Shown here in pieces: positions 1 through 48,386 of a stretch of DNA of 48,386 nucleotides. Below the pieces are notes generated by a model, which was not told the DNA's origin, ran no database searches, and worked only from the letters and a program-made list of their open reading frames with translations. Source of the stretch: Acidobacteriota bacterium (GTDB taxonomy: Bacteria; Acidobacteriota; Thermoanaerobaculia; Multivoradales; JBCCEF01); assembly GCA_039028635.1 (NCBI GenBank), contig JBCCHV010000009.1, forward strand, positions 79,446-127,831, given 5' to 3'. Every line of letters begins with the position of its first letter. The first letter of the stretch is position 1. The translations under genes and the position numbers were made by a program.

Positions 1-297
1 GTAGCCCATGTCGGGGACTTCCTGCTTTTCCTGCAGCACCGAGCCGCCGAGCTCCTTAGCTCGCGTCACCGAGGCGTCGACGTCGGCGGTGGTGATGTAG
101 ATCAGCCAGTGGGGGTCGCCACCGTCGGGACGGTTGAAAATGCCGCCCACCGGGCCGTCGCCATTGGTGACCTCCATGTAGGGGCCGGCCGGCGTTTCGA
201 TGGTTTTCGACTGCCAGTCGAACAGGGCGCCGTAGAAGGCGGTGGCTTCCTGCGGGTTCGGGGTGTGGAGCTCGGTGTACTGGACGGAGTGGCTCAT
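1..297 (-). CDS. VOC (glyoxalase/bleomycin-resistance fold) family protein, partial
   Basis: This is the N-terminal 99 residues of a vicinal-oxygen-chelate protein; the 3' end lies beyond the window edge. The visible part shows one betaalphabetabetabeta module. It opens with VQYTELHTPNPQEATAFYG, contains the GPVGGIF strand typical of the family, and then PHWLIYITTADVDASVTRAKELGG in two stretches. The ATG at 297 is preceded by AAAGGAG eight bases upstream, which fixes the start. Members of this family range from metal-dependent lyases and dioxygenases to metal-free binding proteins, and the substrate cannot be told from this fragment. It lies downstream of the peptidase operon in the same direction but is separated from it by a hairpin. 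Confidence 0.85.
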   Translation of the reverse strand, partial: MSHSVQYTELHTPNPQEATAFYGALFDWQSKTIETPAGPYMEVTNGDGPVGGIFNRPDGGDPHWLIYITTADVDASVTRAKELGGSVLQEKQEVPDMGY

Positions 298-365
298 CGC
301 AGATTCTCCTTTGGTGAGAGTCGCGCGACGGCTCCCTGCCGCCGCTGGGAAGACTCTCCCAAAGG

Positions 366-391
366 CCTCCTGACAGGGTTGTGTCAGGAGG
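366..391 (-). terminator. Hairpin terminator after the aminopeptidase operon
   Basis: A perfect 10-bp stem (CCTCCTGACA / TGTCAGGAGG) with a 6-nt loop lies 18 bp past the stop codon of the M24 peptidase and before the VOC gene. No strong T-tract follows on the minus strand, so termination efficiency is uncertain. Confidence 0.5.
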
Positions 392-408
392 TTTGACGTC
401 GCGCCCGC

Positions 409-1896
409 CTATTCCCCCGCCATAAAGGCCTCGATCGCTTCCACCGTCCGTGGCAGCGCCTTGGACATCACCTCGGCGCCTTCGGGCCCGATCCAGAGGT
501 CGTCCTCGATGCGCACGCCGATGCCGTGGTAGCGCTCGAGGGCGCGGCGGATCTTGGCCTGGTCGGACTCGCCGAGGCTCTGGAAGGTGGCGCTGGCCTC
601 GACGTCGGCACGACGTACGTAGACACCCGGCTCGAGGGTCCACACCATGCCGACCTCGAGCTTGCGGGAGCGGTCGAAGGCGTCGTGCACCTGCAGGCCG
701 ATGGGGTGACCGACACCGTGGAGGTAATACATCTCGGTCTGCTCGCGGCTGGCCTCGGTGACCAGGCCGAGGGCGAGCAGCTCGCGGCCGAGCACCTCGA
801 TGGCTTTCTCGTGGACGTCGAGATAGAGGATGCCCGGCCGGATCGTCGCCAGACACTCGTCGAAGGCGGCGAGTACCGCCTGATAGATCTCCCGCTGGGG
901 TGCCGAAAAGGTGCCGTCCACCGGGAAGGTGCGGGTGATGTCGGCGGTGTAGCCCTCGACCTCGGCCCCGACGTCCATCAGTAGCAGGCCATCGCGGTCG
1001 AGGGGATCGTTGTTGCTGTTGTAGTGCAGGGTGGTGGCGTTGAAGCCACCGGCGACAATCGAAGGATAGCCCCAGCAGCAGGCGCCGCGGTCGCGGAAAC
1101 CGTGCTCGACGGTGGCCTCCACCTGGTACTCGTGGGTCGCCGTCTTGGCTCGGCGCATGCTGGCTTCGAGGGCTTCGACGGTGATGTCGACGGCGCGCTG
1201 CAGGAGCTGGCGCTCGGCGGGACTCTTGAGCTCGCGCAGGGCCTGCAGATGGGGCGAGAGGTCGCGGATTTGGATTTCCGGATAGCGCTGCCGTAGCTCC
1301 GCGGCGAGGTGCTGCTCGGGCGTCTCCTCACCCTGAGGAGTGGTGCGGAACTCGAGGTCGAGCCAGAGGGTCGCGAGGCCAGCTCGCGCCGCCGAGTGAA
1401 TCCTGGGCAGGCCGACCGGACGGTAGTAGCGGTAGGTTTTGGTTTCACCCCAGGGCAGGCCGTCGAAGGCGGCGTCGAGGAAGCGCTCCAGGCGGTCCGC
1501 CGAGGCCACCTCGGCGATGCCGCTGACCGCCGTCGCCTCTTCCCGCGACAGCAGACGACCGTTCCAGACCTCCGTCAGCGGGTCGCGGTCGAGGAGGAAC
1601 AGCACCTCCGAGTGCTGCTTCTCGCTCGGCACCAGGGCGAGGGCGGTGTCGTGCTGGTCGATGCCGGTGAGATAGAGCAGCGAGTCATCCTGGCGGAAGG
1701 GCCAGTCGACATCGCCGTTGCGGTGCTTGGCGTGCTCCGGCAGCAGCACGGCGATGCCGTGAGGACCGATCACTTCGGCCAGGCGAGCGCGGCGCTCGGC
1801 ATACTCCTCGGCGGGAATCGACGCCGCTCCCAGGCTGGCAGGCAGGATGACCACGACGGTCAAAAGGAGGGCGAGACGGGAGGTCGGTCGGTTCAT
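409..1896 (-). CDS. M24 family Xaa-Pro aminopeptidase, exported
   Basis: The 495-aa protein has an aminopeptidase P N-terminal domain (about residues 26-160) and a C-terminal pita-bread metallopeptidase domain. All five dinuclear-metal ligands of the M24 family are visible: D308 (LLMDVGA), D319 (YTADITRTFP), H397 (HGVGHPIG), E422 (TLEPGVY) and E464 (GVRIEDD). The first ~25 residues form a hydrophobic signal sequence (RLALLLTVVVILPASLGA), so it probably acts in the periplasm, removing the N-terminal residue from peptides with proline at position 2. Its ATG overlaps the stop of the upstream M1 aminopeptidase (ATGA), which indicates translational coupling. Together the two enzymes could degrade peptides, including proline-blocked ones. 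The family assignment is firm; the precise substrate is inferred. Confidence 0.95.
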   Translation of the reverse strand: MNRPTSRLALLLTVVVILPASLGAASIPAEEYAERRARLAEVIGPHGIAVLLPEHAKHRNGDVDWPFRQDDSLLYLTGIDQHDTALALVPSEKQHSEVLFLLDRDPLTEVWNGRLLSREEATAVSGIAEVASADRLERFLDAAFDGLPWGETKTYRYYRPVGLPRIHSAARAGLATLWLDLEFRTTPQGEETPEQHLAAELRQRYPEIQIRDLSPHLQALRELKSPAERQLLQRAVDITVEALEASMRRAKTATHEYQVEATVEHGFRDRGACCWGYPSIVAGGFNATTLHYNSNNDPLDRDGLLLMDVGAEVEGYTADITRTFPVDGTFSAPQREIYQAVLAAFDECLATIRPGILYLDVHEKAIEVLGRELLALGLVTEASREQTEMYYLHGVGHPIGLQVHDAFDRSRKLEVGMVWTLEPGVYVRRADVEASATFQSLGESDQAKIRRALERYHGIGVRIEDDLWIGPEGAEVMSKALPRTVEAIEAFMAGE

Positions 1897-4487
1897 GGGC
1901 GTCGCTTCTTTCGGGAGGTCGTTGAGCGGGTGTCGTCGTCGGCGCCCTTGGTTTGCTGGCGCAGCTTCCAGGCCGAGGCTATCGCGGCCCGGCGCAGTTG
2001 GGGATCGAGGGCCGAGGCGGTGATCCCGTCGAGCAGCGGCAGGGCTTCCGGCTTGCCGAGTTTGGGCAGAGTTTCGGCGGCGCTGATCCGGGCTCGCAAG
2101 TCGCGGCGATCCCCGAGGACGTCGCGGAGCAGGGCGAAAACCTCCTGCTGTCGCTTCTCTCTGCCTTCCGCCAGCTCGGCCAAGGCTGCCAAGGCGGCTT
2201 TGCGGCTGGCCGGCGGGGCGCCGTAGCGAGCCAGCGTCAGGATGACCTCCCAGGAATCGCGGTCCTGCTGCCGGGCGAGGCCGGCGAGGGCGGCGCGGCG
2301 AATGACCTCGCGGTAGCTCTCCTGGGTGAGGGCGGAGCGCAACAGGGCGATCGCCGCCTTGCGCTCGGCGCGGAGCTTGCCCAGGCTGCGGGCGGCGGCG
2401 GCGCGCACCCGGTAGCTCGGGTCGCTGCGCAGAGCGCCTTCGAGTTGGGGCAGGATCTCGTCGGCCAGCTCATCGCGCACCGTCAGATCGCCGAGGGCGT
2501 CGAAGGCGGCGGCGCGGACGGCGCTCTCCGGGGCGCGCAGCGCTTCGTCGAGGGCCTGGTAGGCAGCGCGGGTGCCGATGGTGCCGAGGCTGTCCGCGGC
2601 CACCTTGCGCAGGCGGAAGGACCGCCGACTGTCGATCAAGCGTTCGAGGGCCTCCACGGCGGCGCCGCGCCGCTCGCTGAGCGCCCGGGCGGCCCGCAAC
2701 TGTGCCGCGAACGGTGCCTGGTCGAGCTGCAGGATCCACTCCTCCAGAGTCTGGAGGGGATTGATCTCGGCGAGCAGGGTGCCGTGCGGGTCGAAGACCA
2801 CCGTCGCCGGTCGCTCGCCGGCCGGGAAACGCAGGAGCTGCTGCTCGCGGTCGAGGAGCTGCCGGCGGACGCTCTCCTGTCGGCCATCTTCGAAGATCGC
2901 CATCAGCTCGACCGGGTACCGCAGTCGGGACCCCTGCTGGGCGACGTCGACGAGCACCTCCCCGGGCTCGTCGGCCTCCCCGCGGGCCGGAACGTACTCC
3001 CAACTCAGCGAGATCTCGGGGTGGCCAGCGCCGTAGACGTAGGTCTCGAACAGGGCGCCAAGAGAGACACCGGTGGTTTCCTCGACCGCTGCCTGGAAGT
3101 CCGCCGTCGTCACCGAGCCGTCCTGGTGGCGCTCGAGGTACTCGGCGATGGCGGCGCGCCAGCCGGCCTCGCCGGTGAGATCCCGCACCATGTGCAGCAC
3201 CCGGGCGCCCTTCTGGTAGAGGTGGGCATCGAACATCGCCATCGGGAACGGATAGCGGCGGGTGACGATCGGCCGGCGGTACTCCTCGTCGTCCTCCTCG
3301 AAGTAGCGCTGGGCGAGCTCGTCGAGGCGCCAGGCGAAGCCCTCCTCGCCCTCCGCCTCGAGGCGGTAGAGGGTCTCGAAGTAGGTGGCGAAGCCCTCGT
3401 TCAGCCAGGCGTCGCGCCAGTGGCGGGTGGTGACCCAGTTGCCGAACCACTGGTGGGCGAGCTCGTGGGCCACCAGGCCGCGGCTCGAGTAATCGAGGGC
3501 AGCGCGCTCGTCGTGCAGCGTGGCGAGGCTCTGGGTGGTGGCGGTGATGTTCTCCATGCCGCCCCACAGAAAGTCGACGGCGCAGGTCTGGTCGTACTTG
3601 ACGTAGGGATAGCGGTGGCCGGTGATGTCCGAGAAGAAGGTCATCATGCGCGGCGTCTCCGAAAACGACCGGCGGCCCTCGACCTCACGCCCCGGCGGCA
3701 CCCAGTAGGCGAGGGGGATGTCCTGCCAGGAGTCTTCCAGCCGCACCAGCTCTCCGGCGAGCACCGAGATCAGGTAGGTGGCGTGGGGTTGCTCCATCGT
3801 CCAGTGGAAGGTGCGCCAGCCGTCCCGGTCGCTGCGCTCCGCGACCAGGCGCCCGTTGCTCACCGCCGTCAGCGGGGCCGGGACGGTGACTACCAGCTCG
3901 CTGGTGGCCTTGTCGTTGGGATGGTCCCAGGTCGGAATCCAGTAGCGGTTGAAGGTCGACTCGCCCTGCGACCAGATCTGCTTCGGCTTGTCCGGAAAGG
4001 CGTCGTCCGGTCCCACGAAGTAGAGGCCCGCCAGCGGCTCGGCGCGGTAGGTGATGGCGACCTCCAACCGTTCCCCGGGCTCGAAGCGGCGGCCGAGATC
4101 GGCGGTGAGGGTCTGGGCCGCCTCGTCGAGGCGGAAGGCGAGGGTACGCCGCTCGCTCACCAGGCGAACTTCCGAGACCAAGAGCCCGGCGGCGTGCAGG
4201 GTTATCTCGTCGAGGCCCGCCGGCAGCGGCGTCAAGACGTTGGTGGCGGTGCCGGCGACCGAACGCTGGTCCCAGTCGAGGGTGACCTCGGCCTTGACAT
4301 GGAGGAGGTCGAAGGCTCGCGCCGGCATGTAGTCGGCAGGCGTGCCTTCAGGGGCGAAGGGGCGACGGTCGGAGCCGTCCTCGGCGAGGGCGCCGAGGCT
4401 CAGAAAAGCGCCAAGAAACAGCGAGGCGGCGAGCCCAAGGGCCCACCGCCTCATGAGTTGCGTAAGCCTCGAAGGCTCAGGCAGCAT
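1893..4487 (-). CDS. M1 family metalloaminopeptidase with C-terminal HEAT repeats
   Basis: This 864-aa zinc aminopeptidase has the gluzincin site HELAH (341-345) with the third ligand E364 in WLNEG, exactly HExxH-18-E. The exopeptidase motif reads GGMEN (309-313) in place of GAMEN, a common variant. After the catalytic and helical regions, about residues 600-850 form a series of helical HEAT-like repeats (AVRAAAFDALGDL, VRAAAARSLGKL, RKAALAALAELA, LRRAAIASAWKL). A signal peptide lies near the N-terminus. The ATG at 4487 overlaps the last codons of the selenoprotein gene, and the in-frame ATG at 4454 (MRRWALGLAASLFLGAFLSL) gives a more typical signal peptide. The start is therefore uncertain by 11 codons. 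It sits between the SelW-like gene and the M24 peptidase in one operon. Confidence 0.95.
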   Translation of the reverse strand: MLPEPSRLTQLMRRWALGLAASLFLGAFLSLGALAEDGSDRRPFAPEGTPADYMPARAFDLLHVKAEVTLDWDQRSVAGTATNVLTPLPAGLDEITLHAAGLLVSEVRLVSERRTLAFRLDEAAQTLTADLGRRFEPGERLEVAITYRAEPLAGLYFVGPDDAFPDKPKQIWSQGESTFNRYWIPTWDHPNDKATSELVVTVPAPLTAVSNGRLVAERSDRDGWRTFHWTMEQPHATYLISVLAGELVRLEDSWQDIPLAYWVPPGREVEGRRSFSETPRMMTFFSDITGHRYPYVKYDQTCAVDFLWGGMENITATTQSLATLHDERAALDYSSRGLVAHELAHQWFGNWVTTRHWRDAWLNEGFATYFETLYRLEAEGEEGFAWRLDELAQRYFEEDDEEYRRPIVTRRYPFPMAMFDAHLYQKGARVLHMVRDLTGEAGWRAAIAEYLERHQDGSVTTADFQAAVEETTGVSLGALFETYVYGAGHPEISLSWEYVPARGEADEPGEVLVDVAQQGSRLRYPVELMAIFEDGRQESVRRQLLDREQQLLRFPAGERPATVVFDPHGTLLAEINPLQTLEEWILQLDQAPFAAQLRAARALSERRGAAVEALERLIDSRRSFRLRKVAADSLGTIGTRAAYQALDEALRAPESAVRAAAFDALGDLTVRDELADEILPQLEGALRSDPSYRVRAAAARSLGKLRAERKAAIALLRSALTQESYREVIRRAALAGLARQQDRDSWEVILTLARYGAPPASRKAALAALAELAEGREKRQQEVFALLRDVLGDRRDLRARISAAETLPKLGKPEALPLLDGITASALDPQLRRAAIASAWKLRQQTKGADDDTRSTTSRKKRRP

Positions 4488-4716
4488 TCAGTCGGGCGGC
4501 CAGAGCGGCCTCCGCTTCGCCCGAATCGGGGAAACGGCCGAGGGCCTTCTTCGAGAACAGCAGCTCGTTTCCGAGGGTCACCTCGAAGACCCCGCCGGAA
4601 CCCTTCACGAGCTCCGTTTCGAGGCCGAACTGCTCTTTGATCGCGTCCGCCAGACCGGCGGCTCGGGGCTTGTAGTTTCAAACAACGCAGTATTCGATGC
4701 GGACTTTCTGACTCAC
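4477..4716 (-). CDS. SelW-like (Rdx family) selenoprotein with in-frame UGA = selenocysteine
   Basis: Reading from the GTG at 4716 gives a 79-residue protein if the in-frame TGA at codon 13 (bases 4680-4678) is read as Sec. The start is MSQKVRIEYCVVUNYKPRA, followed by a short alpha/beta protein ending LNAA. The C10-V-V-U13 motif after the first beta strand, followed by NYKPRA, is the signature redox motif of SelT/SelW/SelH (Rdx) thioredoxin-like proteins. The central GGVFEVTLG and LLFSKK strands also match the family, as does the total length. The GTG has AGGAG six bases upstream. A SECIS-like hairpin follows the UGA. The gene starts 19 bases after the GlsB-type gene and its end overlaps the M1 peptidase start. 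Family members are thiol oxidoreductases of poorly known physiological role. Codons 1-12 alone, or a start after the TGA, would give a meaningless fragment. Confidence 0.93.
4647..4661 (-). promoter_or_regulatory. Bacterial SECIS-like hairpin (apical stem-loop)
   Basis: Sixteen bases past the UGA, inside the coding sequence, the mRNA can form CCGCC-GGUCU-GGCGG: a perfect 5-bp stem with a 5-nt loop. The loop GGUCU matches the GGUCU loop of the E. coli fdhF SECIS that SelB binds. The loop GG lies about 21 nt from the UGA, inside the spacing known for bacterial SECIS elements. The match is read directly from sequence; function is inferred. Confidence 0.8.
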
Positions 4717-4735
4717 GGGAATCTCCTGGGTGGTA

Positions 4736-4990
4736 TCACTTCTTGCCACGGATGATGCGGAACAGCAACAGCAGGAGCACCGATCCGCCCACCGCCATCA
4801 AGAGGCTCTGCAGGCTGAAGCCGGAGAGGCCACCGAAACCGAGAAAGTTCCCGAGAAACCCTCCGAGCAGCGCTCCCACAACCCCGAGGATGGTCGTCAT
4901 GACGCATCCGCCGGGATCCTTGCCGGGCATGATGAACTTCGCCAACGCACCGGCGACAAGTCCCAGAACAATCCAATAGACGATTCCCAT
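4736..4990 (-). CDS. GlsB/YeaQ/YmgE family small membrane protein
   Basis: This 84-aa hydrophobic protein has three predicted membrane segments (YWIVLGLVAGALAKFIM, ILGVVGALLGGFLGNFLG, LLMAVGGSVLLLLLFRII) and the family pattern G-L-x-A-G-x-x-A-x-x-I-M-P-G-[RK]-D-P-G-G. Proteins of this transglycosylase-associated group are widespread stress-induced inner-membrane proteins with no established biochemical activity. A strong AAGGAGG lies just upstream of the ATG. It is the first gene of the operon that continues with the selenoprotein and two aminopeptidases. Stress induction of the whole unit is a reasonable but untested inference. Confidence 0.92.
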   Translation of the reverse strand: MGIVYWIVLGLVAGALAKFIMPGKDPGGCVMTTILGVVGALLGGFLGNFLGFGGLSGFSLQSLLMAVGGSVLLLLLFRIIRGKK

Positions 4991-5325
4991 TCCATCCTCC
5001 TTCGAAAGTCGTGCTTCGGGGTGGGCGGGGCTAGCTTACCTCGGTGCGGGTCGGAGGTCCGGTGGGGGACCGGATCTCGTCGGAGGTCGTCCCAGCAGCC
5101 CCGTTCGCTAAAGCCCCGTTCCCTACAGCCCCGTTCGCTAGAGCCCCGTTCCCTACAGCCCCGGGGTGGGGGACGGAAAAGCCACCGCCGAACCTCCCCC
5201 TCGGTCCCGATTTGAGCCGGGATGCCCCCGAATCGAGGCACCTTCGGGACCTTCGCCGACCGGCGACCGGTGGCCCGGAGTCCCCCCTCCCTGAGGCCGT
5301 TTCCTGCCGATAGAATGCCGCCATC
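4991..5325. other. Divergent intergenic region between the GlsB-type gene and polA
   Basis: These 335 bases separate the minus-strand operon from polA and must hold both promoters. Apart from the 15-bp tandem repeat annotated separately, no gene, RNA or clear sigma70-type hexamer pair was recognised. The region is GC-rich throughout. Confidence 0.6.
5098..5162. repeat. 15-bp tandem repeat, four full copies
   Basis: The units are GCCCCGTTCGCTAAA, GCCCCGTTCCCTACA, GCCCCGTTCGCTAGA and GCCCCGTTCCCTACA, followed by a partial GCCCC. Alternate copies match best, so it is really a 30-bp unit present twice. Its length is a multiple of three and its minus-strand translation reads as repeats of GNGALANGAV, but no gene with a start signal contains it. 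It lies between two divergent genes, in what should be promoter territory. Confidence 0.9.
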
Positions 5326-7974
5326 ATGCCCGAATCGCGCCCCCGCCTGTTCCTCGTCGACGGCTACTCGAACATCTTCCGCGCCTTCTACGCCATCCGC
5401 AATCTGTCGAGCTCGAAGGGCGAGCCAACCAATGCGGTCTTCGGCTTCGTCAACATGCTGCGCAAGCTGCTGGCGGATCACGATCCGGAGTACATCGGCG
5501 TCGCCCTCGATGTTGGCAAGAAGACGGTGCGCACCGAGAAATACGCCGAGTACAAGGCCAACCGGGCACCCATGCCGGAGGATCTCAAGGCCCAGCTTCC
5601 CAACATTCGGCGAGTGCTCGAGGCCTACCAGATCCCCATTCTGGAAGCTGAGGGCTACGAAGCCGACGACGTTCTCGGTAGCCTCGCCGACCGCGCCTCC
5701 GGAGAGGGTTTCGACGTCGTCCTGGTGAGCGCCGACAAGGATCTCTTCCAGCTCATCGGTGAGAACGTTTCGATGTTCCACACCGGGCGCGACAAGACCT
5801 ACGATCCCGCCCTCGTCAGCGAGGACTTCGGCGTTCCCCCCGAGCAGGTGATCGACGTGCTGGCCCTGATGGGCGACGCCAGCGACAACGTGCCCGGCGT
5901 GCCGGGCATTGGCGCCAAGGGCGCTGTCGGGCTGGTCAAGGAGCACGGCAGCGTCGAGAAGCTCATCGAGGTGGCGCCGGACCTCAAGCGCAAGAGCTAC
6001 CGCGAAGGCCTGCAGGAGCACGCCGACAAGGCGCGTCTCTCTAAAGAGCTGGTCACTATTCACCGCGATCTGCCGATCCCCTTCGAGCCGGAGAGCCTGC
6101 GCCGCGATCCACCGGACGACGAGGCGCTGCGCACCCTCTTCACTGAGCTCGAGTTCTTCTCCCTCGCCGAGGAGCTGGGCAGCGGAGCTGCCGGCGAGGC
6201 GCCGGAACCGGCCCGCGAGCTGGCTGATGCCGCCGAGTGGCAGGCCGTTGCCGAGGCGGTCGGCGCGTCCGTCGAGCTGGCCCTGGTGGGCTTCGGAGAA
6301 CCGCTGGGGTTGTCGCTGTGGACCGGCGAAGAGTCGGTCTATGCCGACTTCCGCCGCGACGGCCTGCGAGAGGCCGTCTTGGTCAGCCTCGAGGGCTGGG
6401 TGCAGGACGCCGATTGCGAGCTGCTGGGTCACGATCTCAAGGAGGCCCTTCGCCTGCTACCCCTTGGCACGCCCGCCAAGGCTCACCTCTTCGACACCAT
6501 GCTGGCCTCCTACCTGCTGCGGCCGGCGGCCCACGCCCATCACTTCGAAGACCTCGCCCTCGAGCGCCGCGGCCACCGCGCCCTGACCGCCAAGGACTGC
6601 GGCTTCGACCGCGGCCACCAGCCACCGCCGGGGGATGAACGCCTCCTCGCCCTGGCCGGTGAACGGGCCGCTCTGGTGCCGCGCCTGGCGTCGGCCATGC
6701 GAAAAGAGCTGGGGGACGCCGAGGCCGCCGCCGATCGCGGCGATCTCGCTCGCATCTACCACGAGATCGAAGAGCCGCTGATGGCGGTGCTGGTGGCGAT
6801 GGAAGAAACCGGCGTCCTGCTCGATACGGACTTCCTCGCCAAAATGTCGCAGGAGATCGAGGGCGAGCTCTCGACCCTCGAGAGCACCATCTACGAGATC
6901 GCCGGCGAGACCTTCAACATCAACTCGCCCAGCCAGCTCGGCGTGCTGATGTTCGAGAAGCTCGGCTACCCGGTGATCCGCCGTACCCGCAAGACCAAGA
7001 GCTACGCCACCGGGGCGGACATCCTCGAAGAGCTCGCCAACCGTGGCTACCCGTTGCCCGAGCACATCCTCAAGTACCGCGAGCTGTCGAAGCTCAAGTC
7101 GACCTACGTCGACGCCCTGCCCACCCTGGTGGGGGAAGACCGCCGTCTTCACACCCGCTTCAACCAGGCGGTGGCCGCCACCGGACGTCTGTCCTCGGCC
7201 AATCCCAATCTGCAGAACATCCCCATTCGAACCGAGATGGGGCAGCGCATCCGCAAGGCCTTCGTCGCGCCGCCGGGCCGCCAGCTTCTGGTCGCCGACT
7301 ACAGCCAGATCGAGCTGCGCATCCTGGCCCACATCGCCGAAGAGCAGGCCCTCATCGACGCCTTCCTGGGCGGTGAAGACATCCACCAATCCACCGCCGC
7401 CACCGTCTTCGGCGTCGACCCCGGCCTGGTCTCTGCCGACCAGCGCCGAGCCGCCAAAGTCATCAACTTCGGCATCCTCTACGGCATGAGCCCCTTCGGC
7501 CTCGCCAAGAACCTCCACATCTCCACCAAAGAAGCCGGGGAGTTCATCGACGCCTACATGAGCCGCTACCCCGGCGTGAAGCAGTACATGGACGACACCC
7601 TCGAATCGGCCAAATCCCAAGGCAACGTCGAGACCCTCTACGGCCGTGTCCGCTGGCTCCCAGACATCACCAGCAAAAACCGCAACCTACGCGAAAACGC
7701 CAAGCGCATGGCAATTAACGCCCGCATCCAAGGCACCGCCGCAGACCTCATGAAAATGGCCATGATCCGCGTCGCCGATCGGCTGGAGAAAGAGCAACCC
7801 GATGCGAGGTTGCTCCTCACCGTCCACGACGAGCTAGTGCTCGAAGCAGGGGAGGGCGAGAGTGAAGCGGTGGGGGCGCTGGTGAAAGAAGAGATGAGCG
7901 GAGTGGCCAAGCTGGCCGTGCCGCTGGTGGTGGATCTCGGGGTGGGGGGGAGTTGGTATGGGGCTAAGGGGTGA
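5326..7974 (+). CDS. polA: DNA polymerase I
   Basis: The 882-aa protein has all three Pol I regions. The 5'-nuclease (residues 1-~290) shows LVDGYSNIFRAFYAI, GYEADDVLG, SADKDLFQL and MGDASDNVPGVPGIG. The C-terminal polymerase shows motif A (VADYSQIELR, ~658), motif B (RRAAKVINFGILYG, ~706) and motif C (LTVHDELVLE, ~832). The middle 3'-5' exonuclease domain appears degenerate. The D-x-E of Exo I is absent around ALVGFGEPLG, Exo II reads GHDLKEAL where LKYD is expected, and no Tyr-x3-Asp of Exo III is seen in LALAGERAALVP. The enzyme is therefore probably non-proofreading, like Taq or B. stearothermophilus Pol I. It functions in Okazaki primer removal and repair. No good Shine-Dalgarno sequence precedes the ATG. 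Confidence 0.97.
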   Translation: MPESRPRLFLVDGYSNIFRAFYAIRNLSSSKGEPTNAVFGFVNMLRKLLADHDPEYIGVALDVGKKTVRTEKYAEYKANRAPMPEDLKAQLPNIRRVLEAYQIPILEAEGYEADDVLGSLADRASGEGFDVVLVSADKDLFQLIGENVSMFHTGRDKTYDPALVSEDFGVPPEQVIDVLALMGDASDNVPGVPGIGAKGAVGLVKEHGSVEKLIEVAPDLKRKSYREGLQEHADKARLSKELVTIHRDLPIPFEPESLRRDPPDDEALRTLFTELEFFSLAEELGSGAAGEAPEPARELADAAEWQAVAEAVGASVELALVGFGEPLGLSLWTGEESVYADFRRDGLREAVLVSLEGWVQDADCELLGHDLKEALRLLPLGTPAKAHLFDTMLASYLLRPAAHAHHFEDLALERRGHRALTAKDCGFDRGHQPPPGDERLLALAGERAALVPRLASAMRKELGDAEAAADRGDLARIYHEIEEPLMAVLVAMEETGVLLDTDFLAKMSQEIEGELSTLESTIYEIAGETFNINSPSQLGVLMFEKLGYPVIRRTRKTKSYATGADILEELANRGYPLPEHILKYRELSKLKSTYVDALPTLVGEDRRLHTRFNQAVAATGRLSSANPNLQNIPIRTEMGQRIRKAFVAPPGRQLLVADYSQIELRILAHIAEEQALIDAFLGGEDIHQSTAATVFGVDPGLVSADQRRAAKVINFGILYGMSPFGLAKNLHISTKEAGEFIDAYMSRYPGVKQYMDDTLESAKSQGNVETLYGRVRWLPDITSKNRNLRENAKRMAINARIQGTAADLMKMAMIRVADRLEKEQPDARLLLTVHDELVLEAGEGESEAVGALVKEEMSGVAKLAVPLVVDLGVGGSWYGAKG

Positions 7975-8234
7975 GGGGGCAGCTCCTCTGACCCTCAACC
8001 AAAACTCAGCAACGCCTCTCGGTCGGAACCACTTCCTGGATTGAGGCGAAGCGTACACAGGACGCTTCGGTCGCCCTGTAGTGATTAGGTTGACTCTACG
8101 CTAACTCCCGGCTTCGATTCTGGCCCTGTCGAGTGAAGACTTGGATTTGAAGAGCGCTGCCTCGGTTGGTAAAGTGATTGTGCTATGAAAGGCTTAAGGT
8201 TGGAGCTCAGCCATCGTTTGGGGTCTGCGAATTG

Positions 8235-11060
8235 ATGACACTTTCACCCGGTGAACATCCAGGTGCTACTTGGCGCCGAGTCGATCTACAGGTTCACAGT
8301 ATTCGCGATCCGAATTGGAAAGGCCGCCGTTTTGAGGGGCGTGAGGTAACGGATCTAGAGCAGGCCCGCAAGGAATGGTCTGAGAAGTTTGTCCTGGAAT
8401 GTCGTGCGATAGGCCTCTCTGCGATCGCTTTGACTGATCATCATGATGTTTGCATGATTCCCTATGTGGTCGATGCAATCAAGAGACTTAACTTGGAAGA
8501 AGACCTCTGGTTGTTTCCTGGGATTGAGGTGACCTGTGATGATGCTTGCCAAGCATTGGTGATCTTTGATGTTGGAGTCGAACCCGCCCGTCTGCATAGA
8601 TTGCTTGGAAAACTCAAGAAGGTCGACCAGATTGGTGATGATCAGCTAGTGGCATCGCCGGCCTCGAATGCTGGGCTAAGAGTCGAAGAGTTGGTCGATG
8701 AAATCGGTCTTGACGCAGTCCTCGATCCGATTTGCGTCGTAGTTCCGCACGCTGGTGGCGATGGGGCTCATAAGAGTGTCTTGCGTCGTGAGTTCCATTC
8801 CAGGTTTAGGAACCTGAACTGCGTCGGTTTCTATGTTGAAACAGCCTTCTCAAGGCTTAGCCAAAGTGCGAGACGGAAGATCTATGGCGAGGACAAGGAA
8901 TGGGGTGGTCGGCGACGGGGCCTCGTCGTTACTGGAGATAATCGCAGGGCTGATTTTTCCGATCTCGGTGTCAATCCTTGCTGGATTCGATTGGGTGAGC
9001 CGACGGCTGAGTCACTTAGACAGGCCTTCTTGGCTGACGAGGCGCGCATTCGCTTTGAGCGACCAACAGTCCCATCGCAGAGAGTTCTGGCGGTCAGGGT
9101 CGATTCGACGCTGACTTGTCTAACGGGAATCACCTTCAATGACGGCTTCACGGCGATAATTGGCGGGCGGGGATCGGGAAAATCTTCTCTCCTTGAGTTT
9201 CTTCGGTTCGGATTGGGGCGCAGCAGTCTAGATGTTCCCGGCGAGTCTCCTGAGAAGTCGAGACTTAAGAGTCTTCTGGAAACTACCCTGGCAAACGGTT
9301 ATGTAGAAGTCGATCTCGATCGAGACGGGGTATTCGAGACGTGGCGCCGAACCCTCCGTGATCGCGAGACCATTCAGGTGCAGGTTGCAGAAGAACCTAA
9401 GGAGGAGATTTCAGTCCCCGTTGCCCAAGAAAGGTTCCGCGCTCGTGCCTACGAGCAGAAAGAGCTGTCGACGATTAAACCTTCTCGCCTTGACGCGATG
9501 AGGCAAGTGTCGAGTATCGCAGCTGCTGAGCTGTGGGAGAAGCGGCATGCAGTAGAGGCAAGTGTCGAGGAGCACCGGAGAAGCATTCGTCGAATTCTCG
9601 GTAAGGTTGTTGATCTTTGGGCCCTTGAATCCGGCCGCAACGTGGTTGCAGCACGCTACAGGGATCTGAGGAGGCGATTGAAGTCAATCAGCGATCAATT
9701 GGTGCAGCAGGGGGTGTCGGAGGCCGATAGCGAGATCCTGTCTCGTGCTCAGTACTTCCTTCGGGGTGGCTCGCTGCTCGCTGAGTTAAGGGCTGACCTA
9801 GTTGGTCTAGGGCGGCAGGTTGATGATTTGGTCAAGAGAGTTTCATCTGTTTCAATTGGAACAGGTGATATTCCTGATGATCAGGACTTTGAAATTATCA
9901 AGTCGATAGCAAGAGAGGTGACTAACTCGAAAGAGGCTGTGAAGAACTCTCTGGAAGATGCTGGTCGAATCCTTGATGAACTGACTCAGGGCCTGAACTC
10001 TGGGGCTCAGCGGTTTGAGATTCTAAAGTCAGCATTTGAGGGGCATCGAAAGGCGGCAGGGCAACGCCAGGCCGGACTCGCAAGGCTAGTAGATGAGCAG
10101 GCGAAATTGCAGAAAGCCTTGGAGGATGCCGAGCGGGAAGGTAAGGAGGTCCGCGGCAGGATCGCAAAGTTGGGCGGTGCAGGGGAGGAGCTCTTGGCGG
10201 CACGCGAGGCTCTGAGCTCGGAGTTCGCGAAGCGAAGGACAGTTCTGAGTGAGGCGGCGGCGAAGACTTCTGATGTGTCAGAGGGGGTGCTGAGAGCAAC
10301 TGTCGTTAGTCCAGATGTTCCCCGTGCCTATTCTGAGGCGCTGAAGGGTTTGCTGGCTGGAGCGATGGTGCACGATTTAGAGTTTAAGGTTGACGAGTGG
10401 ACTCGGCGACTAGTTGAGAGGGATGAATGGCAAGCGCTCGGGAATCGGTTGTTGAGACTCTTCCGGCTTCATGTTGTGGAAGGAGATCAAAGGGGTGCTG
10501 TTGACGTCAGAGTCCTTCAGGAGTGCCTTGGAGCCAATCTCTCTGGCCTGACAGAGCGGCAGGTTGAGCAGATGTTCCTCAGGATGTCGGAGGAGAAAGT
10601 CGTGGCAGTATTGGCTGCCGATCCAAGGGAAGTCGTTGAATTTGAGTATTTGGATGGCGACGCCTATATCCAATTTGAGGCTGCGAGCCCCGGCCAGCAA
10701 GCGGGTGCTCTACTACAGCTTCTGCTCATCCAGGAAGCCGGTACCCTAATTGTTGATCAGCCAGAAGAGGATCTGGATAGCGGAGTGATAATGCGGATTG
10801 TCTCGCTGCTAAGGAAGACTAAGCAGAAGAGGCAGGTGATATTTGCAACTCATAACCCAAATGTCGTGGTCAATGGTGATGCGGATAAAGTAATAGCCCT
10901 TCGGTCTTCAGTGTTGGCCGGTGGTGACGGTGGAGTACCTAGGGTTAGCGTTTGGGTTGATGGTGCACTGGAGACACCTCGATTGAGAAGTGCTGTGGTC
11001 GAGATCATGGATGGTGGTCAGGCGGCGTTCGAGTTGCGAAGAGCAAAGTACCGATTCTGA
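8235..11060 (+). CDS. TrlF-like PHP domain / SMC-type AAA ATPase
   Basis: The predicted 941-aa protein begins with a PHP-type phosphoesterase-like domain: WRRVDLQVHS, then ALTDHHDV, FPGIEVTC and VVPHAGG (about residues 12-290). An ABC/SMC-type ATPase follows, with Walker A GGRGSGKSS (~309) and a long charged helical region (~420-700, probably coiled coil). Walker B is LIVDQPEEDLD (~836), followed by an H-loop in FATHNPNVV. This is the layout of the TrlF family of AAA-like ATPases, often seen in variable genome regions. The first PHP metal ligand is replaced (DLQVHS for DLHVHS). I chose the ATG at 8235 over a TTG at 8178 because homology begins right after it. GC is visibly lower (about half) than in flanking genes and codon use differs, pointing to horizontal acquisition. 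A defence role is inferred, not shown. Confidence 0.85.
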   Translation: MTLSPGEHPGATWRRVDLQVHSIRDPNWKGRRFEGREVTDLEQARKEWSEKFVLECRAIGLSAIALTDHHDVCMIPYVVDAIKRLNLEEDLWLFPGIEVTCDDACQALVIFDVGVEPARLHRLLGKLKKVDQIGDDQLVASPASNAGLRVEELVDEIGLDAVLDPICVVVPHAGGDGAHKSVLRREFHSRFRNLNCVGFYVETAFSRLSQSARRKIYGEDKEWGGRRRGLVVTGDNRRADFSDLGVNPCWIRLGEPTAESLRQAFLADEARIRFERPTVPSQRVLAVRVDSTLTCLTGITFNDGFTAIIGGRGSGKSSLLEFLRFGLGRSSLDVPGESPEKSRLKSLLETTLANGYVEVDLDRDGVFETWRRTLRDRETIQVQVAEEPKEEISVPVAQERFRARAYEQKELSTIKPSRLDAMRQVSSIAAAELWEKRHAVEASVEEHRRSIRRILGKVVDLWALESGRNVVAARYRDLRRRLKSISDQLVQQGVSEADSEILSRAQYFLRGGSLLAELRADLVGLGRQVDDLVKRVSSVSIGTGDIPDDQDFEIIKSIAREVTNSKEAVKNSLEDAGRILDELTQGLNSGAQRFEILKSAFEGHRKAAGQRQAGLARLVDEQAKLQKALEDAEREGKEVRGRIAKLGGAGEELLAAREALSSEFAKRRTVLSEAAAKTSDVSEGVLRATVVSPDVPRAYSEALKGLLAGAMVHDLEFKVDEWTRRLVERDEWQALGNRLLRLFRLHVVEGDQRGAVDVRVLQECLGANLSGLTERQVEQMFLRMSEEKVVAVLAADPREVVEFEYLDGDAYIQFEAASPGQQAGALLQLLLIQEAGTLIVDQPEEDLDSGVIMRIVSLLRKTKQKRQVIFATHNPNVVVNGDADKVIALRSSVLAGGDGGVPRVSVWVDGALETPRLRSAVVEIMDGGQAAFELRRAKYRF

Positions 11061-11084
11061 TGCCAAACCGGTAGATGTGCCGGG

Positions 11085-11146
11085 TAGAGGTGCCACCCAC
11101 TTGGCAACCCTCCGGCCGGCCGATAGAGGTGCCGCCCATTTGGCAA
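11085..11146. repeat. Two imperfect 23-bp direct repeats, possible insertion-sequence end
   Basis: Copies at 11085-11107 and 11124-11146 share TAGAGGTGCC, CCCA and TTGGCAA and differ at two positions. A third, partial copy (TAGATGTGCC) begins near 11072. Serial short repeats of this kind, with a GGTGCCACCCA-type core, recall the multiple internal terminal repeats of IS21-family elements, but no transposase gene is present. Reading this as a relic is tentative. Confidence 0.4.
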
Positions 11147-11206
11147 GTGTCCTGTTTATTGGTACTTAAGTTAACTCGCCAGGGTGTTTCTGGGGTAGGA
11201 CTAAGA

Positions 11207-11235
11207 TTGACATGCATGTGCATGCAGGTCATGAT
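11207..11235 (+). promoter_or_regulatory. Promoter and operator of the toxin-antitoxin pair
   Basis: TTGACA (11207-11212) and CATGAT (11230-11235) are separated by 17 bases. The spacer contains a perfect inverted repeat TGCATG-TG-CATGCA (11213-11226), well placed for repression by the ribbon-helix-helix antitoxin. The expected start site falls at or next to the antitoxin ATG at 11242, which has no Shine-Dalgarno sequence, so the mRNA may be leaderless. Confidence 0.55.
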
Positions 11236-11241
11236 GGGGCC

Positions 11242-11481
11242 ATGCGAACGACAGTCGAGATCACGGACGAGCAGCGCGCGAAGCTCTTGAAGCTGGCGGC
11301 CGAGCGGAGGGAGAAGGGGTTCTCTGGAGTGGTTCAGGAGGCTCTGGACCATTACTTCGAGGCGGAGCTGGATCGTAGGGAACGGGTCGCCGCTGCGCTC
11401 GAAGCGCTGGGAAGCCTGGCCGCCGAGGAGGCGGAGGCCTTGGAGCGGGACGTGCGGAAGCTGCGGCGGACCTGGCGGTGA
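11242..11481 (+). CDS. VapB-type antitoxin, ribbon-helix-helix
   Basis: This 79-aa protein begins MRTTVEITDEQRAKLLKLA, the beta strand and first helix of a ribbon-helix-helix DNA-binding fold. It continues with a helix and a charged, Glu/Arg-rich C-terminal tail suited to wrapping the toxin. The ATG at 11242 is preferred over a GTG 30 bases earlier because the RHH strand starts exactly there. Its stop overlaps the toxin start (GTGA). It should neutralise the PIN toxin and autorepress the operon through the palindrome upstream. Confidence 0.85.
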   Translation: MRTTVEITDEQRAKLLKLAAERREKGFSGVVQEALDHYFEAELDRRERVAAALEALGSLAAEEAEALERDVRKLRRTWR

Positions 11482-11867
11482 TCGTCGTCGACACGGATGT
11501 TTTGATCGATGCCTTGAGGGGCCGTGATCCAGGAGCGGCCAAGGTTCGGGAACTGCTTGTTGGAGACGGCTTGGCGACGACGGCGGTGATCGCTTTCGAG
11601 CTATGCAGCGGTGGGCGGAGCGAGAAGCAGCTCCAGGCGATTGCGAGTCTCCTCGCCGCACTGACGGTGATTCCTTTCGACACGGCTTCGATGGAGGCTG
11701 CCGCTTCGGTTCGTACGCAGCTCGAGTCCTCCGGTCGTGGTATCGGAATGGCGGACTACTTGATCGCCGGCTGCTGCGTTGCCCGGCGAGCGTCGCTGCT
11801 GACGAGGAATCACCAGCACTTCGGCCGGATCGCGGGTCTTCGCCTCGAGCCCATGGCTGAGGGCTGA
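11478..11867 (+). CDS. VapC-type PIN-domain ribonuclease toxin
   Basis: The 129-aa PIN-domain protein has the N-terminal acidic motif VVDTDVLIDAL (D5), the conserved ELCSG glutamate (~E41), and the third acidic site in GIGMADYLIAG. The last motif, usually TRNxxDF, reads TRNHQHF; histidine at this position occurs in some VapC subgroups. PIN toxins cleave RNA, often tRNA or rRNA, with Mg2+. It starts with GTG and overlaps the antitoxin gene by four bases. The RNA target cannot be predicted. Confidence 0.9.
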   Translation: MIVVDTDVLIDALRGRDPGAAKVRELLVGDGLATTAVIAFELCSGGRSEKQLQAIASLLAALTVIPFDTASMEAAASVRTQLESSGRGIGMADYLIAGCCVARRASLLTRNHQHFGRIAGLRLEPMAEG

Positions 11868-11885
11868 GGGTTCAGGACTTCCTTT

Positions 11886-12581
11886 CTACCAACCCTCGTC
11901 GAACTCCAGGTCGAGAATCTCGTCGTCCAACGCCTCGGCATCGGCGTACCGCCCCATCTCGCGCAGGATTAGGGCGAGTTGGATCTTGGCGCTGACCGTT
12001 GTGGGGTCTTTGGGACCGAAGTGCTCTGTGGCGCTACGGACGGCTTCCTGGAGATAGTCGTAGCCTGTGGTTAAGTGAGGCTTTGTTGGAGCATCGCCAT
12101 CAGACGTGGAGTGGGCGACTCCTACGACGATGAGGCCGCGAAGGTACTCGCGGCTGGCCTCGCCGAAGAGGCGCTCGCGTTCGGCGAGAGACTCTTCGGC
12201 GTATTCAAGACCTTCTTGTGCGCGTCCTTGCTTGGTGACGGCGGTTGCCAGCTTGACGAGGGTTTTCGGAATGAACTCGCTGTTCGGCGCTTCTTCCCTT
12301 AGAAGCTGGACGGAGCTCGAGTAGAGCCGGATCTGCTCATTTAGGTCGAGGATCCATCCAGCCTCGACAACCGCCTTGGCTCGGACCTCCGGCGAGACCT
12401 CGGGCTGCTGGCATCGAGCCAATGCGTGCTGAAGTGTTTCTTGCCGCGAGAGGCCCTTCAAGGCCTTGGCTTTGCTGACGAGGGTCTCGCAGACCTGGTC
12501 CTGAGAAGGAGTGGTCGAATCCCCGATCGCCGGTTGTGAGATGGCGAGGGCTAGCAGCATCAGAGAGATTCTTAGGATCAT
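11886..12581 (-). CDS. Exported TPR-like protein of unknown function
   Basis: The 231-aa product has a clear signal peptide (MILRISLMLLALAISQPAIG) and then helical repeats of tetratricopeptide type. The best are around residues 100-140 (TLVKLATAVTKQGRAQEGLEYAEESLAERERLFG) and 185-225 (TVSAKIQLALILREMGRYADAEALDDEI). It ends in an acidic EILDLEFDEGW tail. It follows the HExxH metalloprotease gene by 16 bases on the same strand, so the two are probably co-transcribed. TPR proteins usually act as scaffolds, and this one may bind the metalloprotease, but no specific role is visible. Confidence 0.75.
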   Translation of the reverse strand: MILRISLMLLALAISQPAIGDSTTPSQDQVCETLVSKAKALKGLSRQETLQHALARCQQPEVSPEVRAKAVVEAGWILDLNEQIRLYSSSVQLLREEAPNSEFIPKTLVKLATAVTKQGRAQEGLEYAEESLAERERLFGEASREYLRGLIVVGVAHSTSDGDAPTKPHLTTGYDYLQEAVRSATEHFGPKDPTTVSAKIQLALILREMGRYADAEALDDEILDLEFDEGW

Positions 12582-12597
12582 GGGTTGCCGTCCTGAT

Positions 12598-13377
12598 CTA
12601 GGGTCGTGGGATCACGGTGGGGTTGCGGCATGCTGCGCGTACGACATCGTTGAGCTGGTGAGTGGTTGGAGGGTTCCCAGGGCCCGTGTCGGTTGTATTG
12701 TCTTCTCGCTGACCGAAGACATGAAGGAGCTCGTGGATGAGGGTTTCCGAGGCCTCCGTTGCATCCATCTCGAAGAACTCGCTGCACAGGTAGATGTAGG
12801 GGCTGTGAGTGCAGCAAGTAGTGAATGCTGCGGAGCCGGTGCTGCAAGGATTGGCTTGACCACCAGGCAGACTGCAGTTCTCCGCCTCTCGAAAGACTGC
12901 CCGAAACCCAGATCCACTATCGGCGAGAACATCTTTAGGAACGAGTCTGAGCGGAGAATTCCTAAAGAGCGTCGTGCAGGTAGTCGGGGAGCGATTGACA
13001 CCGCGGCCCTTCCAGGAAAGCTTCGAGCGGGCTCGAGAGAGGGCTTGCCCTAAACGGATCTTGTTTTCTAGGACGACACTACTACACGGCGCATTCGCCT
13101 CTGATCCCTCGCCGGGCTCTCCATCTCCACCAAAGCTGCCGGGCCCATCGGGCACGTTCTCAAGATCCTCCGAAGGTTCGGTCGCCCAGCCTCCCTCGCC
13201 GCCGGAATTGCAACGAACTTCGATCGTGCTGCCAAACCCTGTCGAATAGTCGATGCAGAGGCATTCCGGGCCACAAAAGCTGATCGAGATTCCTCCATGA
13301 CAGGGCAAGCCCGTTAGGCAAGTCGCCATGGCGATTGATATCAGCCACAGGCTTTGGGATCTTAGAGAGTTAGACAT
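12598..13377 (-). CDS. Secreted HExxH metalloprotease-like protein
   Basis: From the ATG at 13377 the protein is 259 aa with a signal peptide (LWLISIAMATCLTGLPCHGG). An acidic Gly/Glu/Pro-rich linker and several Cys residues suggest an extracytoplasmic, disulfide-bonded protein. Near the C-terminus, ETLIHELLHVFGQRED is an HExxHxxGxx motif of metzincin type, but the third ligand position is Glu where His or Asp is usual. GC content is lower than in the surrounding core genes. An upstream in-frame start at 13461 would only add residues before the signal peptide. No specific family was recognised. The zinc-protease call rests on the motif and its position after SETLIHE, typical of domesticated M10/M43-like proteins. 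Confidence 0.65.
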   Translation of the reverse strand: MSNSLRSQSLWLISIAMATCLTGLPCHGGISISFCGPECLCIDYSTGFGSTIEVRCNSGGEGGWATEPSEDLENVPDGPGSFGGDGEPGEGSEANAPCSSVVLENKIRLGQALSRARSKLSWKGRGVNRSPTTCTTLFRNSPLRLVPKDVLADSGSGFRAVFREAENCSLPGGQANPCSTGSAAFTTCCTHSPYIYLCSEFFEMDATEASETLIHELLHVFGQREDNTTDTGPGNPPTTHQLNDVVRAACRNPTVIPRP

Positions 13378-13675
13378 TGTGAATATGTTAGAGGCTGGTT
13401 CCTGGCAAGGCAAGCGACGACTCGAGCGCTCACCACCGAGGGCGTAGTAGCCGAACATCAAGAGGCAAGCGTAATTTTTGCAATGATTTAAGGTGGCATG
13501 GGAAGGATCCCTCGGGGGCCGCTGGCTGCCGAGTGGGGCGAGAAGGGACTCTCCGAGGCGACAGCCTGACGAAGGCGGAGCGATTTCGAGCTTTGAAGGC
13601 GGTTCGCCTCAGGAGGGCGATTCGAACCGCACGGGAGGCTGGCACTCCGCGAGGTGCCCCTGGCCGCCTCCCGGA

Positions 13676-14081
13676 TCACCGCTCGTGCACGACGCCGCCG
13701 ATCACGACATGACGCAGCGATCGGGTGTGCTGGATGTCTTCGAGGGGATTGCCTGCGAGCAGTAGAAGGTCGGCTCGATAGCCCGGCTGGAGTTGACCCA
13801 GGCGCTCTCCCTCTTCGAGAAGGGACGCGCTGCCGACGGTGGTAGCGGTGAGGACTTGGGCCGACGTCAGGCCGGCGGCGACCATCAGCGTCATTTTCTT
13901 GATGGGCCGAGTAGCCCGGGAAGACCCGCGGATAGTTGGTGTCGGTGCAGAGGGCGAGGGGCACGTCCGCGGCGGTGGCTCGGCGCCCGTCTTGCCCGCC
14001 GACCTGCTCTCGGGTGCGTCGGGATCGCTCGAAGAGGGAGCGGCTTCGCGCGGCCGTGGAGGCTGCGAAGCCCGTCCCCAC
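13676..14081 (-). pseudogene. Amidohydrolase C-terminal remnant, frameshifted
   Basis: Two reading frames together give the end of a metal-dependent amidohydrolase. One encodes PLALCTDTNYPRVFPGYSAHQE (in two parts around the catalytic Asp of the last strand). The next frame continues MTLMVAAGLTSAQVLTATT and ends GYRADLLLLAGNPLEDIQ plus VVIGGVVHER before the stop at 13676. The switch occurs at a run of four A's near 13905-13912, where one base too many is present. The N-terminal two-thirds, including the HxH motif, are missing upstream. It is a dead fragment, or less likely an assembly error. Confidence 0.7.
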
Positions 14082-14320
14082 GGCTCACCAAGCGATTGCC
14101 CCCCAACCGCCCTCTCTTCTGCGCCAAAGCAGTCCTGAGCTCATATATAGTCGAGAAGATTATTTCCTTAACGGTCGAAAATTATCGACTGCACTATTTG
14201 ATTTCCCCCAACCCCTGAGAGCGTCGAGGGCGCCTGCGAGCAGCAGCGGTAGGTTCCTTTGAGCTCCCGAGGCCATGGCGGAGGTCGTATTTTGATCTGC
14301 GGAGAGGGAGCCATTCGAAG
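14082..14320. other. AT-rich intergenic segment upstream of a secreted-protein gene
   Basis: The 5' part resembles decayed amidohydrolase sequence. Around 14140-14205 is an AT-rich stretch with a short inverted repeat GTCGA-n6-TCGAC (14174-14189), a plausible promoter or regulator site for the gene at 14321. No RNA gene was recognised. Confidence 0.35.
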
Positions 14321-15019
14321 ATGAATCGAGTCCAAATACTGCTTGTCGCGGTTACCTGCATGATGCTCGGCATGGCGTGGGCCCAGCCTGTCGATGCCCA
14401 GCCGATCGACTGTTTCGAGGTTCTCACCAGCGAGCCCTTCGCCAACCACCTGTTGGATCCGAAGGGTGAATGGAAGACGGAATCCACCAACATTGGCGAC
14501 TACTGGCGGCAGCAGGACGATGAAGCCTCGCAATCCCTCTGGCCTGCGCAGGGGGATTGGAAGATGTCCATCGTGGCCCGCGATCACCCGCGTCGAACTC
14601 TCACCAAGGTGATCGGGGACGTCGTTGACGAGAACGACCCGACTACCCTGCCGAGGGTCTACTCCTGCTGCAGCGGATCGGACACTCTCCATGTCCGCGA
14701 GTCAGGTCCCCTGGTTTCCGATCTCAGAGGCTCGCGCCCGGACGCCCAGGGCCCCTGGAAGAAGGGGGAGAGCAGCACCTTTGATGACTGCTGGAGCCAT
14801 CAGCCGTCGGAGGACCCCAGCGACAGCAAGCAGTCTATCTTGCGGGTCCCGGACGTCGAAGGGCATGCCTGGATTTGGGTTGGCTCAGGGAACTGCGAGA
14901 ACCTGGATCCCGCTGGCGGTAGCCATGAGCTGCGGTCAGAAGGCAATGGTGAAAGTGTCGACCCTCGAACGATCCGCGACGGGAGCGAGCAGAAGTTCTT
15001 CTGCAGCAAAGACCCATGA
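14321..15019 (+). CDS. Secreted protein of unknown function
   Basis: The 232-aa protein has a signal peptide (MNRVQILLVAVTCMMLGMAWA, then AQPVDA) and an otherwise soluble, Trp-, Asp- and Ser-rich body with paired cysteines (YSCCSGSD, FDDCWSH, GNCENL, FFCSKDP). This suggests a disulfide-stabilised extracytoplasmic domain. GGAGAGGGAG lies upstream of the ATG. No family was recognised. It precedes the S41 peptidase gene by 19 bases on the same strand and is probably co-transcribed with it. It could be a partner or substrate of the peptidase, but nothing in the sequence proves that. Confidence 0.7.
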   Translation: MNRVQILLVAVTCMMLGMAWAQPVDAQPIDCFEVLTSEPFANHLLDPKGEWKTESTNIGDYWRQQDDEASQSLWPAQGDWKMSIVARDHPRRTLTKVIGDVVDENDPTTLPRVYSCCSGSDTLHVRESGPLVSDLRGSRPDAQGPWKKGESSTFDDCWSHQPSEDPSDSKQSILRVPDVEGHAWIWVGSGNCENLDPAGGSHELRSEGNGESVDPRTIRDGSEQKFFCSKDP

Positions 15020-15038
15020 CTCCTCAGTAGAAGCCAAG

Positions 15039-16124
15039 ATGCCGGACGCTCCTGACACTCGATCGGCGAGCTCGACAGTTTGCAAAGGGGCTCGGACTCC
15101 AGGCGGTGCCCTCGTGGCGTGGCTTCGACGCGGCGCTGCGGCGGCCCTCCTCGCGGTCTTGATCTGCTCGCCGACGGCTTTCGCGGGCGAGGAAGCGCAC
15201 AGCGACGCGACAGCGGCGCCGCTGGTCGCGGAGCTGATCGGCTTGATTCAGGAGCACTACATCCTCGAGCAGCGGATTCCCGAGATCGAGCGAGCGCTCC
15301 GGGAGCAACTGGAGAACAACGCTTACCAGGGACCGGACTCGGGCGTCGCCTTCGGTCTGACTCGGGATCTGCGGGCGGCGAGCTCGGATCTACATTTCGG
15401 GGTTCAGGTGCGGCCGCTGGCAACCGCCGGCGGCCTCGTTGCGGCTCCTTCCTCCGGCGCGCCGGGCGGGATAAGGCGGACCGAGGTTCTGGCGGGCAAC
15501 GTCGGCTATCTCGAGATCGCCGCCTTTGTGGATCCGGCGGTCGGTGCCGACGCGGTCGACGGTGCCTTCGCTGAGCTGGCCGGGACTGACGCACTGGTGA
15601 TCGACGTTCGCGCCAGCCGGGGCGGCCACCCGGCGATGGTTGCCTACTTGGCCAGCTACCTCTTCACCGGCGAGCCGTTCGTCTTGAGCCGCATCTACTG
15701 GCGCAACCGCGACGAGATGATGGAGTTCCGCACTCGCTCTGACCTTCCGTCTCCCCATTACAACGATCGTCCCGTCTTCGTGCTGACGAGCGCTGCCACT
15801 CCCTCGGCGGCGGAAGGCTTCAGCTATCACCTCAAGCATTTCGAGCGCGCTACCCTGGTTGGCGAGACCACGGCCGGGGCGGCTCATCCGATTCAGATCT
15901 TTCCGCTCGGGGAGCGCTTCCGGGTGGCGATTCCCACCGCCCGGGCGATCAATCCTCGCACCGGCACGAACTGGGAAGGAGTGGGCGTCGAGCCGGACGA
16001 AAAGGTCCCGGCCGATCGCGCCTTGAGCACCGCTCATCGCCTTGCCGTCGAAACCTTGCTCGAACAAGCGACGCAGCCCGCCGAAAAGAAGACTCTGAAG
16101 AAGGTCTTGGCCAGTCTGGAGTGA
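15039..16124 (+). CDS. S41 family serine peptidase, IRBP/CtpA-like
   Basis: From the ATG at 15039 the protein is 361 aa, with an N-terminal membrane or signal segment (AAAALLAVLICSPTAFAG). The S41 core follows: a short N-terminal helical domain (LIGLIQEHYILEQRIPEIE), then NVGYLEIAAFVD, TDALVIDVRASRGGHPAMVAY and the nucleophile segment TSAATPSAAEGFSYHLK. The family lysine/glycine region is in GETTAGAAHP. No PDZ domain is visible, which fits the interphotoreceptor-retinoid-binding-protein-like branch of S41, not true tail-specific proteases. A periplasmic or secreted peptidase is likely. The open frame extends further upstream, but that part overlaps the preceding gene and is not coding. Confidence 0.9.
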   Translation: MPDAPDTRSASSTVCKGARTPGGALVAWLRRGAAAALLAVLICSPTAFAGEEAHSDATAAPLVAELIGLIQEHYILEQRIPEIERALREQLENNAYQGPDSGVAFGLTRDLRAASSDLHFGVQVRPLATAGGLVAAPSSGAPGGIRRTEVLAGNVGYLEIAAFVDPAVGADAVDGAFAELAGTDALVIDVRASRGGHPAMVAYLASYLFTGEPFVLSRIYWRNRDEMMEFRTRSDLPSPHYNDRPVFVLTSAATPSAAEGFSYHLKHFERATLVGETTAGAAHPIQIFPLGERFRVAIPTARAINPRTGTNWEGVGVEPDEKVPADRALSTAHRLAVETLLEQATQPAEKKTLKKVLASLE

Positions 16125-16232
16125 TCGGCAGGCACGGGATTCAGGCCGGGAGAGGCCATGGGATTCGACCTCTTGGGAGATGTGCTGGACTGGGACCGGG
16201 GCGGCCTTGACGGACGATGCCGAGCTGTCGGC

Positions 16233-16718
16233 TTACCGGCTCCGGTTCGAGTTGTCCATGTCCGAGACGATCAGCCAGTGACCGTCGGAATCACGCTCCA
16301 GGGTGAGCGTGAACTTGCCGTTGTCCTCGCCGCCTTCGGTGTAGGTGTAGCCGCCGAGGATGTAACCGATATCTCCCGACGTTTGATAGCGGAAGGCACG
16401 CAGGTAGAGATCACCGCCGCTGCCTTTGTACCGTTCGGTGATCGCTTTGCGGCCGACGACCGGGGGCCGTCCGTGGGATAGGACGTAGCCATCCTCGGTG
16501 AACAGGGCCGCCAGGCCCTGTGGGTCGCGGGCTCGCCAGGCGGCCTCGTAGTCGGTCAGGACACGCGCCAGCTCTGGCGGCAGGTCGACGGTCGCGGGTG
16601 CCTGATCAATCGCCGTGTCCGTGCTCGAGGACGAAGGGGCAGAAAAACTCGGGATGGTGGACAGCGCTGCGACGAGCAGCGCGGCAAGCAAGATCTGACC
16701 TTTCTTTCCAATGCTCAT
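16233..16718 (-). CDS. Exported SnoaL/NTF2-like (DUF4440-type) protein
   Basis: The 161-aa product has a signal peptide (ILLAALLVAALSTIPSFSA) and a small alpha+beta cone domain. The features are YEAAWRARDPQGLAALFTEDGYVLSHG, then GRKAITERYKG, and C-terminal strands FTLTLERDSDGHWLIVSDMDN. That is the pattern of DUF4440/SnoaL-like NTF2-fold proteins, which include ketosteroid-isomerase-like enzymes and many ligand-binding proteins without known activity. It is convergent with the S41 peptidase and divergent from the SBBP-repeat protein. No specific substrate can be assigned. Confidence 0.85.
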   Translation of the reverse strand: MSIGKKGQILLAALLVAALSTIPSFSAPSSSSTDTAIDQAPATVDLPPELARVLTDYEAAWRARDPQGLAALFTEDGYVLSHGRPPVVGRKAITERYKGSGGDLYLRAFRYQTSGDIGYILGGYTYTEGGEDNGKFTLTLERDSDGHWLIVSDMDNSNRSR

Positions 16719-16879
16719 GCAGTGACCCTATCCCGGAGACGGCGGTTTCGTCCACGGGAGCGCACTGCTACCCCCGATTGAGACATTCCCATGCCGAGTT
16801 TCGTTGCTTGGCGAGTGGGCCTGAGAAGCGATGGCGCTTCGCGGCCTTCAAGCAAACCAATCTCGCACGGAGGTGTGTG

Positions 16880-19800
16880 ATGTCGATATCGAGAAGCGCA
16901 GTATTCCTCAGTTTGTTCCTGTTGGCCGGCGCTGCCTTGGCCCAGCCACCGGGCAGCCCCAGTCCTCTGTCGGATCTCGAGCCGCCGATCCCGCTGGAAG
17001 AGGTCGCGGCCGGGGCCAATCTCCCTCCTCTCGTTCCTCAGCCGCAGCACGCGGAACGGACTTTCGAGGAGAACCGGGGCCAGTATCCCGCCTACATCGC
17101 CTACCTCTGGAATGGCGAGACGCTGATTCTTGAAGACGGTTCGAGTGTAGTGCTCCTGGACGCCGAGCCGACCTCGGTCGAAGGCCGCTTCGAGGCCGAT
17201 TTTCTGCGTATGGAGCTCGTTGGCTCGCGGCAGGCGCGGACGGAGGGTCGCCGGCCGGCGGCCGGTCATTTCAACTATCTCCGAGGATCGGAGTCGATCA
17301 CCGGTGTTTCGCGCTACCGCGAGGTGCTCTTTGATGAGGTCTATCCGGGGATCGACTTGGTCTACCGGGATCGCGGCGGAGACGGCGATTTGAAGTACGA
17401 CTTCTTGGTCGCGGCGGGCGTCGACCCGTCGGTCATTCGCATGCGATTCCAAGGGGCCGAGAACGTTCGCCTCGGTGAGGACGGCGAGTTGATCGTCGCG
17501 GTGCCAGGTCGCGAGGTGGTGCACCAGAGGCCCTTTGCCTTCGAGTCGATGGACGATAGCCGGCGAGAGGTCGAGGTGGCCTATCTTCTGTTGGCCGACG
17601 GCTCGGTGGGCTTCGTGGTGGAAGGCCGGAACCCGGATCGCGCGCTGGTGATCGATCCCGAGATCCTTTACTCCACTTATCTCGGCGGCAGTCAGACCGT
17701 CGATCGCACCACCTGCCCTTCGGTCGGTGGCGAGCTCGACAGTGCCCAGTCGATTGCGGTCGATGGGCAGAGCCGGGCGGTGATCGGCGGGCGCACCTGT
17801 GCCATCGATTTTCCGGTGGAGAATCCCTTTCAGAGCGACCTCGCCAGCGTTACCTTCGAGTCTCACACCGATGGTTTCGTGACCCGCTTCGCCCCCGACG
17901 GTCAGACCCTGGAGTTTTCGACCTACCTCGGCGGTGCGGACTACGACGTGGTCAATGCGGTTGCGATCGGCCCTGGAGACTTCGTGACCGTGGCTGGCAG
18001 CACGGTCTCGGAGGATTTCCCCCTCGAGGACGAGCTCTTCAACGAGCTTTCGATGGGCACCACCGCCGAGGATGCCTTCGTCACCGTGTTCAATGCCAGC
18101 GGCGACACCCTGGAGTTCTCGACCTATCTCGGCGGTAGCGACCACGAGCGCGGTCTGGGCGTTGCCATTGGGCCCGAGGGTGAGATCGCCGTCGTCGGCG
18201 ACACCAACTCCGAGGACTTCCCGCTGGAGGAGCCGTTCCAGACCTACATCGATGCCGAGGACGCTTTCGTCACCGTCATCGCGCCAGATTTTTCGGGCCT
18301 GGTCTTTTCGACTCTCCTGGCCTCCGCGATGGATGACTCTGCCGAGGACGTCGCGATCGACCTGTTCGGTCGGGTGGTGGTGATCGGCACGACCCTCAGT
18401 CCGGCCTTGGGGCCCGACCTTCTGCCCACCGTCAACGCCCTCAAGGCGGTCAACGACAACTTCCTCCAGGATGCCTTCCTGGCGAGCTTCGAGTCCACCG
18501 GTCAGCCGGTGTTCGTCACCTTGCTCGGTGGACCCGAGACCGACGACGGCCTGGCGGTTGCGGTCAACAATCAAGGTCAGATCTTCGCCACCGGGACGAC
18601 CGGTGGAGATCTCTTCCCGGAGCCTTCCCCCGATGCTTTCCAGCCGGGCTTCGGTGGCTCTTCCGACTCCTACGTGGTCAAGCTCGATGGCGCCGGGCAG
18701 ACCGTTCTCTATTCGACCTACTTCGGAGGCCCAAACTTCGAAGAGGCGCGGGGAATTGCCGTCGACGCCTACGGTGCGGCGGTCATCGCCGGCGAGTCCT
18801 CGGGGGGCGAGCTGCCGCTCGCTTCTCCGATCCAGGACACCCCCGCTGGCCTGCGCGATGCCTTTGTCGCCAAGCTGACCACGGAGGCCGACGCGTTGTT
18901 GTTCTCGACCTATCTCGGAGGGACTTCGGAAGAGGTCGGCACCGATGTGGCGGTGGACCACGAGGGCTCGACTTACCTCACTGGCTTCACCTTCTCGGAC
19001 GATTATCCGGTTCGCGATCCCTACCAGGGTGAGCTGCTGGGCGAAATCGACGCCGTGGTCACCAAGCTGGGCGAATCGCTGGTCGATTTTCGCTACGAGT
19101 ATGCCACCAAGGTGGTGTGCGGCGAGCAGCCCGAGGCGGAGGAGCTGGTGCTGGCGCGTGGTGCTTACGCCACCACGGTGAACGTCCACAGCCCGGGCCG
19201 GGAACGGTCGCGCTTCCGCAAGAAGCTCGCGCTGTCGATTCCGCCCGGATTCCAGCAGCCGGGGCCGATCGTGCCGCTGTCCTTCGATTCCCTCGACTAT
19301 GACGAGGCGCTGGCCTCGGACTGTGAGGATCTGCGGCAGCGTCTCGCCGCGGCCGACCCGAACGATGAATCTGGCGCCCAGGCGGCGGACTTCTTCGAGG
19401 GCTTTCTGGTGCTCCAGAGCACCCATCCGCTGGATGTCACTGCCGTGTACTCGAGCGCCGCTCTCGACGCTTCGCGTCTTGCCGGGGACAACGCTTCGAT
19501 CGATGTCGAAGAGGTCTCCGAGCGGGATCGCATCGAGCCCACCGACCTCGCGATCACCAAGCAGGCTTTCCGACTGCCGTCGATCTTCGCCGCGGATGAG
19601 TGGGAGTACTTCTTTGTCGGTTATTGGGTGACGGTGACCAATCTCGGCGACTCCGAGGCCTACGATCTCGTGGTCAAGGATTTCCTCGCCTGGGACGGTG
19701 CCTTCGTCGTCGTTCCGGTCGAAGACACCTTCGTCGCCGGCAACGGCGGCACCCTGACCCTCGATCAGTGGACTCCGATTCCCTGGTCGTCGGGAACCTT

Positions 19801-19984
19801 CGAGTTGACCGGCGAGATTCCTTCCCTCGGGGCTGGCGAGACTACCGGTATCGGCTTCTGGACGATTGGCGCACGCCACTTGAGTCAGGCGCCTTCGACG
19901 GTGGTCAACACGGTCTTCCTGACCAGTGCTGGGGATGACCCCAATCCGGTCAACAACACCGATGTCGAGGTGACGGATCTCTAG
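16880..19984 (+). CDS. Large secreted SBBP-repeat beta-propeller protein
   Basis: The 1034-aa protein starts at ATG 16880 (AGG seven bases upstream) with a signal peptide (AVFLSLFLLAGAALA). An N-terminal DUF7948-like region (FEENRGQYPAYIAYLWNG, YDFLVAAGVDPSVIRMRFQG) leads into many SBBP repeats of about 50-60 residues. Each carries a variant of LEFSTYLGGxDYD and VAGSTxSxDFPL, and they recur through about residue 740. The C-terminal part holds a DUF11/CARDB-like Ig fold (YWVTVTNLGDSEAYDLVVKDF). It is probably a large cell-surface or secreted adhesive or binding protein. Such proteins are typical of Acidobacteriota and related phyla; ligand unknown. A GC-rich hairpin follows the stop. Confidence 0.9.
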   Translation: MSISRSAVFLSLFLLAGAALAQPPGSPSPLSDLEPPIPLEEVAAGANLPPLVPQPQHAERTFEENRGQYPAYIAYLWNGETLILEDGSSVVLLDAEPTSVEGRFEADFLRMELVGSRQARTEGRRPAAGHFNYLRGSESITGVSRYREVLFDEVYPGIDLVYRDRGGDGDLKYDFLVAAGVDPSVIRMRFQGAENVRLGEDGELIVAVPGREVVHQRPFAFESMDDSRREVEVAYLLLADGSVGFVVEGRNPDRALVIDPEILYSTYLGGSQTVDRTTCPSVGGELDSAQSIAVDGQSRAVIGGRTCAIDFPVENPFQSDLASVTFESHTDGFVTRFAPDGQTLEFSTYLGGADYDVVNAVAIGPGDFVTVAGSTVSEDFPLEDELFNELSMGTTAEDAFVTVFNASGDTLEFSTYLGGSDHERGLGVAIGPEGEIAVVGDTNSEDFPLEEPFQTYIDAEDAFVTVIAPDFSGLVFSTLLASAMDDSAEDVAIDLFGRVVVIGTTLSPALGPDLLPTVNALKAVNDNFLQDAFLASFESTGQPVFVTLLGGPETDDGLAVAVNNQGQIFATGTTGGDLFPEPSPDAFQPGFGGSSDSYVVKLDGAGQTVLYSTYFGGPNFEEARGIAVDAYGAAVIAGESSGGELPLASPIQDTPAGLRDAFVAKLTTEADALLFSTYLGGTSEEVGTDVAVDHEGSTYLTGFTFSDDYPVRDPYQGELLGEIDAVVTKLGESLVDFRYEYATKVVCGEQPEAEELVLARGAYATTVNVHSPGRERSRFRKKLALSIPPGFQQPGPIVPLSFDSLDYDEALASDCEDLRQRLAAADPNDESGAQAADFFEGFLVLQSTHPLDVTAVYSSAALDASRLAGDNASIDVEEVSERDRIEPTDLAITKQAFRLPSIFAADEWEYFFVGYWVTVTNLGDSEAYDLVVKDFLAWDGAFVVVPVEDTFVAGNGGTLTLDQWTPIPWSSGTFELTGEIPSLGAGETTGIGFWTIGARHLSQAPSTVVNTVFLTSAGDDPNPVNNTDVEVTDL

Positions 19985-20006
19985 GACGTCAGGAGTTTCG
20001 TGAGCT

Positions 20007-20047
20007 ACCGAACCGCCGGTTCTGCGAATGCAGGCCGGCGGTTTGGT
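20007..20047 (+). terminator. Hairpin terminator after the SBBP-repeat gene
   Basis: A 13-bp stem (ACCGAACCGCCGG with CCGGCGGTTTGGT, one G-U pair) with a 15-nt loop begins 22 bases after the stop codon. No long T-run follows. Confidence 0.55.
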
Positions 20048-20271
20048 GCTTCGAGCCGAGGCCCAGGAGCAGCCGTCTCGCTCTGGGTCGAGGCTCGACG
20101 GCATGCTTCTACTGTGCCACCGTGCTCCACTGTCCCGTGTCGCCGGTTTCGAAGCCTTCGGCGAAAACCAATGGGTTTCGCAACAGGGTGTCGCCGGTCA
20201 AGTTGAGGGAACCTCCGGGAGCTCTGATGTCGGGACGCCGCCGCCAGCGTGCCGGAGTCTGGGATCCCGGG

Positions 20272-21129
20272 CTAGTCCGCCTCGCGGAGGATCTTCCGGA
20301 CCTTGCCCGGGGGAGCGCCGAAGGCTCTCCGAAAGGTCTCGGTGAAGTGGCTCTGATGCGAGAAGCCGAGGTCGAGGGCGAGGTCCGCAAGCGATGTGTC
20401 GCTCTGCTCGAGCCGCACCAGCCCGGCTCGCAGGCGCAGGCATTGGCGATAGGTGTGCACCGTGACTCCGGTGTAGCGCTTGAAGCTGCGGCAGAGATGG
20501 AACACCGACGTTCCGACCTCGGTGGCCAGCTCGGCGAGGGTCAACGGTCGGTGCCATTCGAAGGCCAGGCGATCCTTGACCGCCTCGATCCGGTCGCGCC
20601 CTCGCCGATCCTCGGAAGGCGGAACGCTTCGCGCCTCGTAGCTCGTGGCGAGAACCTCTTCGAGGATCTCGAGGGCTTGCTCGAGAACCCAATCAGGATC
20701 CACTGTCGACCGCCCCTCGACGGTCGCCAGCAGCAGTCGCTGCTTGAGATAGGTGCCAGAGTCGACGGGGCCCGCTTGCAGCGACAGCGGTCGGTCCCGG
20801 TCCGGCTCCGGGTCATGCCGGGCCAGGGCCGGGAGAAGGGTCTCGGTGTCGAAGAGGAAGATGTTGCCCGAGTCCCCGGCCGGATGGAGCTGTCGGCGTC
20901 GAAAGGGATCGCCGTGGTTGTAATAGGCCGCGACGCTCGGGTCGATCCGGACGGCCGGTTGGTCGGCATGGCGGATCTCGACCGGCACCTCGGCGAAGGC
21001 GATGTTGTGGCCATCGACGATGCGGTTCTCTCGCCGCCACCGTTCATGCCCCTGCGGGCAGCGGAATCGGCAGAGGGTCAGGCCCGGGCCTGTGAACACC
21101 ACCGTCTGGACGTCGGATTCAGCCTTCAC
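20272..21129 (-). CDS. AraC family transcriptional regulator
   Basis: From the GTG at 21129 the protein is 285 aa. Its N-terminal half is a cupin-like sensing domain of the AraC type (FTGPGLTLCRFRCPQGHERW, VRIDPSVAAYYNHGDPFRRR). The C-terminal ~100 residues contain two helix-turn-helix units: LTLAELATEVGTSVFHLCRSFKR, then TSLADLALDLGFSHQSHFTETF, with the family ending FGAPPGKVRKIL. It is transcribed divergently from the beta-propeller gene at 21259 across about 130 bases and is the obvious candidate regulator of that gene. The start is uncertain because the frame is open far upstream; other GTG codons lie a few residues earlier. Confidence 0.88.
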   Translation of the reverse strand: MKAESDVQTVVFTGPGLTLCRFRCPQGHERWRRENRIVDGHNIAFAEVPVEIRHADQPAVRIDPSVAAYYNHGDPFRRRQLHPAGDSGNIFLFDTETLLPALARHDPEPDRDRPLSLQAGPVDSGTYLKQRLLLATVEGRSTVDPDWVLEQALEILEEVLATSYEARSVPPSEDRRGRDRIEAVKDRLAFEWHRPLTLAELATEVGTSVFHLCRSFKRYTGVTVHTYRQCLRLRAGLVRLEQSDTSLADLALDLGFSHQSHFTETFRRAFGAPPGKVRKILREAD

Positions 21130-21258
21130 GCTGGGGAAGAGTACGGCGGCTCCGACGACCGGGTTGCATGGATGGAGGTCAAGATCTCGATAGAAAGTCC
21201 CTGCCGATCCGCGTAGCGTTCTCGCCGTCCGAGGATGAATGGAGGAGGGAGGTTCAGC

Positions 21259-22176
21259 ATGAAGCAGCGGGATTTTCTCTTGCCGATGGTTCTGGTCGCC
21301 GGTTTGGTATCGGGTTCCGACACGGCGGCTGGCGATGCCGGCGCCGGTCGAGTGTCCACCCTGGCGGAGGTGCCGGGCGGCACCGGTGGTTTGGTGGTGG
21401 ACCGCGATGGCTTCGTTTACTCTGCCGACTTCGGCGCCATCCTGGGGGATCCGAAAACCGCCGGGACACGTCTCTTCCGAATTGCTCCGGACGGCGAGAC
21501 TTCGGTCTTCGCTCGCGGCTTCGATGGTGCCTCGGGAGTCGCCCTCGGTGCCGACGGCAGCTTCTACCAGTCGAACATCCGGGGCGGCTTCATCAGTCGC
21601 GTCGCCCCGGACGGTCAGGTCACGACCTTCGTGAAGGAAGGGGTGAGCGGGCCGGTGGGCGTGGTGGTCGACGACCAGGGGGTTCTCTGGATCGCCAACT
21701 GCGGCGGCAACTCGATTCAGAAAATAACCGCCGACGGATCCTCGTCTCGCTTCGTCGAGAGCCCGTTGTTCAAGTGTCCCAACGGCATCACTCTCGACCC
21801 GCGCGGCAACCTCTACGTCGCCAACTTCTACAGCGGTGACGTGATCAAGATCACGCCCGGGGGCGAAGCGACGGTGCTGGCGACCCTGCCGGGGGGCAAC
21901 AACGGCCACATCGTCTTCGCCCACGGAGTGCTCTACGTCGTGGCTCGCAAGGCCCACCAGATCTACACCGTCAGTCTCGAGGGCGAGGTGACCCTGTTCG
22001 CCGGCAGCGGCGAGAAGGGCGGTGCCGACGGCGCGCTCCTGGAGGCGAGCTTCTGTTTCCCGAACGACATCGCCGTCAGCCCCGACGGCCGCCGCCTCTA
22101 CGTCAACGAGGTCGCCGATGAAACCTCAGAGGGTCGCAAACTCGCGCCGACCCGCATCCGCATCCTCGAACGCTGA
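21259..22176 (+). CDS. Exported NHL/SMP-30-type beta-propeller protein
   Basis: The 305-aa protein begins at ATG 21259, after GGAGGAGGGAGG (eight bases upstream), with a signal peptide (FLLPMVLVAGLVSGSDTAAG). Six-bladed propeller repeats follow, each with a pattern like GLVVDRDGFVYSADF, GVALGADGSFYQSN, GVVVDDQGVLWIANCGGNSIQKI, GITLDPRGNLYVANFYSGDVIKI and DIAVSPDGRRLYVNEV. This family covers gluconolactonase/SMP-30-like lactonases and NHL-type binding proteins. No diagnostic lactonase metal site was identified with confidence. Expression is probably governed by the divergent AraC regulator. Confidence 0.85.
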   Translation: MKQRDFLLPMVLVAGLVSGSDTAAGDAGAGRVSTLAEVPGGTGGLVVDRDGFVYSADFGAILGDPKTAGTRLFRIAPDGETSVFARGFDGASGVALGADGSFYQSNIRGGFISRVAPDGQVTTFVKEGVSGPVGVVVDDQGVLWIANCGGNSIQKITADGSSSRFVESPLFKCPNGITLDPRGNLYVANFYSGDVIKITPGGEATVLATLPGGNNGHIVFAHGVLYVVARKAHQIYTVSLEGEVTLFAGSGEKGGADGALLEASFCFPNDIAVSPDGRRLYVNEVADETSEGRKLAPTRIRILER

Positions 22177-22361
22177 GAGCTCGGGTCGACCTGATCCTCT
22201 CTGTTTCTCCGCGGCGAGGCGGTCGGCGGCGGATCGTTTTCGAGGAAGAAGTAATTTTAGTTATGCTATAAGCTGATTGACGAGCAGTTGGACGATTTGC
22301 ATCACCGGATCCGCGCCAGCCTCGATTCGAAGCCTTGGAGCAAGTCTTCCTTGACCATCGC

Positions 22362-23669
22362 ATGAGCCGATTGGGCCTTTCGAGTGCGATTTTGCGCGCG
22401 GCCGAAGTCGCCGGACTCCTTGCCTGGCACAGTCTGCGCTGCGGTGGGCGGCTGCTCGCCGCTCGGCGGCCTTTCAGAGGGCGAAGTGCTGCCACGCCTT
22501 CGGCGCGACTGATCGGGCGCACGCTGGTCGAGCTGTGCGAGGGACTCGGTGCCGCCTTCGTCAAGATCGGACAGGTGGCGAGCGCCCGGCCGGATCTTCT
22601 TTCGGCCGATTTGGTTCGCGAGCTGCGGCGGCTGCAGGATGAAGTGGCGCCGATCCCCGCTCACCGCATACCGGCTCTCTTACAGAACGCCTTCGAGCGC
22701 GATCCCAGTGAGATCTTTGCTGACTTCGATCTCCGGCCGGTCGGTAGCGCCAGCTTGGCGCAGGTTCATCGCGCCACTTTGAGGGAGCCCGTCGATGGGG
22801 TGCGGGAGGTCGCCGTCAAGCTCCTTCGTCCCAAGGTCGAGTGGCAGATTCGCAGCGACCTGCGCCTGTTGGGGTTGATGGTTCGGGCCATCGACTGGCT
22901 GCCGCCGTTGCGGCCGCTGCCGCTGCGCGAGGCGGTCGCCGAAGTCGGCGCCGCTGTCGAGCAGCAGCTCGACCTGGAGGGCGAGGCGCGTAGCAACGGC
23001 CGCTTTCGTGCCAACCTCGAGCACCAGGCGGTGTGCCTGCCGAAAGTGATCGCGCCGTGGTCGAACCGACGAGCTTTGACCATGGAGTATCTCCCGGACC
23101 TCGAGCGCCTCGACCGCTCGTCTCTCGATCGATCCGCCCTCGAAGAGGCGACCCTCACCGGCCTTCGGACCCTCTTCCGCATGATCTTCATCGATGGTTT
23201 CGTGCATGCGGATCTCCATCCCGGCAACGTCTTCTTTCGCCACCGGGGTGAGGTGGTTCTGGTCGACACCGGGCTGGTCGCGCTCTTGCCCGACCCCGAT
23301 CGGCGCGAGTTCAAGACCTTCTTCTCCGGCATGGTCGCCAACGACGGTCGGCGCTGCGCCGCGGTGGTGGAGCGAATGGCGGTCTTCAAGGGCCCGGCCT
23401 TCGATTCGCAACGGTTTACGCAAGCCATGGTGGCCTTGATCGCGCATCACTCACGGCTGGTGACCGACGACTTCGAGGTCGCCGCCTTCGTCGCCCAGCT
23501 CTTCGAGCTCCAGCGTCGTCACGATCTGCGGGGCTCGACGGCCTTCACCATGACGATTCTGTCGCTGGCGGTGTACGAAGGCATCGTCAAGCAAACTCAC
23601 CCAACCCTCGATTTTCAGCGTCAGGCGATGGCCTTTCTGGTGCGCCATCGGTTGAACCGCGATCCATGA
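22362..23669 (+). CDS. ABC1/UbiB (AarF) family protein kinase-like ATPase
   Basis: About 435 aa, with the UbiB hallmarks: the KxGQ motif in FVKIGQVASARPDLL, an A-rich loop in GSASLAQVHRA, the invariant lysine in EVAVKLLRP, and a catalytic segment GFVHADLHPGNVFF with DTGLV as the metal-binding motif. The C-terminus lacks an obvious pair of transmembrane helices. In bacteria such proteins support ubiquinone or other isoprenoid-lipid metabolism, with ATPase more than kinase activity. The start is taken at ATG 22362; a TTG nine codons upstream is possible. TATAAG at 22267-22272 in an AT-rich patch may be part of its promoter. It stands alone, with no ubiquinone genes nearby. Confidence 0.9.
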   Translation: MSRLGLSSAILRAAEVAGLLAWHSLRCGGRLLAARRPFRGRSAATPSARLIGRTLVELCEGLGAAFVKIGQVASARPDLLSADLVRELRRLQDEVAPIPAHRIPALLQNAFERDPSEIFADFDLRPVGSASLAQVHRATLREPVDGVREVAVKLLRPKVEWQIRSDLRLLGLMVRAIDWLPPLRPLPLREAVAEVGAAVEQQLDLEGEARSNGRFRANLEHQAVCLPKVIAPWSNRRALTMEYLPDLERLDRSSLDRSALEEATLTGLRTLFRMIFIDGFVHADLHPGNVFFRHRGEVVLVDTGLVALLPDPDRREFKTFFSGMVANDGRRCAAVVERMAVFKGPAFDSQRFTQAMVALIAHHSRLVTDDFEVAAFVAQLFELQRRHDLRGSTAFTMTILSLAVYEGIVKQTHPTLDFQRQAMAFLVRHRLNRDP

Positions 23670-23671
23670 GA

Positions 23672-23685
23672 CCGCGGGCCCGCGG
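23672..23685. terminator. Palindrome between convergent genes
   Basis: CCGCGGGCCCGCGG is a perfect 14-bp palindrome in the 18-bp gap between the UbiB-type gene and the convergent small exported protein. It could form a hairpin on either transcript. No T-tract follows. Confidence 0.3.
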
Positions 23686-23687
23686 CG

Positions 23688-24128
23688 CTAGTCTTGGCCG
23701 CTGCGAGACCAGAGCCCGTCTTCGCGTTGCCAGTCGTAGCGTGCGGCTCCGTCGCGCTCCTGAATCGTCACCTCGAGCACTTCGAGCTTCTCGGGATCGG
23801 TTCCGCGAAGAAACACGTCGACGATGAAGGGTGATCCGGACTCGTCGGTCATGTGGGCACTGGCGAAGTAGGTGGTGGATTCGGTCAGCCCGAAACGTTC
23901 CTGGTCGAGGGATTTGAAGCTCAGGCGCAGCGACTCGTTGGCGACGGCGTCGTAGACCCAGAAGCTGCCGTGCTTGGCGCTCTGGGTCTCGATGTGCTTG
24001 CGCACCGCCGCGGCGCCTTCCTCGGCGGAGAGGCCGGCGTCGCTTGCCGCGGCACCGGCGATGGCAGTCATCGCGACGAGGATAGAGGTCAAGACGATCC
24101 GGACGGAGGGCGCGAACTTCGGGCTCAT
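23688..24128 (-). CDS. Small exported protein of unknown function
   Basis: The 146-aa product starts at an ATG with AAAGGAG upstream and has a signal peptide (IVLTSILVAMTAIAGAAASDAG). The remaining ~115 residues form a single alpha+beta domain (EEGAAAVRKHIETQSAKHGSF, LRLSFKSLDQERFG, VDVFLRGTDPEKLEVLEVTIQ) ending with acidic and aromatic residues. The alternating charged strands resemble small periplasmic PepSY- or NTF2-like domains, but no family was assigned. It is convergent with the UbiB-type gene and divergent from the PhyH-type gene. Confidence 0.7.
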   Translation of the reverse strand: MSPKFAPSVRIVLTSILVAMTAIAGAAASDAGLSAEEGAAAVRKHIETQSAKHGSFWVYDAVANESLRLSFKSLDQERFGLTESTTYFASAHMTDESGSPFIVDVFLRGTDPEKLEVLEVTIQERDGAARYDWQREDGLWSRSGQD

Positions 24129-24250
24129 GGGGTGCTCCTTTCGGGAAGTGGCGAGCGCGAGGGAAGCTCACCGATCGAGTGCATCAATGGCTCGCGGCAC
24201 AGCCGATCCGGCGAGCCGGCGCGGGAAATAACATCTGATAGAATTTGAAT

Positions 24251-25033
24251 ATGTCGATTAAAGAAGGAGTGGGATTTTCTCAGCAGGTTGATCGCCACCG
24301 CGACGAGTTGCTGGCGCAATTTCATCGCCAGGGATATCTGGTGTTGCGCAACGTGCTCGATGCCGATCAGATCGAGGTTTTGAAGCAGGGTGTGCTCGCC
24401 GCCTTCGACGAGCCCGACGACGGCTATGGCTCGATCATCCGGGTTCAGATGTTCGAGCGCGATCCGATCTTCGAGGACATGGTGGACTTCCCGGGGGTGA
24501 TCGATCTCTTGGAGGCGATCCTCGGCACCAACTGCCACCTCTGTGCTCAGGCCGCGGCCAAGACCAGTCCCGGAAATACCATCGGCGAGTGGCACGTGGA
24601 CGACGATGTGCGCTTCCCGCTGCCGTCGGGCTACGAGCTGCCGCCTGAGATTCCGATGCCCTGCACCGGAGTCCACCTGATCTATTACCTGGTCGACGTG
24701 CCGCTGGAGCTGGGGCCGACGCAACTGGTTCCGGGCAGTCATCGCTCCGGGTTCGAGCCCGCGCCCTACGAAGAGCCGAGCTACAAAGGCCAGGGTCCGG
24801 TTTCGGCCGTCGGGCGTGCCGGCGACCTGGTCTTCTACCACCACGCGGTTTGGCATCGCGGCGGCCCGAACAGCGCCGGAACTCGCGTCACCCTGCATGC
24901 GGCTTATGGCTCGCGCTTTATCGCGCAGCGTTTCTATCCGTTCATGAACTACCGTCTGCCGACGGAGATCTTGGAGCGCTCGAGCCCGCGGCGCCGTCGC
25001 CTGTACGGACTTCATCCGCGCGGCGACGACTGA
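24251..25033 (+). CDS. Phytanoyl-CoA dioxygenase (PhyH) family protein
   Basis: The 260-aa protein has the double-stranded beta-helix of Fe(II)/2-oxoglutarate dioxygenases. The N-terminal FHRQGYLVLRNVLDADQIEVL is typical of PhyH proteins. Iron ligands are the H and D of WHVDDD and a distal His in HHAVWHRGGPN. The 2-oxoglutarate-binding Arg is in GTRVTLH. The family also includes hydroxylases of ectoine, halogenases and natural-product tailoring enzymes, so the substrate is open. The ATG at 24251 is chosen over a TTG two codons earlier. It is a single-gene unit convergent with the cupredoxin operon. Confidence 0.9.
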   Translation: MSIKEGVGFSQQVDRHRDELLAQFHRQGYLVLRNVLDADQIEVLKQGVLAAFDEPDDGYGSIIRVQMFERDPIFEDMVDFPGVIDLLEAILGTNCHLCAQAAAKTSPGNTIGEWHVDDDVRFPLPSGYELPPEIPMPCTGVHLIYYLVDVPLELGPTQLVPGSHRSGFEPAPYEEPSYKGQGPVSAVGRAGDLVFYHHAVWHRGGPNSAGTRVTLHAAYGSRFIAQRFYPFMNYRLPTEILERSSPRRRRLYGLHPRGDD

Positions 25034-25056
25034 GAGACGGTTGCCGGCCGCTCTGT

Positions 25057-25443
25057 TCATCGCGGCCCGCGAACCTTGTCTTCGGCGCCCTCCAGGAGGC
25101 TTCCAGGCTCGACCACTCGCACCGTCCCCACCATGCCTTGCTTGTGGTGGAAGCGGCAGCGAAAGAGAACCTCGCCCTCCTCGTCGAAGGTGGCCAGGAG
25201 CTCACCGGTTTCGGGCGGAAAGATCACCTGCTCGAGCTCGAGGTCGGGAATCTGGAAGGCGTGCGGTGAGATGCGCGCGATCACCCGGAAGAGCACCGGG
25301 CGACTGCGCTCGACGGTGACTTCCGACGGAGTGAACTGAAAGTCGGCGGTGTCGATGGTGACGATTTGCGGTGCGGTAGCGCCGTCATCGGCCGGTGAGA
25401 CGGGGACGGTCAGCAGAAGCCAGAGGACGAACAGGGAGCTCAT
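25057..25443 (-). CDS. Exported cupredoxin (type-1 copper protein)
   Basis: The 128-aa protein has a signal peptide (SLFVLWLLLTVPVSPADDG) and a plastocyanin/azurin-like fold. The copper ligands are visible: His in SPHAFQIP, Cys in FRCRFHHKQGM, then His and Met in that same loop. The short HHKQGM loop suggests a nitrosocyanin/COX2-like or blue-copper site. Its ATG lies two bases past the stop of the DUF5916 gene, so it is co-transcribed with that gene. It may carry electrons to or from the divergent di-haem cytochrome, a link inferred from position only. Confidence 0.88.
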   Translation of the reverse strand: MSSLFVLWLLLTVPVSPADDGATAPQIVTIDTADFQFTPSEVTVERSRPVLFRVIARISPHAFQIPDLELEQVIFPPETGELLATFDEEGEVLFRCRFHHKQGMVGTVRVVEPGSLLEGAEDKVRGPR

Positions 25444-25445
25444 GG

Positions 25446-27698
25446 CTAGACGTCCCACCGGTAGGTGACTTTGGCCAGGATCTGAGAGTCTCGGGAGCTG
25501 AGGTCACCGACCGACGGGGCGTCCCAGTTGTGGTTGTAGACCAGGAAGAGGTCGGCGCCCGGGCGGTAGGTCCAGCGCAGACGGACATTGGCGGTGGCGC
25601 GGTCCGCGAAGGCGTTGAACTGCAGGTAGGTGTCGATGGTGAAATCCGGTCGCAGGGAGAGGCTCACACGCTGGCGGATGAGCGACACCTCGACGTCGCC
25701 GCTGGGCAGCGAGATGTCGTTGTAGCTCCACACCGTTTCGGTGCCGACGAAGCGGCTCGGACGGGTGATCAGGCGCAGCTCGTGGTCGTAGCGGTCGCCG
25801 TTGTAGAAGTCGCCATAGCGCACGAAGCCGTCCGCCGAGAGGCGCCGCCGGGAGCTGGTGATGAAGAACACGCCGGCGGCTGGAAAAACGTAGTCGCCGG
25901 CCGGAATCTCAACTCCCGCAGCGATTTCGAAGGGACCGCTGAGGTCTTCGAAGTTCCAGTCGTAGAACACCGAGGTGTAGGCGCCGCTTTGCCAGCGAGT
26001 GCCGAAGAGGGTGGCCGAAGAGGACACGGTTTCGATCTCGCCCTCGAGGTCGGTGACGATCTCCCCCAAAATCTGGAAGTCGAGGCTGCGCACGCCGCGC
26101 CAGTCGGGGCGGGGCAGAAACTGAACGTTCGGCAGGTATTGCCGGACTCCTTGGCGCAGCAGAAAGCCGAGCTCGGGCCGGAAGTCTTCGTCGACCTCCG
26201 TCGTCGACAGGCTCGCCAACCAGCGGGAGCCGGTCCAGCTCGCCGAGGCTCCCCAGGCTTCGCCGTCGCCGCGACCGTCGGCGGATTCGCTGCGGGTGGC
26301 GAAGCCGCTCAGGCGGAGCTGGCGCAGCGGGTTGGCATAGGCGTCGATGCCGTAGGTTCGGCTGCTACCGCGTCCCTCCGGATCACGTTCGGTGGCGAGA
26401 ATGCCGAGGCGCGAGCGTTCCCCGACGTTGCGGGTGAGGCGCAACACCGAGGAGCGGTCCGGTGAGGCCAGCTGTTGGCCGTCGAGGTCGAGACCCTCGC
26501 TGGCGACGTGCAGCGCCCCGATACCCCAGGGCCCGACCCGGCCGGTGAGCCGAGTGCCCCATTCCAGAGGGATCTCACGGCCTCCCGGGCCGATGCCGAT
26601 CCGGCGCGAGTGGAAGACCTTGAGAAGCGGTGGCCCGAGGGCCGAGGAGCCGAATCCAAAGTCGAAGAGGCCGGCGTTCTCGAGGAAGAACTCGCGCTTC
26701 TCGGGGAAAAAGAGCGAGAAACGGGTCAGGTTGACCTGCAGAGCATCGACTTCGGTCTCGGCGAAGTCGGTGTTGACGGTGGCATTGAGGGTCAGGCTGC
26801 GGGTGATGCCCCACTTGGCGTCGAGGCCGATCTCACCTTCCTCGTCGGGCTGCCCCTCGGCGAAGCGATCGTCTCGCGAGTCGGCGACGGCGAAGGGCTT
26901 GAGCTGGAGGTCGACACCCGGTTTCGGCAGCTCGAGGCCGCTCAGGTGGCCGGCGAGGGAGACGCGGGTGATGCCGGCGTCGAGGGGTAACGGCGACCAG
27001 TAGACCTCTTCGTTCTTCCGTCGGATGATCCGCCGCACGTTCAGACCCCAGGTGTCGGCCGTGGGGTCGAAGAGCAGGGTGGTGAAGGGGATCGCCAGCT
27101 CGGCGGTCCAGCCGGTGGCGGTTCGGCGGGTGGCGACGAACCAGACACCGTCCCAGGAGGCCTGGATATCCTGGCCCTCGTCGGTGATCAGCAGGTCGCG
27201 CCGGGCGCCGTTGGCGTTGAGCTCGAAGAGGTAGCCGTTGCGGTGGTCGTGGAAGGTGTCGAGCAGGATGGCGACGGAATCGTCGCCGCCGAGGGAGATC
27301 TCACGACGCATCTCTTGGGCGATGATGCGATCCGGCTCGGAGTCGTTGCAGGTCACGGCGAGGTAGAGGGTCGAGTCGTCGTAGCCGGCTTGGAGAAAAG
27401 TACTTTCGCTCGCCGGAGCGCCGACCTCGGGTTCCCGCTGGACGAAGGTCTCGGCGCGCCGGGCGCGCTGCCACAGGGGGTCGTCGAGGACGCCGTCGAC
27501 GCGCACGCCGACGGTGTCGGCGAGGGCGACGAGGTCCGGGACGGCGGTGTCCGGCGCCGGGCTTTCGGCGAGGGTCGGAAAGGCCAGGACCGCGAGGCCC
27601 AGGACGGCGACGACCAGGCGGTCGGCGGCAGGACTCCGGTCACCGCCCGAGGCGGTGCGCTCAGCTTTCAAGGGGCTTGCCTTGGCCGGGAGCTGCAT
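25446..27698 (-). CDS. DUF5916 / CBM9-like outer-membrane-type protein
   Basis: The 750-aa protein has a hydrophobic export signal (LVVAVLGLAVLAFPTLAES) after a ~25-residue N-terminal extension. A family-9 carbohydrate-binding-like domain follows (about 65-240: VDGVLDDPLWQRARRAETFVQ, DDSVAILLDTFHDHRNGYLFELN). A long C-terminal DUF5916 region (about 270-750) is rich in alternating aromatic strands, as in beta-barrels, and ends YRWDV. These proteins are common in Bacteroidota and Acidobacteriota and are often annotated as membrane-associated hydrolases without proof. The gene is divergent from the di-haem cytochrome across about 40 bp that contain the palindromic AGTATACT, likely holding both promoters. 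Confidence 0.88.
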   Translation of the reverse strand: MQLPAKASPLKAERTASGGDRSPAADRLVVAVLGLAVLAFPTLAESPAPDTAVPDLVALADTVGVRVDGVLDDPLWQRARRAETFVQREPEVGAPASESTFLQAGYDDSTLYLAVTCNDSEPDRIIAQEMRREISLGGDDSVAILLDTFHDHRNGYLFELNANGARRDLLITDEGQDIQASWDGVWFVATRRTATGWTAELAIPFTTLLFDPTADTWGLNVRRIIRRKNEEVYWSPLPLDAGITRVSLAGHLSGLELPKPGVDLQLKPFAVADSRDDRFAEGQPDEEGEIGLDAKWGITRSLTLNATVNTDFAETEVDALQVNLTRFSLFFPEKREFFLENAGLFDFGFGSSALGPPLLKVFHSRRIGIGPGGREIPLEWGTRLTGRVGPWGIGALHVASEGLDLDGQQLASPDRSSVLRLTRNVGERSRLGILATERDPEGRGSSRTYGIDAYANPLRQLRLSGFATRSESADGRGDGEAWGASASWTGSRWLASLSTTEVDEDFRPELGFLLRQGVRQYLPNVQFLPRPDWRGVRSLDFQILGEIVTDLEGEIETVSSSATLFGTRWQSGAYTSVFYDWNFEDLSGPFEIAAGVEIPAGDYVFPAAGVFFITSSRRRLSADGFVRYGDFYNGDRYDHELRLITRPSRFVGTETVWSYNDISLPSGDVEVSLIRQRVSLSLRPDFTIDTYLQFNAFADRATANVRLRWTYRPGADLFLVYNHNWDAPSVGDLSSRDSQILAKVTYRWDV

Positions 27699-27755
27699 GA
27701 GGAATCATTAGAGATCGAGTATACTGAATAATAAATAGTGATACGTCCGAAACTT

Positions 27756-29129
27756 ATGCGCCGCCTCGATGCCGGGGTCCCTTCCGCGGACCGAGGGCCG
27801 GTGGGCTCGGCCGCCGCGGCGGGGCGAGGTGAACGGGTTCCGCGGCGACTCGCCGGTCGGGCACGCTCCTACGGTCGCGGGGTTCTCTGCTTCCTGTTGG
27901 GCCTGTTGGCCTTGGCTGTCTACGGGGCGCCGAGGGAAGCGGAACGAGGCGCCGAGGAGCTGAAGAGCCAGCGAGCTGCCCTCGATCGGCTGCTGGCGAC
28001 TCCGGCGGCGCCTCGAGTCGCTCCGCCGAGCTTGCAACGGGCGGTGGATGACGAAACCCTGGACGAGGCGACCCGCCGTGCTCTCGTCGATCTCGGGCGA
28101 GACCTGTTCTTCGAGCCTCGTCTGTCGGCCGATGGCTCGTTGGCCTGCGCCAGCTGCCATGACGCTCGCCTTGCCTTCACCGATGGTCGCGCCCTGGCGT
28201 CGGGGATGCACGGTCGATCGGGCCGGCGCAATACGCCGAGTGTCCTCTACACGGGCTATCTCGAAGAGCTTTTCTGGGACGGCCGGGTGCGCAGCCTGGA
28301 ACAGCAGGCGGCGATGCCGATTCTGGCGCCTTCCGAGATGGCCTTGCCCGATCTCGACACCGCGATCGAACGGCTCGCCGCCGATTACGACGGCCGGTTC
28401 CGAAAGCTCTTCGGCCGCGCCCCGACGCCGTATCACCTGCGTCGCGCGCTGGCCGAGTTCCAGCGCTCGCTGGCGTTTTTCGAGGCTCCCATCGACGACT
28501 TTCTGGCCGGCGATGAGGATGCCCTCACGGCCGAGCAGCGGGCCGGTTGGGAGCTGTTTCGGGGTCGTGCCCTGTGCGGTGCCTGTCATGTCCTCGGTGA
28601 GGGCTATCCCCTCGCCACCGACCAGCAATTCCACAACCTCGGGGTGGCGGCGCGGGAAGACGGTTTTCCCTCCCTGGTCCAGCGGGCGCCGCGGTCGCTG
28701 AACCGGATCGTCTCCCTCACCGGCCTCGATGGTCGCGCTCTCGGAACGGCGCTGTCGGGGCTCGGTCGTTTCGTGGTCACGCGCCGCAGTGAGGATCTCG
28801 GAGCCTTCCGGACGCCGTCCCTGCGCAACGTCGCTTTGACCGCTCCATACATGCATGACGGATCGATGGCGACCCTGCGTGAGGTGGTGGAGTTCTACGT
28901 CGAGGGAGGTAACCCCAATCCTCATCTCAGCGAGATCCTGACGCCCCTCGAGCTCGATGCTCAGGAGGTCGATCAACTGGTCGCTTTTCTGTCGGCGCTC
29001 ACCGACGCGCGCTATGAGGCGGCGGCGGCTCGAGCACTGGCGGAACAGGAGGAGCGCCATCGCCGAGGTGCTCGGGAGGGTGTTCGGGCGGAGCCCGGCA
29101 AGGCGCCCGGCGCCGCCGCCGGCCGCTGA
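27756..29129 (+). CDS. Di-haem cytochrome c peroxidase / MauG family protein
   Basis: The 457-aa protein carries two CxxCH haem-c motifs, CASCH (~131) and CGACH (~274). Spacing and context (NTPSVLYTGYLEELFWDGR, GAFRTPSLRNVALTAPYMHDG) are typical of the CCP/MauG family. An N-terminal anchor (GVLCFLLGLLALAVYGAP) places it in the periplasm. The family either reduces H2O2 or performs long-range oxidative protein modification as MauG does. The Tyr/His that separates the two subgroups could not be assigned by eye. The start may instead be the GTG at 27738. A basic, Ala/Gly-rich low-complexity tail ends the protein. The adjacent divergent cupredoxin is a possible electron partner. Confidence 0.9.
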   Translation: MRRLDAGVPSADRGPVGSAAAAGRGERVPRRLAGRARSYGRGVLCFLLGLLALAVYGAPREAERGAEELKSQRAALDRLLATPAAPRVAPPSLQRAVDDETLDEATRRALVDLGRDLFFEPRLSADGSLACASCHDARLAFTDGRALASGMHGRSGRRNTPSVLYTGYLEELFWDGRVRSLEQQAAMPILAPSEMALPDLDTAIERLAADYDGRFRKLFGRAPTPYHLRRALAEFQRSLAFFEAPIDDFLAGDEDALTAEQRAGWELFRGRALCGACHVLGEGYPLATDQQFHNLGVAAREDGFPSLVQRAPRSLNRIVSLTGLDGRALGTALSGLGRFVVTRRSEDLGAFRTPSLRNVALTAPYMHDGSMATLREVVEFYVEGGNPNPHLSEILTPLELDAQEVDQLVAFLSALTDARYEAAAARALAEQEERHRRGAREGVRAEPGKAPGAAAGR

Positions 29130-29161
29130 GGGACCGACGGCGAGCGCGGGCGATAGGGCTG

Positions 29162-29644
29162 CTAAGCGGAAGCCGTCTCCGGCTTTGGCTTCCAAGCGCA
29201 CGGATGGCGAAAGGCCGCCGGCGCTTCGAGATGGTATTTCAGCAGGGTCAGAGCTTCTCCCCAGCCGACCGCACACATCATCGCCGCTTCCAGGCTTTTC
29301 TCGGCGGCGGCATCGAAGCCGCTTTCGGTGACATCCACCCGAGTTCCGTCGGCAAAGGGTTGCAGCACGAAGCGAACCGTGCTCGCGCTGCCCTCGCCGG
29401 CAGGAAACCACTGAAAGGAAAAGACCCGACCGGGCTCGGCCTCGAGCACCGGGCCGCCGTCTTCGGCGTCGATACCATCGACTCCGAAGTTGCGCCAGCG
29501 CAAGCGGATCTTGCCTCCCTCGCGGGCGTCGACTTCGGCGCCGCTGGTGAACCAGCCGTCGAGGCCTTGGCCGGTGGCGAGGGCGTCATAGACGTCGGTG
29601 GGCGAGGCGGCGATGTAGGTGCTGTGTTCGACCACGGGATGCAT
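29162..29644 (-). CDS. SRPBCC-superfamily protein (AHSA1-like)
   Basis: The 160-aa protein has the START/Bet-v1-like fold of AHSA1-type proteins. The signature opens VVEHSTYIAASPTDVYDALATGQGLDGWFTSG (in two parts), then GGKIRLRWRNFG, and ends with SLEAAMMCAVGWGEALTLLKYHLE. Such domains bind hydrophobic ligands or act as Hsp90 co-chaperone-like proteins; in bacteria most are uncharacterised. GAGGAG precedes the ATG. It is the last gene in line after the Tat beta-propeller gene (17-bp gap) and probably co-transcribed with it. Confidence 0.88.
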   Translation of the reverse strand: MHPVVEHSTYIAASPTDVYDALATGQGLDGWFTSGAEVDAREGGKIRLRWRNFGVDGIDAEDGGPVLEAEPGRVFSFQWFPAGEGSASTVRFVLQPFADGTRVDVTESGFDAAAEKSLEAAMMCAVGWGEALTLLKYHLEAPAAFRHPCAWKPKPETASA

Positions 29645-29661
29645 TCTGGATCTCCTCGAAA

Positions 29662-30816
29662 TTACGCAACCAAGCGGACACTCTCCAGTGTATCGAAGGC
29701 GCGAGCGAGCGGCTGAGTGGCGGCGCGTTGGCGGTCGTCACAGCCGTCGACGGCGATCCGGTCGAGAACCTTGCCATCGGTGTTGAGGCGCAGCAGGGTT
29801 CGGCTGACCGACTCGGCGACCCAGAATCCCTCTTCCGGATCCGGCGCCATCTGAGCACTGAAGAAGGCCAGGTCCGGTTGAATCAGCGTGGTGTGCTTGC
29901 TCGCACCGTCGATGCGAATCACCTCGCTCTTCACCTGGTCCGGCCAGTCGCTGATCGAACCGATCAGCGTGCCGTCGGCGAGCCGGATGACTCCGATCAT
30001 CGCCCCAGTGGTGCGGTTGATGTTGAACAGTGTCTCGCGTTCGCCGCTGTGGACGTTGAGGCGGACCACTTCGCCACCCAGCTCCGAGCCTCCCGGCATC
30101 CGGGCGTTGCCGATCAGCACGTGATCGGGGCCATCCGCGGACAAGCCCGAGGGCTCCATCAGGCCATCGCTGAACACGCTCATCTCGCCATCCTTCTCGA
30201 GATCGAAGGCGAGCAGCATGCCGCGATGGGCAAAGCCGATGAAGTCGTTGGCGAGCAGGCGTTTGCCATCCGCTGTCAGCACCATGCCGGTGACGTCGAT
30301 GAACTCGCGATGGCGCGGCCAGCCGGCGTCGTTGACGGACGAGAAGGTGCGCAGCACCTCACCGGTGGTCGGATTGACCTCGATGATCATCGCCATGCCC
30401 TTGATGCCGACGTAGTCGAGGCTCGGTCCGCGCAGGCCGCTCATCGACAGGTAGACCCGCTTGCGGTCGGGGCTGGCGATGGCGTCCCAGACGTGGGAGC
30501 GGCCCCAGCTGTTGACGTCGATGAACGGTAGCACCTGCTTGTTCCGCATCAGGTAGATGCGGGCGTTGTACTGGTCGGTGACCAGCATGTCGCCGCTGCG
30601 CAGTCGCCGCGGGGTGACGTCGAGGGCCAGCGGCTCCCGCACGACCGGGGCTTGCCGGCCGTTGTCGTAACAGGTCTCATCGCTGCCCAGGCCCGAGGCC
30701 GCTGCGGCAGGGACGAACTTGGCCGCAGCGCCGCCCGCTGCCAAGCCGACAATCGAGCGAACGATGCTCCGCCGGCTGAGGGTGGAATTGGTGGTGGGTT
30801 TCTTCGAATCGGTCAT
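29662..30816 (-). CDS. Tat-exported beta-propeller (SMP-30-like) protein
   Basis: The 384-aa protein starts at ATG 30816 (AAGGGGA seven bases upstream). It has a twin-arginine signal, LSRRSIVRSIVGLAAGGAAAKF, with the RR motif at about residues 15-16. The mature part consists of repeated beta blades (GDMLVTDQYNARIYLMR, DAIASPDRKRVYLSMSG, GMVLTADGKRLLANDF, FWVAESVSRTLLRLNTDG). This suggests an SMP-30/gluconolactonase or NHL-like propeller. Tat export implies folding, and often cofactor loading, before transport. It lies in an operon behind the unrecognised 416-aa protein. Ligand or substrate is unknown. Confidence 0.82.
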   Translation of the reverse strand: MTDSKKPTTNSTLSRRSIVRSIVGLAAGGAAAKFVPAAAASGLGSDETCYDNGRQAPVVREPLALDVTPRRLRSGDMLVTDQYNARIYLMRNKQVLPFIDVNSWGRSHVWDAIASPDRKRVYLSMSGLRGPSLDYVGIKGMAMIIEVNPTTGEVLRTFSSVNDAGWPRHREFIDVTGMVLTADGKRLLANDFIGFAHRGMLLAFDLEKDGEMSVFSDGLMEPSGLSADGPDHVLIGNARMPGGSELGGEVVRLNVHSGERETLFNINRTTGAMIGVIRLADGTLIGSISDWPDQVKSEVIRIDGASKHTTLIQPDLAFFSAQMAPDPEEGFWVAESVSRTLLRLNTDGKVLDRIAVDGCDDRQRAATQPLARAFDTLESVRLVA

Positions 30817-30901
30817 GGGGTCCCCTTTCTCGAGAGGCTCCGGTCGCCATGGCGCCACCGGACCTCGCGGATTTGCCTCGGTTCGGTCTTTGGTTCGCTC
30901 A

Positions 30902-32152
30902 TTACTGCAGGAACGGGTCCGGAACGCCGGTGCCGTCCGCGTACAGGTCGTGCTCGCCATCGAGCGTGCAGTGGCTGGGGATGGTGTTGACGTCGCGCAA
31001 GCCGTCGCCGGTGTGGTCGGAGATCTTGCCGCGGAAGGTACCGAAGAGCACCGCGTTGGTCATCGGTCCGGCTTCCGGATGGGTCGGATTGGAGAGCTGG
31101 ACCGCACCCGGCGGCACGAAGTTGGTTTCGAGCACGGTCTCGAGATTGACCGCTGCCCAGCCCGAGTACCGGCCCCGGACGCTGGACACGAAGCCCTGCT
31201 CCCGGATGCGGTCGGCCCGCTCGCCGTCGCCGATGCAGTTGCGAACGTCCTTGTCGCCACCGCCGCGGCCGGTGTCGATGGTGGTGCCGGCGACGCGCGC
31301 CAGGGGCACCGCGACCGGGATCGACTTGCCGACCTCGACCGTGCCGCTCGGGTAGAAGGGGCGCATCTGCACGGACTCGTAGTGGTGCTCGAAGAGCTTT
31401 CCGGGCACCAGCGCGTAGGAGATCCCCTTGAACAGGAAGGCCTCGTAATGCTGGGTGCCGTCCGGGTGCAGGTTGTCGAGAGCCTTCTCGATGACCAGCG
31501 TGTTGTCGAAGGTCGCCTTGTTGGTGCAGGCCATCACCCGCCCCAGGATCTGCTCGAACCAGAGCGGTGAGAGGGTCACCTTGATGCGCCCGAGCTGCGG
31601 CACCGTGATCAGGGTGTGACCCGAGATCAAGAGCGGCAGAGTCTGGTCGAAGGTGCGGTCTTCGTGCACGATCACGTCGCGCTGCGGACCCGGATCGACG
31701 GCTTCGCCGCTGAGCTCCTCGACCAGCAGGCGGGACCATTCGGCGACCTCCGGATCGTCATCGGAGAAATAGCCGGCGAGGCGGTCCGTGGTGTCGCGAT
31801 CGGCGGTCTTCTGCAGCAGCCAGAGGGCGTGCGCCCGGCAGGCTCGGTCTTCCTCCTCGGCCAAGAACCGTTCCACCACCGGGTGGGCCTCGGAGCCGCG
31901 GCGATCGACCAGCTCCCAAAGGGCGCGCTCTCGCAGCAGAGCGGTCGCGTCCGAGAATGCCGCCTCTTCGAGGCGTTGGTCCGAGCGGTTGTCGAATCGA
32001 GCGGCGTCCGGCGCCGCGAAGGGACGAGCGAAATCCAGGTAATCTGCCGGGTCGGTGAAGGACAGGCGGCCAGTCGGTGCGGTGTAGATCCGCTCGTCGC
32101 GAATCGCGATCGCAGACGATGCCCTGACCGAATCGGTCTTTCTCATTGCCAT
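30902..32152 (-). CDS. Unrecognised 416-aa protein with N-terminal helical repeats
   Basis: The ATG at 32152 follows AAAGGAG by seven bases, so the start is well supported. There is no signal peptide. Residues ~60-155 are helical and HEAT-like (DATALLRERALWELVDRRG, HPVVERFLAEEEDRACRAHALWLLQK, DPEVAEWSRLLVEELSG). The remainder is beta-rich (IKVTLSPLWFEQILGRVMACTNKATF, GISYALVPGKLFEHHYESVQ, SGWAAVNLETVLETNFVPPGAVQLSN). It ends with an Asp/Gly-rich stretch (ISDHTGDGLRDVN, DGEHDLYADGTGVPDPF). I do not recognise the family. It is first in the operon with the Tat beta-propeller protein and the AHSA1-like protein, behind a good promoter and a ~236-nt leader. Confidence 0.75.
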   Translation of the reverse strand: MAMRKTDSVRASSAIAIRDERIYTAPTGRLSFTDPADYLDFARPFAAPDAARFDNRSDQRLEEAAFSDATALLRERALWELVDRRGSEAHPVVERFLAEEEDRACRAHALWLLQKTADRDTTDRLAGYFSDDDPEVAEWSRLLVEELSGEAVDPGPQRDVIVHEDRTFDQTLPLLISGHTLITVPQLGRIKVTLSPLWFEQILGRVMACTNKATFDNTLVIEKALDNLHPDGTQHYEAFLFKGISYALVPGKLFEHHYESVQMRPFYPSGTVEVGKSIPVAVPLARVAGTTIDTGRGGGDKDVRNCIGDGERADRIREQGFVSSVRGRYSGWAAVNLETVLETNFVPPGAVQLSNPTHPEAGPMTNAVLFGTFRGKISDHTGDGLRDVNTIPSHCTLDGEHDLYADGTGVPDPFLQ

Positions 32153-32587
32153 CGTGACTCCTTTCTGTGGAGTTCCGATGGGGCGCTCCTCACATCGAGG
32201 CGCGCGGCGATTCGGCGCTCCACCGTTGAGGGGGTACAGAAAACCCTGTGGCCATCCGCGTGGTGCGGTCGGCGACCTTGAGGGTTCGAGACCACTCGCA
32301 TTCTTGCGAGCTTTCCCCCACTCTCGAAGGCGCCGACCTGGTCAGCGATCAGCCACGCCCCGACAGTGGAGGTCGAAACGTTCGAATGTTGACAATTGTA
32401 CGCACGTTTAAAAAAAAATCAAGTTAAATACACATAACCAAATTAATAGGGATGAAGATGGACCGATGAGTATTTTGAGCTTGGCGGCTCTCGGCACTCT
32501 CCCTTGGAGTCTTGAAGACGGGGCTGGCGAGGCGACCTCGGCCGGTGGCATCGTTCTCGGCTCACCAGCCCCATGCACCCTGGGAGC
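32153..32587. other. Leader and promoter region of the 416-aa-protein operon
   Basis: This 435-base stretch has no convincing gene. Its left part is the long 5' leader of the minus-strand operon, its middle is an AT-rich promoter, and its right part lies downstream of the first Cys-ladder gene. That part holds a GGGGCTGG...CCAGCCCC inverted repeat (32520-32572). Confidence 0.5.
32395..32422 (-). promoter_or_regulatory. Sigma70-type promoter for the 416-aa-protein operon
   Basis: On the minus strand TTGATT (32422-32417) and TACAAT (32400-32395) are separated by 16 bases, in an AT-rich tract with nine consecutive T's. Transcription would start near 32388 and leave a leader of about 236 nt. Confidence 0.6.
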
Positions 32588-33001
32588 CTATTCGATCGAC
32601 GGCGTGGACACCGAGGTGCAGGACCCCGACTCACACTGGCTTCCAGAGCAGCTGTAGGCGCTACACTCGGCGCCATCGAGTTTGCAGCCCGTCAGCAAGC
32701 AGGAGAGTCCTGTGCAGGTCAAGGTGCAGGTTGTTCGAGCCATAAAAATCTCGCCATTTGCGTCCCGGGCTTTGAAGACCGCCGTCGAGATCTTGACGCC
32801 GTCCCGAGGATAGTAGACCTCGATCGGCGTCACTTGCTTTACCTCATCCGCGGACGCGATCCGAGCGGAGACTTCAGGGGTCAAGTCCTGCGCCGGTCCG
32901 CTCGCGCATCGACGGTTCTTCTGAGAATCCGAGTCCGCCGAGACGCTCATCGTTGTCAGCAGAGCGCAGGTCAATGCAATTGCGTAGGTGTGTTTGGTCA
33001 T
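32588..33001 (-). CDS. Secreted Cys-ladder miniprotein A
   Basis: The 137-aa protein starts at ATG 33001 (GGAGAG upstream) with a signal peptide (YAIALTCALLTTMSVSADS). A middle region holds RCASGPAQDLTPEVSARIAS, and the Cys-rich C-terminus has eight cysteines spaced Cx3Cx4Cx4Cx6Cx4Cx4Cx4C (TCTLTCTGLSCLLTGC, then CSAYSCSGSQCESGSC). Cysteine at nearly every fifth residue suggests a disulfide-laddered or metal-binding solenoid. No family was recognised. It is a tandem paralogue of the gene 52 bp upstream. Role could be surface structure, metal binding or signalling peptide; none is shown. Confidence 0.75.
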   Translation of the reverse strand: MTKHTYAIALTCALLTTMSVSADSDSQKNRRCASGPAQDLTPEVSARIASADEVKQVTPIEVYYPRDGVKISTAVFKARDANGEIFMARTTCTLTCTGLSCLLTGCKLDGAECSAYSCSGSQCESGSCTSVSTPSIE

Positions 33002-33053
33002 CTTGCTCTCCAGAGTTCTTGGATGGGCCACGACTTTGCGCAGTTGCTTCCTC

Positions 33054-33458
33054 TTATTCGAGTGAGGGCGAAGAAACCGAGGTACAAGATCCTGAGACAC
33101 AATCACTGCCAGTGCAGCTGTAACCAGTGCAGTCTCCGGCACCGTCTACCTTGCAGCCTCTCAGCTGGCAAGAGAGGCCGGTGCAGACTCCTGTACACGA
33201 GGTCGTTGCGAAGAAAGTGTTGCCGTCGGCTTCCCTTACTTGGAAGATCGCGGTCGAAATTTGAACGCCGTCTCGTGGTTTGGAGACCTCCTCCGGGCCC
33301 ATTCTCTTCACCTCTTGTGCCGACGCGAAGCGGGCTGACATGCCCGGTGTCAGGTCCTCCGCAGGCCCGCCGACGCATCGACCTTTCTCGCGAGTTCCTG
33401 CCAGGACGCTCGCGGTTGCAAGAAGAGCGAAGACTGCGAAAATCCAGTACTTTTTCAT
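33054..33458 (-). CDS. Secreted Cys-ladder miniprotein B (paralogue of A)
   Basis: The 134-aa protein has AGGAG before its ATG, a signal peptide (KKYWIFAVFALLATASVLAG), then GRCVGGPAEDLTPGMSARFAS and a C-terminal ladder spaced Cx3Cx4Cx4Cx7Cx4Cx4Cx4C (SCTGVCTGLSCQLRGC, then CTGYSCTGSDCVSGSC). It aligns with copy A along its whole length (shared DLTP-SAR-ASA-EVK, PRDGV-IST, TGLSC, SGSCTSVS-PS-E). The signal peptides have diverged more than the mature part, which indicates selection on the mature protein. Both copies lie on one transcript, B first. Confidence 0.77.
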   Translation of the reverse strand: MKKYWIFAVFALLATASVLAGTREKGRCVGGPAEDLTPGMSARFASAQEVKRMGPEEVSKPRDGVQISTAIFQVREADGNTFFATTSCTGVCTGLSCQLRGCKVDGAGDCTGYSCTGSDCVSGSCTSVSSPSLE

Positions 33459-33701
33459 CTCTTACTCCTACTCGGTTGTCAGACTGCTGCAGGATGACGA
33501 GGACAGATCGGAGTCCTCGTCTCGGGGGACTTTTCGATGCTTCTGGCTTGAAGTGACTCGGGGCGCGCTGGCGGCCAGCGAGCAGGGGAGGGGGAGATCG
33601 GTCGCGATCCTTCGATAGAGTTCAGGCACAGATCAGCTTGTCATCTGGGCCGTTCAGGCCGCCGGAGATGCCGGCGATCCGGGACGGCTCGAGTCCATTC
33701 G

Positions 33702-34400
33702 ATGCCGCTGCAAGACGTGGCTTCATGGGGTAGATCGGAACCCGTGAGCGAAACCCATCAAGACGAACCGCCCGACCTCTCGCCATCGGAAAACCAGGCT
33801 GTGGAATCTCCCGCGCCGAAGCCTTCGGGCTCTTACGGAGAGGTCACGGCCCTGCTTCGACGCTGGGCACAAGGCGACCGAGGCGCCCTCGATCAGCTCA
33901 TGCCGAGGTTGATCGACGAGCTCAAGGGGTTGGCCCGGCGACAGCTCGTCGATGCGCCGGCGGACTTCACCCTCAGTCCGACGGCGATGGTGAACGAGGC
34001 CTACCTTCGTCTGGTGGGCTCACCGCTTAGCGGCTTTTCGGGGCGCGGTCAGTTCTTTGCTTTGGCGGCTCGGGTGTTGCGAGGTGTGCTGGTGGATCAC
34101 CTGCGGGCTCGATCGTCTGCCAAGCGCGGCGGCGACGCCGTGCGCCTGCCGCCGGAGCTGCTGGGGGCGGTGCCGGAACCGACGATGCTCGACCCTGAGA
34201 AGGTGCTCACGTTGCACGCTGCCCTGCGCCGCCTCGAGGAGATCGATCCGCGGCGCGGACGGGTGGTGGAGCTGCGCTACTTCGCTGGCTTGACGATCCC
34301 GGAGATCGCCGTCGAGCTGGAGGTGTCGGTACCGACCGTCGAACGCGATTGGCGAGTCGCGCGGCGTTGGCTAGCGAGCGATCTGGCGGGTCGCCGATGA
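33702..34400 (+). CDS. ECF-like RNA polymerase sigma factor (TIGR02999-type)
   Basis: The 232-aa protein has a ~45-residue Ser/Pro/Glu-rich N-terminal extension, then sigma region 2 (EVTALLRRWAQGDRGALDQLMPRL, SPTAMVNEAYLRLVG, QFFALAARVLRGVLVDHLRARSSAKRGG). Region 4 follows with its helix-turn-helix (ELRYFAGLTIPEIAVELEVSVPTVERDWRVARRWL). The region-2 pattern is that of the group found mainly in Acidobacteria, Planctomycetes and relatives, often encoded beside Ser/Thr kinases. The start at ATG 33702 has no clear Shine-Dalgarno sequence; GTG 33744 is an alternative. Its last 30 bases overlap the 3' end of the convergent kinase gene. Confidence 0.92.
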   Translation: MPLQDVASWGRSEPVSETHQDEPPDLSPSENQAVESPAPKPSGSYGEVTALLRRWAQGDRGALDQLMPRLIDELKGLARRQLVDAPADFTLSPTAMVNEAYLRLVGSPLSGFSGRGQFFALAARVLRGVLVDHLRARSSAKRGGDAVRLPPELLGAVPEPTMLDPEKVLTLHAALRRLEEIDPRRGRVVELRYFAGLTIPEIAVELEVSVPTVERDWRVARRWLASDLAGRR

Positions 34401-37400
34401 ACGCGGAGAGTCGTAGCGAGCGCTGACCCGTGACAGCAGTCGACGCCCGGTGGCGGCTACCGACGGGTCGGAGTTGGAGGTCAGCGCTTCGAGCTTTGGG
34501 ATCAGACCCTTGGGGGCTGCCGCTCCCGGCTTCGTCGTCAGGGATTCGATGGCGTCTCTCTGTGAATGTCGCCAGTGGGTGGAGTGCCACAGGGGTGGCC
34601 AGTGGCGGCGAATCTGGGCGAGAAGGAGGCGAGTCTCCTCGGGAGCTGCCGTCGCCTTTGTCTCGGCGAGAAGCAAGCCGACCTGGGTTGGCCAGGGGTG
34701 GCTCTCGCCATAGGTCGTCGCGAGGCGTTCGAGGGCTTTCTCGAGGGCCTTTCCGGCGGCCGCGAGATCTCCCATCTCGAGCTGCTGAGTCGCCCACTCG
34801 ATGCGGATCTGCTCCGCCACCGGAGACCACGAGGGCGATGCCTCGAGCCGCCGGATGGCTGGCGCCAAAGAATCTCGGGCGCGGTCGAGGTCGCCCGTCA
34901 GACGGAGGGAGCGGGCTCGCCAGGAGGTGACCACGGCGGTGAGCCAATGCTCCTCTCCGAGCCCTGAGTCGAGGGTGGCGAGGGCTTTCTCGAGGTCCGC
35001 GACGGCGGCCTGGCTCCTGCCGACGGATAGCCTGGCCCGGCCGCGATTGCCGAGGCTGATCGCGCTTCTCGGGTGGCTCTCGCCGAGGATTTCGGACCGC
35101 ACCTTCGCGGCCTGCTCGAAGAGGAGCAGCGCTTCTGCCGGAAGGTTGGAGGTCAGCAGCACGCTGCCGAGGCTGTTGGCGGTTCGGGCGACCGACAGGT
35201 GATCGTCCCCATGATGCTGGCGGTAGAGCTCCAGGCTTCTCGTCAGGTGTTCTCGCGCCGCCTCCAGGCGTCCTCGCCGCTGCTCGAAGGCGCCGAGATC
35301 CTCGAGTGCGTCGGCAACGGCGGGGGAAGCCTCTCCCGCACCGGCCCCGGCGAGTTCGAGCCGTTCCTCGAGCAGTCCCCGGGCCTCTTCGAAGTCGCCC
35401 GCATCGCGCAGCACCGTGCTCAGGTTGGCGAGGGCGACCAGGGTTTTGGGATGGGAGGGTCCGAGCACTCGGCGGTAGATCTCGAGAGCCTCGCGGAAGG
35501 ACTTCTCGGCGCCCTCCCGGCGGCCGTTCTCAAAGCGCAACACTGCGAGATTGGAGAGCGCCAAGCCGTGCATGACGGTGCCGATCGAGGCGCCTTCGAG
35601 TTGGTCGATCATCTCCAGGAGGAGACTCTCGGCGGAGTCGTGCCGGTCCCGCTGCGTCAACAGGTGGGCCCGGTTGATGCCGTAGGTCAAGGTTTGCTTG
35701 TCATCGGGGCCGAGCTCGCGGGATGCGAGGTCGAAGGCTTCTCGGTAGGCCTCGTTGGCGGCCTCCAGGTCGGACCGGCGCTCGTGGACGTTGGCCAGCT
35801 CGTTGAGGCAGTAGGCGAGCTCGGTTCGGTGCTTTGGGCTGGACTGCCGAAGACCTGCGATGGCTTGTCGAAGGCGCTGTTCGGCGTGATCGAGCTCACC
35901 GGTGAGCAGATCGCGGCGCCCAAGGGCGCAGTGGCTCTCCGCCGTCGACGGGTGGTTCGCGCCGAAGGCTGCACGGCGGGTTGCCCATCCCTCTTCCAAC
36001 AGCGGTGACGCCAGCTCCGGCTCGTTCAAGCCCAGATAGATCGACCCGAGGAGCTGCATTAGCTCGGTCTGCACGGCGGGCTCATCGGCGAGGTCCGTCA
36101 AGCGTCGCGAGCTGCCGGCCAAGACCTGACGCAGAGGGACATCGAGGCCGGAGCCCTGGTGGGGCTCGGCCTCTTCGAGCAAGGTGATGAGAAATCCCTT
36201 GACCCGTTCGGATCGCTGCACCGCTTGCTCCGCCCTCGAGCGCTGGCGTTCGCGCTCGAGGGCCACCGCGCCGAGCACGACGCAAACCAGGGCTGCCAGA
36301 GCGATGGCGAGGCGATGGCGGGTCAGGAACTTGCCGGCTCGGTAGGTCCAGCGGGCAGGTCGCGCCCGCACCGGCCGGTGGTCGAGGCTCCGGCGCAGGT
36401 CGTCCGCCAGCTGCTGCACCGACGGGTAGCGATCCTCGGGATCTCGTTCCATCGCCTGCAGGACAATGGCGTCGAGGTCGCCACGGAGTCGCCGCCGTTC
36501 GGCCCGCCGCGCGGCCGGGACTCGGTCGCTCGGCCGCACCGGGTCGCGCTCGCACTTCGCCATCAGCAGGGCGCCTTCCGAAGGCTCCTCGAGGGATTCG
36601 TCAGCGAACGGACGCCGGTCGGTGATCAGCTCGTAGAGCAGGGTTCCGAGGGCGTAGACATCGCAGGCGGTGGAAAGCGGTCCGCCGGCGATCTGCTCCG
36701 GTGCCGCGTAGGCCGGAGTCAGCATGCGAAGGTCGGCCCGGGTGCGGGTCACGGCGCGATCCGTCGTTGGGTCGAGCAGCTTCGAGATGCCGAAGTCGAG
36801 CAGCTGGGGCTCGCCGTTCGCGGTGACCAGAATGTTCGATGGCTTGAGGTCGCGATGAACCACCAGGTTGCGGTGGGCATACTGCACGGCATCGCAGATA
36901 CGCACGAACAGCCGCAGTCGCTGGTCGAGGTCGAGGGAGCGGCAAGCGACATCCACCGGTTGGCCCTCGATGAATGGCATCACCAGGTAGGGCCGGCCGT
37001 CTTCGAGCATGCCGCCGCCGCGCAGGGCAACGATGTGTGGGTGGCGCAGGGCGGCGAGGATCGCTCCTTCGCGGCGGAAACGCTGCACCAGATCGTCCGT
37101 GGCCATCCCTTGGCGCAGCACCTTGATCGCCACCGGCCGGGGATCCTCGGTACCGATCGCGGCGCCACGAAAGACCGTCGACATGCCGCCCTCGCCGATC
37201 TTGGCGGTGATCTCGAATCCGGCGATATGGTCCGGGTCTTGGGCCACCGGGACGGCGCGGAAATCGAACAGCGGCCGGTCGTAGGCATCGGCCACCGAGG
37301 TGTCGATCCGTAACAGGCGCTCGACCTCGCGACGCAGGGCCTGGTCGTCGCCGCAAGCCTCCGAGAGGTAGGCCTCCCGTTCGGCGGCGGGGAGCTCGAG

Positions 37401-37460
37401 GGCTCGGCCGAGCACGTCGGCGGCTCGCGACCAGAGGTCGACGGTTCGATCCGAAACCAC
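34371..37460 (-). CDS. Membrane Ser/Thr protein kinase with TPR sensor domain
   Basis: The 1029-aa protein has a Hanks-type kinase domain (about residues 80-345): GEGGMSTVF glycine loop, K113 in VAIKVL, E131, HRDLKPSN (D204), DFG (D222) and APEQ. One transmembrane helix follows at about 383-401 (LAIALAALVCVVLGAVAL). The outer ~600 residues are tetratricopeptide repeats of the kinesin-light-chain type (LAVLRFENGRREGAEKSFREALEIYRRVLGPSHPKTL and similar). A conserved N-terminal ~60-residue segment (WSRAADVLGRALELPAAERE) is typical of this kinase class. It probably relays protein-protein signals from the periplasm and may control the neighbouring sigma factor, an inference from gene pairing. Confidence 0.95.
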   Translation of the reverse strand: MVSDRTVDLWSRAADVLGRALELPAAEREAYLSEACGDDQALRREVERLLRIDTSVADAYDRPLFDFRAVPVAQDPDHIAGFEITAKIGEGGMSTVFRGAAIGTEDPRPVAIKVLRQGMATDDLVQRFRREGAILAALRHPHIVALRGGGMLEDGRPYLVMPFIEGQPVDVACRSLDLDQRLRLFVRICDAVQYAHRNLVVHRDLKPSNILVTANGEPQLLDFGISKLLDPTTDRAVTRTRADLRMLTPAYAAPEQIAGGPLSTACDVYALGTLLYELITDRRPFADESLEEPSEGALLMAKCERDPVRPSDRVPAARRAERRRLRGDLDAIVLQAMERDPEDRYPSVQQLADDLRRSLDHRPVRARPARWTYRAGKFLTRHRLAIALAALVCVVLGAVALERERQRSRAEQAVQRSERVKGFLITLLEEAEPHQGSGLDVPLRQVLAGSSRRLTDLADEPAVQTELMQLLGSIYLGLNEPELASPLLEEGWATRRAAFGANHPSTAESHCALGRRDLLTGELDHAEQRLRQAIAGLRQSSPKHRTELAYCLNELANVHERRSDLEAANEAYREAFDLASRELGPDDKQTLTYGINRAHLLTQRDRHDSAESLLLEMIDQLEGASIGTVMHGLALSNLAVLRFENGRREGAEKSFREALEIYRRVLGPSHPKTLVALANLSTVLRDAGDFEEARGLLEERLELAGAGAGEASPAVADALEDLGAFEQRRGRLEAAREHLTRSLELYRQHHGDDHLSVARTANSLGSVLLTSNLPAEALLLFEQAAKVRSEILGESHPRSAISLGNRGRARLSVGRSQAAVADLEKALATLDSGLGEEHWLTAVVTSWRARSLRLTGDLDRARDSLAPAIRRLEASPSWSPVAEQIRIEWATQQLEMGDLAAAGKALEKALERLATTYGESHPWPTQVGLLLAETKATAAPEETRLLLAQIRRHWPPLWHSTHWRHSQRDAIESLTTKPGAAAPKGLIPKLEALTSNSDPSVAATGRRLLSRVSARYDSPRSSATRQIAR

Positions 37461-37597
37461 TTTTAGAGAGGGCTGCTCAAGTTCATGCAGCGCTCAGCGT
37501 ATCAATTTTTTGTATATTCAGATATTAAATTTTTCGACTGAGCGATTGAATGGCGAATTGCTGCCAGCCTCGGTACCTGTGCAAGCACGACGGGTTG

Positions 37598-37626
37598 GAG
37601 CGGGCGCTCGTCTCGAACGCCCGCTC
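37598..37626 (-). terminator. Hairpin after the TonB-receptor operon
   Basis: GAGCGGGCG and CGCCCGCTC form a perfect 9-bp stem with an 11-nt loop, nine bases past the stop of the TonB receptor. No U-tract follows on the minus strand. Confidence 0.5.
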
Positions 37627-37634
37627 GGGTCTGC

Positions 37635-39896
37635 TCAGAAACTCAGCGCGAAGGTCAGGCGGGCCTGTCGCGGGGTGCCGGGAACGGCATTGGTGACCGC
37701 CGTTCGGCTGCCGCCGAAGAAGTAGACGTACTCCTCGTCGAGCAGATTGGTGATCGCCAGTTGAATGCGGTCGAGGCGGGCCAGGGGCGGTCGATAGGAG
37801 GCCCGCAGGTTGACCAGATCGTGGGCGCCACCGAAGAAGGCGTTGTCTTGGGTGATCGGATAGTCGCTGTAGGACTCCCAGGACAGGCCGAGGTCCAGGC
37901 GCTCGCCGAACCGCTGATCGAAGGCCAGGTAGAGGATGCGTTCCGGAACCCCCGTCGGTTGGCTGCCGGAGAGATCGAGGGGGCCCGAAAAGGTGCTGAC
38001 GACGAGCTCGTCCCACTCGGCGTCGACGCGGCTGTAGCGGCCCTCGATGCGACTGCCGCGGAAGCGATAGCTGACGGTGGCTTCGAGCCCCTGGCTGGTG
38101 AAGCGCTGGCCGGTGGTGGCGATGGTCGATGGCACGGTGAAGTCGTTGGCCGCCTCCGGATTGGAGACGAACACCAGGCGATCCTTCTGCTCGATCGAGA
38201 ACAGCGACAGTCCGTAGTCGAGTCGCCCGCCGAGCACCGAGCCTTTGGTACCGACCTCCAGGTTGCGCAGGGTCGTCGGGCGCGTTTCCCGGATGTAGCG
38301 ACTGGGATCCCACTGCCACACCGGTCCGAAGTTTGAGCTGAAGCCTTCGCCGGCATTGAGGTAGACGGTCTGTTGCGGGCCGATCGCGAACACCACGCCG
38401 AGCTTGGGGCTGATGTGGTCTTCCGAGTCGACGACCTCCGGCTGACGCAGGCGCAGCGGGCCGGTTTCGAGGAGGGTGCGGCGCTCGAAGTCGTCCCAAC
38501 GGGCTCCGAGGGTGATCGCCAGGCGCTCGCCGAGATCGAATTCGGTCTGCGCGAAGGCGGCGGTGAACTGGTTCTCGGTATCGCCCGAGAGATTGTGTTG
38601 GCGCTCCACGAAGCAGGGGTGGTCGCGATTGAGCACGGCCCCTGTCGCGAGATCGACCTCGATCAAGTAGAAGGCGAAGCCGCAGTCGAAGGTGAAGCCG
38701 AACTGGCCGGTCCAGCGGTCGGTCTCCACCAGGTCGGTGAGCTCGTAGCTGGCGCCCACCAGGGTGCGACTGTTGCCGAAGGTGTGCTCATAGGTCGCTT
38801 CCGCGAAGGAGGTGGTCTCCTCGACCTCGGAGTCGAAGCCGTTGACCCCCAGCACGCCGCGGCCCGGGTCGGTGCCGAAGAGGTCGAAGAAGTCGAGGAT
38901 GTTGTCGCTGTCGCGGCGGCGGTGGTGGAGCGTCGCCTGCAGGAGCTGGTCGCGGCCGAGCACCGAGGAGAGGCGCACCGCGGCCATCGTGCTGCGGCTG
39001 TCGATGCCGATGTCTCGGGAGCCGAGGAAGGCCTCGCGCCCACCGCCGACGGGAATCAGGGAGCCGTCGGCGAGGGTCGGGAGGACGCTGCCGTGCTCGA
39101 AATCCCGGTCGTGGAAATTCAGGTAGGTGTCGACGGAAGTCCGCTCGCTGACGGCGTACTGCCAGCGGGCGAGGAGCCCATAGCGCTGGTTCTCGTTGTG
39201 CTCGCGCCAGCCATCGGCGACCAGGCCATCGAGGTTGAGAAACAGGCCGTGGTTGCCGAACCGCCGGCCGAGGTTGAAGGTCGTATTCCAGTAGCCGTCG
39301 GAGCCGGCGGCGAGGCGCAGCTCTGTCTGGGTGTCGGCGGGAGAATGCAGGTTGTAGGCGATGGCACCGGCGATCCCGCCGCGGCCGTAGAGGGCGGAAA
39401 CCGGTCCGCGCACGATTTCGATTCCGGCGACGGCGCCATAGGGAATCTCGGACATCAGCACCTCTTCGTCACCGCTGACGAAGGGAATGCCGTCGACCAG
39501 GGCGAGAAAAGTGTCGTTGCCGTGGTTGCCGGTCACGCCCCGGAAGTTGACGAACAGGAAGGCGTCGTTGTCGCCTTCGCTGCGGCGAAAGAAGATGCCC
39601 GGCTGGCCGCGCAGCTCGTCGGCGCCGGCGTAGAAGCCGGCGTCGGTGAGCGAACCGAAGTCGAGGCTGGTGATGTGGGCCGGCACCTCGAGGGTGCGTT
39701 TCTCACCGCGGGTGGCGACGACGACGATCTCGTCGGTCACCGTTTCGGTGTCGTTGGGCTGGGACTGGTCTGCGGTCTCGGCCGGCTGTGCCCACGCCGG
39801 AAGGCCGACCAGGGCAGAGGGCAGCCCGCCGACGGCGAGCACGATGAGGAGGGTGGCGGAGGCGATCCTTCGGCGGCGATCACGGGAGGCAGGCAT
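37635..39896 (-). CDS. TonB-dependent outer-membrane receptor
   Basis: The 753-aa protein has a signal peptide (ATLLIVLAVGGLPSALVGLPAWA) and a TonB-box-like ETVTDEIVVVATRG. The plug domain includes LRGQPGIFFRR and PYGAVAGIEIVRGPVSALYGRGGIAGAI (in parts), and a 22-strand barrel ends in the aromatic LTFALSF. The family imports siderophores, metals, cobalamin or sugars. It is the last gene behind the ABC transporter, separated by 75 bases, with AAAGGAA before its ATG. The ligand is not obvious; its position in a metal-handling island suggests a metal complex. Confidence 0.95.
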   Translation of the reverse strand: MPASRDRRRRIASATLLIVLAVGGLPSALVGLPAWAQPAETADQSQPNDTETVTDEIVVVATRGEKRTLEVPAHITSLDFGSLTDAGFYAGADELRGQPGIFFRRSEGDNDAFLFVNFRGVTGNHGNDTFLALVDGIPFVSGDEEVLMSEIPYGAVAGIEIVRGPVSALYGRGGIAGAIAYNLHSPADTQTELRLAAGSDGYWNTTFNLGRRFGNHGLFLNLDGLVADGWREHNENQRYGLLARWQYAVSERTSVDTYLNFHDRDFEHGSVLPTLADGSLIPVGGGREAFLGSRDIGIDSRSTMAAVRLSSVLGRDQLLQATLHHRRRDSDNILDFFDLFGTDPGRGVLGVNGFDSEVEETTSFAEATYEHTFGNSRTLVGASYELTDLVETDRWTGQFGFTFDCGFAFYLIEVDLATGAVLNRDHPCFVERQHNLSGDTENQFTAAFAQTEFDLGERLAITLGARWDDFERRTLLETGPLRLRQPEVVDSEDHISPKLGVVFAIGPQQTVYLNAGEGFSSNFGPVWQWDPSRYIRETRPTTLRNLEVGTKGSVLGGRLDYGLSLFSIEQKDRLVFVSNPEAANDFTVPSTIATTGQRFTSQGLEATVSYRFRGSRIEGRYSRVDAEWDELVVSTFSGPLDLSGSQPTGVPERILYLAFDQRFGERLDLGLSWESYSDYPITQDNAFFGGAHDLVNLRASYRPPLARLDRIQLAITNLLDEEYVYFFGGSRTAVTNAVPGTPRQARLTFALSF

Positions 39897-39971
39897 GGTC
39901 GGTTCCTTTCGTCGCAGATTCGATCGTCAAAGTGGGGAATCGTGGGTCAAAGGGTGCTCCAGCGATGGTCG

Positions 39972-41345
39972 TCACTCGGCCACCGCCATGCGGTCGAGGC
40001 GCCGCCAGGCGAGGACGAAGGCCAGCAGCGAGGGCAGCGCCAGGCCGAGTACGGAACCGGCGAAGCGCCGGCGCGACACCGCGGGCTCGGCGAAGGTGAA
40101 CTGCGGCAAACGGTCGTAGTCGGCGGCCTCGAGGGATTGCCCGAGGAAGATTCGCGGTGCCAGCTCGGCATGCCATTCGGCGAGGAAAGTGCGTGCCTGG
40201 GAGGCGTAGGCGCGGTGGCGCCACAGGCTCGCACCGGCGGTTTCGATGAGGGCTTCTTGAGCCAGCACCGCCGGCGAGGCGTAGCCCCAGCGCTCGACCA
40301 GCCCTTGCTGCTGCCCGAGGCGCTGCTCGAAGTCGTCGATGAGCGGCGCGAGGCGGCGCTCGACGTCGCGCTCGGCGGCGTAGTACGCCGGCATGAAGCC
40401 GCCTTGCTCGCCGTTGGCGGCCAGCTCGGGATGCTCGTGGTAGTAGCGCGACAGCAACTCGGCACTCTCCCGCGAGGCGGCGCTCGATGCCTGCCGCATG
40501 GCGGTGACGTACTCCAAGCGGGAAGGCACTGGATGGGTCGCTCGAGCCACCACGTCGAGGAGGCCGGGCATCACCAGCACGACCACCAGCCAGAGCGCCG
40601 CCAACAGCGTGGCGCAGGTCTCCGGACGGCGCGCGACGGCCGCCACCAGGGCACAGACGGCGAGCCAGAAAACGCTGTAGAGCCAGGCGATGACCCCCCA
40701 GCCGGCGAGCCGCAGCCAGGCCGTCGACGGAGTTCCAGCGAGCAGCGCGGTGAGGGCGACGAGGGCGGTCAGCAGCAGGGTCAGCGGGATGAGGCGCGCC
40801 ACCACTTTGGCCGCGAGCAGACGACTCAGGCTGATCGGCTGGGTCAAGATCAACGCCAGGCGGCCGCCTTCGCGCTCGCGCGCCAGCATGTCGTAGGACA
40901 GCACCAGCACGAACAGCGGCAGCAGGTAGAGGACCACGAAACCGAGATCGAAGCGGCCGACCAGCAGGCTGAGTGGGCTCTCGAGCTGATAGCGACCGAA
41001 GAGGGTGTCCGGACGCCGCCAGATCGAGATCTCGGCGCGCTCCGGAAGCAGATCCGTGAGACCTACCGAGAACGCCGCTAGCGGGCCCGGAGGAAGGGCG
41101 GCGTAGGTGCTGGCGCCGCCGACGCGGCCGGGAGTCTCGGCGGCTGCTGCACGCTGCTCCGCCAAGCCAGACCGGGCCTGGAGCTCGGTGCTGGCGGTTT
41201 CGGCGGCTCGGGTTGCCTGCCAAGCGAGGCCACCGACGATGGCGTAGGCCACGGCCGCGAGAAAAAGCCCGCCGGCCCACCAGGTCGCCGCGGAGCGGCG
41301 CATCAGGGTCCATTCGTTGCGTACGATCGTCCAGATTTTGCTCAT
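39972..41345 (-). CDS. ABC transporter permease, DUF3526 type (second)
   Basis: The 457-aa protein has an N-terminal membrane helix (AATWWAGGLFLAAVAYAIVGGLAW), a large periplasmic loop, then a cluster of helices (FDLGFVVLYLLPLFVLVLSYD, LTLLLTALVALTALLAG, AAVARRPETCATLLAALWLVVVLVMPGLLD) and a C-terminal helix. The arrangement, including GRLALILTQPISLSRLLAAK, is that of ABC-2/DUF3526 permeases. Its ATG overlaps the stop of the first permease gene (ATGA). Together with the ATPase they form an ABC-2-type exporter resembling NosFY/gldA-like systems. Substrate unknown. Confidence 0.9.
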   Translation of the reverse strand: MSKIWTIVRNEWTLMRRSAATWWAGGLFLAAVAYAIVGGLAWQATRAAETASTELQARSGLAEQRAAAAETPGRVGGASTYAALPPGPLAAFSVGLTDLLPERAEISIWRRPDTLFGRYQLESPLSLLVGRFDLGFVVLYLLPLFVLVLSYDMLAREREGGRLALILTQPISLSRLLAAKVVARLIPLTLLLTALVALTALLAGTPSTAWLRLAGWGVIAWLYSVFWLAVCALVAAVARRPETCATLLAALWLVVVLVMPGLLDVVARATHPVPSRLEYVTAMRQASSAASRESAELLSRYYHEHPELAANGEQGGFMPAYYAAERDVERRLAPLIDDFEQRLGQQQGLVERWGYASPAVLAQEALIETAGASLWRHRAYASQARTFLAEWHAELAPRIFLGQSLEAADYDRLPQFTFAEPAVSRRRFAGSVLGLALPSLLAFVLAWRRLDRMAVAE

Positions 41346-42799
41346 GCTCGGCCTCCGGGAAGGACCTGCAGCCGGCGGCCGGCGCGGGCGGCGAGAATGG
41401 TGGCCGCCGCCAGCCAGAGGCCGAGCCAGGCGAAGGCCGGGATCTGTTGCCGGAGGACCCCGGCGAGGCCCGGTGGCTGGTAGGTGAAAGTCGGAGCGGC
41501 GCGCCAGAGCTCGACATCCGCGAGGTAGCCGAAGGCGGCTTCACCGGCGTTGTGGGTCAGGTCGTCGTTGAGGAACTTGACCAGGATACGCCGGTGGCTT
41601 TCGGCGGCCTGGGCGAAGTCGCGATGGCGGCTGACGTCGGTGCCGGCGATGGCCATCGAGAGGGCCCTCACGGCGAGCATTGGCGACAAGGCAGCGCCCC
41701 AGTTGTGGATCCGCTCCTGGCCGCTGTAGCGCTGCCACAGGTCTCCGTAGTGCTTGTCGTAGACCCGGTTGGAGTGCTCCTCGCTGGCCTGCAGCGAGAT
41801 GCCGGCGAAGGTCACCGGTAATTCATCGAGGCTTTCGACGTCGTATTCCTCCAGCACTCGCTGTTCGAGGGCGCTGCGCCGCTCCGCGGCGGTGCCGGCG
41901 CCGTCGACGCCGCGCTCGCTGTCTTCGGCGATGGCCGCGAAGAAGGCGCGGGGCGTTGGGATCGGATGGGTGCGCTCGGCGCCGTCGGCCACCAAGCGAG
42001 GAATCACCAGGGTGGTGAGCATCCAGAAACCGAGGAGCACCACCAGCGCCGTGCGCCCGTTGCGAGCCCAGGCGGAGACCGCCAGCACCAATGCCAGCAG
42101 GAGGGCGAAGTAGAGGCCGTAGACGCCGGCCAGCAGAGCGGCTCCGGCAATTCCCGAAGCGCTGGCTCCGCTGCCGAGGGCGGCAACGATGCCCAGGGCG
42201 AGGGCCGGCACCAGCACCAGCGCCAGGGCCGCGCCGAGGCCGAGGGCCTTGCCGAGCATCAGGGTGCGATTCTCGACTCCCAGGCTGACGAGCTGGCGGA
42301 GGGTGCCGCGATCGCGTTCGCCGGCAAAGGTGGCGAAGCCGACGAAGATCACCAAGAGCGGCGCCAGCGCCTGGAGGGTGAAGGCGGCGCTCAGCTCGCC
42401 AAAGCGCTGCAGCGCCGTGCGGTCCTCGGCCGGCCGCAGGGCGAAGGGATCCTGCCAGTGGGCCTCGAGCCAGACGGCCGAGCCGAGGTAGCCATCGACG
42501 CCGCGGTCGAGGGCCGAGAGCAACGGCCGAGGCTTGAAGGCGTAGCGGCCGAAATGGGCTGCTGAATGGGGGTTGCGGGCGCCCTGACCGAGCCAGGTTT
42601 GGTAGTCGGCGGCGCGCGCGCTGGCGATGGCTTGGCGATCCTCGCGCACGGTCAGCCAGCCGCTGGCGAGGCCGGCGACGAGCAGGAGGAGGACGCTGGC
42701 GGCGAGCACTCGGAAGCGGCCATCGCGAAAACTCTCGCGCAGCTCCTTGACGGCGAGGGTGCGGATCAACTGGAACCGCGAGGGCGTGGAAGGTGTCAT
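41342..42799 (-). CDS. ABC transporter permease, DUF3526 type (first)
   Basis: The 485-aa protein is a paralogue of the following permease, with an N-terminal helix (VLAASVLLLLVAGLASGW) and helices around residues 140-270 (LAPLLVIFVGFATFAGERDRG, LGAALALVLVPALALGIVAALG, LYFALLLALVLAVSAWARNG, LVVLLGFWMLTTLVIP). GERDRGTLRQLVSLGVENRTLMLGK is the cytoplasmic coupling segment typical of ABC-2 permeases. A long extracytoplasmic loop follows, then a last helix. It lies ten bases after the ATPase gene and four bases overlap the second permease, so all three proteins are made in linked amounts. Confidence 0.9.
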   Translation of the reverse strand: MTPSTPSRFQLIRTLAVKELRESFRDGRFRVLAASVLLLLVAGLASGWLTVREDRQAIASARAADYQTWLGQGARNPHSAAHFGRYAFKPRPLLSALDRGVDGYLGSAVWLEAHWQDPFALRPAEDRTALQRFGELSAAFTLQALAPLLVIFVGFATFAGERDRGTLRQLVSLGVENRTLMLGKALGLGAALALVLVPALALGIVAALGSGASASGIAGAALLAGVYGLYFALLLALVLAVSAWARNGRTALVVLLGFWMLTTLVIPRLVADGAERTHPIPTPRAFFAAIAEDSERGVDGAGTAAERRSALEQRVLEEYDVESLDELPVTFAGISLQASEEHSNRVYDKHYGDLWQRYSGQERIHNWGAALSPMLAVRALSMAIAGTDVSRHRDFAQAAESHRRILVKFLNDDLTHNAGEAAFGYLADVELWRAAPTFTYQPPGLAGVLRQQIPAFAWLGLWLAAATILAARAGRRLQVLPGGRA

Positions 42800-42809
42800 C
42801 GCCGCCTCT

Positions 42810-43514
42810 TCACTCGTGCATGTGCTCGAGGTAGATCTGCTCGAGCTGGGCGTGATCGACGGTGCTGGCGTCGAGTACTTCGAGCAGGCGACCGCGTTTC
42901 ATGATGCCGAGGCGATGCCCGACCTCTTTGGCCCGGAACAGGTCGTGGGTCGCCATCAGCACCGCGACGCCGTCGCCGGCGAGTTGCTGCAGCAGTGCCG
43001 AAAGCTCGGCGCTGGCCTGGGGATCGAGGCCGGAGGTCGGCTCGTCGAGCAGTAGGGCCTCGGCTCCCGTGGCCAGGGCGACGGCGATGGCGACTTTCTG
43101 GCGCATGCCCTTCGAGTAGGTCGACAGGCGCCGCGGAGCCGCCTCGGCCTCGAGACCGGCGCGTTCGAGGAAACCGAGCAAGGTGGTCTCGTCGCGCTCC
43201 TGGCGTCCGGTCAAGGCGGTGAGAAAGGCGAGGTTCTCGAGGCCGCTGAGGGAATCGTAGAGCTGGACTTGCTCTGGGATGTAGGCCAGCTTACGGCGTG
43301 CTTTGATCGGGGATTGGGCGACTTCGACACCGCCGACCAGGGCCTTCCCGGCGCTCGGTTCGAGAAAGCCGAGGAAAAGGTGAATCGTGGTCGTCTTGCC
43401 GGCGCCGTTGGCTCCGAGCAGGCAGAAGACCTGGCCCGGTTCGACGTTCAGATCGAGGCCGACGAGCGCGGCGTGGCCTTGGTAGTTCTTCGACAGCTCG
43501 ATGGCTTCGAGCAT
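42810..43514 (-). CDS. ABC transporter ATP-binding protein
   Basis: The 234-aa ATPase shows Walker A (LLGANGAGKTTT), Q-loop region (YIPEQVQLYDSLSG), signature (LSTYSKGMRQKVAIAVAL), Walker B (ALLLDEPTSGLDP) and H-loop (VLMATHDLF). The signature is a degenerate LSGGQ, usual for ABC-2-type exporters. The ATG at 43514 has GAGGAGA upstream and is preferred over the GTG 21 bases earlier. It drives the two DUF3526 permeases encoded immediately downstream. Confidence 0.95.
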   Translation of the reverse strand: MLEAIELSKNYQGHAALVGLDLNVEPGQVFCLLGANGAGKTTTIHLFLGFLEPSAGKALVGGVEVAQSPIKARRKLAYIPEQVQLYDSLSGLENLAFLTALTGRQERDETTLLGFLERAGLEAEAAPRRLSTYSKGMRQKVAIAVALATGAEALLLDEPTSGLDPQASAELSALLQQLAGDGVAVLMATHDLFRAKEVGHRLGIMKRGRLLEVLDASTVDHAQLEQIYLEHMHE

Positions 43515-43719
43515 TGCTTGTTTCTCCTCACACACGGTGATTTCGAGACGGGCGCCAGTGGGTGCCCGGCGATTCGGTGGTGCAGTGCAGTGACTCTGGT
43601 GAAGGGCTAGATAGCCTCTGCCTGCCGAGATCGGCAGGAGGCTTCGTGTCTCGAGCTCGGGTTCGGGACGCTGGCGGGCCGCCGCCGCAGCGGGCGGTCG
43701 GGGCCGAGCGCGGATCGCG

Positions 43720-44046
43720 CTAGTCTGCCGGTGGGCCGCGCAGGGGCGGCGAGCGGCGTGGGGAGCGCCCCGGCGGCTCCTCGATCGCTTCTCCGCCGAT
43801 CAGACCAAGGGTTGCCGCGAAGGGGGACGCAATCAACGGCTCGGACGGCTCGGTGGCGCTGATCGATGCGGGGCAGACGTCGCAGCGGTGCTCCTCGTGG
43901 GCCTCCTCATCGGCATGGTGGTGTCCGACACCGAGGAGGCCAGCACTCATGACCAAGACGAGCAGCAGGGCGCAGCGTGCCCGTTCTCCGTCGCCTGGGC
44001 GGCGATTCGGTGCGGGTCGGCGACGGATAAGGCTGGACAACGACAT
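43720..44046 (-). CDS. Small exported His/Glu/Cys-rich protein, possible metal binder
   Basis: The 108-aa protein has a basic start, one hydrophobic export segment (CALLLVLVMSAGLLGVG), then GHHHADEEAHEEHRCDVCPAS, a dense set of His, Glu and two Cys suited to binding zinc or copper. A Pro/Arg-rich tail follows. It resembles small periplasmic metal-handling proteins of the DUF2946 kind in layout, not in detail. The ATG is only five bases from a palindromic operator, leaving no room for a Shine-Dalgarno sequence, so translation may be leaderless. It is the first gene upstream of the ABC/TonB operon. Confidence 0.65.
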   Translation of the reverse strand: MSLSSLIRRRPAPNRRPGDGERARCALLLVLVMSAGLLGVGHHHADEEAHEEHRCDVCPASISATEPSEPLIASPFAATLGLIGGEAIEEPPGRSPRRSPPLRGPPAD

Positions 44047-44051
44047 CGAGT

Positions 44052-44073
44052 TAATGATACTCAGTTATCATTA
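44052..44073. promoter_or_regulatory. Perfect 8-6-8 palindrome, candidate metalloregulator box
   Basis: TAATGATA-CTCAGT-TATCATTA lies between divergent genes. The arms resemble half-sites of Fur-family operators (Fur, Zur). Each strand also carries TATCAT, a plausible -10 hexamer; on the minus strand it is seven bases from the ATG at 44046. The site may thus combine an operator with divergent promoters. Confidence 0.55.
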
Positions 44074-44124
44074 GAGATCAAGGGGCCCGATGACAGGCCC
44101 TTCACCGCGCATCGACTTCAAACC

Positions 44125-44490
44125 ATGAAACTCTCCCGACTTGGCGCCCTCGGCGCTCGCTTGCTCCTGATTGGGGCATTCTCGATGGCTGCCGTGGGGC
44201 ACCACTTTTGGTGCCAGCTACCTTCTCCGGAGCGTTTCTGCGCCCGAGCGGCGGAGGCTGAGGATTGCGCCCTCTCTGCCCGTTCGGGGCTGCGCCTTGA
44301 GGTTGCTTCTCAGGATCTGGAGATCGATTGCCCGGGCTGCTATCCCGGAAGCCAGCGCCTTTCGCTGCTGCGGTCCGATAGCAGTCATATCCGGCCACCG
44401 ATTGCGTCCGCGACCGGAAGTGGACAAACCACAGCGCCGTTCCTGCTGCTGGCGGCGGTTCGCACGAGCCGCGGTCCTCCCGCCCACTGA
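44125..44490 (+). CDS. Small exported Cys-containing protein of unknown function
   Basis: A 121-aa frame starts MKLSRLGALGARLLLIGAFS with a good signal peptide, then AVGHHFWCQLPSPERFCARAAEAEDC and DLEIDCPGCYPGSQ, with five cysteines and two histidines in the first half. It starts 51 bases from the palindrome and precedes the ZnuD-like receptor. There is no good ribosome-binding site and the C-terminal third looks unstructured, so the frame could be spurious. If real it may be another metal-binding periplasmic protein. Confidence 0.5.
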   Translation: MKLSRLGALGARLLLIGAFSMAAVGHHFWCQLPSPERFCARAAEAEDCALSARSGLRLEVASQDLEIDCPGCYPGSQRLSLLRSDSSHIRPPIASATGSGQTTAPFLLLAAVRTSRGPPAH

Positions 44491-44816
44491 GTCCTTCACG
44501 CCGCCGCGACGGGGCGTCCCCCACAGAGTCATTTCAAGCACTGGCCGCTGCCTTGCCGGTGCAATGGATCTTTGCTCGTTGGATTTTTGGTTTGAGGTCT
44601 AGGAGGCTGCTGAAAAAAGCCTCTCCGCGTCTTTTTTCGCGCCTCCTAGGTCATCTCCAGGGGGTCTGTTCCAGCCCCCCTTAAGGCGAAAAAGTGCGAT
44701 TTTTCGCCTTTCACCCCCAATGGCGGCTTCGCCGGCGAGCCCGTACGGGCTCGTAGGAGGCTGCGGAAGGGGATTTTCGGCAGCCTCCTAGCGGGGGCTC
44801 GAGGAAGGAACTCGTG
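44491..44816. other. Gene-free segment before the ZnuD-like receptor
   Basis: Most of this 326-base stretch is the hairpin-rich repeat element described separately. The first ~110 bases hold nothing recognisable. The last 25 bases carry the GAGGAAGGA ribosome-binding region of the receptor gene. Confidence 0.6.
44599..44791. mobile_element. MITE-like element of four consecutive hairpins
   Basis: The ends are inverted repeats: CTAGGAGGCTGCTGAAAA at the left and its complement with one mismatch at the right, with CTAG at both borders as a possible target duplication. Inside are four perfect-stem hairpins. (1) 44599-44649: CTAGGAGGC/GCCTCCTAG plus GAAAAAAG/CTTTTTTC. (2) 44683-44710: AAGGCGAAAAA/TTTTTCGCCTT. 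(3) 44736-44753: CGAGCCCGTACGGGCTCG. (4) 44754-44790: TAGGAGGCTGC/GCAGCCTCCTA. No transposase is encoded. Confidence 0.7.
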
Positions 44817-47195
44817 ATGAATTCACATTGTGTTCGTGGTTGCCGAGGGCGTCGAGCCACCGGCTCTCGTCGGTTTTCGGCGGTTGTTCTCGTCGCTTTG
44901 TTTGTTGCTTCGTTTGCGCTGCTCTTGCTGCCTTCGGCGGTGGGGGCTCAAGAGGTGGGCTCGCTGGCCGGCCAGGTCGAAAAGTCGACCGGGCGCAGCT
45001 TCGTCCTGGCGACCGCCCGCATTCCCGACCTCGGCCGAATCGTCGACGTCGGCGAGGACGGAAGCTTTCTTTTCGAAGATCTGAAGCCCGGCTCCTACCT
45101 CTTGGAGGTGCGGGTGCCGAGTCGCGGCGTTGGAATCGAGCGCGTCTCGGTGCGAGCCGGCGAAACCTCCTCGGTGATGGTGGAGATCTCCGTCGGTAGC
45201 CACTCGGAGGAGATCGTCGTGTCGGCTTCGGCCGATGCCCGCAGCTCCCTCGAGCTGGCGGCGCCGACCATCAGCCTGAGCGGCAACTACCTCGAGCTGC
45301 GACGGGAGTCGAGCCTGGGGGAGACCCTGGCTCTCGAGCCCGGAATCCACTCGACCTACTTCGGTCCCGGCGCCAGCCAGCCGGTGATCCGTGGATTCAC
45401 CGGCAGCCGGATCCGAATTCTCGAAGGGGGAATCGATACCGGCGACGTGGCGGCCGTCAGCGCCGATCACGCGGTGACCTCGGAGCCGGCCCAGGCGGAC
45501 CGTATCGAGGTCCTGCGCGGGCCGGGAACCCTGCTCTACGGCTCGAACGCCATCGGCGGTGTGGTCAACGTGATCGACGAGCGCGTCCCGACGCTGCTCG
45601 GTAGCGGTGGCATCAACGGCAGCTTCGAGCTACGCACCGGGAGCGCCGCCGACGAGCGCCAGGGAACCGTGGCTTTGGGCGGCGGCGGCGGCCAGTGGTC
45701 CTGGAACCTGGCGGCGACCGGGCGCGAGTCCGATGACTACGACATCCCCGGTTTCGCCCGCCTCGAGGAAGAGGAGCACGATGAGGACGATCATGACGCC
45801 CACGAGGAGGAGGAAGAGAATCCCTTCGGTACCGTCCCCAATAGCGACATCGAGACCCGCAGCGTGCGCGCCGGGGCCACCTACTTCTTTGGCGATCAGG
45901 GCTTCCTGGGCGTCTCCGTGAGCGGTTTCGACACGGATTACGGCATTCCGGGGGGGCATGGCCATGGAGAAGAGCATGGCGAAGAGGAAGGGGAGCACGA
46001 AGAGCACGAGGAAGAAGAGCACGGCGAGGAAGAGGTGCGCCTCGACATGGAGCAAAGGCGAATCGATCTGCGCGGCCAGGTCAACCTGGCGCTGGCGGCC
46101 TTCGAAGCCCTCAAGGTGCGCTTCGGAGCCAGTGACTACGAGCACTTCGAGGTCGAAGGCGAGGAGGTGGGAACCTTCTTCTTCCGAGACTTCGTCGAGA
46201 CCCGCCTCGAGCTGATCCAGAGCCAGCGCGGCCGCCACAGCGGATCCGTCGGCCTGCAGTTTCTCGATGGCGACTTCGAGGCGGTCGGAGAGGAAGCTTT
46301 CATTCCGGCGACGACGACCCAGAGCTGGGGCCTGTTCACGCTGCAAGAATTGGCGACTCAGTCGGTCACCTGGCAGCTCGGAGCCCGTTTCGAAACCCAA
46401 GAGTCGGAGCCGGTGGCCCAGGCTCGCCGCACCCACGACGGCCTGAGCGCCTCCCTCGGGATGGTTTGGCAGGCCAACGACACCTTCCAGCTGGCCGTCT
46501 CCGGCGCTCGCTCGGTTCGCCTGCCGGCGGCCGAAGAGCTCTTCGCGGATGGGCTACACGTCGCCACCCGAACCTTCGAGATCGGCGATCCCACTCTCGA
46601 AGAAGAGGTCGGGCTGGGTCTGGACCTGGCACTGCGCTTCGCCGGCGAATCGGTCAGCGGAGAGGTGAGCTTCTTTCGGCAGCGTTTTTCGGACTACATC
46701 TTTCAATCCTTCACCGGCGTGGAGAGGGAAGGCGCTCCATTGGTTCTCTATGCCCAGGAAGACGCCACCTTCTCGGGCATCGAGCTCCAGGGGCGAGTCG
46801 AGATCTTCGAGAAAGAGGATCATCATGTCCATCTCAGCGTGATGGGCGATCTGGTCGATGCCGAGCTCGAGAACGGTGAAAACGTGCCGCGGGTGCCGCC
46901 GGTGCGCCTCGGGACTGCGGCTCACTATCACGGCAGCCGCTGGAATGCCTCGACCGAGCTGGTTTGGGTCGACGACCAGACGGACGTGGCACCGAACGAG
47001 TCGGCGACCGACGGCTACACCCTGCTCAACGCCAGCCTGGGCTATCGCTTGGTGCTGGGCAACCAGGTGGTGGACCTGCTCCTGCGTGGTAAGAACCTCA
47101 CCGACGAGGAAGCCAGGAGCCACACCTCGTTCCTCAAGAACGAAGCGCCGTTGCCGGGTCGCAACATCAGCCTCTCCGCCCGCTTGCGCTTCTGA
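44817..47195 (+). CDS. ZnuD-like TonB-dependent receptor with acidic His-rich loops
   Basis: The 792-aa protein has a signal peptide (FVASFALLLLPSAVGAQ) and a carboxypeptidase-regulatory-like domain (GSLAGQVEKSTGRSFV ... EDLKPGSYLLEVRVPS). The plug (LGETLALEPGIHSTYFG, GASQPVIRGFTGSRIRILEGG, PAQADRIEVLRGPGTLLYG) leads into a barrel ending SLSARLRF. Two loops are loaded with metal-ligand residues: residues ~317-338 (EEEEHDEDDHDAHEEEEE) and ~378-410 (GGHGHGEEHGEEEGEHEEH, then EEEEHGEEE). This is like the zinc-binding loops of Neisseria ZnuD, so zinc (or another divalent metal) uptake is likely. ATG 44817 is chosen; a GTG directly before it is possible. Confidence 0.93.
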   Translation: MNSHCVRGCRGRRATGSRRFSAVVLVALFVASFALLLLPSAVGAQEVGSLAGQVEKSTGRSFVLATARIPDLGRIVDVGEDGSFLFEDLKPGSYLLEVRVPSRGVGIERVSVRAGETSSVMVEISVGSHSEEIVVSASADARSSLELAAPTISLSGNYLELRRESSLGETLALEPGIHSTYFGPGASQPVIRGFTGSRIRILEGGIDTGDVAAVSADHAVTSEPAQADRIEVLRGPGTLLYGSNAIGGVVNVIDERVPTLLGSGGINGSFELRTGSAADERQGTVALGGGGGQWSWNLAATGRESDDYDIPGFARLEEEEHDEDDHDAHEEEEENPFGTVPNSDIETRSVRAGATYFFGDQGFLGVSVSGFDTDYGIPGGHGHGEEHGEEEGEHEEHEEEEHGEEEVRLDMEQRRIDLRGQVNLALAAFEALKVRFGASDYEHFEVEGEEVGTFFFRDFVETRLELIQSQRGRHSGSVGLQFLDGDFEAVGEEAFIPATTTQSWGLFTLQELATQSVTWQLGARFETQESEPVAQARRTHDGLSASLGMVWQANDTFQLAVSGARSVRLPAAEELFADGLHVATRTFEIGDPTLEEEVGLGLDLALRFAGESVSGEVSFFRQRFSDYIFQSFTGVEREGAPLVLYAQEDATFSGIELQGRVEIFEKEDHHVHLSVMGDLVDAELENGENVPRVPPVRLGTAAHYHGSRWNASTELVWVDDQTDVAPNESATDGYTLLNASLGYRLVLGNQVVDLLLRGKNLTDEEARSHTSFLKNEAPLPGRNISLSARLRF

Positions 47196-47289
47196 GCGGA
47201 GGGCGCGCGAGCAACAGCGCGCCGGCCGGCTCCTTCGGCTCCTTCTCGCGCACCAAGGGGAAGGTCAAGCCTCGGAGCTGTTAGTAGGA

Positions 47290-47313
47290 GCGCCCGTCCA
47301 TAGGGACGGGCGC
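47290..47313. terminator. Bidirectional hairpin between convergent genes
   Basis: GCGCCCGTCC-ATAG-GGACGGGCGC is a perfect 10-bp stem with a 4-nt loop, followed on the plus strand by TTGGGGTTT. It lies between the ZnuD-like receptor and the lectin gene and can end both transcripts. Confidence 0.7.
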
Positions 47314-47326
47314 TTGGGGTTTGGCT

Positions 47327-48118
47327 CTATATGGACGCCGAAATGCAGACGCAGGTTCCGGTGATGTCACAGAATCCCTGAGGGCAGAACGAATTCCCGC
47401 AGTCGAAGTCGCTGTTGCACCGGCGGCCGTTGCAGGTGGGATCGCAGATTGGATTCGGGCAAAGGCCGCAGTCCGCAGAACAATTGCTGCAGTTCTCACC
47501 GATCCCACATGAGCCGTTGTAGTTGCAGAAGGGGTCGCAGTCTTCGCGACAGCAGGCAATGGTCTCGCCTTGGCTGCTCTCGCAAACCTGGTTCTTGCAA
47601 ATTGCCTTGACGACTAGAGTCCATTCCTGCCGGCTGTCGGAGGTGCAGGTTCGTTGTTCCAGGATGTCTCGCTGACCCAAGAAGCCTGCCGGTCTCGCGC
47701 GCAGACACTTGTAGCTATGCTTGACGAGGAACTTGACGTTGGACCCGGCCGGAATGGGGTCCCAGAGCTGGTTCAGTCCTCCATGGCAGCCGTACTGCTG
47801 GACATTGCGGCCATCGCTCAGGGAGGCGCTTTTGACATCCAGGCATTTCCCGCTGTGCCGGGCGATCATCTTGTAGAAGCCGGACCCCGCAGCCACGAAC
47901 TTCCAGCGCTGGTTGAGCCCATCGTTGCAGGGATGAATCTGCGCGTTGACCCCGTTACTGGTACTTGCCGACTCGATGTCGAGGCATTTGCCCGGCTCAT
48001 CAACTGATCTGATCTCGTAGATGTAGTCCTCGTTCACCTGGCTGATCAGGGGTGATGCCACCAGGCTGAGTATTGCTAGCAGCAAGATCAATCGTGGAAT
48101 GCTGTTCCTTCTCGTCAC
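47327..48118 (-). CDS. Secreted ricin-type beta-trefoil lectin with Cys-rich tail
   Basis: The 263-aa protein has a signal peptide (IPRLILLLAILSLVASPLIS) and three ricin-B-like subdomains (about residues 32-168). Each shows GKCLDIESAS- or GKCLDVKSAS-like and QxW motifs (NQRWKF, NQLWDP, RQEWTL). The last ~90 residues contain about 20 cysteines (VCESSQGETIACCREDCDPFC, CGIGENCSNCSADCGLCPNP in parts), a disulfide-rich domain reminiscent of EGF-like or trypsin-inhibitor-like repeats. It probably binds glycans outside the cell. Lower GC than its neighbours and an AT-rich promoter set it apart. Confidence 0.88.
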   Translation of the reverse strand: MTRRNSIPRLILLLAILSLVASPLISQVNEDYIYEIRSVDEPGKCLDIESASTSNGVNAQIHPCNDGLNQRWKFVAAGSGFYKMIARHSGKCLDVKSASLSDGRNVQQYGCHGGLNQLWDPIPAGSNVKFLVKHSYKCLRARPAGFLGQRDILEQRTCTSDSRQEWTLVVKAICKNQVCESSQGETIACCREDCDPFCNYNGSCGIGENCSNCSADCGLCPNPICDPTCNGRRCNSDFDCGNSFCPQGFCDITGTCVCISASI

Positions 48119-48240
48119 GGATGCCTCCCCGGTACAAGTGGGCGACCCTTGGGGGTCGATGGTCGTGGCGGTTTCCGCCTTCGGTGGATCGCGACCCTCC
48201 CAGTCAACAATTCTGCATATTCCAGTTATCTATATTTTTT

Positions 48241-48268
48241 ATTTTAATTTTATCTATTATTTTGTCAA
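48241..48268 (-). promoter_or_regulatory. Sigma70-type promoter of the lectin gene
   Basis: On the minus strand TTGACA (48268-48263) and TAAAAT (48246-48241) are 16 bases apart in an AT-rich tract that stands out from the GC-rich surroundings. The start site would be near 48234, giving a leader of about 115 nt. Confidence 0.65.
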
Positions 48269-48347
48269 GAGCACTGAGGGAGGAGCCGACGATCGCGACG
48301 TGAAAAGGGCTTGCTGGCCCGGCTGGTTTAGTTTTGGGACAGGGCCT

Positions 48348-48375
48348 GGCAATCCACCCTGGAGAGGGTGTTGCC
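48348..48375. terminator. Hairpin at the right edge of the window
   Basis: GGCAA-tc-CACCCT-ggag-AGGGTG-TTGCC forms an 11-bp stem with a 2-nt bulge. It may be a terminator for a gene beyond the window or a structured element; the context is cut off. Confidence 0.35.
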
Positions 48376-48386
48376 GGCCGAGTGAG

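Follow-up and report, generated by a model that had tools for sequence, protein, structure and literature searches.

The gene on the minus strand at positions 4477 to 4716 of the window (the whole stretch of DNA that was analysed, 48,386 nucleotides) almost certainly encodes a SelW-like selenoprotein of the Rdx family, in which codon 13, a UGA, specifies selenocysteine (Sec). The first-pass annotation had proposed a SelW-like selenoprotein with a CxxU motif and a SECIS element, and this proposal is supported by the family scores, the conserved UGA, a compensated hairpin and the Sec genes of the genome. These features, together with the reading frame and the fold, were established by computation; insertion of Sec at the UGA and the redox chemistry of the product are what we infer.

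The reading frame starts with a GTG at 4716-4714, ends with a TGA at 4479-4477, and reads GTG...TGCGTTGTTTGAAACTAC...TGA along the minus strand from 4716 to 4477. It contains 79 codons, for a product of 79 residues, and a single internal TGA. The internal TGA is located at 4678-4680 on the minus strand, and corresponds to residue 13 of the motif C10-V-V-U13. When the window was read again, the limits of the frame and the position of the TGA (4680-4678) were found exactly as annotated. A Shine-Dalgarno-like AGGAG is present at 4723-4727 on the minus strand, 6 nt upstream of the GTG. A gene caller based on stop codons would probably miss this gene.

The read-through product, with Cys entered in place of Sec, was compared with protein family profiles. 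Residues 4-67 match the Pfam profile Rdx (PF10262) with an E of 6.6e-20 and 71.5 bits, for a cut-off of 22.6 bits, and a score of 57.8 bits is obtained with TIGR02174 (cut-off 34.2). The NCBIfam profile NF041051, described as "SelT/SelW/SelH family (seleno)protein" (SelTWH_Campy), has a cut-off of 88 bits, which is narrowly exceeded at 90.2 bits. The same cut-off is passed by a close Sec-containing relative (92 bits) and is missed by the Cys-type protein of genome G174 (70 bits), by a Nitrospirota Cys protein (72.6 bits) and by a paralogue (44.2 bits). Translation past the TGA had been claimed to give a complete Rdx protein, and the product exceeds both the Pfam Rdx and the NCBIfam cut-offs.

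The predicted fold of the protein is that of SelW/Rdx. A profile built from 18 relatives matches the structures 3DEX, 2FA8, 2OKA, 2OJL, 2LJK, 2OBK and 2P0G and mouse SelW (2NPB), and the AlphaFold2 model obtained with the alignment of the 18 relatives has a mean pLDDT of 91.3. In this model the CVVU motif forms the loop between the strand at residues 5-10 and the helix at residues 16-30; C10-V-V-U13 is therefore located after strand 1 near the N-terminus, the position expected for CxxU or CxxC in this family. All 23 matches returned by Foldseek at E <= 0.001 are chains of the eight Rdx/SelW entries, with a probability of 1.00 for 2FA8, 2OKA and mouse SelW 2NPB. The Rdx structures 2FA8, 2OJL, 2OKA, 2OBK, 3DEX and 2P0G have the same fold as the model, with TM-scores (by query) of 0.79-0.92 and sequence identities of 24-36%. 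The two of these that were shown aligned, 3DEX and 2FA8, carry CxxC, whereas the protein of the window carries CxxU.

The gene was searched for in its own genome and in 117 relatives. A match at E <= 0.001 was obtained in 105 of the 118 genomes and none in the other 13. The best match of every one of the 105 genomes contains an in-frame TGA, and none of these best matches is a Cys form. In G097 the best match is a distant one (E 7.1e-5), from another subfamily (L061). The sole match without a stop is a second, partial match in G115 (residues 42-75) at the start of a contig. Four genomes are listed with two TGAs (L051-L054); the second TGA is the terminal stop. The position of the TGA was established for 124 translated loci rather than for all matches: the best 30 of the 118-genome search, the best 30 of the phylum search, 60 chosen by hand and four of a Nitrospirota type. 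Of these 124 loci, duplicates included, 114 have the TGA as the U of CxxU and 10 have Cys there instead. The commonest motifs are CVMUNY, CVVUNY and CGVUNY. In a sample of the phylum (297 genomes, own included), a match was found in 98 genomes, with an in-frame TGA in 92 and Cys only in 6.

One locus, L068 (G070:C166), carries an extra in-frame TAG past the Sec codon, from either a nonsense mutation or an assembly error, and an internal TAG is likewise listed for matches in G327 and G200. If the UGA of the window were a true stop, the gene would be a decayed Rdx pseudogene or the product of a sequencing error. The stop codon itself speaks for such a reading, and otherwise only the TAGs of L068, G327 and G200 do so. 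Nevertheless, each of the 105 genomes with a match carries the in-frame TGA in its best match, the TGA is the U of CxxU in the loci that were translated, the downstream sequence is conserved, and the hairpin described below is kept beyond the needs of the protein. The first-pass annotation had named a true stop in close relatives, or a loss of conservation past the TGA, as grounds for abandoning the assignment; the TGA and the sequence downstream of it are kept instead. With conservation that spans 54 of 61 genera, a pseudogene or sequencing error is rejected, and the probability left to this reading is negligible.

Homologues with Cys in place of U13 had also been expected. Such proteins were found in Nitrospirota and in another Rdx subfamily, but not among close relatives, where the count is zero in 118 genomes (13 of them without any match). 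The four Nitrospirota-type Cys proteins are 43-49% identical to the protein of the window and read CVVCNY (two), CGVCNY and CGACNY; they come from a contig search whose pattern required a Cys codon at position 13 and so could find Cys forms only. The six Cys proteins of the phylum sample, from five f33 genomes and G174, read CTQCRW. The G174 protein, the one examined in this respect, scores 122.3 bits against structure 2OJL, compared with 30.6 bits for the protein of the window. Because the G174 protein is the closer of the two to 2OJL, the six proteins look like members of another Rdx subfamily rather than Cys replacements. Neither SelA nor SelB appears above the cut-off in G174. Both are above the cut-off in the five f33 genomes (L105, L107-L110), which have only the Cys-type Rdx; Sec presumably serves another purpose there.

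A second Sec-type Rdx subfamily with an in-frame TGA was observed in some relatives (L056, L058, L059, L060 and, more remotely, L061). Its motif is HCVSUGYRxRAASLAA or close to it, followed by GGGFP or GGGWP. In L056, L058 and L060 the SECIS stem differs (CGGCG-AGTCT-CGCCG), and all five pairs are kept.

The apical hairpin of the SECIS element in the window, CCGCC-GGUCU-GGCGG, is located inside the coding sequence at 4647-4661 on the minus strand, with the apical loop GGUCU at 4652-4656. The hairpin starts 16 nt past the TGA and the loop 21 nt past it. The perfect hairpin reported in the first-pass annotation is thus present with the sequence and at the distance described. Its loop is one that we take to resemble the loop of the E. 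coli fdhF SECIS. With ViennaRNA, the calculated energy of the 15-mer is -8.2 kcal/mol in isolation and -9.5 kcal/mol with flanks. The bSECIS model, as quoted in PMC13188914, calls for a loop of 3-9 nt, a stem of 4-16 bp, G at the first two loop positions, a loop 16-37 nt after the UGA and an MFE <= -7.5. The hairpin agrees with this model throughout (5 nt loop, 5 bp, GG, 21 nt, -8.2 to -9.5 kcal/mol). When the window was scanned against Rfam, nothing reached the gathering thresholds.

Conservation of the hairpin was counted in 83 distinct Sec rows, obtained by collapsing rows identical over 48 nt starting at the UGA and by leaving out five Sec rows that belong to other Rdx subfamilies (L056, L058-L061) and L068, with its extra TAG. 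All five pairs are complete in 68 rows and four pairs in 15, for which the absent pair is 22-32 in 11 rows, 20-34 in 3 and 21-33 in 1. The mean number of pairs is 4.82 in register, and 0.90-3.00 when the 3' arm is slid by 1 to 6 in either direction. Compensatory changes were found at four of the five pairs: C-G in 73 rows and G-C in 10 for pair 24-30, C-G in 68 and T-A in 7 for pair 21-33, G-C in 68 and T-A in 3 for pair 22-32, and C-G in 72 and T-A in 3 for pair 23-31. The loop reads GGTCT in 38 rows, AGTCT in 19 and AGTTT in 15; its second position is G in 83 of 83 rows and its third is U or G. The 10 Cys rows form 1 to 4 pairs each, never all five.

The pairing was compared with two controls. 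When codons were exchanged among rows sharing the same amino acid, 372.9 paired cells (sd 2.2) were obtained, versus 400 of 415 observed, and none of 5000 shuffles reached 400. When synonymous codons were drawn instead from a short region further downstream in these genes, 301.0 paired cells (sd 6.5) were obtained, with a maximum of 322 in 2000 redraws. The 83 rows are related to one another, so these counts are not exact probabilities. Since the hairpin is paired beyond both controls, the protein sequence alone does not account for it.

The genome of the window (6.28 Mb, 117 contigs, 95% complete) was expected to encode SelA, SelB, SelC and SelD, and all four were found above their cut-offs, including selB and selC, whose absence had been named as a reason to reject the assignment. 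Scores of 367.5 bits for selB (cut-off 242.25), 535.4 bits for selA (cut-off 267.9) and 279.3 bits for selD (cut-off 125) were obtained, and selA and selB adjoin on contig C21. The tRNA-Sec scores 73.3 bits (gathering threshold 47) and is identified by ARAGORN as SeC with the anticodon tca. A second tRNA above the Rfam cut-off (53.1 bits) is named tRNA-Ser by ARAGORN. In 14 control genomes at E <= 0.001, the SelB, tRNA-Sec and SelD profiles match 14 of 14 and SelA 4 of 14; above the curated cut-offs the counts are 2 for SelB, 5 for tRNA-Sec, 2 for SelD and 1 for SelA. Because the SelB and tRNA-Sec profiles match every control at E <= 0.001, only the curated cut-offs discriminate.

In the phylum sample (n = 297), SelA is above the cut-off in 84 of 92 genomes with a TGA-containing Rdx versus 107 of 205 others (one-sided Fisher p 4.5e-12, relatedness ignored). 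SelA was matched in 209 genomes and is above the cut-off in 191; the 18 taken as below the cut-off were chosen by best E-values to fit this tally, and a single genome, G217, is a borderline case. The search for SelB covered 14 genomes of the phylum sample and the genome of the window. SelB is above the cut-off in 6 of the 8 genomes that have the TGA-containing Rdx and no SelA above the cut-off. Despite a TGA-containing Rdx, G191 (bin 75% complete) has a partial SelB below the cut-off and G233 (bin 64% complete) has no SelB near the cut-off. Since 107 genomes of the sample have SelA and lack a TGA-containing Rdx, the machinery alone is no proof of its use in this gene.

Instead of Sec, the UGA could specify another amino acid, Trp or Cys, or be read through by near-cognate suppression. 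The gene terminates with a TGA of its own, as do many of its relatives, and UGA is therefore not generally reassigned. The presence of the Sec machinery and the conservation of a SECIS-type hairpin argue further against this reading, which we consider very improbable.

Decoding as Sec remains the preferred reading. In bacteria, SelB with Sec-tRNA-Sec binds the SECIS hairpin and inserts Sec at UGA. In the organism studied here, SelA would make Sec-tRNA-Sec using selenophosphate from SelD, and SelB would bring this tRNA while binding the hairpin 16 nt past the UGA within the coding sequence, so that UGA codon 13 would be decoded as selenocysteine during translation. The product would be a small thioredoxin-like protein with CVVU on the loop that joins strand 1 to helix 1. 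A CxxU motif on a SelW/Rdx fold implies a thiol/selenol redox reaction, and the protein would probably act as a thiol/selenol oxidoreductase, via a selenenylsulfide between Cys10 and Sec13.

Upstream of the selenoprotein gene is a gene for a GlsB/YeaQ/YmgE-type membrane protein (Transgly_assoc; 4736-4990, minus strand; Pfam PF04226, E 1.9e-10). It ends 19 nt before the GTG, and the two genes are possibly co-transcribed. Short imperfect repeats, GGAACGGGGCT / GCGAACGGGGCT, were noticed by eye at 5091-5160, between polA and the GlsB-type gene. Downstream is a gene for an M1-family peptidase with HEAT repeats (1893-4487, minus strand; Pfam PF01433, E 9e-44), which likely starts at the ATG at 4454, judging from the sequence. 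Among 45 related loci at 44 places (L030 = L090), the GlsB-type neighbour and the divergent polA recur only in G001, of the same genus, and no peptidase match was found in the flanks (mostly 1.5 kb a side). A conserved operon was therefore rejected: with neighbours that are not conserved beyond G001, gene order names no partner. A search of a plasmid collection gave 39 records, and the 20 of them that were listed all match only the GlsB-type gene (query 27-149). Elsewhere in the window, Pfam matches identify an SMC/AAA-type ATPase of 960 aa (8178-11060, plus strand), a Ser/Thr kinase with TPR repeats (34371-37460, minus strand) and two TonB-dependent receptors (37635-39896, minus strand, and 44814-47195, plus strand).

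SelW-like selenoproteins, their SECIS elements and their omission from annotation have been published before, and the gene described here adds another instance. According to the portions of the two reports drawn on here, SelW-like selenoproteins were found in the Sargasso Sea (2005, PMC1088965) and Global Ocean Sampling (2008, PMC2398784) metagenomes. Those proteins share with ours CxxU, a bacterial SECIS after the UGA and membership of the SelW family; they are marine metagenome sequences, whereas the gene of the window comes from a 6.28 Mb genome. The former report states, in the portion drawn on, that the function of SelW-like proteins is unclear and that the motif points to a redox function. 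SelW genes overlooked in annotation are described for Epsilonproteobacteria in the consulted part of a 2015 paper (PMC4607533). For the Campylobacter jejuni SelW CJnc60, a protein of ~80 aa with Sec at UGA, the part of PMC11955535 (2025) used here gives Ribo-seq and proteomics support for full-length translation past the UGA. The protein of the window exceeds the NF041051 (SelTWH_Campy) cut-off; CJnc60 has expression support in C. jejuni, whereas the gene of the window belongs to another organism and is known from its sequence.

As excerpted, PMC1794560 gives SelW-like the number 10 in a table of families (e.g., Geobacter sulfurreducens, Desulfotalea and Symbiobacterium) and Acidobacteria with four selenoproteins of three families. 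The same excerpts do not describe the gene of the window. They state that Cys homologues of SelW-like are very few, if any, in organisms that contain Sec, which matches the picture obtained here. The excerpted text of PMC12013277 lists three known selenoproteins for one Acidobacteriota genome; the term SelW is absent from that text and from the corresponding excerpts of PMC9312934.

It is conceivable, and offered only tentatively, that the SelW-like protein is essentially fixed as the Sec form in the sampled relatives, with Sec functionally irreplaceable in this subfamily, the gene helping to retain the Sec machinery, and a second Sec Rdx subfamily, whose SECIS stem is of another build, alongside it in a few relatives. 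The match-free relatives G073, G076, G082 and G085, the 4 of 13 within the SelA sample, all have SelA, which counts against the gene helping to retain the machinery. With 83 distinct natural variants of the SECIS within a single protein family, the set is material for testing the requirements of SelB. The gene is a clean case of a type that is prone to loss in annotation based on stop codons and that is widespread among the sampled relatives.
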